Source of the DNA: Gammaproteobacteria bacterium
GTDB lineage: Bacteria; Pseudomonadota; Gammaproteobacteria; Steroidobacterales; PWYM01
NCBI GenBank assembly: GCA_007693855.1
Contig: RECU01000054.1
Coordinates: 1 to 59,686 of the forward strand
Length of the DNA stretch: 59,686 nt
Reading direction: 5' to 3'
Within the stretch, counting starts at the first letter, position 1. Every line of letters begins with the position of its first letter. Below the pieces are notes generated by a model, which did no database searches, was not told the DNA's origin, and was given only the letters and a program-made list of their open reading frames with translations. A program made the position numbers and the translations under genes. Shown here one piece after another: positions 1 to 59,686 of the stretch.

Positions 1-1203
1 CAGCCCATCGGCTTCGCCCGCGATCCCGATGTGTTCTTCATGACCGATAACGGCGGGCGCGAATACACTGTGATCCGCGAGTACACGATCTCCACCGGCG
101 AGCTCTCCGAGCCGATCTTCGGGCACGCCCGTTTCAACGCCAGTGGTGTGGTGCAGGGCACCACCCGGCGCAAGTATGGCCAGATTCTCGGCTTCACCTA
201 CGAGGGGCCCCGCTCGACCGTGTACTGGATCGACCCGGATCGGGTCGCGCTGCACGAGGCGCTGCAGAACGCGTTTCCCGGCATGCATGTGAGCCTGGGC
301 TCGTTCTCCGACGACGAGCGGCGCGCGATCGTCACCGTCTCAGCCTCCAATGATCCCGGCACGTTCTATCTGTTCGACGCCGACAGCGGGCTGATCGAGC
401 TGGGACGACCGCGGCCATTGATCGAGCCCGAGCGGCTGCCCGAGACGCAGTTCACCGAGTACCAGGCCCGAGACGGCCTGACCGTGCCGGCGCTGCTGAC
501 CGTGCCGGTGCATGGCGAGGCACCGTTCCCGGCGGTGGTCATGCCCCACGGCGGCCCCTGGGCGCGCGACTACACCACCTTCGACACCTGGCGTCAGTTC
601 CTGGCCGATCGCGGCTACGTGGTGCTGCAACCGCAGTATCGCGGCACCTTGGGGTTTGGTCAGACCCTCTGGCGCAAGGGCGACCGGGAATGGGGCGGCA
701 CCATGCAGGATGACAAGGACGATGGCGTCGCCTGGATGGTCGAGCAGGGCCTGGTCGATCCTGACCGCGTGGCCATGTACGGCTTCTCCTACGGCGGCTA
801 TGCCGCGATGGCAGCCATCGTGCGTGATGACCCGCCCTACCAGTGCGCCATCGCCGGCGCAGGCCTCGCCGAACTGCGTACCTTCCAGCGGGTCACCTTC
901 GAGGGCTCACGCTTCGGCCGGCAGTTCCAGAACCCGACCGTCGCCGGGCTCTCGCCGCTGGAACACGTGGAACGCGCCTCCATTCCGATCCTGATCTTCC
1001 ATGGCAACCGCGATCAGATCGTACCGATCGACCAGTCGGAGAAATTCCACGCCGCCCTGATCGCGGCCGGCAAGGACTCGACCTATGTCGAGATCACCGA
1101 TTATGGCCATGGTCCGTCGCTGACGCCGGACAAGCAGGCGCAGGTCCTGCAGCTGCTGGAGGATTTCCTCGGCTCGGACAAGTGCGGGCCAGGCGGTCTC
1201 TAG
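1..1203 (+). CDS. S9-family prolyl oligopeptidase-like peptidase, 3' part (partial)
   Basis: The frame is open from the first base, so the 5' end, probably carrying most of a beta-propeller, lies outside the window. The last part is a classic alpha/beta hydrolase peptidase domain. The nucleophile Ser sits in GFSYGG (Ser codon at 787), the Asp in HGNRDQIVP (1012) and the His in DYGHG (1108), in the order expected of the S9 family (dipeptidyl/acylaminoacyl peptidases). Members cleave short peptides and are often periplasmic, but any signal peptide would be outside the window. A hairpin with a T tract follows the stop codon. The exact substrate class cannot be told from this fragment. Confidence 0.9.
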   Translation, partial: QPIGFARDPDVFFMTDNGGREYTVIREYTISTGELSEPIFGHARFNASGVVQGTTRRKYGQILGFTYEGPRSTVYWIDPDRVALHEALQNAFPGMHVSLGSFSDDERRAIVTVSASNDPGTFYLFDADSGLIELGRPRPLIEPERLPETQFTEYQARDGLTVPALLTVPVHGEAPFPAVVMPHGGPWARDYTTFDTWRQFLADRGYVVLQPQYRGTLGFGQTLWRKGDREWGGTMQDDKDDGVAWMVEQGLVDPDRVAMYGFSYGGYAAMAAIVRDDPPYQCAIAGAGLAELRTFQRVTFEGSRFGRQFQNPTVAGLSPLEHVERASIPILIFHGNRDQIVPIDQSEKFHAALIAAGKDSTYVEITDYGHGPSLTPDKQAQVLQLLEDFLGSDKCGPGGL

Positions 1204-1234
1204 GCCGCCCAGCCCTGCCGAACTCGTGCTCGAC

Positions 1235-1266
1235 AGCCCCTGACCCACGGTCCGGGGCTATTTTTT
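1235..1266 (+). terminator. Rho-independent terminator after the S9 peptidase gene
   Basis: The arms AGCCCC and GGGGCT (1235-1240 and 1254-1259) enclose an inner GACC/GGTC pairing around a CAC loop, and TTTTTT follows at 1261-1266. It lies 32 bases after the stop at 1203. The T run is only on the + strand side, so it serves the peptidase gene, not the converging amidohydrolase. Confidence 0.85.
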
Positions 1267-1268
1267 CA

Positions 1269-2558
1269 TCAGGGCTGACGGACCACCCGACCGTCCTTCA
1301 TGACGAAGTCGACCGCGCCCATCAGGGCGATGTCATCGAGCGGGTTGCCGGGGACGGCGACCAGGTCGGCGATCAGGCCGGCCTCGACGCGACCGAGCCG
1401 GTCGTCGATCCCGAGAAACCGCGCCGCAACCGAGGTGGCGGAGTGCAGCGCCTGCATCGGCGGCATGCCACCCTCCACCATGAGCGCGAACTCGCGGGCA
1501 TTCTCGCCATGCGGCGAGACGCCGGTATCGGTGCCGAAAACGATGTTCACGCCACCCTCCCAGGCGCGGGTGAACGTGGCCTGGATCAACGGGCCGATGG
1601 TGCGCGCCTTGATGCGCACGATCTCCGGGAAAAAGCCGTCGATCTCGGCTTTCTCGCTGACCCAGCGGCCGGCCAGGATGGTGGGCACGTACCAGGTGCC
1701 CTGGTCGCGCATGGCGGCGATCACCGTCTCGTCCATGTAGGTGCCATGCTCGATGGAGTCGACCCCGGCCAGCACCGCGCGAAGCATGCCGTCGCGCCCG
1801 TGGGCGTGCGCGGCCACCTGGAAGCCGTAGTCCCTTGCGGTCGCCACGATCGCCTCGAGCTCGTCGGCCATGAACTGCGGGTTGTCGCCACTGGCGGCGA
1901 CCGAGAGCACGCCGCCGGTGGCCGTCACCTTGATCAGGTCGGCCCCGTCCTTGTAACGCTGCCGCACCGCCTCGCGCGCGGCATACGGGCCATTCACCAC
2001 ACCATGCACCGGCCCCGGCTGGAAGCGGATGTGATCGGCCCAGCCGTTGGTCGGATCGGCATGGCCGCCGGTGGTGGCAATGCTTTTTGCCGCCGTGTGG
2101 ATCCGCGGACCCTCGACCTTGCCGGCATTGATGGCATTGCGCAGCGAGATCGTGACGTTGTGGCTGTCGCCGAGATCGCGCACCGTGGTGAAGCCCGCCT
2201 GCAGCGTTTTGCCCGCATTAACCAGCGCCCGGTAGGCGTAGTCCGCCGGGTTGAGGCGGAAGGTGTCGACATACGCGGCGGGCCCGCTTTCCGAGGTGAG
2301 ATGCGTGTGCATGTCCATCAGACCTGGCAGCAGGGTGTGCGCCTGCAGATCGACCAGCGTCTCGCCGGACTCGGCGGCAACATGGCCGTCGACCACCGCC
2401 ACGATGCGATCGGCGCGGACCCGCACGGTCACGGGACCACGCGCCTCGTCCGACACCCCGTCAATCAATCGACCGGCGTGGATCAGCACATCGCCTGGCT
2501 CGGCGGCCAGCGGTGCGGCCAGGGCCAGGGCCAGCAGCCCGGCGCACAGCGCACGCAT
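1269..2558 (-). CDS. Exported metal-dependent amidohydrolase (imidazolonepropionase/prolidase-like)
   Basis: The protein has an N-terminal signal peptide ([19 protein letters not shown]) and the amidohydrolase-superfamily metal site: HTH at about residue 84, a likely carboxylated Lys in KVTATGG, His in AAHAHG and SIEHGTY, and Asp in GTDTG. Relatives hydrolyse Xaa-Pro dipeptides or other amide bonds in the periplasm; the substrate here is unknown. The start at 2558 is preferred because GGGGG lies 5 bases upstream and it gives a normal signal peptide. An ATG at 2576 overlaps the stop of the FKBP gene upstream and is the alternative. It is the last gene of a coupled operon with the FKBP and msrB genes. 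Confidence 0.88.
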
Positions 2559-2572
2559 GCACGCCCCCGTCA

Positions 2573-3097
2573 TCACTCGATCTCCAGCAGTTCGACCTCG
2601 AACAGCAGCGTGGCGTTGGGCGGAATCACCCCGCCGGCACCGCGCTGCCCGTAGGCCATGTCCGGCGGGATCACCAGCTGGCGCTGCTCACCGACCCGCA
2701 TGTCGGCCACGCCTTCGTCCCAGCCGCGGATCACCTGGCCGGCACCGAGCCGGAAGCGAAACGGCTGACCACGCGGGTGCGAGCTGTCGAACTGCGCCCC
2801 GCGCGCGTCCTCGGCCTCGGGCGCATACAACCAGCCGGTGTAGTGCACCACAGCGGTCTGCCCGGACTCGATCACCGCGCCCTCGCCCTCGCGCAGCACG
2901 GTGATCTCAAGTTCAGTGACGGCGGGGCCGGCGGCCTCTGGCGTGGCTGCCGGCGGGGCGTCCGGCTGCTCGCCGGGCTGGCAGCCCGCCAGCAGCAGGG
3001 CGGCGGCCAGCAGCACCAGTGTCGGCACAGCGGACCGGCCTGGCACTGAGGCGCGGCGTACGGGAAGGGCGCGTACAGGATGGGAAAACGGCTTCAT
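2573..3097 (-). CDS. FKBP-type peptidyl-prolyl cis-trans isomerase lipoprotein
   Basis: The 174-residue protein starts with a basic n-region, a hydrophobic stretch and a lipobox LLAGC with Cys39, so it is a predicted lipoprotein. The C-terminal half is a single FKBP domain, with VVHYTGWLY, the GAQFDSS strand, the GWDEGVADM helix and the [13 protein letters not shown] loop, ending in FEVELLEIE. It should speed proline isomerisation of envelope proteins. The start ATG overlaps the msrB stop by 4 bases and the stop touches the amidohydrolase frame, so the three genes are probably translated together. Spacing between lipobox and domain is Ala/Pro-rich, as in surface lipoproteins. Confidence 0.93.
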
Positions 3098-3522
3098 GAC
3101 GTCGACTCCGTATCGGTGGGTTCAGCCTGCGCCGGGACGAACTCCAGGGCGGCGGAGTTGATGCAGTAACGCAGGCCTGTGGGCGGTGGGCCATCGGGAA
3201 ACACGTGGCCTAGGTGGGCATCGCAGGCGCCGCAGAGCACCTCTTCGCGAAGCATGCCGTGGCTGGTGTCGCGGGCCACCCGCAGGGCCGTCGTGGCCAC
3301 CGGCTGCCAGTAGCTGGGCCAGCCGGATCCAGAATCATACTTGTGCGTCGAGGAGAACAGTGCCGCCCCACAGCACACGCAGGTGTACGTGCCCTCGGCC
3401 TTGTGGTCGTGATACCGGCCACTGAACGCGCGTTCGGTGCCCTTGTTCTGGGTGACGTGGAACTGCTCCGCGTCGAGACGCGCCGACAGCGCCTCGCGCG
3501 TGGGTTTTGACGTGTCGCTCAT
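3094..3522 (-). CDS. msrB: Peptide-methionine (R)-S-oxide reductase MsrB
   Basis: The 142-residue protein is a full-length MsrB, which reduces methionine-R-sulfoxide in proteins. It shows GSGWPSYW, the zinc-binding pairs CVCC and [12 protein letters not shown], and the catalytic Cys in RYCINSAAL near the C terminus. A strong AGGGAGG ribosome site lies just before the ATG. No signal peptide is seen, so it should be cytoplasmic. It is the first gene of an operon with the FKBP lipoprotein and the amidohydrolase; the stop overlaps the next start by 4 bases. Confidence 0.96.
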
Positions 3523-3598
3523 GCAAACCTCCCTGTGGACAAGCGGGTCGCCGCTACCCTGATTGTAGCGGCTTCATGGCCCGCAGGCCCGCAGGGGG

Positions 3599-5473
3599 TC
3601 AGTCGGCGGTCTCCAGCAGCAGGCGATTCAGCCGCTGGACGAAGGCGCCCGGGTCCTTGAGCTGGCGGCCCTCGGCGAGGCGCGCCTGGTCGAGCAGCAG
3701 GTGGGCGAGGTCGGCGAAGCGCGTCTCGTCCGCGAGGCCCTCGAGACGCCTGACCAGCGCATGACCCGGATTGATCTCGAGGATCGGCAGGGTGTCAGGC
3801 ACCGGCTGGCCGGTCGCCTCGAGAATCCGGCGCATCTGGATGCCGGGGTCGTCCGCCCCCAGCAACAGGCAGGAGGGCGAGTCGGTCAGTCGCCGGCTGA
3901 CACGCACATCAGCCGCGCGCCCCGCGAGGGTGTTCTTCAGGCGGGTGACCAGCTCGGCGTAGGCCTGCTCGCGGGTCTCGTCCAGCCCGTCGTCCGCCGC
4001 GCCGAGATCCTCCAGATCCAGGTCTGCCCGGGCGATATCGCGCAGTTCAGACTCGCGGAACGAGGACAGGTGCTGCAGCGCCCACTCGTCGATCCGCTCG
4101 GTGAGCAGCAGGACTTCTACACCCTGGCGTCGGAACATCTCGAGCTGCGGGCTTGCGCGGGCCGCCTCCGGGCTGTCGGCGAGCAGATAGTAGATATGCT
4201 TCTGGCCCTCCTTGCGCCGACCGAGGTAGTCATCCAGCGACACCGAGGCCTCGGCCCCATCGTTGGCGGTGGAGTCGAAGCGCAGCAGGGCGGCCACGCG
4301 CTCGCGATTGGCGAAGTCTTCGGCGAGACCTTCCTTCATCACCTCGCCGAACTCGCGCCAGAACTGCCGGTATTTCTCCGGCTCGTCGGTCGCAAGCTTC
4401 TCGAGCATGTCGAGCACCTTGCGCGTCAGCGCCTTGCGGATGGCATCGACATGCGCATCCTTCTGCAGCAGCTCGCGGGAAACGTTGAGCGGCAGCTCGG
4501 CCGAATCCATCACACCGCGAATGAAACGCAGGTACAGCGGCAGGAACTGCTCGGCATCGTCCATGATGAACACGCGCTGCACGTAGAGCTTCAGGCCACG
4601 GGGTGCCTCGCGGTTCCACAGGTCCCAGGGGGCGCGTGGCGGCACATACATCAGCGCGGTGTATTCGCGCGTGCCCTCGACCCGGTGATGCGACCAGGCC
4701 AGCGGCACCTCGGCATCGTGGGCGATGTGCTTGAAGAATTCGGTGTATTCCTCGTCGCTGATCTCGTTACGCGGCCGGGTCCACAGGGCCTGGGCGGTGT
4801 TGACGGCCCGGCGTTCGTCCTTGCCGGCCTCGGCGAGTCTCACCGGGAAGGCGATATGGTCGGAATAGCGCCGGACCAGCGACTCGACGCGAAACGCCTG
4901 GGCGAACTCCCTGGCATCTTCCTTCAGCTGCAGCTCGACGGTGGTGCCATGCCCTTCGCGGGTCCCCGGCTCGATGGTGAACTCGCCCTGGCCGTCGGAG
5001 ATCCAGCGTACCGCCTCGTCGGCGGCAAGTCCCGCGCGCCGGGTGGTGACCTCGACCCGATCGGCCACGATGAACGCCGAGTAGAACCCGACCCCGAACT
5101 GGCCGATGAGCTGGGCGTCCTTGCGCGCGTCTCCGGAGAGCTGGGACAGAAAATGCGCGGTCCCCGAGCGGGCGATGGTGCCGAGGTTGCCGATCACCTC
5201 ATCGCGCGACATGCCGACGCCGTTGTCGCTGATCCGGATGACGCCGGCCTGTTCGTCGATCTCGACATCGATGGTGAAGTCTTCGGCGTCCTCCCGCAGC
5301 GAGGGATCGGACAGGGCCTCGAAACGCAGCTTGTCGCAGGCATCGGAGGCATTGGAGATCAGCTCGCGCAGGAAGATCTCGCGGTTGCTGTAGAGCGAGT
5401 GGATCATCAGGTGAAGCAGCTGCTTCACCTCGGCCTGGAACCCCAGGGTCTCGCGTTGCGCGGTGTCCACCAT
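3599..5473 (-). CDS. htpG: Chaperone protein HtpG (Hsp90 family)
   Basis: With the ATG at 5473 the protein is 624 residues, the same length as E. coli HtpG; an upstream ATG at 5512 would add 13 unconserved residues. The chosen start has GGGAGG about 8 bases upstream. The N-terminal GHKL ATPase is complete, with ELISNASDACDKLR, the DNGVGM loop, the IGTIARSGT lid and GQFGVGFYS. It is followed by the middle domain with the catalytic Arg region (LNVSRELLQ) and a C-terminal dimerisation domain. It is an ATP-dependent cytoplasmic chaperone. No terminator with a T run is visible after the stop. Confidence 0.97.
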   Translation of the reverse strand: MVDTAQRETLGFQAEVKQLLHLMIHSLYSNREIFLRELISNASDACDKLRFEALSDPSLREDAEDFTIDVEIDEQAGVIRISDNGVGMSRDEVIGNLGTIARSGTAHFLSQLSGDARKDAQLIGQFGVGFYSAFIVADRVEVTTRRAGLAADEAVRWISDGQGEFTIEPGTREGHGTTVELQLKEDAREFAQAFRVESLVRRYSDHIAFPVRLAEAGKDERRAVNTAQALWTRPRNEISDEEYTEFFKHIAHDAEVPLAWSHHRVEGTREYTALMYVPPRAPWDLWNREAPRGLKLYVQRVFIMDDAEQFLPLYLRFIRGVMDSAELPLNVSRELLQKDAHVDAIRKALTRKVLDMLEKLATDEPEKYRQFWREFGEVMKEGLAEDFANRERVAALLRFDSTANDGAEASVSLDDYLGRRKEGQKHIYYLLADSPEAARASPQLEMFRRQGVEVLLLTERIDEWALQHLSSFRESELRDIARADLDLEDLGAADDGLDETREQAYAELVTRLKNTLAGRAADVRVSRRLTDSPSCLLLGADDPGIQMRRILEATGQPVPDTLPILEINPGHALVRRLEGLADETRFADLAHLLLDQARLAEGRQLKDPGAFVQRLNRLLLETAD

Positions 5474-5552
5474 CGATCGTCCTCCCGGTCTGCAATCAGG
5501 CTGAACCGGCATCCCGCCGGCCCTCAGGCAGATGGGGATCGATCGGGGATTT

Positions 5553-5684
5553 TCAAGTGGCGAGCAGAACCACCAGGGCGATCAGCAGCAAAACCAGTGC
5601 CCAGCCGCGGGCGCGCAGCCACACCAGCGGCAGGCAGAAGGCGAGATCCTCGCAGTCATCAAGCCACTGCAATACGCGCTCCAT
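5553..5684 (-). CDS. Small single-span membrane protein, 43 aa (hypothetical)
   Basis: The product is 43 residues: a short acidic N-terminal segment (MERVLQWLDDCEDLAF) followed by one strongly hydrophobic helix (WALVLLLIALVVLLA) that reaches the C terminus. GGGAG lies about 8 bases before the ATG. The ATG overlaps the stop of the small frame upstream as TGATG, which supports coupled translation. No family is recognised. It is the last of three overlapping small genes reading towards htpG. The call rests on the ribosome site, the overlap and the clear membrane helix. Confidence 0.55.
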   Translation of the reverse strand: MERVLQWLDDCEDLAFCLPLVWLRARGWALVLLLIALVVLLAT

Positions 5685-5863
5685 CAGCCGTGCTCCCGGC
5701 GCTGCAGATCGCCGCGCGGACGTGGCAGTTGCGTCTGCTGTTCACGCGAAATGCCTCGGTTACGCCAGGCCAGCGCGGCCTCCCGCGCCCGTTGGACCCA
5801 GAGATCACGGTCACGGCAGGGTCGGAGCCCCGGCAGCACGGAGACCACTGACGCCACGCTCAA
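5684..5863 (-). CDS. Small basic protein, about 54-59 aa (hypothetical)
   Basis: The frame runs from a TTG at 5863 or a GTG at 5857 or 5848 to a TGA at 5684-5686. The TTG overlaps the TGA of the upstream gene (TTGA), and the stop overlaps the next ATG (TGATG). The protein-like core is RDRDLWVQRAREAALAWRNR followed by GISREQQ, an arginine-rich amphipathic helix. No ATG start and no strong ribosome site are visible, so this is the weakest of the three small genes. No family is recognised. Confidence 0.35.
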   Translation of the reverse strand: MSVASVVSVLPGLRPCRDRDLWVQRAREAALAWRNRGISREQQTQLPRPRGDLQRREHG

Positions 5864-6057
5864 CTTTCGCTATCCCAGCTGCGTCGCACCTTGTCGGCCC
5901 AGCTGTGATAGCCCTTCCAGCTGTAGAGTGACGCATCTGCCCGGGGTCGGCGCGCAGCCTCGGTATCCGCACCGACGCCCGCCAGCCACTTGCGGTAGGC
6001 CTGCCAGCCACCGTCGGCGGATGTGGCCCGCGGCCGATTCGACTTGGACTTGTCCAT
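5860..6057 (-). CDS. Conserved-looking small hypothetical protein, 65 aa
   Basis: From the ATG at 6057 (AGGA 8 bases upstream) the product is 65 residues, basic and rich in Trp/Tyr: GGWQAYRKWLAGVG near the middle and SLYSWKGYHSWADKVRRSW near the C terminus. The repeated pattern of Trp, Tyr, Lys and Ser looks like a real soluble protein and not chance coding. Function is unknown. It is the first of three overlapping small genes. A 23-base perfect palindrome lies upstream at 6153-6175 and may be part of its control region or the end of ppnN. Confidence 0.6.
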   Translation of the reverse strand: MDKSKSNRPRATSADGGWQAYRKWLAGVGADTEAARRPRADASLYSWKGYHSWADKVRRSWDSES

Positions 6058-6152
6058 GCGCGCATCCTGAAGAACGAGGCACGCAGAGTAGCCCGGCCAG
6101 GTCGACACGAGAAGGAACTGGATCACAGCGCGGACGAAGAAAAATTTAGTTA

Positions 6153-6175
6153 AAACAGTACATTATGTACTGTTT
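6153..6175. repeat. Perfect 11-bp inverted repeat in an AT-rich gap
   Basis: AAACAGTACAT and ATGTACTGTTT flank a single T. The gap around it (about 6135-6180) is conspicuously AT-rich for this genome. It lies 16 bases after the ppnN stop and 96 bases before the small hypothetical gene, both on the minus strand. Read on the minus strand it is followed by TTTTAACTAAATTTTT, so it could be the ppnN terminator. A repressor operator is the other option. The sequence alone does not decide. Confidence 0.7.
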
Positions 6176-6191
6176 GACGTAATCCAAGAGG

Positions 6192-7547
6192 TCAGCGCGC
6201 CACCCGGAAACACGGCGTGTAGTCGCGGTCTGCAAGCTTCATCCGATGCTCGGCGACGAAGCGCCCGAGCACCTCATCGAGTGCCGTGGCGATGGCCGGG
6301 TCGCCGTGGAGCTCGAAGGGCCCGAACTCCTCGACGCGCCGGATGCCATCCTCGCGCACATTCCCGGCCACCACGCCGGAAAACGCCCGCCGAAGATTGG
6401 CCGCCAGCCGATGCGGTGGCTGCTCGCGCGACAGATCGAGCCCCGCCATGGACTCATGGGTGACCTCGAACGGCTGCTGGAACTCCTCGTCGATGCGCAG
6501 ATTCCAGTTGAAGAAGTACGCCTCTTCACGGGCGTGCCGATACCGGGTGACGGCCTTGACCCCGCCCACCATCACCTGCGCCACACGCGCAGGGTCACCA
6601 ATAACGACTTCGAAACGCTTGCAGGCCGTCTCCCCCAGCGTGGCACGCAGAAACGCCACGATCATCTCGAAGTAGCTGCGGCTCTCCGCTGGCCCGGCAA
6701 AGATCACCGGCAACGGCAACTCGACGTTTTCAGGGTGCATCAGCACCCCGACCAGGTAGAGAATCTCCTCGGCCGTGCCGGCGCCACCGGGAAACACGAC
6801 AATGCCGTGACCCACGCGCACAAACGCCTCCAGGCGCTTCTCGATGTCCGGCATGATCACCAGTTCGTTGACGATCGGGTTGGGCGACTCCGCGGCGATG
6901 ATCCCGGGCTCGCTGATGCCGATATAGCGGCCGCTGCGGATCCGTTGCTTGGAATGGCCAATGGTCGCGCCCTTCATCGGACCTTTCATCGCGCCGGCGC
7001 CACAGCCCGTGCAGACATTCAGCCCGCGCAGCCCGAGTTCGTAGCCCACGTCCTTGGTGTATTCGTACTCGACCCGACTGATGGAGTGCCCGCCCCAGCA
7101 GACCACCAGGTCCGGATCCACCTGGGTGCGCAGTGCGCGGGCGTTGCGCAGAATCTGAAAAACCGTCTCGGTGATGGCCTCCGGTGAGGCGACATCCAGG
7201 CGTCCGCCGGGTGCCAGTTCCGAGCCGATATAGACGATGTCACGCAGCACCGCGAACAGCAGTTCCCGCACCCCGCGAATCATCTGGCCATCCACGAACG
7301 CACTCTCCGGGGCGTTGCGCAGCTCCAGGCGCACGCCACGGTCGAGTTCGATGATCGAGACATCGAAGTCGGCATACTTGCGCATCACTGTGCGCACGTC
7401 GTCCTCGGTGCCGCCGGTATTGAGCACCGCCAGGGCACACTTGCGAAAGATGTCCTGCAGGCCACCTTCGCCGCGCGAGCGCAGTCGCACGATTTCCTCA
7501 CGCGAGAGTATTTCGAGACTGCCTTCCGGCGTCACCGTGGCGTCCAA
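6192..7547 (-). CDS. ppnN: Nucleotide 5'-monophosphate nucleosidase PpnN (YgdH, LOG family)
   Basis: The 451-residue protein has the three-part layout of PpnN: an N-terminal domain, a central LOG/Rossmann domain with GCGAGAMKGPM and the family signature FPGGAGTAEEIL, and a C-terminal domain. The enzyme splits purine and pyrimidine nucleoside monophosphates into base and ribose 5-phosphate; the E. coli enzyme is stimulated by (p)ppGpp. Length matches the E. coli protein (454). It lies 36 bases after the L,D-transpeptidase gene on the same strand, so the two may share a transcript. Confidence 0.92.
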   Translation of the reverse strand: MDATVTPEGSLEILSREEIVRLRSRGEGGLQDIFRKCALAVLNTGGTEDDVRTVMRKYADFDVSIIELDRGVRLELRNAPESAFVDGQMIRGVRELLFAVLRDIVYIGSELAPGGRLDVASPEAITETVFQILRNARALRTQVDPDLVVCWGGHSISRVEYEYTKDVGYELGLRGLNVCTGCGAGAMKGPMKGATIGHSKQRIRSGRYIGISEPGIIAAESPNPIVNELVIMPDIEKRLEAFVRVGHGIVVFPGGAGTAEEILYLVGVLMHPENVELPLPVIFAGPAESRSYFEMIVAFLRATLGETACKRFEVVIGDPARVAQVMVGGVKAVTRYRHAREEAYFFNWNLRIDEEFQQPFEVTHESMAGLDLSREQPPHRLAANLRRAFSGVVAGNVREDGIRRVEEFGPFELHGDPAIATALDEVLGRFVAEHRMKLADRDYTPCFRVAR

Positions 7548-7583
7548 TGGGTACTCCTGGGGTTCAGAATTGTGCTGCGCCGC

Positions 7584-8126
7584 TCAGGGGCGGATCTCGA
7601 TCGGGGTCATCTCCGGCGTCATCAGCCAGATATCGATCATGTCGGCATCAGCGACCGCGATACACCCCTCGGTCCAGTCCTGCGACAGATAGTAGTGTTC
7701 CGGATAGCGCCGCTCGTTGGGCAGGCCGTGGATCATGATCTGCCCGCCTGGATCCCAGCCACGCGCTGCCGCGCGCCGCCGGTCCTCGGCATTGGGGTAG
7801 GACACCCGGATCGAGAGAAAAAAATCGCTGTTGCGGTTGCGGAAGTCGAGCAGATAGCGGCCCTCGGGGGTGCGCAGGTCGCCTTCGCGCTGCTTGTGGC
7901 CCTCCGGCTGCCCCCCGAGCAGGACATCGAAGCCACGCAGCACCTCGCCCTGGCGGAGCAGGTAGAGCCTGCGTTCGGACTTGATCACCAGCACCTCGTC
8001 GGCCAAGGGCTGGCTGCGCGCCAGTGCGGAAGGATCACGAATCAACATGTCGGCCGCCGCAGCACTGTGCCAGAGGAGACTGGCAAGCCCCACGAGCAAA
8101 GCGAGCAGCGGAAACCGAATTGTCAT
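7584..8126 (-). CDS. Exported L,D-transpeptidase family protein (YkuD domain)
   Basis: The 180-residue protein has a signal peptide (MTIRFPLLALLVGLASLLWHSAAA) and a single YkuD domain. The domain shows LYLLRQGEVLRGFDVLLGG, HGLPNE and the catalytic Cys in DWTEGCIAV. The spacing (His, then Cys about 25 residues later) fits YafK/ErfK-type enzymes. It should act in the periplasm on peptidoglycan, either forming or cleaving cross-links or attachments; which one cannot be told. It is divergent from the SDR gene, with about 100 bases between starts, and lies upstream of ppnN. Confidence 0.88.
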   Translation of the reverse strand: MTIRFPLLALLVGLASLLWHSAAAADMLIRDPSALARSQPLADEVLVIKSERRLYLLRQGEVLRGFDVLLGGQPEGHKQREGDLRTPEGRYLLDFRNRNSDFFLSIRVSYPNAEDRRRAAARGWDPGGQIMIHGLPNERRYPEHYYLSQDWTEGCIAVADADMIDIWLMTPEMTPIEIRP

Positions 8127-8229
8127 GTTGATCAGCCACTCAGCTCGACAAGTGAGACTTGAACTTTAATCTCTGGACGTGCCACGCTCAAGGGATCAGG
8201 GTACGGAATCCACATTACAGGGAGACGGC

Positions 8230-8901
8230 ATGAGCAGGATACTCGTCACCGGCGCGAATCGCGGCATCGGCCTGGCACTTTGCGAGGCCCTCGCCGCCCG
8301 CGGCGATGAGATCATCGGCGTGTGCCGCCGCACGAGCGAGGCGCTGGCGGCCTGCGCCACGCGCGTCATCGAGGGGATCGATGTCGCCGTCCCGGAGGAC
8401 CTCGCGCGGCTGGCCGAGGCCCTCGAAGACGCCTCGCTCGACGTCGTCATTGCCAACGCGGGTCGGCTGTCGTCCCAGCGCCTCGGGGCCATCGATGCGT
8501 CCGCCATCGAAGAGATGCTCACCCAGTACCGGATCAACGCCATCGGTCCGGTGCTCACGGCACAGGCCCTGCGTCCGAAACTTCGCCGGCCCGCTCGGAT
8601 CGCGATCATCACCAGCCGGATGGGCTCGATCGCCGACAACGACTCTGGCGGCAGCTATGGCTACCGGATGTCCAAGGCCGCGGTGAACATGGCTGGCGTG
8701 TCGCTGGCGCGCGATCTTGCCGGCGACGAGATCAGCGTGGGGCTCATCCACCCGGGCTTCGTGCGCACGGAAATGACCGGTGGCCAGGGCCTCATCGAGG
8801 CTTCGGAAGCGGCGGCCGGCATCATCGCCCGCATCGATGAACTGACTGCGAAACGCAGTGGCAGCTTCCGTCACAGCAACGGCGAGTCGCTACCCTGGTA
8901 A
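8230..8901 (+). CDS. Short-chain dehydrogenase/reductase (C-factor-like SDR)
   Basis: The ATG at 8230 with GGGAG upstream gives a 223-residue classical SDR: NAD(P)-binding TGANRGIG at residues 7-14, NAG in VIANAGR, and the catalytic Ser plus YxxxK in SYGYRMSKAA. An ATG at 8179 would add 17 residues without support. C-factor-like SDRs are cytoplasmic oxidoreductases; the substrate is unknown. The 3' end overlaps the converging HAD hydrolase gene by 31 bases. Confidence 0.88.
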   Translation: MSRILVTGANRGIGLALCEALAARGDEIIGVCRRTSEALAACATRVIEGIDVAVPEDLARLAEALEDASLDVVIANAGRLSSQRLGAIDASAIEEMLTQYRINAIGPVLTAQALRPKLRRPARIAIITSRMGSIADNDSGGSYGYRMSKAAVNMAGVSLARDLAGDEISVGLIHPGFVRTEMTGGQGLIEASEAAAGIIARIDELTAKRSGSFRHSNGESLPW

Positions 8902-9563
8902 CCATCGGCCAGCAGCCCGCGCGCGGTGAGCTCGGCGGCCAGCCGGGCGCCCGCGGTGAAGTGCACGGCATCGATGCCTGCCGCGCGCGCGGCGATGACG
9001 TTGTCTTCGCGATCATCGATGAACAGACAACGCGAGGCGGGGCGCTCGATGGTATCGAGCAGGTGTGCATAGATGGCCGACTCCGGCTTGGCAATGCCCA
9101 GTCGCCCGGAAATGATCACGTGTTCGAAAAGCGACATCCAGCCGAAGCGTTCATACAGAAATTCGACCGGCTCAGCGGGATAGTTGGAAAGGGCATGCAG
9201 CCGCAGGCCTGCCGCATGCAGCCCGTGCAGCAGTTGCACGCTCTCCGGCAGGTCGCCGGCGAACATCCTGGGCCAATGCTCACGATAGGCGCGGATGTGA
9301 CCGGCATGTTCGGGAAAGCGCGCGATGCGCTCGGCAATCGCCTCTTCCCAGGGGCGCCCGCGGTCCACCGTGTGGTGCCAGGCCGGGGAGCAGACCTTCG
9401 CCAGAAAGGCCTCCATCGCCTGCGTGTCCCCGCCGAAACGCTCGCGGTAGAGATAGCGGGGATCCCAGTCGACCAGCACATGGCCGAGATCGAACACCAC
9501 GTCGGTCAGCCCTCCCGCGCGGTCTGTGACGCTGTTTTGGCTGAGCTTGTGCATCGCGGTCAT
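8871..9563 (-). CDS. HAD-superfamily hydrolase (HAD-IA type)
   Basis: The 230-residue protein carries the HAD motifs in order: DLGHVLVDWDP (motif I with the first Asp conserved and Gly in place of the usual residue before H), HALSNYP (motif II), the Lys in GIAKPES, and FIDDREDN (motif IV). Such proteins are phosphatases or dehalogenases of small molecules, similar to YihX-type sugar phosphatases; the substrate is not known. ATGs at 9563 and 9554 are both possible. The 3' end overlaps the SDR gene on the other strand. Confidence 0.88.
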   Translation of the reverse strand: MTAMHKLSQNSVTDRAGGLTDVVFDLGHVLVDWDPRYLYRERFGGDTQAMEAFLAKVCSPAWHHTVDRGRPWEEAIAERIARFPEHAGHIRAYREHWPRMFAGDLPESVQLLHGLHAAGLRLHALSNYPAEPVEFLYERFGWMSLFEHVIISGRLGIAKPESAIYAHLLDTIERPASRCLFIDDREDNVIAARAAGIDAVHFTAGARLAAELTARGLLADGYQGSDSPLL

Positions 9564-9649
9564 TGTGCAGAATTTCCGCCGGGCGTCACAGTCGCTGGCC
9601 CGGTGCCGCAGTTAGCATCGGGTGTCCTGCGATCTTCCGTGAGCACGCC

Positions 9650-10960
9650 ATGCGCCACTGCCTGACCGCAACCCTGGCCCCGACCTGCCTGGCCACCCTG
9701 CTGGCCGTCGCGGCAGCGGAGGCCGCCCGTGCGCCGGTGCTGCTCGAGGTCGACAGGTCACTGGCCCTGACACATCAATGGGCCATGCCCGATCCCCCAC
9801 CCCCGGCCGAGCGCCTCCCCGAGCCGCCGGCTGGACACACGCTGGAGCTGCTGGGTGAACGGGTCGCCCCCGGCACCACGCGCCGGCTGGCCTGGCGCTC
9901 GGGCGCCCTGTTCGAAGGGCTGTCCACCAGTACGCCGGTGCTGGTGGTCAATGGCGCGCAGGCCGGCCCCACCGTGTGCCTGACCGCTGCGGTGCATGGC
10001 GATGAGTTGAACGGGATCGAAATGGTCCGGCGGGTGGTGCACGAACTCGATGCCGAGCAGCTGGTGGGGGCGGTGATCGGGGTGCCGGTGGTGAATCTGC
10101 AGGGCTTCCAGAGCGGCTCGCGCTATCTGCCCGACCGGCGCGACCTCAACCGCTACTTCCCCGGCAACCCGACCGGCAGCGCCGCCTCGCGGATCGCCCA
10201 TGACTTCTTCCACCATGTCATCGTGCACTGTGACGCGCTGGTCGATCTGCATACCGGCTCGTTTCACCGCACCAACCTGCCACAGCTGCGTGCCGATCTT
10301 GGTGACCCGGCGGTCCTCACCCTCACCCGGGGTTTCGACACCCTGGTGGTGGTGCACAGCCCGGCCGCCCGCGGCACATTGCGCCGCGCGGCGATGGACG
10401 CCGGCATTCCCGCGGTGACCATGGAAGCCGGTGAACCCCTGCGTCTGCAGCCGGAGGAAGTCGCCCACGGCGTGGAGGGGATCCAGGGTCTGCTGGCCAG
10501 CCTGGACATGACCGGCGGGCGGCGTCTGCCGACCGGGGACTCAGCGGTGTTCTATGCCTCGCGATGGGTCCGCGCGGATCACGGCGGCGTGCTGATCGCC
10601 GGGGTCCGTCCCGGCGACAGCGTGCGGCAGGGGCAGGTGCTGGGCACCATTACGGATCCCGTGAGCAATCGTAGCGAGGAGGTGATCTCGCCCGCAGACG
10701 GGCGGGTCATCGGCATGGCGTTGAACCAGGTGGTGATGCCGGGGTTTGCCACCTTCCACCTGGGACTCTACGGCAAGGCCATCGATCCTGACGCCGCCCC
10801 CGAAGCGCTGTTCGACCTGGCCCGCCTGCGCCGCGCACACGAGTCGGCCGCGGCAGGATTCGCCCGTGCCAACGGCACCGGGCCTGCGGACACCGACAGC
10901 GACGGGCGTGAAGAAGAGGCGGCCGAGAGCGACCGCCTGCCTGGTGACGACGGGGACTGA
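9650..10960 (+). CDS. Exported succinylglutamate desuccinylase/aspartoacylase family protein
   Basis: From the ATG at 9650 the product is 436 residues with a signal peptide (MRHCLTATLAPTCLATLLAVAAAEA). The core is the zinc-dependent AstE/AspA fold related to M14 carboxypeptidases, with the HxxE zinc motif in AVHGDELNG, RDLNRYFPG and DLHTGS. A second, beta-rich domain near GVRPGDSVRQGQVLG resembles a lipoyl-like fold. The C terminus is Asp/Glu-rich. Export is unusual for the cytoplasmic arginine-catabolism enzyme, so this is probably a periplasmic deacylase or amidohydrolase of unknown substrate. It ends 14 bases before the converging htpX. Confidence 0.85.
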   Translation: MRHCLTATLAPTCLATLLAVAAAEAARAPVLLEVDRSLALTHQWAMPDPPPPAERLPEPPAGHTLELLGERVAPGTTRRLAWRSGALFEGLSTSTPVLVVNGAQAGPTVCLTAAVHGDELNGIEMVRRVVHELDAEQLVGAVIGVPVVNLQGFQSGSRYLPDRRDLNRYFPGNPTGSAASRIAHDFFHHVIVHCDALVDLHTGSFHRTNLPQLRADLGDPAVLTLTRGFDTLVVVHSPAARGTLRRAAMDAGIPAVTMEAGEPLRLQPEEVAHGVEGIQGLLASLDMTGGRRLPTGDSAVFYASRWVRADHGGVLIAGVRPGDSVRQGQVLGTITDPVSNRSEEVISPADGRVIGMALNQVVMPGFATFHLGLYGKAIDPDAAPEALFDLARLRRAHESAAAGFARANGTGPADTDSDGREEEAAESDRLPGDDGD

Positions 10961-10974
10961 CCGGCCGCAGGAAC

Positions 10975-11859
10975 TCAGCGCTGGTTACGCAGCGCCTCGA
11001 TGCGCGCCTCGAGCGGCGGATGCGACATGAACAGCTTCCGCATCCCGGTCGGCAGGCCACCGCGGATACCGAACGCCTGAACCGCTTCAGGCAGCTGTGA
11101 AGGCTGCTGCTGCCAGCTCTTCAGCCGCTCCAGCGCGGCGATCATGTTCTCCCGCCCCGCCAGACGGGCGCCGCCGCTATCGGCACTGAACTCCCGACGC
11201 CGCGAGAACCACATCACCACCATGCTGGCAAGAATGCCGAGCAGGATCTGCGCGATGATGGAGGTCACGAAGAAGCCGATGCCGTGGCCGCGGTCGTTCT
11301 TCAGCACCACACGATCGACCACATAGCCGATCACCCTGGAGATGAAGATCACGAAGGTGTTGAGCACCCCCTGCAGCAGCGTCATGGTCACCATGTCGCC
11401 GTTGGCGACGTGCGCCACTTCATGGCCCAGCACCGCCTCGACCTCGTTCTGGCGCATGCCCTGCAGCAGACCGGTGCTCACGGCCACCAGGGAATTGTTT
11501 CGCGACGGCCCAGTGGCGAACGCGTTGGGCTCAGGCGCGTCGTAGATCGCCACCTCCGGCGTCTTGATGCCCGCCTCGCGGGCCTGGCGCTGCACGGTGT
11601 TGAGCAGCCAGGACTCGGTGGCATTGCGCGGCTGGTCGATCACCCTCGCCTTGGTCTGCCACTTGGCCACCATCTTGGAGATGGCCAGCGAGATGAAGGC
11701 ACCGGAAAAACCGATCACCGCGGAAAACACCAGCAAGGCCTGCAGGTTGAGCCCGCCCTCGGCTTCGAGGTAGCTGTCGATTCCAAATACGCGCAGGACG
11801 ACCGCAAGCACCACCAGTACCGCGATATTGGTCCCGAGGAACAGAACGATGCGCTTCAT
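10975..11859 (-). CDS. htpX: Membrane protease HtpX (M48 family)
   Basis: With the ATG at 11859 (GGAGA upstream) the product is 294 residues, near the E. coli length of 293. Two hydrophobic segments lie at the N terminus (residues 1-60), the zinc motif HEVAH follows in [15 protein letters not shown], then two more membrane segments and the distal Glu in [12 protein letters not shown]. HtpX is a cytoplasmic-membrane zinc protease that removes damaged membrane proteins alongside FtsH. The gene appears to be transcribed alone; it is divergent from the Dph6-like gene. Confidence 0.95.
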
Positions 11860-11972
11860 GCGTGGTCTCCGTGTTCGCGCCACCCCCTGTCGGGGCGTGG
11901 CAATCCATGTTCAATCAAGGTGGTAGAGTGGGGCCATCCCGGAGCAATTCAAGACGACGCGAGGTTTGACCC

Positions 11973-12632
11973 ATGAGCCGCCCGATTGTTCTGTCATGGA
12001 GTACGGGCAAGGACAGTGCCTGGATGTTACACCAGCTGAACCGGGATCCGGCCTGGCGGCCGGTCGGCCTGCTGAGCTGCCTGCACGCCGGCGAGGTGAC
12101 CATGCACCGGGTGGGCAGCGGCCTGGTGGCCGCTCAGGCCCGGGCGGTCGGGTTACCCCTGCAGACGGTGTCGTTACCCTGGCCCTGCAGCAACATCGAG
12201 TACGAGGCGCGCCTCGGCGAGGCACTGGCCGCGCTGGCCGACGCCGGCATCGGCCACGTGGCGTTCGGTGACCTGCACCTCGGGGATATCCGCGACTACC
12301 GTGAATCGCTGCTGGCCCGCCACGGCCTCGAGGCCGTGTTCCCGCTATGGGGCCAGGACACCGCCACGCTGGCCCGGGAGATGCTCGCCGGGGGGCTGCA
12401 GGCCCGGGTGGTCTGCGTCGATGGCGCGCGCCTGGCCCCGGCGCTCGTCGGCCGACGCTTCGATGCCGACTTTCTCGCCGAGCTGCCCGCGGAGATCGAC
12501 CCCTGCGGCGAATTCGGCGAGTTTCACACATTCACCGAGTACGTCGAGGACTTCCGCGAACCGGTCCGCGTACGCGCCGGCGAGACCTGGCAGGACGGCC
12601 TCTTTCACCACGTCCGCCTGTCCGCTGCCTGA
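11973..12632 (+). CDS. Dph6-related ATP pyrophosphatase (PP-loop domain)
   Basis: The 219-residue protein starts with the PP-loop SWSTGKDSAW and ends with the family marker EIDPCGEFGEFHTF. These mark the Dph6/MJ0570-related group of N-type ATP pyrophosphatases, which adenylate a carboxyl or carbonyl before amidation. Diphthamide synthesis itself is archaeal and eukaryotic, so the bacterial substrate is not known. A short 53-base gap separates it from lpxL on the same strand, so the two may be co-transcribed. Confidence 0.85.
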   Translation: MSRPIVLSWSTGKDSAWMLHQLNRDPAWRPVGLLSCLHAGEVTMHRVGSGLVAAQARAVGLPLQTVSLPWPCSNIEYEARLGEALAALADAGIGHVAFGDLHLGDIRDYRESLLARHGLEAVFPLWGQDTATLAREMLAGGLQARVVCVDGARLAPALVGRRFDADFLAELPAEIDPCGEFGEFHTFTEYVEDFREPVRVRAGETWQDGLFHHVRLSAA

Positions 12633-12685
12633 GACCTCGCAGAAGCACCCGCCAGGCCCCACGCAGGGTAGAATCCGCAGCCGCC

Positions 12686-13609
12686 ATGACCACCGAACGC
12701 AGCCTGTCCCGATTCATTGCCCCGCGCTGGTGGCCCTACTGGCTGGGGCTGGGCGTGATGCGGCTGCTGGCGTTCCTGCCCTACCGCGTCCACCTGGCGC
12801 TGGGCGGCGGCCTCGGCGCGCTGATGTTCCGGCTGATGCGCAAGCGACGGGAAGTGGCGGCGCGCAACCTCGCCGTGTGTTTCCCGGAGCGTTCCGCCGA
12901 GAACATCGCCGCACTGACCCGCACGAATTTTCGCTCGCTCGGCATCGCGTTTTTCGAAATGATCCTGGCCTGGTGGGCGGGGCGTGACCGGCTGGCACGC
13001 ATCATGACGCTCGAAGGGCTGGAGCACCTGACAGAAGCGCTGACCCACGGCCGGGGCGCGATCCTGGTAAGTGCCCATTTCACCACCCTGGAGATCTGCG
13101 GCCCCGAACTCGTACGGCACATTGACGCCGACTGCATGTACCGGCCGAACCGCAACCCCTTCATCGACGAGATCCTGCGGCGCGGTCGGGAACGCGTGGC
13201 CCGGCGGACGATCCGCAAGGACGATGCCCGCGCCATGTTGCGACGTCTGCGGGAAAACGGTGTGGTGTGGTATGCGCCCGATCAGGCCTACTGGCACAAG
13301 CACGGCGCGCTGGTGCCGTTCTTCGGCATCCCCTGCTGGACCAACACCGGCACCAGCCGGCTGGCCAGACTCTCGGGCGCGCCAGTGCTGCCGTATATCT
13401 GTGAGCGCCTGCCGGGGACGGCGGGTTACCGGATGGTGGTGGGTGAACCCCTGGAGGGTTTCCCGACGAACGACCCGGTCGCCGACAGCGCGCGGCTGAA
13501 CCGCATGTTCGAGGCACAGATCCGGGCCGTACCTGAGCAGTACCTGTGGGTTCACCGGCGCTTCAAGCGCCTGCCCCCCCCGTACGACGACATCTACGCC
13601 GGACTCTGA
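12686..13609 (+). CDS. Lipid A acyltransferase, LpxL/HtrB-like
   Basis: The 307-residue protein has one N-terminal membrane helix (WWPYWLGLGVMRLLAFLPY) and the LABLAT acyltransferase core. The catalytic HxxxxE is HFTTLE at residues 131-136, and YAPDQAYW and VPFFGIPCWTNTGTSRLA are substrate-binding segments. Enzymes of this family add a secondary acyl chain to the lipid A precursor at the inner membrane. LpxL and LpxM/LpxP cannot be told apart here. It sits directly beside Kdo kinase and Kdo hydroxylase genes; its end overlaps the converging kdkA by 16 bases. Confidence 0.92.
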   Translation: MTTERSLSRFIAPRWWPYWLGLGVMRLLAFLPYRVHLALGGGLGALMFRLMRKRREVAARNLAVCFPERSAENIAALTRTNFRSLGIAFFEMILAWWAGRDRLARIMTLEGLEHLTEALTHGRGAILVSAHFTTLEICGPELVRHIDADCMYRPNRNPFIDEILRRGRERVARRTIRKDDARAMLRRLRENGVVWYAPDQAYWHKHGALVPFFGIPCWTNTGTSRLARLSGAPVLPYICERLPGTAGYRMVVGEPLEGFPTNDPVADSARLNRMFEAQIRAVPEQYLWVHRRFKRLPPPYDDIYAGL

Positions 13610-14340
13610 TCCCCGTCCCCATGATAGCCGCGCAGCAGCGCGGCCCAGTGCTCGGGCGCCAGCGCATCGCGCCCGCCCTGGACGGCCGTTTTCCGCAGGG
13701 ACCGGCGCAGGCGTGCCAGGTTGCCGGCCTGCCAGCGCCCAGGCCGGCGCAGGCTGCCCTGATCGAAATCGACAATGAACACTTCACCCTCGCCGGTGAC
13801 CAGCAGATTGCCGGCATTGAGATCCGTATGGCAGGCGCCGGCCTCATGCATGCGCCGGAGCACCGCCCCGACCCGGGGCCAGACGTCGGGCGGCACGTCA
13901 TCGTCGGTATAAAGCTCGCGCAGGGTGCGGTTCTCGGGCAGTCTCGCCGTGATCAGCTCGGCCACGTAGAACAGCCCGCCGCACCTTCGGTAGCGGGCAG
14001 CCACCGGCCGCGGCACCGGCAGGCCCGCCTCGTAGAGCTGCGCCAGCAGCCGCCACTCAGCGAAACCGCGCGTCCGCGCCTCGCCCAGCCAGAGGTAATG
14101 ACGGTCGATCAGCCGCCGGATCAGCCCACCGCGCCGGAAGCGTCGCAGCACCCACTGCGCACCCGGCACCGCCTCGCCGGCATCGAGCAACAGTGCCGTG
14201 CCCCGGCCGCCAGCCTCGCCGGTCAGCGCGCCGCGCGCGCGCCACCACGCCGGCTCGAACCACCCCGGCTGTGCGGCGGCCGGCAGTTCGGCGTCATAGA
14301 GCATCGCACCGCCATCGATCGCCCGACAGGCTTCCTTCAC
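13594..14340 (-). CDS. kdkA: 3-deoxy-D-manno-octulosonic acid (Kdo) kinase
   Basis: The GTG at 14340 gives 248 residues, like Haemophilus KdkA (241), and starts just before the conserved GGAMLYD. An ATG at 14460 would extend it into the divergent kdoO gene and is less likely. It is a small kinase of the KdkA/WaaP family: YVAELITARLP hinge region, catalytic HTDLNAGNLLV loop and IVDFDQGSLR metal-binding Asp. It phosphorylates Kdo in the LPS inner core at the cytoplasmic face. Neighbours are lpxL, which converges, and kdoO, which diverges, so the three form one LPS-modification group. Confidence 0.9.
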   Translation of the reverse strand: MKEACRAIDGGAMLYDAELPAAAQPGWFEPAWWRARGALTGEAGGRGTALLLDAGEAVPGAQWVLRRFRRGGLIRRLIDRHYLWLGEARTRGFAEWRLLAQLYEAGLPVPRPVAARYRRCGGLFYVAELITARLPENRTLRELYTDDDVPPDVWPRVGAVLRRMHEAGACHTDLNAGNLLVTGEGEVFIVDFDQGSLRRPGRWQAGNLARLRRSLRKTAVQGGRDALAPEHWAALLRGYHGDGDQSPA

Positions 14341-14423
14341 ACGTGCCCCCTGGTCACTCCCGCGCGGACGGACTGGCGCGCTGACGACGCTCAACCCGAC
14401 CCTGTCGCGATATACTGCGCGGC

Positions 14424-15386
14424 ATGATACTGGAAGTCTTCGATGAGTCCCGGCTCGCACAGGCCGATGGATTTGCCCTCGGTGATGCGCTGGAGGCCCA
14501 CCGGATCGTGCAGTTCCCGGTCTGCCCCTTCCCGTTGCCCCCTGCCGAGGATCTCGACTATCTGCGCCGGGAGCTGCCCGAGCGCCTCAGTCTGAAGAAT
14601 GTGTCCTACCATCCCGAGGCCGGCCGCGTCCGGGGCCTGCAGGGCGATCCTGATGACCAGGCGCGGGTCAGCGCCATCCTCAAGGCCCACAGCGACGCCG
14701 TATGTGCCTTCCTCGACACGCATATCGGGCACCTGACGCGCGACTGGCGCGTGGGCACCTGCAGTTTCCGGCCAATCCAGGAAAAAGGTCGCAATCTCAA
14801 GCCCCATGCGAGCAATGAGCTGGTGCATGTCGATGCCGGCGCCTACGGCGCCACCAATGGCGACCGGATCTTCCGTTTCTTCGTCAACGTCAACCCGAGT
14901 GCCGATCGCATCTGGGCCACCAAGGGCGATTTTGCCAGCCTGCTCGAACGCTACGGACAGGCCGCCGGGGTGCTCGACGCCACCGGGCGGCCGAGCGGCG
15001 CGATCGACAAGCGCGGCGCCGACCACATGTTCAGCGGGCTGATTGCCGGACTGGCAAGGCTGAATCCGTCGGCGCGGGTACTGGACTCCAGCCCCTATGA
15101 CCGGCTGATGCGGCGCTTTCACAATTACATGAAGGACGATCCCGCCTTCCGCGAGGACCTGCAGGGGCTGGAGACACTGCGGTTCCCGCCCGGCTCAGCC
15201 TGGATGGTGTTCACCGATGGGGTGAGTCACGCCAGCCTCGAGGGCCAGTTCGCCTTCGTGACCACCTGTATCGTGCCGCGGGCCAACCTCCGCCACCCCG
15301 AGCATTCGCCCTACGCCGTGCTGCGCGCGGCCGCGCCGGCGGCTCAGGCGGCGGCGTCGTCCTCTGAGCGGCGCACCAGGCTGTAG
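14424..15386 (+). CDS. kdoO: Kdo hydroxylase (Fe(II)/2-oxoglutarate-dependent)
   Basis: The 320-residue protein matches the Kdo_hydroxy family: the metal HxD in ELVHVDAGAYG, RFFVNVNP, and the distal His in FTDGVSHASLEGQFAF. KdoO adds a 3-hydroxyl to Kdo in lipid A precursors, giving Ko, as described in Burkholderia and Yersinia. The ATG at 14424 is 84 bases from the kdkA GTG on the other strand. The 3' end overlaps the converging zinc-finger gene by 43 bases, and the C-terminal Ala/Ser-rich tail falls within that overlap. Family assignment is from memory of motifs and length. Confidence 0.88.
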   Translation: MILEVFDESRLAQADGFALGDALEAHRIVQFPVCPFPLPPAEDLDYLRRELPERLSLKNVSYHPEAGRVRGLQGDPDDQARVSAILKAHSDAVCAFLDTHIGHLTRDWRVGTCSFRPIQEKGRNLKPHASNELVHVDAGAYGATNGDRIFRFFVNVNPSADRIWATKGDFASLLERYGQAAGVLDATGRPSGAIDKRGADHMFSGLIAGLARLNPSARVLDSSPYDRLMRRFHNYMKDDPAFREDLQGLETLRFPPGSAWMVFTDGVSHASLEGQFAFVTTCIVPRANLRHPEHSPYAVLRAAAPAAQAAASSSERRTRL

Positions 15387-15598
15387 CTCGCGCCGCAATA
15401 CGGGCATTTCGCCTGGCCGGTGGCCTCGATCGGCAGGTACACCTTGGGATGCGAATTCCACAGGTACATGCCCGGCATCGGACAGGACAGCGGCAGGTCG
15501 CGGTCGCTGACCTCGTAGTGATTCTCGGCATTCGGCTCGATCAGCTCGACGTCCTCGGGGCTGCCTGCTCTTCTGCGCACGCGGTTCGACCTCTTCAC
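15344..15598 (-). CDS. Small zinc-finger protein (zf-CHCC, NDUFS6-like)
   Basis: The 84-residue protein carries the spaced ligands LSCPMPGMYLWNSHPKVYL and AKCPYCGASY, giving a C...H...CxxC zinc site. This matches the zf-CHCC family related to the NDUFS6 subunit of complex I and common as a small stand-alone gene in Proteobacteria. Its function is not established. The ATG overlaps the glnE stop by 4 bases, so translation is probably coupled to glnE. The end overlaps kdoO on the other strand. Confidence 0.88.
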   Translation of the reverse strand: MKRSNRVRRRAGSPEDVELIEPNAENHYEVSDRDLPLSCPMPGMYLWNSHPKVYLPIEATGQAKCPYCGASYSLVRRSEDDAAA

Positions 15599-18531
15599 TG
15601 CTGGGGTTCAGGGGCCTCGATTATACCCGGGCCGCTGGGGGTGTCCGACGGGAACACCTCACACCAGCGCGCCTGAACCCAGGCCCGCTCCTCCACGAAC
15701 TCCGTGTCCTCAACAATCCCGGGCGCGCCGGCCAGGGACAGCTGGTGCAGGCGGCTGCGGTAGCGCCGGTAGACCTCGGCGGCATGCTCGGCGGTGGCAT
15801 CCGGCAGAATGCCGGCGCTGGCCAGCGCTTCGAGCTGGCGGATGTTGTCCGACCAGCGCAGCAGCGCCGGCGCCGCGCGCGCATGCGCCAGCACCAGGTA
15901 CTGCACCAGGAACTCGATGTCCGCCAGGCCGCCGGCATCCTGCTTGATGTCGAAGCGACCTGCACCGCCCTGCCCCAGCGCCTCGCGCATCCGCTGGCGC
16001 ATGGCCGCGACCTGCTCGCGAAGATCATCATGGCGGACGTACTCCACCAGGGCGCGTCGACGCAGCGCCTCGAAGCCCTCGCGCACCCGCGCGCCGCCGG
16101 CCACGGCCCGGGCGCGCAGCAGCGCCTGGTGCTCCCAGGTCCAGGCCTCCTCGCGCTGGTAGCGGTCAAGCGCGGCAAGGCTGGTCACCAGCAGACCGGA
16201 CTGGCCGCTTGGGCGCAGGCGGGTGTCGATCTCATAGAGCATGCCGGAGGTGGTCTGGATCGACAGGAAGTGGATGATCCGTCGTGCCAGCCGGGCAAAG
16301 AACACCGGGTTGTCGATCGGGCGGGGGCCGTCGGTCACTGCCTCCTCGCCGGTATCGTCGTGCACGAACACCAGGTCGAGATCGGAGCCATAGCCAAGTT
16401 CCAGGCCACCCAGCTTGCCATAGGCGACGATGGCGAACCCCGCCGCTCGCTGCTGCTCGCCATCGCGGCAACAGGGTTGCCCGTAGCGGGCCACCAGTTC
16501 CTCCCAGGCCATGGACAGGGCCAGTTCCAGCGCCAGTTCGGCAATGTCGGTCAGCCGGTCGCTGACCCGCATCAGGGGCAGCTCACCGGCGATTTCGGCA
16601 ATGGCCACACGGAAGGTGCCGACCCGCTGGAACTCGCGCAGCGCGTTCAGCCGCGCTTCCAGGTCGCCGGCCGGCTGCGCACCGAGGCGCCTCTCGAGAT
16701 CCTCGCGGAAGCTCTCGCGATCGGGCGAGGTATGCAGCAGGCGCTCGTCCAGCAACTCGTCCAGCAGCATCGGCCAGGTGGCGAGCTGTGCGGCGAGAAA
16801 GCCGCTGCGGCCGACGATGTCCAGCAGGCGTGCCAGCGCGCGGGGATTCTCCCCCAGCAGCGCGAGATAGGCGCTGCGACGACCCACGGCCTCGATGATC
16901 GCCATCACCCGTTCGAAGCAGCGCGCGGGCTCGGGCACCCGGCCCAGGGCCTCGAGCAGCGGCGGCATGACCGTATCCAGGCGCTGGCGACTCGGTTCGT
17001 CCATCCGCCGGTAGAGCGAGCCCCGCCGCAGCGCCACCAGCCGCTCCTGGACCGCGGCCGCGTCCGCCGCCTCGATGCCGGCGCGACGCAGCGCCGCGAG
17101 CCCTGCATCGCCCTCAGGCTCGCGCCAGAGGGCTGCCAGCCCTTCCACGGCCGCATCGGTGGCCACGGTCTCGGCGGCAGTGACGAAGACCACGTCATGG
17201 AAATGCCGCCGCACACGGCCACGGACCGCGGCAAGCTGGGCCGCGAGCTCCGACCAGTCGACGCACGCCATGGCCAGCGCCAGGCGCGCGCGCTCCTCGG
17301 CGGCGGCCGGGAGATCATGGGTCTGTCGATCGGCGAACATCTGCAGGCGGTTCTCGAGGCGGCGCAGGAAACCATAGGCGTCCAGCAGTTCAGTGACCGC
17401 TGCTGGCGTCAGGCAGCGACGCCGACCGAGCCGCGGCAGCACCTCGAGCAGCGAGGCGGAGCGCAGCGAGGGATCACTGCCCCCACGCACCAGCTGGAAA
17501 GACTGGGTGACGAATTCGATCTCACGAATCCCTCCGGGACCCAGCTTGACGTTGTCGGCCAGATCCCGCCGCGCGACCTCCTGTTCGATCATGCCCTTCA
17601 TTTCCCGGAGCGACCGGAACACGCCGTAGTCGAGGTAGCGGCGGTAGACGAAGGGACGCAGCATCTCCTCGAAGACATGCTGCGCCTCTGCCCGGCCGGT
17701 GATCGCCCGCGCCTTGACGTAGGCATAGCGTTCCCAATCGCGGCCATGCTGCTGCAGATAGGCCTCGAAGGCGTCGAAACTGAGCGCCAGCGGGCCGGAA
17801 CTGCCGAAGGGCCGCAGCCGCATGTCGACCCGGTAGACGAAGCCATCGGCGGTGACGTGATCGAGCAGCCGCACGACGCGCTGCCCCAGGCGGATGAAGT
17901 ATTGCTCGTTGGCCAGCGGCCGTTCGCCGTCGGTCTCGCCGGCAGCCGGATACAGAAACACCAGATCGATGTCGGAGGAGAAATTGAGCTCGCGACCACC
18001 AAGCTTGCCCATGCCCAGCACCACCAGCGGCTGGACGGCACCGTCTGCATCGCGCGGCGTGCCATAGCGCGCGCCAAGCGAGGCGGTGCACCAGTCGACG
18101 GCACTGCCAATGGCCGCGTCGGCAAGATCACTGAGTTCCCGCAGGGCCTGGGGCACATCGGCCAAGCCGCACAGGTCACGCCAGGCGATCCGCAGCATTT
18201 CGCGCTGGCGGTGCTGGCGCAGCGTCGCCATGGCGGCCGCCTCGTCCTGCGCTGCCGGTAGCACAAGCCGCCGCGCGAGTGCCTCCCGGTCGGGCGGTGT
18301 TTCGAGCTCGCCGCTGTCATGCAGCGCCACGAGCCAGCCCGGCTCGCGACTGAGCAGCCCACCGGCGAACTCACTGCCAACCGCCACCCGCGCCGCCGCC
18401 GCCGCCAGGCCCGGCACCTGCTCCAGCAGCGGGCCGGCGGCCGAATGTTCACGCAGAGCCGCCAGCACGCCCGCCGCGGCCGGATGCTCGAGCCACGCCA
18501 TCTGCTCAGCCATCGGCGCGTGCTCCGCCAT
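15595..18531 (-). CDS. glnE: Bifunctional glutamine synthetase adenylyltransferase/deadenylase GlnE
   Basis: The 978-residue protein is full length (E. coli 946). It has two nucleotidyltransferase domains, each with the GKLGG signature and DxD metal residues: GMGKLGGRELNFSSDIDLVF near residue 173 (deadenylation side) and YGKLGGLELGYGSDLDLVF near 703 (adenylation side), separated by helical regulatory regions. GlnE adenylylates glutamine synthetase under control of PII and glutamine. ATGs at 18531 and 18513 are both possible. It is followed by the coupled zinc-finger gene. Confidence 0.96.
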   Translation of the reverse strand: MAEHAPMAEQMAWLEHPAAAGVLAALREHSAAGPLLEQVPGLAAAAARVAVGSEFAGGLLSREPGWLVALHDSGELETPPDREALARRLVLPAAQDEAAAMATLRQHRQREMLRIAWRDLCGLADVPQALRELSDLADAAIGSAVDWCTASLGARYGTPRDADGAVQPLVVLGMGKLGGRELNFSSDIDLVFLYPAAGETDGERPLANEQYFIRLGQRVVRLLDHVTADGFVYRVDMRLRPFGSSGPLALSFDAFEAYLQQHGRDWERYAYVKARAITGRAEAQHVFEEMLRPFVYRRYLDYGVFRSLREMKGMIEQEVARRDLADNVKLGPGGIREIEFVTQSFQLVRGGSDPSLRSASLLEVLPRLGRRRCLTPAAVTELLDAYGFLRRLENRLQMFADRQTHDLPAAAEERARLALAMACVDWSELAAQLAAVRGRVRRHFHDVVFVTAAETVATDAAVEGLAALWREPEGDAGLAALRRAGIEAADAAAVQERLVALRRGSLYRRMDEPSRQRLDTVMPPLLEALGRVPEPARCFERVMAIIEAVGRRSAYLALLGENPRALARLLDIVGRSGFLAAQLATWPMLLDELLDERLLHTSPDRESFREDLERRLGAQPAGDLEARLNALREFQRVGTFRVAIAEIAGELPLMRVSDRLTDIAELALELALSMAWEELVARYGQPCCRDGEQQRAAGFAIVAYGKLGGLELGYGSDLDLVFVHDDTGEEAVTDGPRPIDNPVFFARLARRIIHFLSIQTTSGMLYEIDTRLRPSGQSGLLVTSLAALDRYQREEAWTWEHQALLRARAVAGGARVREGFEALRRRALVEYVRHDDLREQVAAMRQRMREALGQGGAGRFDIKQDAGGLADIEFLVQYLVLAHARAAPALLRWSDNIRQLEALASAGILPDATAEHAAEVYRRYRSRLHQLSLAGAPGIVEDTEFVEERAWVQARWCEVFPSDTPSGPGIIEAPEPQQ

Positions 18532-18637
18532 ACCCGCCGGTGGGTCGCGCCACGGTACAAATACTTATGGCCATGAGTGACACGGGCCACTGTAATCTGG
18601 CCCCAGGGGTTCGATAGAGGCCGGTGTGGGAGGCACA

Positions 18638-19312
18638 ATGATCACCGAACATGAAATCCTCGTCTGGCTGCATATCCTGGCCATGGTCTACTGGCTCGGC
18701 GGTGAGTGGGGGGTATTCCAGTCATCCTACAACGTCGCCAACCCGAAGCTCGCACTGGACGAGCGTCGGCGGCACATGGAGACGGCCTACCGTATCGACA
18801 TCCTGGCACGCACCGGCATCATCCTGCTGCTGCCGCTGGGCCTGCACATGGGCTACAACCTTGGCGCCCAGCCCTGGGGCGGCGGTTTTCTGGTAGTGGT
18901 CTGGCTGCTGACGATCGGCTGGCTCAGCCTGACCTGGAGCGCCTTCGTCAAGCGTGAGACCGATACCGGCGTGACGCTGACGCTCTGGGACGAGCGCATC
19001 CGTTACGTCCTGATTCCGTTGCTGGCCATCACCGCCATCCTCTCGCTGGTCAACAACGCACCGTTCACCCAGCACTGGTACTCCACCAAAGTGTTGCTGT
19101 ACGCCTTCGCCCTGGTCATCGGCCTCGGGCTTCGGTTCATCATGCGCCACTGGACGAGCATCTTCCGCGAGCTGGCGGTGGCCACCGACGCCGCCCGCCC
19201 GCCGCTGGAGGCTCGCCTCTCTCGCGAGCTGTCCTATGGCCGCGGCATGGCCTACGTCTACTGGATCACCATCGGCAGCATCGCGCTGCTCGGTGTCGCC
19301 AAGCCCTTCTAG
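18638..19312 (+). CDS. Integral membrane protein of unknown function
   Basis: The ATG at 18638 follows GGGAGG by 5 bases; a GTG at 18626 would place the start before the ribosome site and is rejected. The 224-residue protein has about five to six hydrophobic helices. Conserved-looking features are the first helix WLHILAMVYWLGGEWG with a buried His and Gly-Gly-Glu, and HMETAYRIDILAR. The layout recalls CopD/DUF2269-like membrane proteins, but the match is not firm and no function is given. It stands between divergent glnE and the downstream transporter gene. Confidence 0.8.
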   Translation: MITEHEILVWLHILAMVYWLGGEWGVFQSSYNVANPKLALDERRRHMETAYRIDILARTGIILLLPLGLHMGYNLGAQPWGGGFLVVVWLLTIGWLSLTWSAFVKRETDTGVTLTLWDERIRYVLIPLLAITAILSLVNNAPFTQHWYSTKVLLYAFALVIGLGLRFIMRHWTSIFRELAVATDAARPPLEARLSRELSYGRGMAYVYWITIGSIALLGVAKPF

Positions 19313-19401
19313 CCCTGTCACCGGCGCTGCTCTGCGTCTGCGGCCACGGCCGCAGACGTGGGGTATGCTTGCGCCCGGGCAGATTCGCTGGGGGGCGACC
19401 G

Positions 19402-21000
19402 ATGAGCAACACGACACCACCGGAGCCGGCATCCGCCGGCTCGCCGGGCGCCATGCCCACGCCGGACAACCTCTACGCCCGCTACGTCCTCGGCGTCCTG
19501 GTCATCGTCTACGTCTTCAACTTCCTCGATCGCCAGATCCTCTCGATTCTCAACGAGGCGATCAAGGCGGATCTGGGCCTGCGTGACGACCAGCTGGGTT
19601 TTCTCTACGGCACCGCCTTTGCGGTGTTCTACGCGGTCTTCGGCCTGCCGCTTGGCCGGCTGGCCGATGTCTGGGACCGCCGGCGCCTGATCGCCTGGGG
19701 CCTGGCGTTCTGGAGTGCCATGACGGTGCTCTCGGGCTTTGCGCGAAATTTCGGCCAGCTGAGCGCCGCCAGGATCGGTGTCGGTATCGGCGAGGCCAGC
19801 GCCTCGCCGGCCGCCTACTCGATGCTGGCCGACTATTTCCCGGCCGCCAGGCGCGCCACCGTCCTCGCCATCTACTCCAGCGGCATCTACATCGGCATCG
19901 GCCTGAGCCTGGGCATCGGCGGCATGATCGTCGATCGCTGGGACCTGGCCTTTGCCGAGACCGGCGCCCCGTTCGGCTTGCGGGGCTGGCAGGTGGCGTT
20001 CTTCGCCGTGGGCGCACCGGGGCTGCTGCTGGCGCTCTGGGTGGCCACGCTGCGTGAGCCGGTACGGGGCATGGCCGACGGCATCTACACACCACCCGAG
20101 CCGCACCCTTTCCGGGTGTTCTTCCGCGAACTGCGCGCGGTGGTGCCGCCGTTCACGCTGCTGCACCTGTGGCTGGAGAAGGCCGGCGTGCGCGGCTTCG
20201 CCATCAACCTGGGCGCGGCCGGGCTGCTGGCCCTGGGGGCGTGGTGGCTGGCCGAGCTGACCGGATCGCCGGCGCAGTGGATTGCCGTGGCAATCGGCCT
20301 GTACGCATCGGTGTCCTGGGCGCAGGCGCTCGGCATGCGTGACCGGCCGACCTTCACGCTGATGTTGAAGACCCGCTCGGTGTGGTGGACCGGCCTCGGG
20401 TTCGGGCTGATCGCCTTCACCGGCTACGCCCTGAGCTACTGGACGGCGCCGTTTTTCATCCGCACCCATGGCATGAGCACCTCGAACGCGGGCTTCATTC
20501 TCGGCGGTACCGCGGCCTCGGCCGGCTTCCTCGGCATCATGCTCGGCGGCTGGCTGTCGGACTGGCTGAAACAGCGCTCGCCGGTAGGGCGGCTGTGGGT
20601 CGGGCTGTTCGTGGCACTCGCGCCGCTGCCGTTGGGGTTCGTGGTGTTCAGTACCGAGCACCTGTGGCTTGCGCTGCTGCTCAACTTTCCCCTGGTGCTG
20701 ATCACGGCGATGTGGATCGGCCCCGGCGCCTCGACGATGCAGGATCTCGTGCTGCCGCGCATGCGCGGGGCCTGCGGCGCGCTGTTCCTGCTGATGATGA
20801 CGTTCCTCGGACTGGCGCTCGGCCCCTACACCGTGGGCCAGATCAGCACCTGGCTGGAGGGCGACCTGTCCACGGCCATGCTCATCGGACTGCTGGTCAA
20901 CTTCCCGGCGGCGTTCTGCCTGGCGATGTGTCTGCGGACCCTGCCGGCCGACCAGGACTCGCTGCTTGAGCGGGCGCGCGGCGCCGGAGAGCCGGTATGA
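19402..21000 (+). CDS. Major facilitator superfamily transporter (spinster-like)
   Basis: From the ATG at 19402 (GGGGGG upstream) the product is 532 residues with about 12 membrane helices. It has the MFS loop 2-3 motif GRLADVWDRRR and the helix 1 FNFLDRQILSIL typical of spinster-type carriers. A TTG at 19369 would add 11 residues. The substrate is unknown. The stop overlaps the next ATG by 4 bases (ATGA), so it is coupled to the exported serine hydrolase and the two may handle the same compound. Confidence 0.9.
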   Translation: MSNTTPPEPASAGSPGAMPTPDNLYARYVLGVLVIVYVFNFLDRQILSILNEAIKADLGLRDDQLGFLYGTAFAVFYAVFGLPLGRLADVWDRRRLIAWGLAFWSAMTVLSGFARNFGQLSAARIGVGIGEASASPAAYSMLADYFPAARRATVLAIYSSGIYIGIGLSLGIGGMIVDRWDLAFAETGAPFGLRGWQVAFFAVGAPGLLLALWVATLREPVRGMADGIYTPPEPHPFRVFFRELRAVVPPFTLLHLWLEKAGVRGFAINLGAAGLLALGAWWLAELTGSPAQWIAVAIGLYASVSWAQALGMRDRPTFTLMLKTRSVWWTGLGFGLIAFTGYALSYWTAPFFIRTHGMSTSNAGFILGGTAASAGFLGIMLGGWLSDWLKQRSPVGRLWVGLFVALAPLPLGFVVFSTEHLWLALLLNFPLVLITAMWIGPGASTMQDLVLPRMRGACGALFLLMMTFLGLALGPYTVGQISTWLEGDLSTAMLIGLLVNFPAAFCLAMCLRTLPADQDSLLERARGAGEPV

Positions 21001-22301
21001 ACCGCGAGCGCCCACCGGCGCTGACGCGTCGGACGCTGTTGCACGGGTCGCTGGGACTGGTCTCCGCCACCCTGGTAAACGCCCTGCCCTCGCCAGCCCG
21101 CGCGGCAGCAGAGGCCGGCGACCCGATACGCCAGCGTCAGCTGCGCGCGCGGCTCGACACGCTGCTGGCTGGCGACGGGGACCCGAGCCGGGCGGTCCCG
21201 GGTGCCGCGCTGGCGGTGCTGCGCGATGGCAAAGTGCTGGTGGCCGCCGCGGCCGGCCATGCGCGCCTGGGCGACCCCGACGGCCACGGCGCGCTGGCGT
21301 TGACGCCGTACACGCCCGTGCGGGTGGCCTCGATCTCGAAGCTCGCCACCGCGCTCACGGCCGCCCGGGTCGCCGAACAGGGGCTGCTGGACCTCGATGC
21401 GGACCTCTCGGGCTGGCTGGAATTCCGACTGCGCAATCCCGCCTGGCCGCAGGCCCCGATCACTGCGCGACAGCTGCTGGCCCACACGGGCTCGCTGCGC
21501 GACCCGCCTGTCTACTGGATGCCCGCGCCGGGCAGCATCGCCGGGCTGCTCAGCGCCGAGGCCTTTACCCCGGCCCGGCCGGGGACGGTCTTCGAGTATT
21601 GCAACCTCGCCTATGGCCTGGTCGCCACAGCACTGGAAAACGCCACCGGCGAACGCTTTGATCGGCTGGCACAGCGCCTGGCGCTGGCGCCGCTGGGCCT
21701 GGAGGACTGCGGCTTCAACTGGTCAGGGGTGCCGGCGGCCCGCCGCGAGGCCGGTGGCACGCTGTACCGGCGCGACGAGGCCGGATGCTGGCAGCCGCAG
21801 GTGGATGCCGCGGCGACGCTGCTGGGCGGCAGCGAGCCGGTCATCCTCGCCGAGCCCGGCTTCGAACTGCCCACCTATCGTCCGGGCCGCAACGGCACGC
21901 TGTTCTCCCCGCAGGGCGGGCTGCGGGCCGGGGTGCTCGACATCGCGAGACTGGCCCAGGCCTTCGCCCGCGGCGGGCCGGGCGAGGCGCTGGCCAGTCC
22001 GGTGGGGCCATCCCGGTGGCCTGAGGCCAGCACCGCCGATATCTGGGGCACCGGACCGCAGCTGCTGCCGGCGCGCGCCTATGGCAGCGGCGAGGGCCCG
22101 GATCTGATCGGCCACGCCGGGCAGGCGCTGGGGTTTTTCGGCGGTGCGTGGACAACAACAGACGGGCGCGACGCCATCAGCTACTTCGTCACCGGCCACG
22201 ATCCGCAGGCCGAGCTGGCGGCGCATCCGGCGACGGGCCTGACGCACTGGGAGAGCACCCTGCTTGCGATCGCCGTGGAGATCCGCCGCGCGGCAGGCTG
22301 A
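20997..22301 (+). CDS. Exported serine hydrolase, class C beta-lactamase family
   Basis: The 434-residue protein opens with a likely Tat signal (TRRTLLHGSLGLVSA then ALPSPARAAA). It has the catalytic SxxK in VASISKLATAL, the YxN in YCNLAYG and a C-terminal HAG in GHAGQALGFF. This family includes beta-lactamases, D,D-peptidases and esterases; without a KTG triad the activity is probably esterase- or peptidase-like and not antibiotic resistance. It overlaps the MFS gene by 4 bases, so the pair is one unit. Confidence 0.87.
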   Translation: MNRERPPALTRRTLLHGSLGLVSATLVNALPSPARAAAEAGDPIRQRQLRARLDTLLAGDGDPSRAVPGAALAVLRDGKVLVAAAAGHARLGDPDGHGALALTPYTPVRVASISKLATALTAARVAEQGLLDLDADLSGWLEFRLRNPAWPQAPITARQLLAHTGSLRDPPVYWMPAPGSIAGLLSAEAFTPARPGTVFEYCNLAYGLVATALENATGERFDRLAQRLALAPLGLEDCGFNWSGVPAARREAGGTLYRRDEAGCWQPQVDAAATLLGGSEPVILAEPGFELPTYRPGRNGTLFSPQGGLRAGVLDIARLAQAFARGGPGEALASPVGPSRWPEASTADIWGTGPQLLPARAYGSGEGPDLIGHAGQALGFFGGAWTTTDGRDAISYFVTGHDPQAELAAHPATGLTHWESTLLAIAVEIRRAAG

Positions 22302-22323
22302 CCACAGCGACAACCGGCCGCTG

Positions 22324-22363
22324 AAAAAGCGACGGCCCCGCCGGCAGAGCCGGTGGGGCCGTC
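22324..22363 (-). terminator. Rho-independent terminator of groEL
   Basis: GACGGCCCC (22331-22339) and GGGGCCGTC (22355-22363) pair perfectly, with an inner GCCGGC/GCCGGT pairing around the loop. On the minus strand the hairpin is followed by GCTTTTTC. It lies 52 bases after the groEL stop. There is no T tract on the + strand side, so it does not serve the converging serine hydrolase gene equally well. Confidence 0.85.
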
Positions 22364-22414
22364 TGTTCAGGTCTTGCGGACGACCGGCACGCCGGCCGCC
22401 CGCGGCGGTGATGC

Positions 22415-24392
<1,978 letters not shown>

Positions 24393-24492
24393 GAGATGAA
24401 ACTCCCTAGGAAATGACTCAAAATCCCCATTTTCGGCACCACCGAGGACGCCTCGAAGCGACTGGCGGATGCGCGACCCCGGGGAGCGCCTG

Positions 24493-24519
24493 TTAGCACT
24501 CACCCGAGACGAGTGCTAA
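24493..24519 (-). promoter_or_regulatory. CIRCE operator (HrcA binding site) of groESL
   Basis: TTAGCACTC - 9 bases - GAGTGCTAA is an exact match to the CIRCE consensus. It lies immediately downstream of, and overlapping the last base of, the -10 box, which is the usual CIRCE position. HrcA binds it and represses groESL until heat stress. hrcA is not in this window. Confidence 0.97.
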
Positions 24520-24547
24520 TCATAGGGGCGGCCGAGCGGATTTCAAG
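24519..24547 (-). promoter_or_regulatory. groESL promoter, sigma70-like overlapping a sigma32-like site
   Basis: On the minus strand TTGAAA (24541-24546) and TATGAT (24519-24524) are 16 bases apart, a good sigma70 promoter. The same bases read CTTGAAA, then CCCCTATGAT, which is close to the heat-shock sigma32 consensus (CTTGAAA and CCCCATnT). Which sigma factor is used is inferred; the CIRCE next to it is certain. Confidence 0.75.
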
Positions 24548-24654
24548 CCCTCATCGGCCTTTTCGAAACCGTGCGGTGGTGCCTGTGACAGCGCGCGGCC
24601 CAGCCGTTAAGCTTGCTGCCCGGATAAATCACCGCTCCCGGGACGGGTACGCTG

Positions 24655-24978
24655 ATGAGCACCGATACGATGCTGGTACTGACCACCTGCCCGGATGAGG
24701 CGGTGGCCGCGCGAGTTGCCACGGTGCTGCTGGAGCGCCGCCAGGCGGCCTGTGTCTCGAGGCTGCCAGGGCTGCACTCCACCTATCCCTGGGAAGGCCG
24801 GATGGCCGAGGACACCGAGGTCCTGGTGCTGATCAAGGCGCCCGCCGCCCGCTATCCGGAGATCGAGGCCAGCATTCGCGAACTGCACCCCTACGAGGTG
24901 CCTGAAATCATCGGCCTGCCGGTGACCGCCGGGCTGCCCGGCTATCTCGCCTGGGTGATGGCTGCAACCGCCCCCTGA
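24655..24978 (+). CDS. cutA: Divalent cation tolerance protein CutA
   Basis: The 107-residue protein is a typical CutA1: LVLTTCPDEAVAARVA at the N terminus, QAACVSRLPGLHSTYPWEG, and the conserved HPYEVPEIIGLPV. CutA forms very stable trimers; E. coli mutations affect copper tolerance, but the molecular role is uncertain. It lies 43 bases before dsbD on the same strand, the arrangement seen in E. coli, where cutA lies directly next to dsbD. Confidence 0.95.
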   Translation: MSTDTMLVLTTCPDEAVAARVATVLLERRQAACVSRLPGLHSTYPWEGRMAEDTEVLVLIKAPAARYPEIEASIRELHPYEVPEIIGLPVTAGLPGYLAWVMAATAP

Positions 24979-25021
24979 GCCGTCCGGGAAACATTCGGCC
25001 CCCGACAGGTCAATAACGCTT

Positions 25022-27274
25022 ATGAAATCACTTCTGTTACTGCTTTTGCCGCTGCTGCTGGCAGGTTGGCCTTCGTCCGAGGCGAGCGCGCAACAGGTCC
25101 GCCCGCCCGCCGAGGTCTTCCTCTTCGAGGCCTCGGCCAATGACACCCACATCCTGCTGGACTGGGAAGTCCTGCCGGAGCACTACCTCTACCGTGAGCG
25201 GTTCGCCTTCTCCAGCGACACCCCCGGGATCGAGCTGGGCGAGCCGATATTCCCTCGCGGCATCATGCATGAGGACGAATTCTTCGGCCGCCAGGAGATC
25301 TATCGCGGACCGTTCCGCATCGAGATCCCTTACCAGGGCGATGTCGACGAGCTGTCACTGGCCATCCGTCTGCAAGGCTGTGCCGATATCGGTCTCTGCT
25401 ATCCGCCCCTGACCTGGCCGGCCACGGTCAGCCTGCCAGCGTCGGCCAGCGGCGCGGGCAACGCGGGCCGCGCCGCCGCCGGACCCAACCTGGCCGCGCT
25501 GGTCGGGGCGGGCAACGGCGAGTTCCTGCCGCCGGAACAGGCCTTCGAGGCCACGGCGGAGCTGACCGGCCCGAACGAGCTGACCGTCCGCTGGACCCCG
25601 GCGCCCGGGTATTACCTCTACCGCGAGAGCCTCGCAGCCAGCATCAGCGACGGCCCCGCCCAGGCGGGCAGCCCGGTCATCCCTGCCGGTACGCCGCATG
25701 AGGATGAGTTTTTCGGCAGCACCGAGGTGTTCTTCGGCGCGGTGGACATGATCGTGCCCTTCTCCCGCAGCACCGCGCAGCCGGCGGCGGTCACCTTCAG
25801 CCTGGCCTACCAGGGCTGCGCCGAGGCCGGGCTGTGCTATCCGCCGCTGACGCGCGACATCACGCTCATGCTCGCCGCAACAGACGCTGCGGCCGGCGCC
25901 GGCGGGGTGGCAGCAGGCGCCGCCGCGCCGGCGGCGAGCGCCGCGGCATCTGCGCCCCCCCCGGTCTCCGAGCAGGATCGGCTGGCCCGGCTGATCACCG
26001 AGGCCTCGCTGCCACTGGTGCTGGCCACTTTCCTGGGCCTCGGCCTGCTGCTCGCCTTCACCCCCTGCGTACTGCCGATGGTGCCCATCCTCTCGGGGAT
26101 CATCGCCGGCCAGGGCAAGGACGTCACCACCGCACGGGCCTTCAACCTGTCACTGGCCTATGTCCTCGGCATGGCACTGACCTACACGGCTGCCGGCGCA
26201 GTGGCCGCGATGGCGGGCGCGCAGGTCCAGGCGTTCTTCCAGCAGCCCTGGATCATCGTGACCTTCTCGGCGCTGTTCGTGCTGCTCGCCCTGTCCATGT
26301 TCGGGTTTTTCAACCTGCAGATGCCCTCGGCAGTGCAGAGCCGTCTGGCCGAGGTCAGCGGTCGGCAGAAAACCGGGACGTTCGCCGGGACGGCCGTCAT
26401 CGGCGCACTGAGCGCACTGATCGTCTCGGCCTGCGTCGCGCCACCGCTGGTGGCGACACTCGCGGTGATCGGGCAGACCGGGGATGTCCTCAGGGGCAGC
26501 CTGTCGCTGTTCGTCATGAGTCTCGGCATGGGCGTGCCGCTGCTGCTGGTCGGTACCTCGGCCGGGAAGCTGCTGCCGAAGGCCGGACCGTGGATGAATG
26601 CGATCAAGGTCTTCTTCGGCATTCTGCTGCTGGGCGTGGCGGTGTGGATGCTCGAGCGCATTCTGCCGGGGGCGGTGGTGCTGGCCCTCTGGGCTGCGCT
26701 GGCCTTCATCATCGCGGTCTACCTGGGCGCGCTCGAACCGCTCGGCGACACGGCCGGGCCGGCCCGGCGACTGGGCAAGAGCGCGGGGGCCATGGCCGGC
26801 GCCTACGGCTTGATCCTGCTGGCCGGCGCGGCCACCGGGGGGAACGATCCGCTGCGGCCGCTGGCCAACGTCGCCGTCGGGGGTGCCGGCGTACAGGTGG
26901 CGGAGCGCCTGGCATTCCGCCCGATCAAGACGGTGGCCGACCTCGAGAGGGAACTGGCCAGCGCCGCGGCGAGCGGACGGCCGGTCATGCTGGACTTCAC
27001 CGCCGACTGGTGCGTGTCGTGCAAGGAGATGGAACGCAACACCTTCCCGCATCCCGACGTCCAGGCGGCACTCGCCGATGCCATCCTGCTGAAGGCGGAT
27101 GTCACGGCCAACGACCGCGACGACCAGGCGCTGCTGCGTCATTTCGGTATCTTCGGGCCACCGACGATCGCCTTTTTCGACCGTAACGGTCAGGAGCTCG
27201 CCGGCTACCGCCTGGTCGGCTATGTCGCCGCCCGACCATTTGCGGAGCACGCCAGAACCGCCCTGGCGAATTGA
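25022..27274 (+). CDS. dsbD: Thiol:disulfide interchange protein DsbD with two N-terminal alpha domains
   Basis: The 750-residue protein (E. coli about 565) has a signal peptide, then two tandem DsbD-alpha domains, each ending in a CadxGLCYPPLT motif (Cys120/Cys126 and Cys266/Cys272) and each holding HEDEFFG. An Ala-rich linker (about 285-315) leads to the membrane beta domain with Cys in TPCVLPMVPILSG (Cys349) and SACVAPPLVATL. A C-terminal thioredoxin-like gamma domain carries CVSC (Cys664/Cys667). It passes electrons from cytoplasmic thioredoxin to periplasmic acceptors such as DsbC and cytochrome c maturation. The second alpha domain is the oddity. Confidence 0.96.
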   Translation: MKSLLLLLLPLLLAGWPSSEASAQQVRPPAEVFLFEASANDTHILLDWEVLPEHYLYRERFAFSSDTPGIELGEPIFPRGIMHEDEFFGRQEIYRGPFRIEIPYQGDVDELSLAIRLQGCADIGLCYPPLTWPATVSLPASASGAGNAGRAAAGPNLAALVGAGNGEFLPPEQAFEATAELTGPNELTVRWTPAPGYYLYRESLAASISDGPAQAGSPVIPAGTPHEDEFFGSTEVFFGAVDMIVPFSRSTAQPAAVTFSLAYQGCAEAGLCYPPLTRDITLMLAATDAAAGAGGVAAGAAAPAASAAASAPPPVSEQDRLARLITEASLPLVLATFLGLGLLLAFTPCVLPMVPILSGIIAGQGKDVTTARAFNLSLAYVLGMALTYTAAGAVAAMAGAQVQAFFQQPWIIVTFSALFVLLALSMFGFFNLQMPSAVQSRLAEVSGRQKTGTFAGTAVIGALSALIVSACVAPPLVATLAVIGQTGDVLRGSLSLFVMSLGMGVPLLLVGTSAGKLLPKAGPWMNAIKVFFGILLLGVAVWMLERILPGAVVLALWAALAFIIAVYLGALEPLGDTAGPARRLGKSAGAMAGAYGLILLAGAATGGNDPLRPLANVAVGGAGVQVAERLAFRPIKTVADLERELASAAASGRPVMLDFTADWCVSCKEMERNTFPHPDVQAALADAILLKADVTANDRDDQALLRHFGIFGPPTIAFFDRNGQELAGYRLVGYVAARPFAEHARTALAN

Positions 27275-27290
27275 CCTGGAGGGTGCTGGG

Positions 27291-27875
27291 ATGAAGCAGG
27301 GAAGCTTTATAGGTCTGACGCTCGCAGCCTGCGCAATCGCCGGGTTTCTGGCCTACCGGTGGCTGGCGGGACCGCCCGCGGAGATGCCGTCGGATGCGGA
27401 CACGCTGCCCGGCTTCGTGCTCGCCCAGGCGACCGGCGGCGAGGCCGACATCCGCGACTATCTCGGCAAACCCATGGTGCTGAACTTCTGGGCCACCTGG
27501 TGCCCGCCCTGTCTGCGCGAGATGCCGCTGCTGGTCGACCTGCACCGGCGACATGCCGACGAGGTCCAGGTCGTGGGTGTCGCCATCGACCGGCTCGAGC
27601 CGGTGCTGGAGTTCATGGCACGCCTGGAAGTCGAGTATCCGGTGCTGGTCGGCGAGCAGGACGCGATGCTGGCGGCCGGGCTGTTCGGCGACGCGTTCGT
27701 GGGCCTGCCGTTTACCGTCTTCACCGATGCCGACGGCCAGATCGTCGGGGTGCACACCGGAGAAATCCACGCCGAAGAAATGCCACCGATCGAGGCCGCC
27801 CTGCTGGCGCTGTCCCGCGGTGAACTGTCGCCCGGCGCGGCGCGGCTGAAGCTCGAGGGCGGAGCCGTCCACTGA
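27291..27875 (+). CDS. TlpA/ResA-like membrane-anchored thioredoxin
   Basis: The ATG at 27291 has GGAGGG upstream and gives 194 residues. An N-terminal membrane anchor (FIGLTLAACAIAGFLAY) precedes a periplasmic thioredoxin fold with the redox motif WCPPC in NFWATWCPPCLREMPLL and a cis-Pro in VGLPFTVF. It probably takes electrons from DsbD, whose gene ends 16 bases upstream, to reduce cytochrome c or other periplasmic disulfides. Confidence 0.93.
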   Translation: MKQGSFIGLTLAACAIAGFLAYRWLAGPPAEMPSDADTLPGFVLAQATGGEADIRDYLGKPMVLNFWATWCPPCLREMPLLVDLHRRHADEVQVVGVAIDRLEPVLEFMARLEVEYPVLVGEQDAMLAAGLFGDAFVGLPFTVFTDADGQIVGVHTGEIHAEEMPPIEAALLALSRGELSPGAARLKLEGGAVH

Positions 27876-27972
27876 CCGGACAGCGACGGATTTCAAGAGA
27901 TTGCCGATATCGTCGCCAAAAGATGTAAAATCGGAGCTATCTTGCCGATAACAAGCTTGGACACGCGGCGAA

Positions 27973-28407
27973 ATGGCACATTTTCTTCTGCTCAATGGCC
28001 CCAATCTGAACCTCCTCGGCAACCGTGAACCGGACCACTACGGTCGCAGCACGCTGGCCGACATCGAGCAGCGACTGGCCGACAGGGCCGGCGCTGGCGG
28101 GCATCGCCTCACCAGCTTCCAGAGCAATGCCGAGCATGCCCTGGTGGAACGCATCCACCAGGCCGCCGACCAGGACATCTCGGCCATCATCTTCAACCCG
28201 GCCGCATTCACCCACACCAGCGTCGCCCTGCGCGATGCCCTGGTGGCGGTGGCCATTCCGTTCATCGAAGTACACCTGAGCAACATCCACGCACGCGAGC
28301 CGTTCCGGCGCCATTCCTATTTTTCCGATATCGCGGCCGGCTCCATCGTCGGCCTCGGCGCACTCGGCTACGAGCTTGCGCTGGCGGCCGCCGAATCCCT
28401 GGCTTGA
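27973..28407 (+). CDS. aroQ: 3-dehydroquinate dehydratase, type II
   Basis: The 144-residue protein is a standard type II dehydroquinase of the shikimate pathway: [18 protein letters not shown] at the N terminus, the second segment [33 protein letters not shown], and [14 protein letters not shown] with the catalytic His/Arg region. It is followed at 15 bases by accB, the common aroQ-accB-accC order in gammaproteobacteria. The ribosome site before the ATG is weak. Confidence 0.97.
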
Positions 28408-28421
28408 GGACACACGGACCC

Positions 28422-28889
28422 ATGGACATCCGCAAGGTCAAGAAACTCATCGAACTGCTCGAGGAATCCGGCATCTCGGAAATCGAGATCCGCGAGGGCG
28501 AGGAATCCGTCAGGATTTCCCGGCACCCGCCCCCCGGGACCGGCGGGGGCTATGCGCCGCCGCAGTTCATGCCGCCCCCAGCGCAGATGATCTCCGCCCC
28601 CCTCCAGACGGCGGCGACTGCGGCGCAGGCCACTGAAGAGCCGGCAAAACCGAAAGGCACGCCGGTCACGGCACCGATGGTCGGCACGTTCTACTCGGCC
28701 CCGTCGCCGGGCGCGCGGCCCTTCGTCGAGATAGGCGATCACGTGAATGTCGGCGATACGCTATGCATCATCGAGGCGATGAAGATGATGAACCAGATCG
28801 AAGCCGACCTCTCCGGCACGGTGCTCAGCATCGAAGTCGAGAACGGTGAACCCGTCGAGTTCGGCCAGATTCTCTTCACCCTGGGTTGA
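28422..28889 (+). CDS. accB: Biotin carboxyl carrier protein of acetyl-CoA carboxylase
   Basis: The ATG at 28422 starts the conserved [15 protein letters not shown] and gives 155 residues. A Pro/Ala-rich linker joins it to the C-terminal biotinyl domain, where the biotin-accepting Lys is in EAMKMMNQI, 35 residues from the expected end ([11 protein letters not shown]). It carries the carboxyl group in the first step of fatty acid synthesis. accC follows closely. Confidence 0.97.
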
Positions 28890-28936
28890 GAGGTCGCGCC
28901 GGACGCGCCCACCTCAGCCCCTCGCAGGCGAAAAAC

Positions 28937-30277
28937 ATGCTGGAAAAAGTCCTGATCGCAAACCGCGGGGAAATCGCCCTGCGGATTCTCCGCGCCTGCC
29001 GTGAGCTCGGCATCAAGACGGTGGCGGTCCATTCGACGGCCGACCGGAGCCAGAAACATGTCCTGCTGGCCGACGAGACCGTCTGCATCGGACCACCAAG
29101 ATCGAGCGACAGTTACCTGAACATGCCGGCACTGATCAGCGCCGCGGAAGTGACCGACACCGTCGCGATCCATCCGGGTTACGGTTTCCTGTCGGAGAAT
29201 GCCGACTTCGCCGAGCGCGTGGAGCGCAGCGGCTTCATCTTCATCGGCCCGACAGCCGACGTGATCCGCAAAATGGGTGACAAGGTCACCGCGATCCGCA
29301 CGATGAAGGCGGCCGGCGTGCCCTGTGTACCGGGTTCGGACGGCCCGCTCGGGGAAGACGGCGATGAGAACCTGCGTATCGCCCGTGAAATCGGTTACCC
29401 GGTGATCATCAAGGCGTCCGGCGGCGGGGGCGGACGCGGCATGCGGGTGGTCCACAGCGAAGCCGCGCTGCTCGGCGCCATCACCGTCACCCGTAACGAG
29501 GCCGGCGCGGCGTTCGGCAATCCCGAAGTCTACATGGAGAAATTCCTGGAACGCCCGCGGCACATCGAGTTCCAGGTGCTGGCGGATCACCACGGCAACG
29601 TGATCCACCTCGGGGAGCGCGACTGCTCGATGCAGCGCCGCCATCAGAAGGTCATCGAAGAGGCGCCGGCGCCGGGGATCGACGAGGCGCAGCGCCGTCG
29701 CATGGGCGAGCGCTGCGTGCGCGCCTGCGAGGAACTCGGCTACCGCAGCGCGGGCACTTTCGAATTTCTCTACCAGGATGGCGAGTTCTACTTCATCGAA
29801 ATGAACACGCGCGTCCAGGTCGAACACCCGGTCACGGAGCTGGTCACCGGGGTGGACATCATCAAGGCGCAGCTGCGGATCGCCTCCGGCGAAGTGCTCC
29901 CGATGCGCCAGGAAGATATCCAGATGCGGGGCCATGCCATCGAGTGCCGCATCAACGCCGAAGATGCCAAGACCTTCATGCCCTCGCCCGGCCAGGTTAC
30001 GCTGTGGCATCCGCCCGGCGGACCCGGCATTCGGGTCGACAGCCACGTCTACAGTGGCTACCACGTACCACCCTACTACGACTCCATGATCGCCAAGGTG
30101 ATCGCCGCAGGCGAGGACCGGGCGTCGGCCATCGCCAGAATGAGCGTGGCCCTCTCCGAGATGGTGATCGACGGTATCAAGACCAACATCCCGCTGCACC
30201 AGGAAATCCTGTCGCACAATGCGTTTCGCCAGGGCGGCACGGATATCCACTACCTGGAAAAGCGTCTCGGCTTGTGA
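28937..30277 (+). CDS. accC: Biotin carboxylase subunit of acetyl-CoA carboxylase
   Basis: The ATG at 28937 starts [17 protein letters not shown] and gives 446 residues (E. coli 449). The ATP-grasp domain shows the Gly-rich loop [14 protein letters not shown], and the active-site segment [14 protein letters not shown]. It carboxylates the biotin on AccB using ATP and bicarbonate. The stop overlaps the prmA start (GTGA), so prmA is probably coupled to the acc operon. Confidence 0.98.
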
Positions 30278-31194
30278 GCGCGCCACCGCGCGGCACGGAT
30301 CGGGAATGGCGCCAGCTGATCGTCGAGCCACGGGCCGAGGCGCTGACCGAAGTCGAGGCATGGCTCGAGTCCGCCGGGGCGCTGGCGCTGAGTCTGCAGG
30401 ACGCCGGCGACGAACCGCTGCTGGAGCCCCCGCCAGGGGCCGCGCCGCTCTGGCGCCAGACCCGTATCGTCGCGCTGTTCGAGGCCACCACGGATCTGAC
30501 GGCGCTCACCGAGCGCCTGCGTGCAGCCTTTCCCACCGACAGCCTGCGCGGAGTCAGCGCCCAGACGCTCGCCGACCGCATCTGGGAACTGGAGTGGCGG
30601 CGCGACTTCCAGCCGATGCGGTTTGGCGCCCGCCTGTGGGTGACGCCGGAGGAGATGCAGTCGGAAGTACCGGCAGGAGCGGTGATACTCCTGCTGGAGC
30701 CCGGGCTCGCGTTCGGCACCGGCACCCACCCGACCACCGCACTTTGCCTGCGCTGGCTGGACGCGCGACCGCCGGTACACCAGGCCGTCCTGGACTTCGG
30801 CTGCGGCTCCGGCATCCTCGCCATCGCTGCCGCGAAACTGGGCGCATCGAGGGTCCACGCGGTGGATATCGATCCTCAGGCAATCACGGCCACCCGCGAA
30901 AATGCCGGGAGAAACCAGGTCGAACTGCATGCGATCGGTGACCCCGCGAGCCTCGGTGAATCGGCATTCGACGTCGTGATGGCGAACATCATTGCCGGCA
31001 CCCTGCACGGGCTCGCAGACGAGCTCACCGCCCGCTGCCGCCCCGGGGGACATCTGGTACTCTCCGGCGTGTTGGCCGACCAGCTGGAGGCGCTGCAGAC
31101 CCGTTACGCGACGGATTTCGAACTGCAACCGCCACTACAGTACGGGGACTGGTGCCTGCTGCACGGCATCCGACGGCCCGGCTCGCCAGACTGA
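30274..31194 (+). CDS. prmA: Ribosomal protein L11 methyltransferase
   Basis: The GTG at 30274 overlaps the accC stop and gives 306 residues (E. coli 293). The N-terminal substrate-recognition domain is followed by a class I SAM methyltransferase core: [16 protein letters not shown], the SAM loop [14 protein letters not shown] and NIIAGTL. PrmA trimethylates L11. accC-prmA adjacency and the downstream DUF3426-fis order are typical of gammaproteobacteria. Confidence 0.96.
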
Positions 31195-31233
31195 CGGCTG
31201 TCGCAGGGCTCCATTCGCCGCAGGCCACCGCTT

Positions 31234-32343
31234 ATGTATACGCGCTGCCCCGTATGTCACACCACGTTTCGCATCGGCGCAGCCGATCTGCAGCAGGCGG
31301 GCGGGCGGGTCCGCTGCGGGCGCTGCGGCAGCGCCTTCGACGCCTTGGCCAGCCTCGGCGAGACACCCGCGAGCCCCACCGCGAACCTGCCTCCTGGCAT
31401 CGCGCCAGCCCGCTTTGAGCAGCGATATGGCGACGATGGCCCGACACTGGAGGATACCGCCAGTCGCTGGCAGGTGCTCGAGGGGCGCGAGCACGACGAC
31501 CTCGACGACTGGGAAGACGCCGCTGAGGCGTCGCTGGATGACGTCTGGGCTGCGGGGCTCGCGCAGCCCTCCCGAGCGCTCACGGAAACGTTGCCACCGG
31601 AGCCCGTGTCGCCGACGGCTGAGACGCACGGTGAAGACGAGAGTGCTCTGCAGGAACAACTCAGTCTCGAGGCGTCCGACCTGATGGACAGCGGGGCCTG
31701 GCGGGCGCAGCAGGACACCTGGAAAGCGCTACTGGTCCCGGAGGAAGCGCCTGCCCCGGAGGAAGCGCCTGCATCGGAAGAGGTCCCGGCAGGCGTGGCG
31801 ACTCTGGAGCGCGCCGCGGTGGCCAGCCGGCCGCGACGCCTGGTGCGCTGGACCGGCGGTATCGTGGCACTGGCACTGACGCTGGCACTCCTCGCCCAGC
31901 TGGTGCACCAACATCGCGAGACACTCGCCGTACACCCCTGGACCGCCGACTGGACGGTCACCCTGTATGCAGCACTCGGGCAGCCGCTCTATCCCGCCTG
32001 GCCGCTCGAGGATTATCTGCTGCAGGCACGCGATGACGCCGAACTCACCATCGACCGTGAGCTGGAGATCATCGCGACGCTGAGCAACCGGGGCACCCGC
32101 CCACTGCCCACGCCGCTCATCCGTCTCACCCTGCTTGACCGCTGGGGCGCACCCATGGGCAGCCGTGTCTTCACGCCGGACGAATATCTCCGCGGCCGGG
32201 CGCCGATCCGGATCTCGCCAGGCCAGCCGTTGCAGGCAACCCTCGCCGTGCACGCCCCGGAAGGCGAGGTCTACGGCTACCGTCTCGATATCTGCAGACG
32301 TCTGGATGCAGACACCTTACGCTGCGACGCGCAGGCCCGCTAG
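31234..32343 (+). CDS. Zinc-ribbon and DUF3426 domain membrane protein
   Basis: The 369-residue protein begins with an MJ0042-type zinc ribbon (YTRCPVCHTTF ... VRCGRCGSAFD). A long acidic, low-complexity middle (about 45-195) follows, then one membrane helix (GIVALALTLALLAQLVH), then a DUF3426 domain with ATLSNRGTRPLPTPLIRLTL and the end YGYRLDICRR. Function is unknown. It lies between prmA and fis, the usual position for this family. The middle contains short Glu-Ala-Pro repeats (31738-31791). Confidence 0.9.
   Translation: MYTRCPVCHTTFRIGAADLQQAGGRVRCGRCGSAFDALASLGETPASPTANLPPGIAPARFEQRYGDDGPTLEDTASRWQVLEGREHDDLDDWEDAAEASLDDVWAAGLAQPSRALTETLPPEPVSPTAETHGEDESALQEQLSLEASDLMDSGAWRAQQDTWKALLVPEEAPAPEEAPASEEVPAGVATLERAAVASRPRRLVRWTGGIVALALTLALLAQLVHQHRETLAVHPWTADWTVTLYAALGQPLYPAWPLEDYLLQARDDAELTIDRELEIIATLSNRGTRPLPTPLIRLTLLDRWGAPMGSRVFTPDEYLRGRAPIRISPGQPLQATLAVHAPEGEVYGYRLDICRRLDADTLRCDAQAR
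31738..31791 (+). repeat. 18-bp tandem repeat inside the DUF3426 gene
   Basis: Two near-identical 18-base units, CCGGAGGAAGCGCCTGCC and CCGGAGGAAGCGCCTGCA, are followed by a diverged third copy. They code for P-E-E-A-P-A units in the disordered linker before the membrane helix. Copy number could vary by slippage without breaking the frame. Confidence 0.85.
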
Positions 32344-32399
32344 ACACTGTGAAGATCACCCCAGAGGCGTCGGGTGCACCTTCCCGACGCGGCGCCCTG

Positions 32400-32408
32400 T
32401 GCTATGAT
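32400..32408 (+). promoter_or_regulatory. Possible fis promoter with extended -10
   Basis: TGCTATGAT is an extended -10 (TGnTATGAT) followed by a G+C-rich stretch, CGCCGACCCG. No good -35 is seen at 16-18 bases. It would give a leader of about 155 bases before the GTG at 32568. A G+C-rich discriminator is known for stringently controlled fis promoters; its role here is inferred. Confidence 0.45.
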
Positions 32409-32567
32409 CGCCGACCCGTTCACCACAGCCGCGGCATGACTGCGACCCGGCGTGAGTGGTCATACCAGGATGAAGAACAGTCGGTACAGACTGCGGGCAC
32501 CGCGGCGAAAATCGTCGTACAGCAGCACCTGGTCAGCGGGCAGACGGGCGATGGGGGCGAACGACCA

Positions 32568-32852
32568 GTGAGCAACGCGAAAACCGGGAATAGCGCAGGT
32601 ACGGAGTGCATCCGTGCCAACGATCAACCACTCTGCGCACTCACTGAACAGGCGCTCGCCAGTTACTTCGCCAACCTGAACGGTCATGCGCCCGGCGCAT
32701 TGTATGATCTGGTGCTGCAAGAGGTGGAACGGCCCCTGTTCCAGACGGTAATGAGCTTTACCGGCGGCAATCAGACGCAGGCGGCGAGCATCCTCGGTAT
32801 CAATCGGGGCACACTGCGCAAGAAGCTCCGCATCTACGACCTGCTCGACTAG
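32568..32852 (+). CDS. fis: DNA-binding protein Fis
   Basis: A GTG at 32568 with GGGGG about 11 bases upstream gives 94 residues (E. coli Fis 98). The C terminus is a clear Fis helix-turn-helix: [21 protein letters not shown]. The middle [20 protein letters not shown] is the dimerisation helix. The frame is open back to a GTG at 32349, but the extra 73 residues have no Fis counterpart. In many relatives dusB lies just before fis; here it does not. It organises the nucleoid and activates rRNA transcription. Confidence 0.92.
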
Positions 32853-32858
32853 ACCGGT

Positions 32859-32886
32859 GCCCGGAGCGCCCGACCGGTCTCCGGGC
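32859..32886 (+). repeat. Inverted repeat between fis and purH
   Basis: GCCCGGAG (32859-32866) pairs perfectly with CTCCGGGC (32879-32886) across a 12-base loop. ACCGGT occurs twice, just before the left arm (32853-32858) and just before the right arm (32873-32878). No T run follows, so it is not a normal terminator. It may be an mRNA hairpin that reduces read-through or protects the fis 3' end. Confidence 0.6.
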
Positions 32887-32905
32887 CCCAGCCAGGACAT
32901 CCATC

Positions 32906-34468
32906 ATGCAGAACATCAGACGCGCCCTGCTGAGCGTCAGTGACAAGTCCGGTATCGACGCATTGGCCCAGGGCCTGGTCGAGCATGGCGTGGAAGTGCT
33001 CTCGACCGGCGGCACCGCGGCGCTGCTGCGCGAGCGTGGCATCACCGTGCGTGATGTCGCGTCGCTCACCGGCTTTCCAGAGATCATGGATGGCCGGGTG
33101 AAGACCCTGCATCCGCGGGTGCATGGGGGGCTACTGGGCAGGCGGGGTGTCGATGACGAGGTGATGGCCGAGCACGACATCGCGCCGATCGATCTCCTGG
33201 TGGTGAACCTCTACCCATTCATACAGACGATCTCGCAGCCAGGCTGCACGCGCGAACAAGCCATCGAGAACATCGACATCGGTGGTCCCGCGATGCTGCG
33301 GGCGGCAGCCAAGAATCACGCGGATGTCGTGGTGGTCGTCGACCCCGGCGACTATGACCTGCTCCTGAAAGCTCTGGCCGAGGGCCGGGCGCCTGATGCC
33401 GCGCAACGCAGCCGCCTGGCCGCCAAGGCCTTCGCGCACACCGCAGCCTACGACGCGGCAATCGCGCGCTACCTCGCCGGCCCCGGCCAGCAGGGTCAGG
33501 CCGCGCGCTGGCCCCAGCGACTCAACCTCGAGTTCGAGCAGCGGTTTGCGCTGCGTTACGGGGAAAACCCGCATCAGGCAGCGGCGTTCTACACCGAGCC
33601 GGGCGCCGGGCCAGGCATTGTGGCCACGGCCGAGCAGCTGCAGGGCAAGGCGCTGTCGTTCAACAACATTGCCGACGCCGACGCCGCGCTGGAGTGCGTG
33701 AAACAGTTTGCCGAGCCGGCCTGCGTCATCGTCAAGCACGCCAACCCCTGTGGCGTCGCCGAAGCAGGCACGCTGCGCGAAGCCTATGAGCGCGCCTACG
33801 CCACCGATCCGACCTCGGCATTTGGCGGCATCATCGCCTTCAACGGCGTGGTCGACGCCGACACGGTCGATGCAATCCTCAGCCGTCAGTTCGTCGAGGT
33901 GATCATTGCCCCTGGTGTGGACGAGCCCGCCCTGCCGCTGCTTGCCCGCAAACCAAACGTCCGGGTGCTCACCACCGGGGCCTGGCAGGACGCGTCGGGA
34001 CCGGCGCCGGTGTACCAGAGCGTTGCCGGCGGACTGCTGGTCCAGGACAGCGACCAGGGCCGGGTGGGTGCCAGTGACCTCAAGGTCGTCTCGCGCCGAA
34101 GCCCGACACCCCGCGAACTCTCCGATCTGCTGTTCGCATGGCGTGTCGTCAAGTTCATCAAGTCCAACGCGATCGTCTACTGCCAGGACGGCAGGACCAT
34201 CGGCATTGGCGCTGGCCAGATGAGCCGGGTGTACAGTGCGCGGATCGCCGCCATCAAGGCCGCCGACGAAAATCTGCCGGTCACGGGCTCGGTGATGGCC
34301 TCCGACGCCTTCTTTCCGTTCCGCGACACGGTGGATCAGGCCGCCGAAGTCGGCATCACCGCCATCGCGCAGCCGGGCGGCTCGATCCGCGACGAGGAAG
34401 TCATCGCCGCAGCGGACGAGCACGGCCTGTGCATGGTATTCACCAGCATGCGCCACTTCCGGCACTGA
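32906..34468 (+). CDS. purH: Bifunctional AICAR formyltransferase/IMP cyclohydrolase PurH
   Basis: The 520-residue protein has the N-terminal IMP cyclohydrolase (MGS-like) domain with [18 protein letters not shown] and [13 protein letters not shown], and the C-terminal AICAR formyltransferase domain with [14 protein letters not shown] and [12 protein letters not shown]. It carries out the last two steps of IMP synthesis. purD follows at 15 bases. No PurR-type operator was seen upstream. Confidence 0.98.
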
Positions 34469-34483
34469 CAGGCGACGGAGTCC

Positions 34484-35779
34484 GTGAAAGTACTGATCAT
34501 TGGCGGCGGTGGACGTGAACATGCGCTCGCCTGGAAAACCGCCCAGTCGGCCCGCGTCAGTGAGGTGCTGGTAGCCCCCGGGAATGCGGGGACGGCGCTG
34601 GAGCCTCGGGTCCGCAACGTCGAGGTTGCGGCGGACGACATCGACGGCCTCCTGAGGCTGGCGCGCGAGGAACAGGTCGGGCTGACGATTGTTGGCCCCG
34701 AACAACCTCTCGTCGGTGGGCTGGTCGACGCCTTCGAGACCGCCGGACTGGCCTGTTTCGGACCACGACGGGAGGCCGCGCAACTGGAGGGCTCGAAAGC
34801 GTTCACCAAAGCCTTTCTCGCCCGTCATGACATCCCCACCGCCACCTACCGGGATTTCACCGAGATCGAGCCCGCACTCGAGTACCTGCGCGCCTGCGGT
34901 GCGCCCATCGTGGTGAAGGCCGACGGTCTGGCGGCCGGCAAGGGGGTCATCGTGGCGCAGACGCTCGCCGAGGCCGAAAGCGCGGTGCGCGACATGCTGG
35001 CCGGTAACGCGTTCGGCCAGGCCGGCCACCGGGTGGTCATCGAGGAGTGTCTGCACGGGGAGGAAGCAAGCTTCATCGCCATTGTGGGCCATGGGGAGGT
35101 TCTGCCGCTGGCCAGCTCGCAGGACCACAAGGCCCGCGATGACGGTGACCGTGGACCGAATACCGGCGGCATGGGCGCCTATTCACCAGCACCGGTGGTC
35201 ACAGCCCAACTGCACGAGCGCATCATGCGCGAGGTGATGAGACCCACGGTTGCCGGTCTCGCCGCCGAGGGCATCGACTACACGGGCTTTCTGTATGCCG
35301 GGGTGATGATCGGCGCAGACGGCGTGCCCAAGGTGCTGGAGTTCAACTGCCGCTTCGGCGATCCAGAGACTCAACCGATCATGATGCGGCTGCAGTCGGA
35401 CCTGGTGACGCTCTGCGAGGCAGCCCTCGAAGGACGCCTGGCCGAGTGCCGCGTCGACTGGGATTCCCGTGCCGCCGTCGGGGTGGTGCTTGCCGCCGGC
35501 GGCTACCCCGGCGCCTACGCCACAGGACGGCCGATCAGCGGACTCGACGCCGCCGCCCGGCTGTCCGACAGCAAGGTCTTCCACGCAGGCACGCAACTGC
35601 GGGGCGATGAGGTCGTCACCGCCGGCGGTCGCGTGCTGTGCGCAACGGCGCTGGGGGCAACCGTCACCGCGGCGCAGCAGCAGGCCTATCGACTGGTCGA
35701 TGCGATCGACTGGCAAGACATGGTCTGCCGCCGCGATATCGGCCATCGCGCCGTGGCCCGCGAACGCGGGCAGGGCTGA
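34484..35779 (+). CDS. purD: Phosphoribosylamine--glycine ligase PurD
   Basis: The GTG at 34484 follows GGAG and gives 431 residues, the normal length. The protein starts KVLIIGGGGREHALAWK and shows the ATP-grasp pieces VKADGLAAGKGV, DHKARDDGDRGPNTGGMGAYSP and EFNCRFGDPETQ. It makes glycinamide ribonucleotide in purine synthesis. It is co-directional with purH. It ends one base from the converging rho stop, with no terminator visible between. Confidence 0.98.
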   Translation: MKVLIIGGGGREHALAWKTAQSARVSEVLVAPGNAGTALEPRVRNVEVAADDIDGLLRLAREEQVGLTIVGPEQPLVGGLVDAFETAGLACFGPRREAAQLEGSKAFTKAFLARHDIPTATYRDFTEIEPALEYLRACGAPIVVKADGLAAGKGVIVAQTLAEAESAVRDMLAGNAFGQAGHRVVIEECLHGEEASFIAIVGHGEVLPLASSQDHKARDDGDRGPNTGGMGAYSPAPVVTAQLHERIMREVMRPTVAGLAAEGIDYTGFLYAGVMIGADGVPKVLEFNCRFGDPETQPIMMRLQSDLVTLCEAALEGRLAECRVDWDSRAAVGVVLAAGGYPGAYATGRPISGLDAAARLSDSKVFHAGTQLRGDEVVTAGGRVLCATALGATVTAAQQQAYRLVDAIDWQDMVCRRDIGHRAVARERGQG

Positions 35780-35780
35780 T

Positions 35781-37255
<1,475 letters not shown>

Positions 37256-37259
<4 letters not shown>

Positions 37260-37582
37260 AGGTGCGATTCCAGAAAATCTTTGAGCTGGGCTTTGGACAG
37301 GGCACCCACCTTCTGCGCTTCGACCGTGCCGTCCTTGAACAGGATCAGCGTCGGGATGCCGCGAATACCATAGCGCGGCGGCGTCTGCGGGTTCTCGTCG
37401 ATGTTGAGCTTGGCCACCGTCAGACGGTCTGCGAACTCGTTCGCAACCTCGTCGAGCATCGGTGCGATCATCTTGCAGGGACCGCACCATTCGGCCCAGA
37501 AATCCAGCAGCACGGGGCGATCCGCCTTGAGCACATCCTGCTCGAAAGACGCATCACTGGTATGCACAATGCGATCACTCAC
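37256..37582 (-). CDS. trxA: Thioredoxin 1
   Basis: The 108-residue protein is a normal thioredoxin with [15 protein letters not shown], cis-Pro in RGIPTLILF and the usual length. It starts with GTG preceded by AAGGAG. It reduces cytoplasmic disulfides and feeds DsbD and other partners. trxA-rho on one strand and rhlB divergent is the E. coli arrangement. Confidence 0.98.
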
Positions 37583-37890
37583 TCGTAGGCTCCTTGCGAT
37601 GTCAGCTGGCGTGTTGTCGTGTTCATTTTTCGGGATGGGGGGTTCCAGTTGCCGAGTGGCAACCTGGTCTGGCCGGTTTCCGGCTTTGCAGCGGGAGGTG
37701 TGACGCGGCCCGGTTAATCAGGCACAATATTCGAGCTTTATCAAGCGCGTTCCGTCTATCGCCGTCGGCGTGCTCGGGATTGTCTGCTTTCGGAGGGCGG
37801 CGACGGGCGTCACCGTAGTTGCCTTTATTTTGACCCCGCCACAGGCCAATTTGCAAGCGTCTGCCGCGGACTTGTGAAATCTGGAGTTCC
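37583..37890. other. Divergent intergenic region trxA-rho / rhlB
   Basis: This 308-base gap is the only one over 300 bases without a gene. It has a more AT-rich patch at 37710-37750 (around CACAATATTCGAGCTTTATCAAG), where a minus-strand TTGATA could be a -35 for trxA-rho and AT-rich hexamers could serve either direction. AAGGAG for trxA and GGAG for rhlB are clear. No promoter can be fixed with confidence, and no terminator, repeat or RNA gene was seen. Confidence 0.7.
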
Positions 37891-39339
37891 ATGTCCGATC
37901 ATCATCTCAGCGAACTGGCCTACAGCGAGCTGCCCCTGCACGAGTCGGTCGCCGCGGGCATCCGCGATGCCGGGTTCACCCATTGCACCCCGATCCAGGC
38001 CCGCACCCTGCCCATCGCGCTGGCCGGCAAGGATGTTGCCGGCCAGGCCCAGACCGGCACCGGCAAGACCGCGGCGTTCCTGGTCGCCGCCTTCAACCGG
38101 CTGATGCAGCGTCCGCCCCCGGAGAACCAGCGCGGCCCCCGGGTACTGGTCCTGGCGCCGACCCGGGAACTGGCGGTGCAGATCCACGCCGATGCCACCA
38201 CGCTTGCGCGCCACACGGGATTGCACGTCTGCATTGCCCATGGCGGCACGGACTACGACAAGCAACGCGATGCCATCACGGCCGGTGTAGACGTGCTGAT
38301 CGGCACGCCGGGCCGGGTCATCGATTATTTCAAGCAGGGGGTGTTCGATCTGCGCAGCGCCGAGGTCATGGTGCTGGATGAGGCCGATCGGATGTTCGAC
38401 CTCGGGTTCATCAAGGATATCCGCTATGTGATGCGCCGTCTGCCGCCGGTCGAGCAGCGCCTGTCCATGCTGTTCTCGGCGACGCTCTCGCATCGTGTGC
38501 TCGAACTGGCCTACGAGCACATGAACGATCCCGAACTGATACGCATCGAACCGGAAAAAGTCACGGCCGACCGGGTCCGACAGGTCATCTACTACCCGTC
38601 CAACGAGGAGAAGCTGCCGCTGCTGGTCGGCCTGCTCCGCAAGCTCGACACCCCGCGGTCGATGGTGTTCGTCAACACCCGCCGGGAGGCCGAGTTCCTG
38701 CGCGATCAGCTGGTGGCCAATGGCATCGAGGCCGAGGCGCTTTCCGGCGATGTACCGCAGAACAAGCGACTGCGCATGCTGCGCGACTTCCAGGCCGGCA
38801 AGGTGCCGGTACTGATCGGCACCGACGTGGCCTCGCGCGGACTCCACGTCCCCGAAGTCAGCCATGTCTTCAACTATGACCTTCCGCAGGACGCCGAAGA
38901 TTACGTGCACCGCATCGGCCGCACGGCACGCGCGGGCGCCGCGGGCGATGCCATCAGCTTCGGTTGCGAGCGCTATGTGATGTCGCTGCCGGAAATCGAA
39001 GCGTATATCGGCAACCGAATCCCGGTAGGCACCGTCGAGCCTGACGTGCTCGCGGAGGTACGCCGTACGCCCCGACCGCGGCGACGCAACACCAGCGAAA
39101 GCGGCCCGGGCGGACGCTCGGGCGGCCGGGACCGGGAACGCTCCCGCCCGCCGGCAAGACGCAGCGCGGGGGATGCAGGTAAACCGGCAGGGCGGGTCGC
39201 CGATGCGCCGAAACCCCCTGCCAGTGAGCCGGCAGCCGCCGCTGAAGAGGCCGCGGGCAGCGAGGCGGACGGGCAGAGCGCACCCGCCAAGAAACGCCGC
39301 CGGAGACGTCGACGCCCGCCCGCTGACCCACAGGGGTAG
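37891..39339 (+). CDS. rhlB: ATP-dependent RNA helicase RhlB
   Basis: The 482-residue protein has the DEAD-box helicase motifs: CTPIQ (Q motif), AQTGTGKT (motif I), APTRELAVQ (Ia), TPGR, DEAD, FSATL (III) and [11 protein letters not shown] (VI). Similarity to E. coli RhlB is close in [19 protein letters not shown] and YPSNEEKLP. RhlB unwinds RNA for the degradosome. It is longer than E. coli (421) by a basic, disordered C-terminal tail rich in Arg and Ala, which could contact RNA or RNase E. Divergence from trxA-rho supports the name. Confidence 0.95.
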
Positions 39340-39426
39340 ACGACCATCGCCGCGCAGCCGCCGGCCGCAGGCCTGGCCCCGCTGGATGACGTCGTCGCGC
39401 TGTGCCGGAAGGCCGGCGACGCGATC

Positions 39427-40191
39427 ATGGCGGTGTACCGTGCCGGCTTCTCGGTCGAGACCAAGCACGATGACAGCCCGGTCACGGAAGCCGATCTCCG
39501 CGCCCACCACGTGCTGCTCGAGGGCCTTGCGGCGCTCGGCGACCTGCCGATCCTCTCAGAGGAAGGCGTCGAGGCCATCACCCCGGAAGAGCGGCTCTCC
39601 TGGCGGCGCTACTGGCTGGTCGATCCCCTCGACGGCACCCGTGAATTCGTCAACCGGCGTGACGAGTTCACGGTGAACGTGGCGCTGATCGAAGATCACA
39701 GGCCCCGCCTGGGGGTGGTTCATCTCCCGGTGACCGGCGAGAGCTGGTGGGGCATCCCCGGCCACGGGGCAGGCCGCCTCACGGCCTCCGGTCAGCACAC
39801 GTCGATCCAAGCCGCCGGGCGCGCGGCCTCGCCCGTGCGGGTGCTTGGCAGCCATAGCCATCGCGACCGCTTCCTGGGTGATTACCTCGAGGCTCTCGGC
39901 CCTCACACCCTGCACACCGCCGGCAGCTCACTGAAATTCTGCCGCATCGCCGAGGGCGTCGCCGACCTCTATCCTCGCTTCGGCCCCACCGCGGAGTGGG
40001 ACACGGGCGCCGGCCAGGCCGTCGCCGAGGCAGCCGGGGCGCACGTCATCGATCTCGACGGCCAGCCGCTGCGCTACAACACCGCGCCGGGCCTGCGGAA
40101 CGGGTTTTTCCTGGTCTACGCCGATTCGCGGCGCGACTGGTTGGCACAAGTGCCCCAACACGCCCGGGACGCAGGTCGGCGTGGACCATGA
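39427..40191 (+). CDS. cysQ: 3'(2'),5'-bisphosphate nucleotidase CysQ
   Basis: The ATG at 39427 gives 254 residues. The protein has the inositol-phosphatase motifs SEEG (motif 1), DPLDGTREFVN (motif 2) and WDTGAGQAV (motif 3), and removes the 3' phosphate of PAP. The frame is open and family-like upstream to 39346 (LDDVVALCRKAGDAIM is the expected first helix), but there is no ATG, GTG or TTG there. The stop of rhlB at 39337 bounds it. A start on ATC at 39346 after AGGGG, or CTG, is likely. The stop overlaps the next gene as ATGA. Confidence 0.93.
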   Translation: MAVYRAGFSVETKHDDSPVTEADLRAHHVLLEGLAALGDLPILSEEGVEAITPEERLSWRRYWLVDPLDGTREFVNRRDEFTVNVALIEDHRPRLGVVHLPVTGESWWGIPGHGAGRLTASGQHTSIQAAGRAASPVRVLGSHSHRDRFLGDYLEALGPHTLHTAGSSLKFCRIAEGVADLYPRFGPTAEWDTGAGQAVAEAAGAHVIDLDGQPLRYNTAPGLRNGFFLVYADSRRDWLAQVPQHARDAGRRGP

Positions 40192-40499
40192 CATTGAGCC
40201 TGTCCACGCTGCTGCTCATGCTCGGCGTGCTTGCTGCCGCCGCGTTCTGGTATGACACCATGCGGGTGCGCGAGGCGGCCAACCGGGTCGCGGCCAGCAC
40301 CTGCCAGCGCCAGGGTCTCCAGCTGCTCGATGGGACGGTGTCCCTGGCGTCGCTGCGCCCGCGTCTGGCTGCGGGCGGGCTGCGTATCGAGCGCACCTAT
40401 GTTTTCGACTACACCGTCGATGGAGTGCTGCGCGCCAGCGGGTTTATCATCATGCTCGGACGACGGCTGCAGCATGTGGGCATGACGCGGCGCAACTGA
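40188..40499 (+). CDS. DUF3301 domain protein
   Basis: The ATG overlaps the cysQ stop (ATGA), giving 103 residues: one N-terminal membrane helix (TLLLMLGVLAAAAFWYDT) and a small soluble domain with RVAASTCQRQGLQLLDGTVSL and VFDYTVDGVLRASGFIIML. This fits the DUF3301 family, which has no known function. It is probably translated together with cysQ. Confidence 0.85.
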   Translation: MTLSLSTLLLMLGVLAAAAFWYDTMRVREAANRVAASTCQRQGLQLLDGTVSLASLRPRLAAGGLRIERTYVFDYTVDGVLRASGFIIMLGRRLQHVGMTRRN

Positions 40500-40540
40500 G
40501 CCGCAGCGGCCCGCCGGGCTGCACCAGAACGGGAGTCGAC

Positions 40541-40756
40541 ATGGGCGGCAACATCGATACCGAGCATTTCAAGCGCCTTGAGCGCTTGCGCGAGCTCAGG
40601 ATTGCCCATGGCGACCTCGACCAGGTCATCGACCACCTGTCGCATGACCCACAGGTTGATCAGCTCATGCTGCGGCGACTGAAGAAGCGCAAGCTCCAGC
40701 TCAAGGATGCGATCACCCGTCTCGAGAGCGGCCTCATTCCCGACCTCAACGCCTGA
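40541..40756 (+). CDS. DUF465 (YdcH-like) small protein
   Basis: The 71-residue protein is mostly one or two helices, with HFKRLERLRELRIAHGDLD and MLRRLKKRKLQLKDAITRLE. This is the YdcH/DUF465 pattern of a helical hairpin with basic LKKRKLQLKD. Function is unknown. A GGGAG ribosome site precedes the ATG. It ends 23 bases from the converging plsB stop. Confidence 0.9.
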   Translation: MGGNIDTEHFKRLERLRELRIAHGDLDQVIDHLSHDPQVDQLMLRRLKKRKLQLKDAITRLESGLIPDLNA

Positions 40757-40779
40757 ACCGGCCCCACAGCCGCACGTGT

Positions 40780-43281
40780 TCAGGCTGCCGCGTCGTGCTC
40801 GTCATCCGGCTCCACCGTAGCCTGCGGAGTCTCCAGCGAGATCACCTGCTGCAATGACTGGCGAATCTGCGCACCGAGGATCTGCCGTGCGTCCTCATCG
40901 ACCGCCCGCAGGGCCTCGTCAAAATGCAGGCGATTGTCCGCATCGACCCTGATCACCCCCTGTGCTCTCAGCCCGTCGACAAACTGCGACAGCACCGCGC
41001 GATCGAAGAAGTCCGGGGAGTGCAGTTCGAACACCAGCGACAGCCGCTCGGCCACCTGCTGGGCAAGATCCAGCAGTTCACTGCGCCGCAGACGCCCCGG
41101 GCCGGCCTGCAGCAGCAGGGCAATCACCAGGTAGTAGCGCTGCAGTGTCGGCATCATCGACTGCCCGAGCACCAGCAGCTGGGCCGTCGACGCGGAACCC
41201 GCGCGGGCCCGGCTCCAGATCCGTCCGTTGCGCCCGGCGCGCAGCAGCCCGGCGTCGGCCATCGCCGCCAGCGTCTCGTTCAGCGCGCGGCGCAGCCCCC
41301 GCCGGTCCCAGGGCAGCCGCAGTTCACCGGCGACGTAGGGATAGACCAGGCGGATGAGCCGTCGGATGCGGCGCAGGCCGAGACTGCGATGATTCATGTA
41401 GCAACAGGCCACCAGACCGTGCAGCGCGAGCAGGTGCTGCACATTGTTGCGGAAGTAGGTCGCCAGCACCGCACGGCGCTCATCCATGTGAATCACATCG
41501 CCAAGCGGATGCGCATGTCTGAGCACGAGACCGAGGTGCTCCGCACGTTCGATCATCGCCGGCGCATCGAGCGAGCGCAGGCGAGCAGCCATCGACCAGG
41601 GCGCGCGGCCGAGCAGCTGCCGGCAGAGCTCGAGCTGGACCGCGAGCTCGCGCTCCACCATCGACTGCTTGGGCATGGCGAGCAGCACCAGGGCGACGAG
41701 GTTGACCGGGTTGGGCACCGCCGCGGCATTGATCCGCACCAGAATGTCCCGTCCCAGCTCGTCGACCAGCGCGCTCAGCCAGGCGGGCCGGCTGTCCAGG
41801 GAGAACTCGAGGCTTCGCCAGTCCGGCCGATGACGGTTCAGCAGGGCGGTCAGCTTGATCGGTTCACCGACCGACACCTGCACCCTGCCAAACTGTTCAC
41901 GCAGGGTGCGCAGCGAACGGATGAGACCGAGCACCGATTCTTTCTTCTTGCCCTGGCCTGAGAGTTCGGTGAGATAACTCTGGCCTTCGACCAGCTTTTC
42001 ATAGCCGAAGTACACCGGCACGAAGGCAATCGGGCGTACCGGCTGACAGAGATAACTGTGCACGGTCATCGAGAGCATGCCGGCACGATGCGGCAGCGGC
42101 CGTCCCGTGCGGCTGCGCGTACCCTCGATGAAATACTCGATCGGGTGCCCCCGGCTGAGCATCGCGGAGAGATAGCCGCGGAACATCGCGGTGTAAAGCG
42201 CGTTGCCGGCAAAACTCCGGCGGATGAAGAAGGCCCCGGCCCGGCGGAGCATCGGTCCGATCATGGGCAGGTTGAGATTGATGCCTGCAGCGATGAACGG
42301 AATGGCCAGGCCCTGCTTGTACACCACATACGACAGGATCATGTAGTCCATGTGGCTGCGATGACAGGGCACGTAGACCAGCGTATGGTCCCGCGCGGCG
42401 TCGCCGAGACGTTCGACCTGGTGGAGCTCGATGCCGTCGTAGAGGCGGGTCCAGAGCCAGGTCAGCAACTTTTCGAACAGCAGGATTGCAGGGTAGGAGT
42501 AGTCCGCGGCGATTTCCAGACCATAGCGGCGCGCCCGTTCGCGCACGCGCCCATGGCGCTGCCCGGTCGCAGCCACCTCGTCATCGATGGCCTGACGGAC
42601 GGGGCCCGTGGTCAGCAACTGGGCCACCAGGCTGCGACGGTGCGAGAGATCCGGACCAATGACCGCCGCGCGGACATTGCGGAAATGGGTCCGCAGCAGT
42701 CGCGACGCACGACGGACCGCGAGCTCCTCACGCACCTGACCGGCCATGAGGTCGCGCAGCGACATCGGCTGGCCGAACTGCACCAGCACATTGCGCCCGT
42801 GCAGCAGAAACACCAGCATCCGGCGCAGCCGCCCGGCCAGGCCCCACTGCTCCGCGAACAGCAGCTTGAGCCAGGAGTCCTCACGCGCCGGCGCACGGCC
42901 CCAGAAGACCGCCACCGGCACCAGCATCACCTCCGCGCCCGGGTCGGCCAGCAGGCCAGCCACCAGCCGCCTCAGTCGCGGCGAGGCCTCGGGCAGGGGG
43001 CGGCGCACGAGACGGTCACGGTAGCGCCGCACCCCGAAAACATTCCATGAGGTCCCGAGCAGCAGCTCGGTGCCGGGGCGGAGCAGCGCATGCCGCTGAC
43101 AGGCCGCATCGAGCAGAGCCTCGTCGAGCAGGAGCTCATTCTCCAGCACGTAGCAGATTCCCGTCGACGGGATACCCAGCCGCTCGGGCTCCGGTGGTGC
43201 CACGCTGAAGCGCACCCAGAGTTTGGCCAGTCCACGCAACAGGCCGCGCCAAGGCGCGGCGATCGTCTCCAGCCAGCGCAA
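40780..43281 (-). CDS. plsB: Glycerol-3-phosphate 1-O-acyltransferase PlsB
   Basis: The 833-residue protein is full length (E. coli 807). The acyltransferase block has the catalytic CHRSHMDYMI (HxxxxD), GAFFIRRSFAG, FIEGTRSRTGR and PIAFVPVYFGYEKL motifs in order. PlsB transfers an acyl chain to position 1 of glycerol 3-phosphate at the inner membrane, the first step of phospholipid synthesis. It is divergent from the otsB cluster, with 111 bases between starts, and has a long helical C-terminal region. Confidence 0.96.
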   Translation of the reverse strand: MRWLETIAAPWRGLLRGLAKLWVRFSVAPPEPERLGIPSTGICYVLENELLLDEALLDAACQRHALLRPGTELLLGTSWNVFGVRRYRDRLVRRPLPEASPRLRRLVAGLLADPGAEVMLVPVAVFWGRAPAREDSWLKLLFAEQWGLAGRLRRMLVFLLHGRNVLVQFGQPMSLRDLMAGQVREELAVRRASRLLRTHFRNVRAAVIGPDLSHRRSLVAQLLTTGPVRQAIDDEVAATGQRHGRVRERARRYGLEIAADYSYPAILLFEKLLTWLWTRLYDGIELHQVERLGDAARDHTLVYVPCHRSHMDYMILSYVVYKQGLAIPFIAAGINLNLPMIGPMLRRAGAFFIRRSFAGNALYTAMFRGYLSAMLSRGHPIEYFIEGTRSRTGRPLPHRAGMLSMTVHSYLCQPVRPIAFVPVYFGYEKLVEGQSYLTELSGQGKKKESVLGLIRSLRTLREQFGRVQVSVGEPIKLTALLNRHRPDWRSLEFSLDSRPAWLSALVDELGRDILVRINAAAVPNPVNLVALVLLAMPKQSMVERELAVQLELCRQLLGRAPWSMAARLRSLDAPAMIERAEHLGLVLRHAHPLGDVIHMDERRAVLATYFRNNVQHLLALHGLVACCYMNHRSLGLRRIRRLIRLVYPYVAGELRLPWDRRGLRRALNETLAAMADAGLLRAGRNGRIWSRARAGSASTAQLLVLGQSMMPTLQRYYLVIALLLQAGPGRLRRSELLDLAQQVAERLSLVFELHSPDFFDRAVLSQFVDGLRAQGVIRVDADNRLHFDEALRAVDEDARQILGAQIRQSLQQVISLETPQATVEPDDEHDAAA

Positions 43282-43392
43282 GCTTCGGCCCCTCCTCTCC
43301 CGCAGTAATGGCAGTCCCGATCGGCAATGGTATCAATACCGGAAGCCCGACCGTGGCTTTCCGGCACCCCCGGCAACAGGTATCGTGGCCGG

Positions 43393-44127
43393 ATGGTTGT
43401 GACACGATTGCCGCCCCCCGCGCAGGCGGCGCTGTTCCTGGACGTCGACGGTACCCTGCTGGAGCTTGCCCCCCGGCCGGATGAGGTGGTCGTCACTGCC
43501 GCGACGAAAGCGCTGCTCGAGCAGTGCAGTCGGCGGCTGGCTGGTGCCCTGGCGCTGATCAGCGGTCGACCACTTGCGGATCTCGATCAACTGTTCCGTC
43601 CATTACGCCTGCCCGCGGCCGGCGTACATGGCCTGCAACGGCGCGATGCGCGTGACCAGGCACACCACACCCCCCCGCCGCCGGGCTGGCATGACCGCCT
43701 GGCGCCCCGACTCCAGGCGTTCGCGCGGGAGCACGCAGGCATCGTTGTCGAAGACAAGGGACATGCCATCGCCCTCCACTATCGCCGCGCGCCCGCAGCG
43801 GCCGAAGCCGCGCTTGCCCTGGCCGAGGGGGTCGCGGCTGAACTCGGACCGGAGACGCGTCTGCTCCGTGGCAAAATGGTGCTGGAGTTCATGCCTGCCG
43901 GCAGCGACAAGGGACGCGCCATCGAGGCGTTCATGGGCGAGTCACCCTTTCGCGCGCGCGTCCCGGTGTTCATCGGTGACGACGTGACTGACGAGGCTGG
44001 TTTCAACGTGGTCAACGCCATGGGTGGCCTGACCGTCAGGGTGGGCGCGATCGAACACAGCCAGGCGCGTTACGCGTTGCCTGATGTAGCAGGGGTGCAT
44101 GCATGCCTGCGACAGTGGCTGAGCTGA
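43393..44127 (+). CDS. otsB: Trehalose-6-phosphate phosphatase OtsB
   Basis: The ATG at 43393 gives 244 residues; an upstream ATG at 43327 is unlikely because it is in the divergent promoter region. HAD motifs are LFLDVDGTLLEL (I), LISGRPLADL (II), Lys in RGKMVLEF and FIGDDVTDEAGF (IV). It converts trehalose 6-phosphate to trehalose. It is the first gene of a four-gene cluster with the GH15 hydrolase, otsA and glk, spaced by 28 bases or less or overlapping. Confidence 0.95.
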   Translation: MVVTRLPPPAQAALFLDVDGTLLELAPRPDEVVVTAATKALLEQCSRRLAGALALISGRPLADLDQLFRPLRLPAAGVHGLQRRDARDQAHHTPPPPGWHDRLAPRLQAFAREHAGIVVEDKGHAIALHYRRAPAAAEAALALAEGVAAELGPETRLLRGKMVLEFMPAGSDKGRAIEAFMGESPFRARVPVFIGDDVTDEAGFNVVNAMGGLTVRVGAIEHSQARYALPDVAGVHACLRQWLS

Positions 44128-44155
44128 CCATTATTTCCCGGCACGGAGGCCATCA

Positions 44156-45943
44156 ATGCCCGACCTGAACCTTGCAGTCATCGGCAACTGCCAGATCGCC
44201 GCCCTGCTGGACAGCCAGGCCCGGATCACCTGGTGCTGCCTGCCGCGGATGGACAGCGACCCGGCGTTCTGCTCGCTGCTGAACGACCAGCCAGCCCCGG
44301 AGTTCGGCAGCTATGAGGTCCACCTGCATGACATGGTGGCAAGCGAGCAGCACTACGAAACCAACACCGCAGTGCTGGTCACCACCCTGCGTGACAGCCA
44401 TGGCGGGGCGATCCGCATCCGCGATTTCGCGCCGCGCTATCAGCAGTTTGGCCGTCATTTCCGACCGGTGATGCTGGTGCGCATGATCGAGCCACTGTCG
44501 GGCACGCCGAGAATCCGCGTGCGCCTGCGCCCCGCGCAGGACTGGGGTGCGACGCGTCCGGCCACCACCTTCGGCAGCAATCACATCCGCTTCGTCTCCC
44601 CTGGCTTCACGCTGCGCCTGACCACCGACGGTCCGATCAGCGCCATTCTCGAGGAATACGAGTTCGTCCCTGAAGGGCCACTGCATCTGCTGCTCGGGCC
44701 GGATGAGACCCTGACCGACAACCCCGGACAAAGCGCCTGGCACATGCTGCGCGAGACCCGCAGCTACTGGCAGAACTGGGTGCGCTCGCTGGCGATCCCC
44801 TTCGAATGGCAGGACGCGGTCATCCGCGCGGCCATCACCCTGAAGCTCTGCGCGTACGAAGACACCGGCGCCGTGCTGGCAGCCCTGACCACCTCGATTC
44901 CCGAGGCCGCCCACAGCGGGCGCAACTGGGACTACCGCTACTGCTGGCTGCGTGACAGCTACTTCGTGGTCCACGCGCTGAACCGGCTGGGCGCCACCAA
45001 GACCATGGAGGCCTATCTCCGCTACATCATCAACGTCGCCTCCGGCATGGACGAAGACCAGGGCCTGCAGCCACTGTACGGCATCAGCGGCCAGTCGCGG
45101 CTGCTCGAGCGGCAGGTCACGAGCCTGCCCGGCTATCGGGGCATGGGGCCGGTGCGGGTCGGCAACCAGGCCTGGGAGCAGGTCCAGAACGATGTCTACG
45201 GCGCCGTGGTGCTTTCCTCGGCGCAGGTGTTCTTCGATCGCCGCCTGCCCGCCAACAGCAAGCAGGCGACCTTCGAGATGCTGCAGCGGCTGGGCGAGCA
45301 GGCCGCTCGGCGCTTCGACCAGCCCGACGCCGGCCTGTGGGAATACCGCGGCCGGCAACGGGTCCACACCTTCTCGGCAGTCATGTGCTGGGCGGCCTGC
45401 GATCGCCTCGCGCGGATCGCCGCCGTACTCGATCAGCCCGAACTGGCGAGACACTGGCAGACCCGCGCATCCAGGATCCATACCGAGATCTGCGCCCGGG
45501 CCTGGGACGAACGCCAGCAGAGTTTCACCGAGAGTTTCGGCCGTCCGGAAATGGACGCAAGCCTGCTGACGCTCCATGAGCTCGGCTTTCTGCGGGCCGA
45601 CGACCCCAGGTTCAGAGGTACGCTGCGCGCCATCGAGAGCCAGCTGCGGCGCGGCAAGTTCCTGTTCCGCTACGGCGCCGCCGACGATTTCGGCATGCCC
45701 GAGAACGCCTTCAACATCTGTACGTTCTGGTACATCAACGCGCTGGCCGCGACCGGCCGCCGCGAGGAGGCGCGCGAACTGTTCGAAAACATGCTCGCCC
45801 ACCGCAACCCGCTCGGGCTGCTGTCGGAGGATATCGATCCGGCAACCGGCGAGCTGTGGGGCAATTTCCCGCAGACCTACAGCATGGTCGGTATCATCAA
45901 CGCGGCAATGCGTCTCAGCCGGCCGTGGGAAGAGGCGTTCTGA
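44156..45943 (+). CDS. Glycoside hydrolase family 15 protein (glucoamylase/trehalase-like)
   Basis: The 595-residue protein has the GH15 layout: an N-terminal beta-sandwich starting LAVIGNCQIAALLDSQARIT, then an (alpha/alpha)6 barrel with NWDYRYCWLRD (about 257-267), and the C-terminal block SEDIDPATGELWGNFPQTYS (about 563-582). Catalytic glutamates are expected in the barrel but were not individually placed. There is no signal peptide, so it acts in the cytoplasm. GH15 includes glucoamylases and trehalases; lying between otsB and otsA favours trehalase activity. GGAGG precedes the ATG. Confidence 0.9.
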   Translation: MPDLNLAVIGNCQIAALLDSQARITWCCLPRMDSDPAFCSLLNDQPAPEFGSYEVHLHDMVASEQHYETNTAVLVTTLRDSHGGAIRIRDFAPRYQQFGRHFRPVMLVRMIEPLSGTPRIRVRLRPAQDWGATRPATTFGSNHIRFVSPGFTLRLTTDGPISAILEEYEFVPEGPLHLLLGPDETLTDNPGQSAWHMLRETRSYWQNWVRSLAIPFEWQDAVIRAAITLKLCAYEDTGAVLAALTTSIPEAAHSGRNWDYRYCWLRDSYFVVHALNRLGATKTMEAYLRYIINVASGMDEDQGLQPLYGISGQSRLLERQVTSLPGYRGMGPVRVGNQAWEQVQNDVYGAVVLSSAQVFFDRRLPANSKQATFEMLQRLGEQAARRFDQPDAGLWEYRGRQRVHTFSAVMCWAACDRLARIAAVLDQPELARHWQTRASRIHTEICARAWDERQQSFTESFGRPEMDASLLTLHELGFLRADDPRFRGTLRAIESQLRRGKFLFRYGAADDFGMPENAFNICTFWYINALAATGRREEARELFENMLAHRNPLGLLSEDIDPATGELWGNFPQTYSMVGIINAAMRLSRPWEEAF

Positions 45944-45968
45944 GGCAGCCGCGGTAACGGGAGCACGG

Positions 45969-47369
45969 ATGACGGGCAGACTGATCGCGGTATCCAACCG
46001 GGTGGCCATCCCGCGGGGCGGCCAGGCTGCCGGCGGGCTGGCCGTGGGCGTGCTGGCCGCGCTGCAGGAGCACGGTGGTATCTGGTTCGGCTGGGACGGC
46101 AAGACCACCGACAGCGAGCCCCACGACGCGAGATTGCAGACCGCCGGCAACGTCACCTACGCCACCATCAACCTCAACGCCACCGAGTTCGACGCCTATT
46201 ACAACGGCTTCAGCAACGAGACGCTGTGGCCGCTGTTTCATTTCCTGCTCGGGTTCTTCCGTTACAACCGGCATAATTTCGAGGCCTACCTGCGGGTCAA
46301 TGCGCTGTTTGCCCGCAAGCTGGTGCCGCTGCTGGAACCCGACGATATCCTCTGGATCCACGATTACCACCTCATCCCGCTGGCCGCCGAACTGCGCCGG
46401 GCCGGCGTGACCCAGCCCATCGGCTTTTTCCTGCATGTCCCCTTTCCGAGTTTCGACGTGCTGCGCGCGCTGCCGGTGCACGAGCATCTGCTGCGGTGTC
46501 TGTGCAGCTATGATGTCGTCGGCTTCCACACGCAACGCGACCTGCGCGCCTTCCAGGAATGCATTGCCCAGCCGCAGATCGGCGGCCACATCCTCACCGA
46601 TGGACGCATACGGGCCGGGGAGCGGACACTGCGCGCCGACGTCTTTCCGATCGGTATCGATGTCGACACCTGCGCCAGGCTCGGCATCGAGAACGCCGAC
46701 AAGAAACCCGTGCAGCGGCTGCGTCAGAGTCTGCTGGGGCGACGCATGATCATGGGCGTCGACCGGCTGGATTACAGCAAGGGTCTGCCCGAGCGCTTCC
46801 GGGCCTACGAGCGGCTGCTGGAACATTACCCCGGCAACCGCGGTGATGTGGTGCTGCTGCAGATCGCCCCGCCGACCCGTACCGGCGTACGCACCTATGC
46901 GGAAATCCGCGAGGAACTCGAACGTATCGCCGGCCACATCAACGGGCGCTTCGCGGAAATCGACTGGGTGCCGGTGCGCTACCTCAACCGTGGCTTCGAT
47001 CGCGGCATGCTGATGGCGCTGTACCGCGAAGCGCGCGTCGGCCTGGTCACCCCGGTGCGCGACGGCATGAACCTGGTCGCCAAGGAATACGTCGCGGCAC
47101 AGGATCCCGACGATCCGGGGGTTCTGGTGCTCTCGACACTGGCCGGCGCCGCCTTCGAACTTGAGCAGGCGGTGCTGATCAATCCCTACGATACCGACGG
47201 GGTCGCCGAAGGCATCCAGACGGCGCTGGAAATGTCGCTGGTCGAGAGACGCGAGCGCCACGCAGCGATGCTCGAGGTCCTGCGGCGCAACGATATCGAG
47301 GCCTGGCGAACACGCTTCGTCGGCGCGCTGGAGGACATGCGGGAGCGAAGCGGGCCATGCTCGACCTGA
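45969..47369 (+). CDS. otsA: Trehalose-6-phosphate synthase OtsA
   Basis: The ATG at 45969 (GGGAG upstream) gives 466 residues (E. coli 474). It is a GT20 retaining glycosyltransferase: [57 protein letters not shown] and [18 protein letters not shown]. It joins UDP-glucose and glucose 6-phosphate to trehalose 6-phosphate. It overlaps glk by 13 bases. Confidence 0.97.
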
Positions 47370-48301
47370 TCGCCGACATTGGCGGCACCAACACGCGCTG
47401 CGCACTGGTCGACGGCGGCCGGGTGACCGCGGTGCGGGAACTGGCCAACCGCCGCTTCTCCGGGCTGACCGAGGCGCTGGTGCATTACCTGGCCGAGGTC
47501 GGCAGACCGGCACGGCTGCGCCATGCGGCGTTGTGTGTCGCCGGCCCGGTGCTCACCGACCAGGTCACGATGGTCAACATAGACTGGGCGTTCTCACGGG
47601 CACGGCTGGCGCGCACCCTCGGGGTGGAGCGGCTGCATGTGGTCAACGATTTCACGGCGCTGGCCTGGGCGCTGCTGCGGTTGAAACCGCAGGATCTGCT
47701 GGCCCTGGGCCAGGGCCTGGGCGACCCGCGCAGCCCCCGGATCGTCCTCGGGCCGGGCACCGGCCTGGGCACGGGCCTGCTGGTGCCCTGCGACGATGGA
47801 GGCTGGAGTGCGGTGGCCGCCGAGGGCGGACATGTCACGCTGGCGGCGGCTGACGAGCAGGAGGCGGCGGTGATCGCCGAGGCACGACGCGAGTATGGAC
47901 ACGTCTCCGCCGAGCGCCTGGTATCAGGCCCTGGACTCGCGCTGCTCTACCGAATGCTGGCACGGGTGGAGGGTCGCAGCGCCGAGACGCTGACCCCGGC
48001 GGACATCACCTCACTTGCGCTGCGTGGCGACGCGCACGCGGACGCCGCACTGGAGATGTTTCTGCGGATGCTGGCGACGGTCGCGGGCAATCTCGCGCTG
48101 TCCACCGGCGCGCGCGGGGGCGTATACCTCGCCGGCGGCATCCTGCCGCGCATGACAGAGCGGCTGCAGCGGTCGGGCTTTCGTGAGCGCTTCAGCGCCA
48201 AGGGGCGGTACCGCGACTATCTCCAGGGCATTCCGCTGTTCCTGATCACCCATGAACACCCGGCGTTCCCCGGGCTGATCCAGTTGCTGGCGAACCGCTG
48301 A
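47357..48301 (+). CDS. glk: Glucokinase
   Basis: The 314-residue protein is a bacterial Glk-type hexokinase (E. coli 321), not ROK. It has the phosphate loop DIGGTNTRCALVDGG, VVNDFTALAWALL and LGPGTGLGTGLL. It phosphorylates glucose to glucose 6-phosphate, which is a substrate of OtsA. The start lies inside the end of otsA, so the two are coupled. Confidence 0.96.
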   Translation: MLDLIADIGGTNTRCALVDGGRVTAVRELANRRFSGLTEALVHYLAEVGRPARLRHAALCVAGPVLTDQVTMVNIDWAFSRARLARTLGVERLHVVNDFTALAWALLRLKPQDLLALGQGLGDPRSPRIVLGPGTGLGTGLLVPCDDGGWSAVAAEGGHVTLAAADEQEAAVIAEARREYGHVSAERLVSGPGLALLYRMLARVEGRSAETLTPADITSLALRGDAHADAALEMFLRMLATVAGNLALSTGARGGVYLAGGILPRMTERLQRSGFRERFSAKGRYRDYLQGIPLFLITHEHPAFPGLIQLLANR

Positions 48302-48320
48302 AAACCTGCGCGACTGACGA

Positions 48321-49001
48321 TCAGGGCAACTGTCCGGCCACCAGCAGGTGTCGATCACTGACCACGCTGACCTTCAGGGTGCCGAGCGCCGCCGCCGCGA
48401 GCTGCGCCTCGACTTCCTCGGGGGTGAACGCCGCCAGCAGCGAGTTGAAGAAATCCCGCTTCAGCACCTCAGGCTCATCGCCCGACCAGGTCTCGACCAG
48501 GCTGCGCGCCGCCGCGACCGAGGCCGGCCGGTACAGGTCCATCACCAGCACCCGTGTGCCGCTGTGACTGAAGCGCCGCAGCGTGTCCCACAGCACGGCC
48601 GGATCATGCAGGTGATGCAGCAGGCTGTTGCTCATGACCAGCTCGTAGTGCCGCGCCGGCAGCATCTCCACGGGCAGGGTGTCGTGCAGCAGCCGAATGC
48701 GCCCGGCCAGCTCGGGCGCGCCACCGAGGCGCCGTCGGGCGCAGGCCAGCATCGCCTCCGAGCCGTCCAGCGCGTGGATATCGGCCCCAGGGTGGGCACG
48801 GGCGACCCGCAGGCAGATGTCCGCCGGGCCGCAACCGAGATCAAGTACCGGGCCGACCAGCGGGCGCCCGGCAAGCAGCGTGTCGAGGTGTGCCATGAAG
48901 GCACTGTTGGCCGACTCGAAATCGGCGGAGGCGTAAGCCTCGGCCTGTTCGCTGTCGTCCATGAGCTCGGGCTCCGGCAGCCGTTCCATCAGCGAGGTCA
49001 T
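48321..49001 (-). CDS. Class I SAM-dependent methyltransferase
   Basis: The 226-residue protein has the SAM-binding loop LDLGCGPADICLRVA and acidic residue in HALDGSEAML, then LVMSNSLLHHLHDPAV. The target is unknown. The ATG shares one base with the stop of the alpha/beta hydrolase gene upstream (TGATG), so the two are coupled. It converges on glk with 19 bases between. Confidence 0.88.
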   Translation of the reverse strand: MTSLMERLPEPELMDDSEQAEAYASADFESANSAFMAHLDTLLAGRPLVGPVLDLGCGPADICLRVARAHPGADIHALDGSEAMLACARRRLGGAPELAGRIRLLHDTLPVEMLPARHYELVMSNSLLHHLHDPAVLWDTLRRFSHSGTRVLVMDLYRPASVAAARSLVETWSGDEPEVLKRDFFNSLLAAFTPEEVEAQLAAAALGTLKVSVVSDRHLLVAGQLP

Positions 49002-49519
49002 CAGCGCTCTCCAGGCTGCAGCGAAAGGAGGAATTCCCGGAACAGCACGGCCAGCGTATCGAGGTGATCGAGCAGCCGGTGATCACCCGGCAGCAGATGC
49101 AGCGTGCAGCCCGCCTCCCGCGCATAGCGCAGGGCGGCATCGACCGGCACCACCTCGTCGGCCCAGCCATGTACGAGGGTCAGCGGCACTGCCGGGGGCG
49201 GTGGCGGGGTTGCTGCGGGATCGTAGCCGGGCATGTACACGGCAGGCGCCAGCAGGAACAGTGCCCGGGCGCGCGCACCCTGCGTCAAGGCCACATGCGC
49301 ACCCATGCTCGAGCCCACGAGCACGGGCGGGGCGTCACAGGTATCGCACCAGGCGCTGAGCCGCGCCACGCGGGCCGCGACGTCCATGCCGCGGTAGTCC
49401 AGCGACTCCACGGGCCAGCCCAGCGCGCGGGCCTCGTCGGCCAGACGACGGATCTTGGTGCCCCACGGCCCACTTTCCTTGCCGTGGGCAAAACAGACGA
49501 CAGCCTTATCGACGGTCAC
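49001..49519 (-). CDS. Small alpha/beta hydrolase (YqiA-like)
   Basis: The 172-residue protein has an oxyanion segment AHGKESGPWG, the nucleophile elbow VGSSMGAHVAL (GxSxG), Asp in HGWADEVVP and His in LPGDHRLLD. It is a compact serine esterase related to YqiA. It lies between a small hypothetical gene upstream and the methyltransferase downstream, forming a three-gene unit. The substrate is unknown. Confidence 0.85.
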   Translation of the reverse strand: MTVDKAVVCFAHGKESGPWGTKIRRLADEARALGWPVESLDYRGMDVAARVARLSAWCDTCDAPPVLVGSSMGAHVALTQGARARALFLLAPAVYMPGYDPAATPPPPPAVPLTLVHGWADEVVPVDAALRYAREAGCTLHLLPGDHRLLDHLDTLAVLFREFLLSLQPGER

Positions 49520-49787
49520 GTTCGATCTGGCTGCGCACGATTTCGTGCATGCAGGAGCGTTCCGGGTCGTCCTGCTGGTGCAGGCGCTGGGCGATGGGCA
49601 GCCAGTCCGACTCCGAGGTGCTGTCGACGAAGTTACCCACCGCCATGGCGAGGTATTCCCGCGGACTCATGTCCCGCTCGGCCGCCGCCTCGCGCACCAG
49701 GCTCATCAGCACCTCGTCACCCTCGTGGTGACGGTCGATGAGTTTTTCCGGCGTGGTCTTCAGCGTCTCGAGCAGGTCGGCAAGCAT
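49506..49787 (-). CDS. Hypothetical protein, 93 aa
   Basis: The ATG at 49787 has GGAG about 6 bases upstream and gives 93 residues; a GTG at 49811 adds eight. The sequence is helical and charged, with LETLKTTPEKLIDRHHEGDE and a basic C terminus (SQIERDRR). No family is recognised. The stop lies inside the start of the hydrolase gene, so it is probably the first gene of that operon. Confidence 0.65.
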   Translation of the reverse strand: MLADLLETLKTTPEKLIDRHHEGDEVLMSLVREAAAERDMSPREYLAMAVGNFVDSTSESDWLPIAQRLHQQDDPERSCMHEIVRSQIERDRR

Positions 49788-49889
49788 GGGGGTCTCCGTC
49801 AGGGCTGGCACCTGTCATTGTACGCGCGCCACCACGCGAACACAGCCGACGCCCCGGACCGCCGCTGACATGGCCCGAACGACGGCCGG

Positions 49890-50546
49890 TCAGGACGTCT
49901 CACCCTCTGCCGGCCAGCGAGCCTCCACCTGCTCCGCCAACACCTCGATCAGCATCCCCCGATAGAAGTCGCGACCGTAGCGGCTGGCCGCATACGCAAG
50001 GAAATCCAGCAGCTCCGCCGCGTCGACCGACCAGTCACACGCCGCGAAATGTCCCTGCAGCGCATAGCGGGGGAAGCCGATCAGACCGGCCGAGCGACCG
50101 TACAGCGCGGAACGCCGGATCAGCTCGCCGCCGCGGCAGCGGTCAAGCGGCTGTTCGTTGAGGCCGAACAGGTGCAGATAGCCCACCACGAACAGCGCCT
50201 GGGGATAATCGGCTGCCACCGCGCGGGCCCGGTGCGGAAAGGCCTTCCGGCCCTGGCCGCTGTAGCCGTACACGCGGGCCAGCTGATAGTTGAGGCGGGG
50301 GTTGTGAGGATCGGCGGCCACCGCGGCTTCACAGGCGGGTATCGCCGCGTCGAGATCGACGTCACCCTGCGAGCGACCCTCGGCCACCTTGAAGGGATCG
50401 AGCGGATGCGCGGCCAGCTCGTCGCACGCGGTCAGGGTCTGGGAGTGGCCGGAGGGATCGAAGATCTTCGGCGCCCAGGCGACGGCTGCGCTGCTCGTCA
50501 TCAACAGACCGATTGCTGTTGCCACACGCCATCCGACATCCAGCAC
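49890..50546 (-). CDS. Exported TPR/Sel1-like protein
   Basis: The 218-residue protein has a signal peptide (VATAIGLLMTSSAAVAWA) and repeat-like helices with alternating Ala and aromatic residues, such as NPRLNYQLARVYGYSGQ and ALFVVGYLHLFGLN, typical of TPR/Sel1 repeats. It probably binds other proteins in the periplasm. No partner is evident. It is divergent from mtfA. Confidence 0.7.
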   Translation of the reverse strand: MLDVGWRVATAIGLLMTSSAAVAWAPKIFDPSGHSQTLTACDELAAHPLDPFKVAEGRSQGDVDLDAAIPACEAAVAADPHNPRLNYQLARVYGYSGQGRKAFPHRARAVAADYPQALFVVGYLHLFGLNEQPLDRCRGGELIRRSALYGRSAGLIGFPRYALQGHFAACDWSVDAAELLDFLAYAASRYGRDFYRGMLIEVLAEQVEARWPAEGETS

Positions 50547-50686
50547 GACAAGGTTCCTTTGGGGACTGGGCTTGTATCCGAGTCTATCGGGACAGGGTCA
50601 AGCATGCCAAAAGATCTGGCAGCATTGCCGACGGTATACTTCCGACCAAAAGCCCTCCGCTGTCGGGGTTGGCATTCTGGAACGCC

Positions 50687-51454
50687 ATGCTCTCAAGTCT
50701 CACTCAGTGGTGGCGCCGCCGTGCCCGCGTCCCGATCCCGGACCCGGTGTGGTCGGCCATCCTCCGCAGCCTGCCGTGGCTCAGAGACCTCGGATCCGAC
50801 GAGCTGATCAAGCTGCGGGAACTCGCCGAGCGGTTTCTCAAGCACAAGGACATCCTCGGTGCGGGCGGGCTGGTGCTCACCGACGAGATGCGTGCGAGTA
50901 TCGCCGTACAGGCCTGCGTGCCGATCCTGCACCTCGGACTGGACTGGTACCGGGGCTGGTACAGCGTGGTCGTCTATCCGGACGACTTCATCGCACCGTT
51001 CGAGTACACGGATGAAGACGGCGTGGTCCACAGCGGCGAGCGCGAGCTCTCGGGGGAGGCCTGGCCGGACGGTCCGGTCGTCCTGTCCTGGCATGGCGCG
51101 CAGGGGAGTGGCTGGGAAACCAGCCTCGGCGGCAACCTTGTGATCCACGAGTTCGCTCACAAACTGGACATGCAGAACGGCGATGCCAACGGACTGCCGC
51201 CGCTGCATGCCGGCATGTCGATCAAGACCTGGCGCGACAGTTTCACCGCGGCCTATGAGGACTTCTGCAACCGCGTCGCCCACCATGACGACTGGCTCGC
51301 CTTCGACGCCTACGCCGCCGAAGACCCAGGCGAATTCTTCGCCGTGACCAGCGAGTGGTTCTTCACCGACCCGCGGGCACTGCGCGCGCAGTACCCGGCG
51401 GTCCACGATCAGCTGGCTGCCTTCTACCGACCGCAAGGCCGCAGCCGACCATGA
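50687..51454 (+). CDS. mtfA: MtfA-like zinc metallopeptidase
   Basis: The ATG at 50687 gives 255 residues (E. coli MtfA 265); the frame is open further upstream but without conserved residues. It has an N-terminal [20 protein letters not shown], the zinc motif [14 protein letters not shown] and the downstream Glu in [12 protein letters not shown]. coli MtfA binds and inactivates the repressor Mlc, and has aminopeptidase activity. The stop overlaps the 5-oxoprolinase start (ATGA). Confidence 0.92.
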
Positions 51455-54400
51455 GCGCGCGCACCGAGACGCGCGACGCGCCTGGCCGCTGGGCATTCTG
51501 GATCGACCGCGGCGGCACGTTCACCGACATCGTCGCCCGCCGGCCGGACGGCGTGATCGAGACCCTCAAACTGCTGTCCGAGGATCCCGCGCGGTATCGG
51601 GACGCGGCCGTCGCCGGCATCCTGCGCCTGCTCGAGCGCCATCCCGGACTGCCACGGACCATCGACAGCGTGCGCATGGGCACGACGGTCGCGACCAACG
51701 CGCTGCTGGAGCGCCGGGGAGAGCCCTGCGCCCTGGTCATCACCCGGGGCTTTGCCGATGCGCTGGAGATCGGCGATCAGCAACGTCCGGAGCTGTTTGC
51801 GCTGGAAATCATCAAGCACCAGCCGCTGCCCGAGCGGGTGATCGAGGCCGACGAGCGCCTGGCCGCCGATGGCGGCGTGGTCCGACCACTCGACGCTGAC
51901 GCCTTGCGACAGGCCCTGGGACGCGTGCGTGCTCAGGGCATCGATGCGCTGGCCATCGTGCTGCTGCACGCGGATCGCCATCCCGGGCACGAGCGCGAAG
52001 CCGCGGCCGTGGCGCAGGCTGTGGGGTTTTCCCAGATCTCGGTGTCGCACGAGGTCAGCCCCCTGATGAAGCTGGTGCCGCGGGGTGAGACCACCTGCGT
52101 CGACGCCTACCTCTCGCCGGTGCTGCGACGCTATGTCGACCAGGTGCTGGCCGGACTCGATGGCCTGCTCCCGGCCGAGCGGCTGCTGTTCATGCAAAGC
52201 CATGGCGGCCTCACACGCGCCCGCAGCTTCCAGGGCAAGGACAGCATTCTCTCCGGGCCGGCCGGCGGCGTGGTGGGCATGGCCGAGACGGCGCGCATCG
52301 CCGGTCTGGCGCGGGTCATCGGCTTCGACATGGGCGGCACGTCGACAGACGTCTCGCTCTACGCCGGCGAATTCGAGCGGACCATGAACGCAGTGATCGC
52401 CGGTACGCGGGTACGCGCACCGATGCTCCGGATCCACACCGTCGCCGCCGGCGGTGGCTCGGTGATCCGCTGGCGCCAGGGACGGCTGCAGGTGGGGCCG
52501 GAGTCTGCCGGCGCGCGGCCGGGGCCGGCCTGCTATCGCAACGGCGGGCCGCTCACCGTGACGGACTGCAACGTCCTGCTGGGGCGCATCCAGGCCGCCC
52601 ATTTTCCGCAGGTTTTCGGCCCGGCAGGTGATCAGCCCCTCGACGCCGAGCGCGTCAGAGACGCCTTCACCGCGCTGGCCCGGACCGTCAGCGACGAGGG
52701 CGGCCAAGCGGTGTCTGCCGAGGCGCTCGCCGAAGGCGCCCTGGCCGTGGCGGTGGAGAACATGGCCAGCGCCATCAAGCAGATCTCGACCCAGCGGGGA
52801 CATGACGTCAGCCGCTTCGCGCTGTGCGTCTTCGGCGGTGCCGGGGGACAGCATGCCTGCCGGGTCGCCGATGCGCTGGGGATGCGCGAGGTGTTCATCC
52901 ATCCGTTGGCCGGGGTGCTCTCGGCGTACGGCATGGGCCTGGCGGATGTGCGCGTCACCCGGGAGCGCACGGCCGAACTGCCACTGGCCCCTGGGCAGGC
53001 TGCCGCCCTCAGGCAGCTGCTCGCCACGGTGGCCGCAGATGCCAAAGCGGCGCTCGACGCCCAGGACATGGCCTTTGCCGACCGTGAACTCAGACAGCGG
53101 CTGCTGCTGCGCCTTGCCGGCAGCGATACCAGCCTGCCCGTGGCGGTCGCCGAGCCCCTGTCGATCGAGGACGCCTGCGAGGCGTTTCATCTCGCCCATG
53201 CTCGCCGCTTCGGATTCCGTGACGAAACCAGGGCGCTGGTGGTCGAGAGCGTGCAGGTCGAGGCGATCGGGCGCATGGCCCGGCGCGGGGAACCGCAGCT
53301 CGCGCCGGCCACCTGCCCCGCCGAAGCACTGGGCCACTATCCCGTCTGGTGCGGCGAGGCTTGGCGGGAGACACCGTTTTTCGAGCGTGCGGCACTGGCA
53401 CCGGGCATGCAGCTGACGGGCCCGGCGGTGATCGTCGAGCGCACGGCCACCACGGTGATCGAGGAGGGCTGGAGTGCCGAGGTGAATGACTGGGGGCACC
53501 TGCGGCTGCGCCGTGAGCAGGCGACCGGACGCCGCCATGCCGATCCGGCGCGCGCGGATCCCGTGGTGCTCGAGATCTTCAATCGCCTGACCATGCATGT
53601 GGCCGAACAGATGGGGGTGGTCCTGGAGAACACCGCACAGTCGGTGAACATCAAGGAGCGGCTGGATTTCTCCTGCGCGCTGTTCGATGCCGCCGGCAGG
53701 CTGGTGGCCAATGCACCGCATATGCCCATCCACCTCGGATCGATGGGGGAGAGCGTCGAGGCCGTGCGCAGGCAGCGCGGCCCGCAGGTCGCCCCGGGCG
53801 ACGCCTACCTGCTGAACGACCCCTACCACGGCGGCACTCATCTCCCCGACATGACCGTGGTCTCGCCGATGTTCCTGCCCGGCGACACGCAGCCGGCGTT
53901 CTGGGTGGCCTCGCGCGCCCACCATGCCGATGTCGGCGGCACGACACCGGGCTCGATGCCCCCGGACAGTCGGCATATCGACGAGGAAGGCGTGCTGTTC
54001 GATGTCTTCGCGCTGGTGCAGGACGGGCAGTTTCGCGAACACGCGCTGCTCGAGCGGCTCGCCGCCGGACGCTGGCCGGCGCGCAACCCGCGGCAGAATG
54101 TCGCCGATCTCAAGGCCCAGCTGGCCGCCAATGCGCGCGGTATCGCCGAACTCGGCCAGATGCTCGACACCTGGGGCGTGGCCACGGTGCGGGCCTACAT
54201 GGAGCACATCCGGGCGAACGCGGCCGCCGCGGTGCGCGAGGTCATCGGGCGGCTGGGCCATGGCCGCTTCGAACTCGACATGGATGGCGGCGAGCGCATC
54301 GTGGTGAGCGTACGCGTCGATGCGCAGGCCGGCACCGCCACGGTGGATTTCACCGGCACCTCGGCGCAGAGCCCACGGAACTTCAATGCCCCCGCAGCCG

Positions 54401-55101
54401 TCGCCAAGGCCGCCGTGCTGTATGTCTTCCGCTGTCTGGTGCGCGAGGCCATTCCGCTGAATGCCGGCTGCCTCGAACCCATCACGATCATCAATCCGCC
54501 GGGCAGCCTGCTCCACCCCGCACCCCCGGCGGCCGTGGTCGCCGGCAATGTCGAGACCTCGCAGTGCGTCACCGATGCGCTGTTCGGCGCCCTCGGTGTG
54601 CTCGCCGGCTCGCAGGGCACGATGAACAATCTCACGTTCGGCAATGGCGACTACCAGTATTACGAGACGCTGTGCGGCGGCGCCGGCGCTGGCGCCGGCT
54701 TTCCGGGGGCCAGCGCCGTGCATACCCACATGACCAATTCCCGACTGACGGACCCCGAGGTGCTGGAATTCCGCTACCCGGTGCGCCTCGAGGAGTTTGC
54801 CGTGCGGCGCGGCTCAGGCGGTGCCGGCAGACAGCCGGGCGGGGATGGCATCCTCCGGCGCCTGCGCTTCCTGGTGCCGATGTCGGCAGCCATCCTGTCG
54901 AACAACCGCCGCACCGGCGGTTTCGGGCTGGCGGGCGGCGAGTCAGGCCAGGCTGGCGTCAATCGCGTGATTCGGGCCAGCGGCGAGACACGCCTGCTGC
55001 CCGCCTGTGCGGCCATCGAGATGGCGCCGGGCGACGCCCTGGAAATCGCCACGCCGGGCGGCGGCGGCTATGGTCCGCCGCCCGCTACTCGACGATCCTG
55101 A
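51451..55101 (+). CDS. 5-oxoprolinase-like fused hydantoinase A/B
   Basis: The 1216-residue protein joins a HyuA part (residues 1 to about 690; [42 protein letters not shown]) to a HyuB part (about 700-1210; [37 protein letters not shown]). This is the layout of ATP-dependent 5-oxoprolinases, which open 5-oxoproline to glutamate; hydantoinase activity is possible. The ATG overlaps the mtfA stop by 4 bases. The end overlaps the converging DUF427 gene by 17 bases. Confidence 0.92.
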
Positions 55102-55366
55102 TGCCTTTCCAGAAGGCCACACGGCCGCGGATTTCGCCGGCGGCAGACAGCGGTTCCGGGTAATACCAAGCGGCGTCCTCGTTGACCGCACCGTTCACGG
55201 CGACGTGATAGTAATGCGCAGTGCCCTTCCACGGGCAGAATGAGGTGGTCGGCGAGTCCTTCAGGAAGTGGCGGCGCAGCGAGTAGCGCGGAAAGTAGTG
55301 ATTGCCTTCGATCACCAGGGTGTCATCACTCTCGGCGATGATCGCATCGTGCCAGATGGCCTTCAT
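55085..55366 (-). CDS. DUF427 domain protein
   Basis: The 93-residue protein is a DUF427 domain: [41 protein letters not shown] and [19 protein letters not shown]. It is a small beta-rich soluble protein of unknown function. GGGGGAG precedes the ATG. It is transcribed from the 111-base gap behind the tail sheath-like gene. Confidence 0.92.
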
Positions 55367-55477
55367 CGACTCCCCCGACGGACGCCTCGCATGACTCTCT
55401 GCGCGACCGTCAATACGTAAAACTACCTAGCAACGGACGATAGCACAGTCGCCGCGCGGCGCGCGACCCGGAGAGGG

Positions 55478-57055
55478 TCAGACGGCGAGCGAGAGGCTGC
55501 GGGTCAGGGGCATGGCGCTGATGCGCGTCCCGGCGGGCCGTTGACCGACACTGAAGATCAGAAATTCTCCGGGGCGGCTAAGCGCCAGGCCGATCAGGAT
55601 ATTGAACTGCGGCTCGCCGCTGCGGCCTTTCGACTGGGTTTGGGCATCGCACTTGACGAACCAGGACTGTTCGGGGGCCAGCCCGGCAAACGCCCCCTGC
55701 TCATGCAGCTGCTGCAGGAAAGCCGACACCTGATGCCGGATCCGCGCCCACAGCACCGGGTCGTTCTGCTCGAACACCAGCCAGCGGGTGGACCGCGCCA
55801 CGGCCTCCAGCACGAACAGCACCAGCCGTGTTCGGGTCAGCGACTGCCACTCGGGGACGCTGGCGGTCGCGCCGGCCAGGGTGACGTCGCCGCGGAACAC
55901 CACACCGCCCCCGGCGGTCCGCGCAAGCACGTTCAGCCCACGCTGGTGCAGACGCTGCGCCTCGGTCGGTGCCACATCCTCCGCCGGCAACCAGCCGCCT
56001 CGCAGCAGACCGGTCTGCGAGTCGAGCCCGCGCCAGATGCCGGCGCTGGCGTCCTTGCGCGCCAGCATCCCGGCGATGGCACCACTGGCGGGCATCGGCC
56101 GCCCGTGACCCTCGCCGCGACGACGCACCCAGGGGTAGTAGCTCACCACATGGCTGCTGGCGAACCCGAGCCGCTCGGCGCCGGCCCGCGCGCTGGCGGC
56201 ATCACCCCAGGCCTGCGGTGGATCGATCAGCAGGACCATCGAGCGCTGACGACAGAAGCGCTCGGCGGCCACCAATGCGGTCAGACCCAGATCGCGCCCG
56301 GGAGAGGGCGGCGGCAGACACAGCATCGACAGCTCATCGCAGCCGGCCAGGGCGAACAGTCCTGTGTGTTCGGTGGCCGAGCCTACCAGGTCGTAGTCGC
56401 AGAGATCCTCGCCATCGTGACCGTCCGGACGGATATCGATATAGCTGACCACGCCGCCCGGAGCACTGGACACGGTGCGTTCAGGCCGCTGCGTGGGACA
56501 GGACCCGGCCAGGCGAAGCATCGCCGACCCCGCCAGCACGTCAGCGACATGGTCCTCGTCACCAGGCTTCACGCTGAGGCGGCGAAAGATCTCCTGGTCG
56601 ATGACCCGGCGGGGCTGCTCATCGCTCAGGCGCTGGATGACCAGATTGAAGCGCAGCGGGTCATCTTCCACGCGATCGTGATCCACCGAGATGCGCAGGT
56701 GCTCATGGCGCCCGGGATCACGTGCCCGCAGCACCAGGCGGCTGTCGCCGGCAGGCAGATGCAGGGTGGCACAACTCGCGCCGCTGGCGACCCGCACCAC
56801 CACCGCCCGCTGTCCGCCGTGCTCGAAGAACTGACTGACGGCGTGACCTAGCCAGGACCAGGCCGTGGTCGGTCCGAAGATGCGCTGGAAGTCTGCGGGA
56901 TGCGAGATCGCGATGGGGGTATGCAGCGGACCCCGCCGCGCGCGGCCGACGAACGCCACCACCGAGGGCCGGCTGACCGGGATGGGCTGGCCCGGCGCCG
57001 GGTGCTCCCCGACGGTCATCCCCGTGTTCCAGGTCTCGAGCGATCCAGCGTCCAT
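55478..57055 (-). CDS. Orphan phage tail sheath-like protein
   Basis: The 525-residue protein looks like a contractile tail sheath. Near the N terminus RPSVVAFVGRARRGP and ADFQRIFGP match the sheath start; HAVSQFFEHGGQRAVVVRVA follows. The C-terminal part (about 365-515) has the strongest sheath signature: ARTAGGGVVFRGDVTLA, RWLVFEQNDPVLWARIRHQV, QGAFAGLAPEQSWFVKCD and a beta-rich end. No tube, baseplate, spike, ATPase or capsid gene is near. Codon use looks like the neighbours, so it is probably resident. Its role is unknown; an extended -10 promoter lies upstream. Confidence 0.85.
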   Translation of the reverse strand: MDAGSLETWNTGMTVGEHPAPGQPIPVSRPSVVAFVGRARRGPLHTPIAISHPADFQRIFGPTTAWSWLGHAVSQFFEHGGQRAVVVRVASGASCATLHLPAGDSRLVLRARDPGRHEHLRISVDHDRVEDDPLRFNLVIQRLSDEQPRRVIDQEIFRRLSVKPGDEDHVADVLAGSAMLRLAGSCPTQRPERTVSSAPGGVVSYIDIRPDGHDGEDLCDYDLVGSATEHTGLFALAGCDELSMLCLPPPSPGRDLGLTALVAAERFCRQRSMVLLIDPPQAWGDAASARAGAERLGFASSHVVSYYPWVRRRGEGHGRPMPASGAIAGMLARKDASAGIWRGLDSQTGLLRGGWLPAEDVAPTEAQRLHQRGLNVLARTAGGGVVFRGDVTLAGATASVPEWQSLTRTRLVLFVLEAVARSTRWLVFEQNDPVLWARIRHQVSAFLQQLHEQGAFAGLAPEQSWFVKCDAQTQSKGRSGEPQFNILIGLALSRPGEFLIFSVGQRPAGTRISAMPLTRSLSLAV

Positions 57056-57080
57056 GATGCCCTGAGCCGCAAATCAGGCC

Positions 57081-57108
57081 ATCATACCAGTGCTTGTGCC
57101 GCTTGCAG
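57081..57108 (-). promoter_or_regulatory. Possible promoter of the tail sheath-like gene
   Basis: On the minus strand TGGTATGAT forms an extended -10 (TATGAT at 57081-57086) with a weak -35 CTGCAA (57103-57108) 16 bases upstream. It lies 26 bases before the ATG at 57055. It suggests the gene can be transcribed on its own. A predicted site only. Confidence 0.45.
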
Positions 57109-57153
57109 CCTCAACCACAACATATTGGGCCGCGCGGTCAGATTGACGCGGCG

Positions 57154-57915
57154 TCAGCCCAGCAGCAGGCGCAGCCAGACCACCAGCAGCACCAGCGAGG
57201 CCACCGCACTCAACTGCAGGCGCAACCGGACGTACCAGCGGGCGAGAATGCGCTTGCCCGGCACCATCCATTCATACAGCCACCAACCCACGAAACCGGC
57301 CAGCAGCACGAGCAGCGCCGGCGCGGACTCCGGGCCGGCGAGCAGCGCGACCCAGCCGACCAGTGCCGGCAGCACCGACAGGCCGAGCATGAGTCTGGCC
57401 TTGAGCGGGCGCACGGGCCCCGCCAGCGCCACCCCCCAGTGAACCGCGCCGACGAAAGCCAGGATGACTGCGGCATAGCTCGCGACGAAAAACACCGGAT
57501 CGACGCCGAAGACGGGGCGATTGCCGAACAGCAGCGCCAGCGCGCCACCCACCAGGAACGGGATCAGACCGCCATAGCCGAGCGCCTGGGCGAGGCCGAT
57601 GAGGCGCTCGCCACTGCCCGTGCCCACGGGCGCGGTCAGGCCAAGCCGCGCATAGAGCTCCAGCGGACCGCCAACATGCTTGCCGTCGAGGAAGCACTGG
57701 GGCAGCAGGCGCGCCCCGGTCTGCTCGGTGAGCTCGCGGAATTCATCGCGGTTGGCCTGCGGCCCCATCGACAGCCGCAGAGTGGTGTGACTGACACCCG
57801 CCTGTTCGAGACGCTGCTCCGGTTCGCGAAAATCGGTCAGGCCTGAGCCGAGCAGCACAACCCGCGCGTCTCGGCCGGCGGCGGCGATGCGGGTGGCGAG
57901 ACTGTCGTCTGCCAT
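57154..57915 (-). CDS. Glutaredoxin-like domain fused to DUF3429 membrane domain
   Basis: The 253-residue protein has an N-terminal glutaredoxin-like fold (about 15-95) with the late motif LLPQCFLDGKHVGGPLELYA, but the usual CxxC/CxxS at the start is replaced by GSGLTDF. It is followed by DUF3429 (about 105-253) with about five membrane helices, such as LIPFLVGGALALLF and SYAAVILAFVGAVHWGV. DUF3429 has no known role. The domain has lost its redox site, so it may bind or sense and not reduce. A short charged small gene lies just upstream. Confidence 0.82.
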   Translation of the reverse strand: MADDSLATRIAAAGRDARVVLLGSGLTDFREPEQRLEQAGVSHTTLRLSMGPQANRDEFRELTEQTGARLLPQCFLDGKHVGGPLELYARLGLTAPVGTGSGERLIGLAQALGYGGLIPFLVGGALALLFGNRPVFGVDPVFFVASYAAVILAFVGAVHWGVALAGPVRPLKARLMLGLSVLPALVGWVALLAGPESAPALLVLLAGFVGWWLYEWMVPGKRILARWYVRLRLQLSAVASLVLLVVWLRLLLG

Positions 57916-57919
57916 GTGT

Positions 57920-58066
57920 TCAAGCCGCCGGCGGCTTGCGTGTATCCGGGCGCTCCGGAGTACTTTCGCGTTGGCGAGCCGCCTGCTCTTCGCGGGCCGC
58001 CTCGGCTTCCTCGCGCTTGCGCTCGATTTCCTCGAGCATCACCTTCATCCACTCACTCATGTCCAT
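57920..58066 (-). CDS. Small charged helical protein, 48 aa (hypothetical)
   Basis: From the ATG at 58066 (or 58060) the product is 48 residues: MDMSEWMKVMLEEIERKREE, then EAEAAREEQAARQ and a Pro-rich end. It is a highly charged helix that could form a coiled coil. It lies 4 bases before the glutaredoxin-DUF3429 start, the spacing of a coupled gene. There is no strong ribosome site. It seems real because the frame has normal amino-acid use while the frame upstream of the ATG does not. Confidence 0.55.
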   Translation of the reverse strand: MDMSEWMKVMLEEIERKREEAEAAREEQAARQRESTPERPDTRKPPAA

Positions 58067-58109
58067 CAGGAAGTCCGCAGGCAGTCCGGCGTGTGCACCG
58101 GCACCCGAC

Positions 58110-59252
58110 TCAATGGTTTGTCGGCTCGCGCAGCGCGGCGAGCTCGCCGTCACCCGGTGCCACCACGTTCTCCACGCGACGGGCAGCAGCCAGCACCTGG
58201 TCATGGTCGGCACTGTTGCGCAGGGTCGGCAACGCGATCCCCCGACCCTCGGCAAGCAGTGAGGCCGCGCGCCTGAAGTCCACCGTACCTAGGGGCTGAC
58301 CGGCCTCGGCCATCGCCTGCTCGATCACATCGACCAGCAGCTTTTCGGGATCGCGCGCATCCTCTTCCAGCGGCGCGTGCGCATCGACATAGAGCTGGCG
58401 GCCGTGCCAGGCGGCCAGCACCGGCTCGTTGATCAACCGCACCGGCGTGCCCAGTGCGATGCGCGGATACAGCGCCTCGATGTCTTCGGGGAACATGCGT
58501 ACGCAGCCCGCGCTCACCCGCATGCCCACCCCCGGCGGCTGATTGGTGCCGTGGATCAGATAGCTCGGCAGGCCGAGACGGAAGACATGCCGGCCGAGCG
58601 GGTTGTCCGGGCCCGGCGGCACGATGGCGGGCAGCGGATCCCCCTGCTCGGCGTGCTCCCGACGCACCGACAGCGGCGGGTACCAGGTGGGGTCGGTGGC
58701 CTTGTCGATCACCGTGCTCTGCCCGGTCGGCGTTGCCCGGCCGAGCCGTCCGATACCGATCGGGTGGGTGTAGACGACCTGCGTGCCGTCCTCGCCCGGC
58801 GGCTCGAAGTAGAACAGGCGCATCTGCGCGTTGTTGATGACAATCCCCTCGCGCGGCACGGGCGGCAGGATGAACCGGGTCGGCAGCACCACTGCCGTGC
58901 CCTCGCCCGGCAGCCAGGGATCGACGTCCGGGTTGGCGGCCACCAGCTCCTCGAAGCCGAGGTTGTAGGCCCGCGCGATGTCGACGAAGGTGTCCTCGTC
59001 GCGGGTCTGCAGCACCTGCAGTTCACCGACCACCCGTTGGGCTGGGTCGGCGACGACAAAGCGGGAGGTGTCCAGCGGGGGCTGCTCCAGCTGGACCACG
59101 ACCGGCGCGGCGCTCTCACCGGGTGCAGCCTCACCTGGCGCGGAGAGCCGATCCAGCGTCGCACAGCCGCCGAGCAGCAGGCTGCCGAGCAGACACACTG
59201 ACAGGAATCGTGAGGACACGTGCGCTGACGAATGATTTTCCATGGAAATCAT
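58110..59252 (-). CDS. L,D-transpeptidase lipoprotein with LysM domain
   Basis: The 380-residue protein has a lipoprotein signal with lipobox LLGGC (Cys30), a LysM-like segment (about 75-125; ARAYNLGFEELVAANPDVDP) and a YkuD catalytic domain with IHGTNQP and the nucleophile in VSAGCVRMFPED. It matches the ErfK/YcfS group that cross-links peptidoglycan or attaches Braun lipoprotein. The ATG at 59252 overlaps the pdeM stop; an ATG at 59243 is possible. Confidence 0.92.
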   Translation of the reverse strand: MISMENHSSAHVSSRFLSVCLLGSLLLGGCATLDRLSAPGEAAPGESAAPVVVQLEQPPLDTSRFVVADPAQRVVGELQVLQTRDEDTFVDIARAYNLGFEELVAANPDVDPWLPGEGTAVVLPTRFILPPVPREGIVINNAQMRLFYFEPPGEDGTQVVYTHPIGIGRLGRATPTGQSTVIDKATDPTWYPPLSVRREHAEQGDPLPAIVPPGPDNPLGRHVFRLGLPSYLIHGTNQPPGVGMRVSAGCVRMFPEDIEALYPRIALGTPVRLINEPVLAAWHGRQLYVDAHAPLEEDARDPEKLLVDVIEQAMAEAGQPLGTVDFRRAASLLAEGRGIALPTLRNSADHDQVLAAARRVENVVAPGDGELAALREPTNH

Positions 59253-59686
59253 TGTAGCGCGACGGCCGTCTGCAACGGAATGACCGCATCCGGCCCTATG
59301 CCATACAGGCGATCCTCACGCGCCGGGCGCAGGTTCCAGCCGCCGGTGAAGCTGCCAAAGGCCGGCAGCACCAGGCAGCCGGGGCGCTGCCAGAACACCG
59401 GCAGGCGCAGCCGATCGCGACCGGCAGTCCCCAACCGGTAGGCCGGGTGCACGTGGCCGGCCAGCACGAAGGCGTCCGGCACCACGGCGGGCTCGTGACG
59501 AAACGCGAAACCGCCCTCGCGCAGGTCATCCTCGCACCACTCGACCAGCCCGGCGCTGCGCGAGCGCAGCGCGGGGCGGTCGTGATTGCCGGCGATGGCC
59601 AGCAGACGCACCGTGGGCCGGGCGGCGCGCCAGGCGGTCAACGCGGCAAGCAGTGCGTCGTCGACACCACTGGCGCCATGAAACAG
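59249..59686 (-). CDS. pdeM: Ligase-associated DNA damage response endonuclease PdeM, 3' part (partial)
   Basis: The frame runs off the right end of the window. The visible part has the metallophosphoesterase motifs LLAIAGNHDRPA and LAGHVHPAYRL, and ends with VLPAFGSFTGGWNL, which is typical of PdeM. PdeM occurs with a dedicated ATP-dependent DNA ligase, an Lhr-like helicase and an exonuclease in a DNA-repair cluster; those genes would lie beyond base 59686. The stop overlaps the L,D-transpeptidase start. Confidence 0.85.
   Translation of the reverse strand: MFHGASGVDDALLAALTAWRAARPTVRLLAIAGNHDRPALRSRSAGLVEWCEDDLREGGFAFRHEPAVVPDAFVLAGHVHPAYRLGTAGRDRLRLPVFWQRPGCLVLPAFGSFTGGWNLRPAREDRLYGIGPDAVIPLQTAVALQ

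Follow-up and report, generated by a model that had tools for sequence, protein, structure and literature searches.

A stand-alone tail sheath gene conserved across much of the order Steroidobacterales

Introduction

Tail sheath proteins are familiar from contractile machines, in which they are built up around a tube and together with a baseplate, and in working sheaths the N- and C-terminal arms and the C-terminal half of the protein carry the lattice contacts. Here we describe a sheath gene from a gammaproteobacterium of the order Steroidobacterales, which, together with its orthologues, we call the orphan sheath. Its closest described counterparts are the sheaths of extracellular contractile injection systems (eCIS; that of Streptomyces coelicolor, structures 8bky and 9gts, and those of AFP and PVC), with which it shares the fold and sequence similarity over nearly the full length; unlike them, it stands without tube, baseplate, cap or ATPase, and has a looser C-terminal half, a longer tail and a degraded N-terminal arm. 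Gammaproteobacterial eCIS loci (L104–L108 below) carry a sheath of similar length, but there it is followed by genes for the tube, the baseplate, Pvc16 and an AAA ATPase. A sheath protein without tube or baseplate is known as the polysheath formed by gp053 of phage FV3, as described in the accessible part of PMC6357053. That polysheath is a laboratory product of a phage gene, whereas the orphan is a conserved host gene.

In a search of open papers, with subscription journals and preprints mostly outside its scope, we found, among the papers listed, none that describes a sheath gene standing alone and conserved within a bacterial lineage. A stand-alone sheath is likewise not mentioned in the accessible parts of a review of eCIS (PMC10598620) and of another on the recruitment of mobile-element genes (PMC8987985).

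Results

Identity and predicted fold of the sheath protein

The window, that is, the whole stretch of 59,686 nucleotides analysed here, is one whole contig (RECU01000054.1 of assembly GCA_007693855.1), and the sheath gene lies 2.6 kb from the contig end. The gene and its parts are as follows.

55478..57055, minus strand: orphan sheath gene, 525 aa, ATG start, the sole copy found in its own genome
56957..57055, minus strand: N-terminal arm, residues 1-33; the eCIS arm of the YPGVYIEE type is degraded here and variable among orphans
56441..56758, minus strand: middle domain, residues 100-205, with orphan-specific L107, D127, Q141, R142, Q154 and T194
55532..55870, minus strand: core of the C-terminal sheath domain, residues 396-508; in orphans no region is less conserved, whereas in working sheaths it is among the most conserved
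55727..55786, minus strand: sheath signature RWLVFEQNDPVLWARIRHQV, residues 424-443
55481..55531, minus strand: C-terminal tail, residues 509-525; extended relative to the compared eCIS and phage sheaths

The initial annotation had called the product sheath-like from its C-terminal signature and N-terminal start, and this identity was borne out. The 525-aa protein matched the Pfam families PF04984 (E 1.9e-9; 38 bits against a cut-off of 31.4) and PF17482 (E 1.8e-6; 28.3 bits against 26.9) as well as the tail sheath family PHROG_23 (E 6.9e-38), and its best PDB sequence match was the injection-system sheath of Streptomyces coelicolor (8bky, E 3.2e-44, residues 12-509). An NCBIfam scan of the protein gave no match, and a search of its own genome returned the protein itself as the sole match. 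Within the orphan profile A1, which comprises 33 of the 37 orthologues found among relatives (some rows begin before the likely start codon), PF17482 was matched by 20 of the 33 members and PF04984 by 12 (E <= 0.01).

An AlphaFold model, built from the sheath protein together with three close orthologues and 23 homologues from viral contigs, was obtained as a monomer of moderate confidence (pLDDT 76, pTM 0.76). Comparison of this model with the PDB returned sheaths, contractile phage tails and injection systems among the 50 matches listed per search, the best being 9gts_2A, the sheath of the Streptomyces coelicolor CIS (Z 36.2 over 326 residues, rmsd 2.3 Å). The initial annotation had proposed this comparison and had named absence of the sheath fold as evidence against its reading; the fold is present. 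Taken together, the domain models and the predicted fold indicate genuine membership of the tail sheath protein superfamily. Codon use resembles that of the neighbours, as had been claimed (GC3 0.83 versus 0.81-0.84). The extended -10 promoter that had been suggested for the gene is not supported, a sigma-70 scan having found none. By eye, a TGGTATGAT string is visible that ends 25 bases before the ATG of the sheath gene.

Gene surroundings at the source locus and in relatives

The sheath is preceded on its own strand by a glutaredoxin-like/DUF3429 gene, a 48-aa ORF and a LysM-YkuD gene, and is followed by a DUF427 gene and a convergent hydantoinase-like gene.

51355..55101, plus strand: gene that we take, from its sequence, to be hydantoinase/5-oxoprolinase-like; convergent with the sheath
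55085..55366, minus strand: DUF427 (NTP_transf_9), E 2.4e-31; near the sheath in 4/57 loci, no general partner
57154..57915, minus strand: glutaredoxin-like plus DUF3429 (DUF3429 E 1.1e-26); near the sheath in 7/57 loci, no general partner
57920..58066, minus strand: 48-aa ORF for a small charged helical protein; found in 22/57 loci
58110..59252, minus strand: LysM-YkuD L,D-transpeptidase-like lipoprotein (YkuD E 1.7e-20; LysM weak, E 0.13)

The DUF427, glutaredoxin-DUF3429 and LysM-YkuD neighbours are thus present as first named, with a weak LysM match and a glutaredoxin match just below its cut-off (19.2 versus 22.9 bits). No other tail genes were seen among the ORFs around the sheath, and two loci of the same genus (L066, L067), longer on the side of the contig end, showed no eCIS component there either.

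We compared 57 orphan loci, namely the 37 orthologues from a search of 59 relatives and 20 loci picked from the listed order-wide matches, the latter chosen for genus variety and complete contigs out of 229 matching genomes. The stretches read had a mean length of 16.5 kb including the gene, some at contig ends being far shorter (6.7 kb in L050), and their genes were called with a home-made gene finder, by which small genes may be missed. Four components, the tube, baseplate, Pvc16 and ATPase of related eCIS loci, were sought by sequence, and none of them was found at any of the 57 orphan loci. By sequence cluster, all four were present in five of five eCIS control loci (L104-L108), which are the five best of 22 matching class-sample genomes outside the order and score 257-408 bits against the orphan profile. 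In Pfam terms, L104 contains a PF06841 tube (7.7e-47), T4_baseplate (8.8e-11), Pvc16_N (9.2e-51), an AAA domain (5.2e-24) with a winged-helix domain, and eCIS_core (1.4e-31). The features that define eCIS membership, a gp19-type tube, a baseplate, a cap and an AAA ATPase at the locus, were found in 0/57 orphans. The orphan status described in the initial annotation therefore extends to all 57 loci, with few or no such components in the genomes; it had also asked for the neighbours of homologues to be tabulated, and in these loci the homologues do not lie beside tube, baseplate or eCIS-ATPase genes, the arrangement it had named as counting against it.

Other genes recur around the sheath. The LysM-YkuD gene lies upstream on the same strand in 33 of the 57 loci, the hydantoinase-like gene is present in 27 (in 26 of them downstream on the opposite strand), and a presumably PLP-enzyme-like gene lies upstream on the opposite strand in 24. 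A conserved operon partner was sought in the 57 loci and none was found, the immediate upstream and downstream genes being variable. Two neighbours had been put forward as candidate partners: the redox fusion, which lies near the sheath in seven of the 57 loci, is not supported, and the helical ORF is a weak candidate. The latter, recognisable by the pattern xEWLxVMLEEIxRKxxEA on the sheath strand in its 22 loci, directly precedes the sheath in four of them (five counting L118, where the ORF call overlapped it) and has the LysM-YkuD gene just before it in 13; the longer frame that holds it matched no Pfam family. Fusion partners were considered as well, but the long N-terminal open frames at some loci (886 aa in L120, among others) look by eye like untranslated high-GC frame.

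Distribution, phylogeny and selection

Among the 59 relatives, 40 match the sheath protein at E <= 1e-5, and in 37 of these the match is an orthologue that aligns over most of its length or all of it; the weaker matches in G008, G011 and G019 are to other sheaths. An orthologue is present in all 34 genomes of nine families (f1, f2, f3, f6, f7, f9, f10, f11 and f15, own genome included, with f2 and f7 contributing one genome each), in 2/3 genomes of f4 and in 1/5 of f5. It is missing in 17/17 genomes of f8, f12, f13, f14 and f16, and the gene is therefore not essential across the order. Order-wide, 229 of 296 sampled genomes, from 55 of 68 genera, contain a match to the A1 profile at E <= 1e-50; six of these genomes are matched twice, and a few of the matches are partial. 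In wider samples, matches were found in 25/274 genomes of a class sample at E <= 1e-30, three of them from the order itself, and in 4/398 genomes of a phylum sample at E <= 1e-60, one being the own genome.

Viral contigs gave no match when searched with the single query; searched with the alignment, they yielded 41 loci, the best at about 35% identity, and the nearest of these sheaths group with eCIS sheaths in the tree. Five loci filed as viral contigs (L130, L132-L135) have sheaths that fall among bacterial eCIS sheaths, and may be bacterial eCIS fragments. Among phage records, 23 matched, none over 80% of the query, so that no close relatives in phages were found. Homologues were also found in 120 plasmid records, of which 29 cover at least 80% of the query, with identity up to 33%.

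In a tree of 74 sheaths, a branch with support 100/99 sets the 57 orphans apart, and every order family represented by at least two rows (nine families) comes out as a single clade. A long branch is flagged for f10_L040. L107 and L073 were excluded from the tree, and L071 and L072, multi-part sheath matches, from both the tree and the conservation comparison below. For pairs within the genus, dN/dS comes to 0.10 and 0.13 with the two nearest relatives and to 0.29-0.36 in the four comparisons with the most distant member (L068), the neighbouring genes ranging from 0.04 to 0.63. Judged by these ratios, purifying selection acts on the sheath gene. Its broad occurrence in the order, a tree that follows families, this selection and the absence of the four eCIS components at the 57 loci strongly support the earlier suggestion of a domesticated sheath.

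These data also bear on whether the gene is simply a functionless remnant of a decaying prophage or eCIS. The rest of the machine is gone at the loci, and broken eCIS pieces exist in one relative (G025); set against this, the reading frames are open and form one clade per family in the 57 loci, dN/dS to the nearest relatives is about 0.1, and the gene is kept in every genome of nine families, which makes decay scarcely credible. A prophage or eCIS remnant at the source locus was likewise rejected, there being no other tail gene around the sheath and the orthologues being intact across the order.

Regional conservation of the orphan sheath

To compare conservation by region, we used pairs at 25-50% overall identity, 1,437 among orphans and 111 among eCIS and phage sheaths. 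Mean identity in the orphans is 0.47 for residues 28-93, 0.43 for residues 100-205 and 0.30 for residues 396-508, and in the eCIS and phage sheaths 0.39, 0.24 and 0.42, respectively. Relative to the whole protein, the middle domain thus stands at 1.15 in orphans versus 0.68 in eCIS and phage sheaths, and the C-terminal region at 0.79 versus 1.21. The N-terminal region is also well conserved in orphans, and the middle domain is therefore not the sole tight part.

By column, 86 positions that are at least 90% conserved in an 11-row eCIS set drop below 50% in the orphans, 76 of them at 304-508 and none at 33-242; the 11 rows are closely related (5 pairs at 25-50% identity), so that their conservation partly reflects relatedness, and the 19-row eCIS and phage set, from which the 111 pairs come, makes a better control. 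Orphan-specific columns at >= 90% number eleven, of which nine fall between 107 and 226, and Y221, D222 and S226 are orphan-specific residues just past the middle domain. Orphans and eCIS sheaths have a further 36 conserved columns in common, ten of which come after residue 304, so a lattice is still conceivable. Automatic start choice shortened the comparison rows L104, L105, L107, L108, L070 and L073.

Past position 498, 23-83 residues follow in 55 of the 57 orphans (all but the two of f4) and 10-19 in the 19 comparison sheaths, the tail of 10 in L134 being a minimum as that sequence runs off its contig. In the model, a strand is predicted at residues 508-515 of the orphan tail. As read from these sequence comparisons, the looser C-terminal half and the rewritten tail speak against a canonical contractile lattice, with a filament still conceivable.

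Such a filament, which the initial annotation had suggested, would arise if the orphan sheath self-polymerised, like phage polysheaths, into a cytoplasmic tube or scaffold. The model's PDB matches indicate that the sheath fold is kept, and recombinant gp053 forms stable tubes without other phage proteins, as described in the accessible part of PMC6357053. However, the accessible part of PMC9230969 describes some simple prophage sheath proteins that form no polymers, and in the orphan the N-terminal arm and C-terminal half have loosened and the C-terminal tail is rewritten. We consider this outcome rather unlikely, though conceivable.

A sheath fold without a machine of its own could also act as an interference protein, a sheath-like subunit that enters contractile phage tails or rival tailocins and poisons their assembly. 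Here the lattice-side half has drifted from phage and eCIS sheaths, and the gene follows bacterial families and keeps shared chromosomal surroundings, which typical mobile defence genes do not do in this way; we regard such a role as highly improbable.

Contractile components elsewhere in the genomes

We searched the genomes for six component families (gp19 tube, gp25, spike, Pvc16, Hcp and P2-type tube), using models that would miss partners too divergent for them. The own genome gave no match to any of the six, Hcp, a feature of T6SS membership, included, and none to the eCIS ATPase at E <= 1e-12. Among the 59 relatives, the PF06841 tube was found in three (G009, G011 and, as a 28-bit match, G025) and gp25 in six, five of them over the cut-off. 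In the 40 orphan-bearing genomes, that is, the 37 with orthologues and three more, the spike (PF04717) was found in three, Pvc16 in one, Hcp in five, the P2-type tube in none, and an AAA match to the eCIS ATPase, elsewhere in the genome, in nine. The single-contig genomes G031 and G048 were negative for all six families and for the eCIS ATPase; two others, G350 and G491, were negative for the spike, Pvc16, Hcp and the P2-type tube, G491 having one AAA match. G009, positive in the gp19 tube, gp25, spike, Pvc16 and Hcp searches, carries an eCIS and, on another contig, the orphan. In G025, broken eCIS pieces lie at C56:27769-29076 (an ATPase match with internal stops and a short tube match), and the orphan is intact elsewhere.

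A split injection system elsewhere in the genome was thus looked for and rejected for the own genome. A hidden one, whose tube and baseplate have diverged beyond the reach of the models, could draw on the kept sheath fold, the 36 columns common with eCIS sheaths and the AAA matches in nine orphan-bearing genomes. Yet the own genome, G031 and G048 are negative for six families of which the first five were detected in G009, and the C-terminal constraint has weakened, leaving very little probability for such a system.

Discussion

Our preferred explanation, which we hold to be probably correct, is that the orphan is an eCIS-type sheath that lost its machine and has been passed on vertically as a host protein, one that stands alone and has ceased to contract. 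We consider a stand-alone, non-contractile host function, taken by itself, very probable, and regard the orphan as a sheath-superfamily protein outside any contractile system. The loss would have taken place before or early in the radiation of the order, followed by vertical inheritance as a host gene, as a rule in one copy. The product would be a cytoplasmic stand-alone protein (by eye, a signal sequence is absent), and both contraction and the clasping of a tube would have been given up.

With respect to mechanism, this domesticated sheath would most likely work as a binding or scaffold protein through residues ~100-230, the middle domain and the stretch after it, a proposed site that holds the orphan-specific polar residues D127, Q141, R142, Q154, T194, Y221, D222 and S226. 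The conservation pattern suggests that the C-terminal half would mainly be a folded platform, with the lattice arm replaced by the new tail. No gene is found with the sheath at every locus, so its partner would be encoded away from the sheath locus. Resting as it does on conservation patterns, this middle-domain scaffold mechanism is put forward tentatively.

Encapsulins, which have known cargo, are built on a capsid fold, whereas the fold here is that of a tail sheath. According to the accessible part of PMC8987985, encapsulins are a phage capsid fold used by bacteria for compartments, and the orphan resembles them as a single phage structural fold retained by cells for a new use. It is conceivable, if less than an even chance, that the orphan is their tail counterpart, the order keeping the sheath as a stand-alone building or binding element whose former machine-facing side has loosened and whose middle domain bears a new conserved site; if so, it would represent a new class of host protein on the sheath fold.

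A lone sheath under selection across much of an order suggests that the fold is usable for another cellular job, and the orphans provide a defined family in which to find that use, present in 55 of 68 sampled genera, usually as a single gene, and open to deletion. For annotators, a 'phage tail sheath' label in these genomes is not necessarily a sign of a prophage or injection system.

Several further sheaths were encountered in the course of this analysis. Of three relatives from the phylum sample outside the order, L175 and L176 are eCIS loci. G023 has a second sheath (L070, 9188-10708, plus strand), eCIS-type and lying between genes that by eye are acyltransferase-like and reductase-like; none of the eCIS components looked for was found there, and it is a second kind of isolated sheath. 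In G019, a genome of family f16 without the orphan, an isolated sheath of a different type (L073, 8987-10519, minus strand; PF17482, 50 bits) likewise showed, over 19 kb, none of the eCIS components that were sought. At L174, the third phylum-sample relative (8233-10463, minus strand, genome G692), the sheath comes directly after an eCIS-type AAA ATPase (46% identity), and a tube match sought in 18 kb was not found; this locus, from another family of the class, may be read as a remnant or a module of two genes. Because it has an eCIS-type ATPase without a tube, loss of context by a sheath also happened outside the order.
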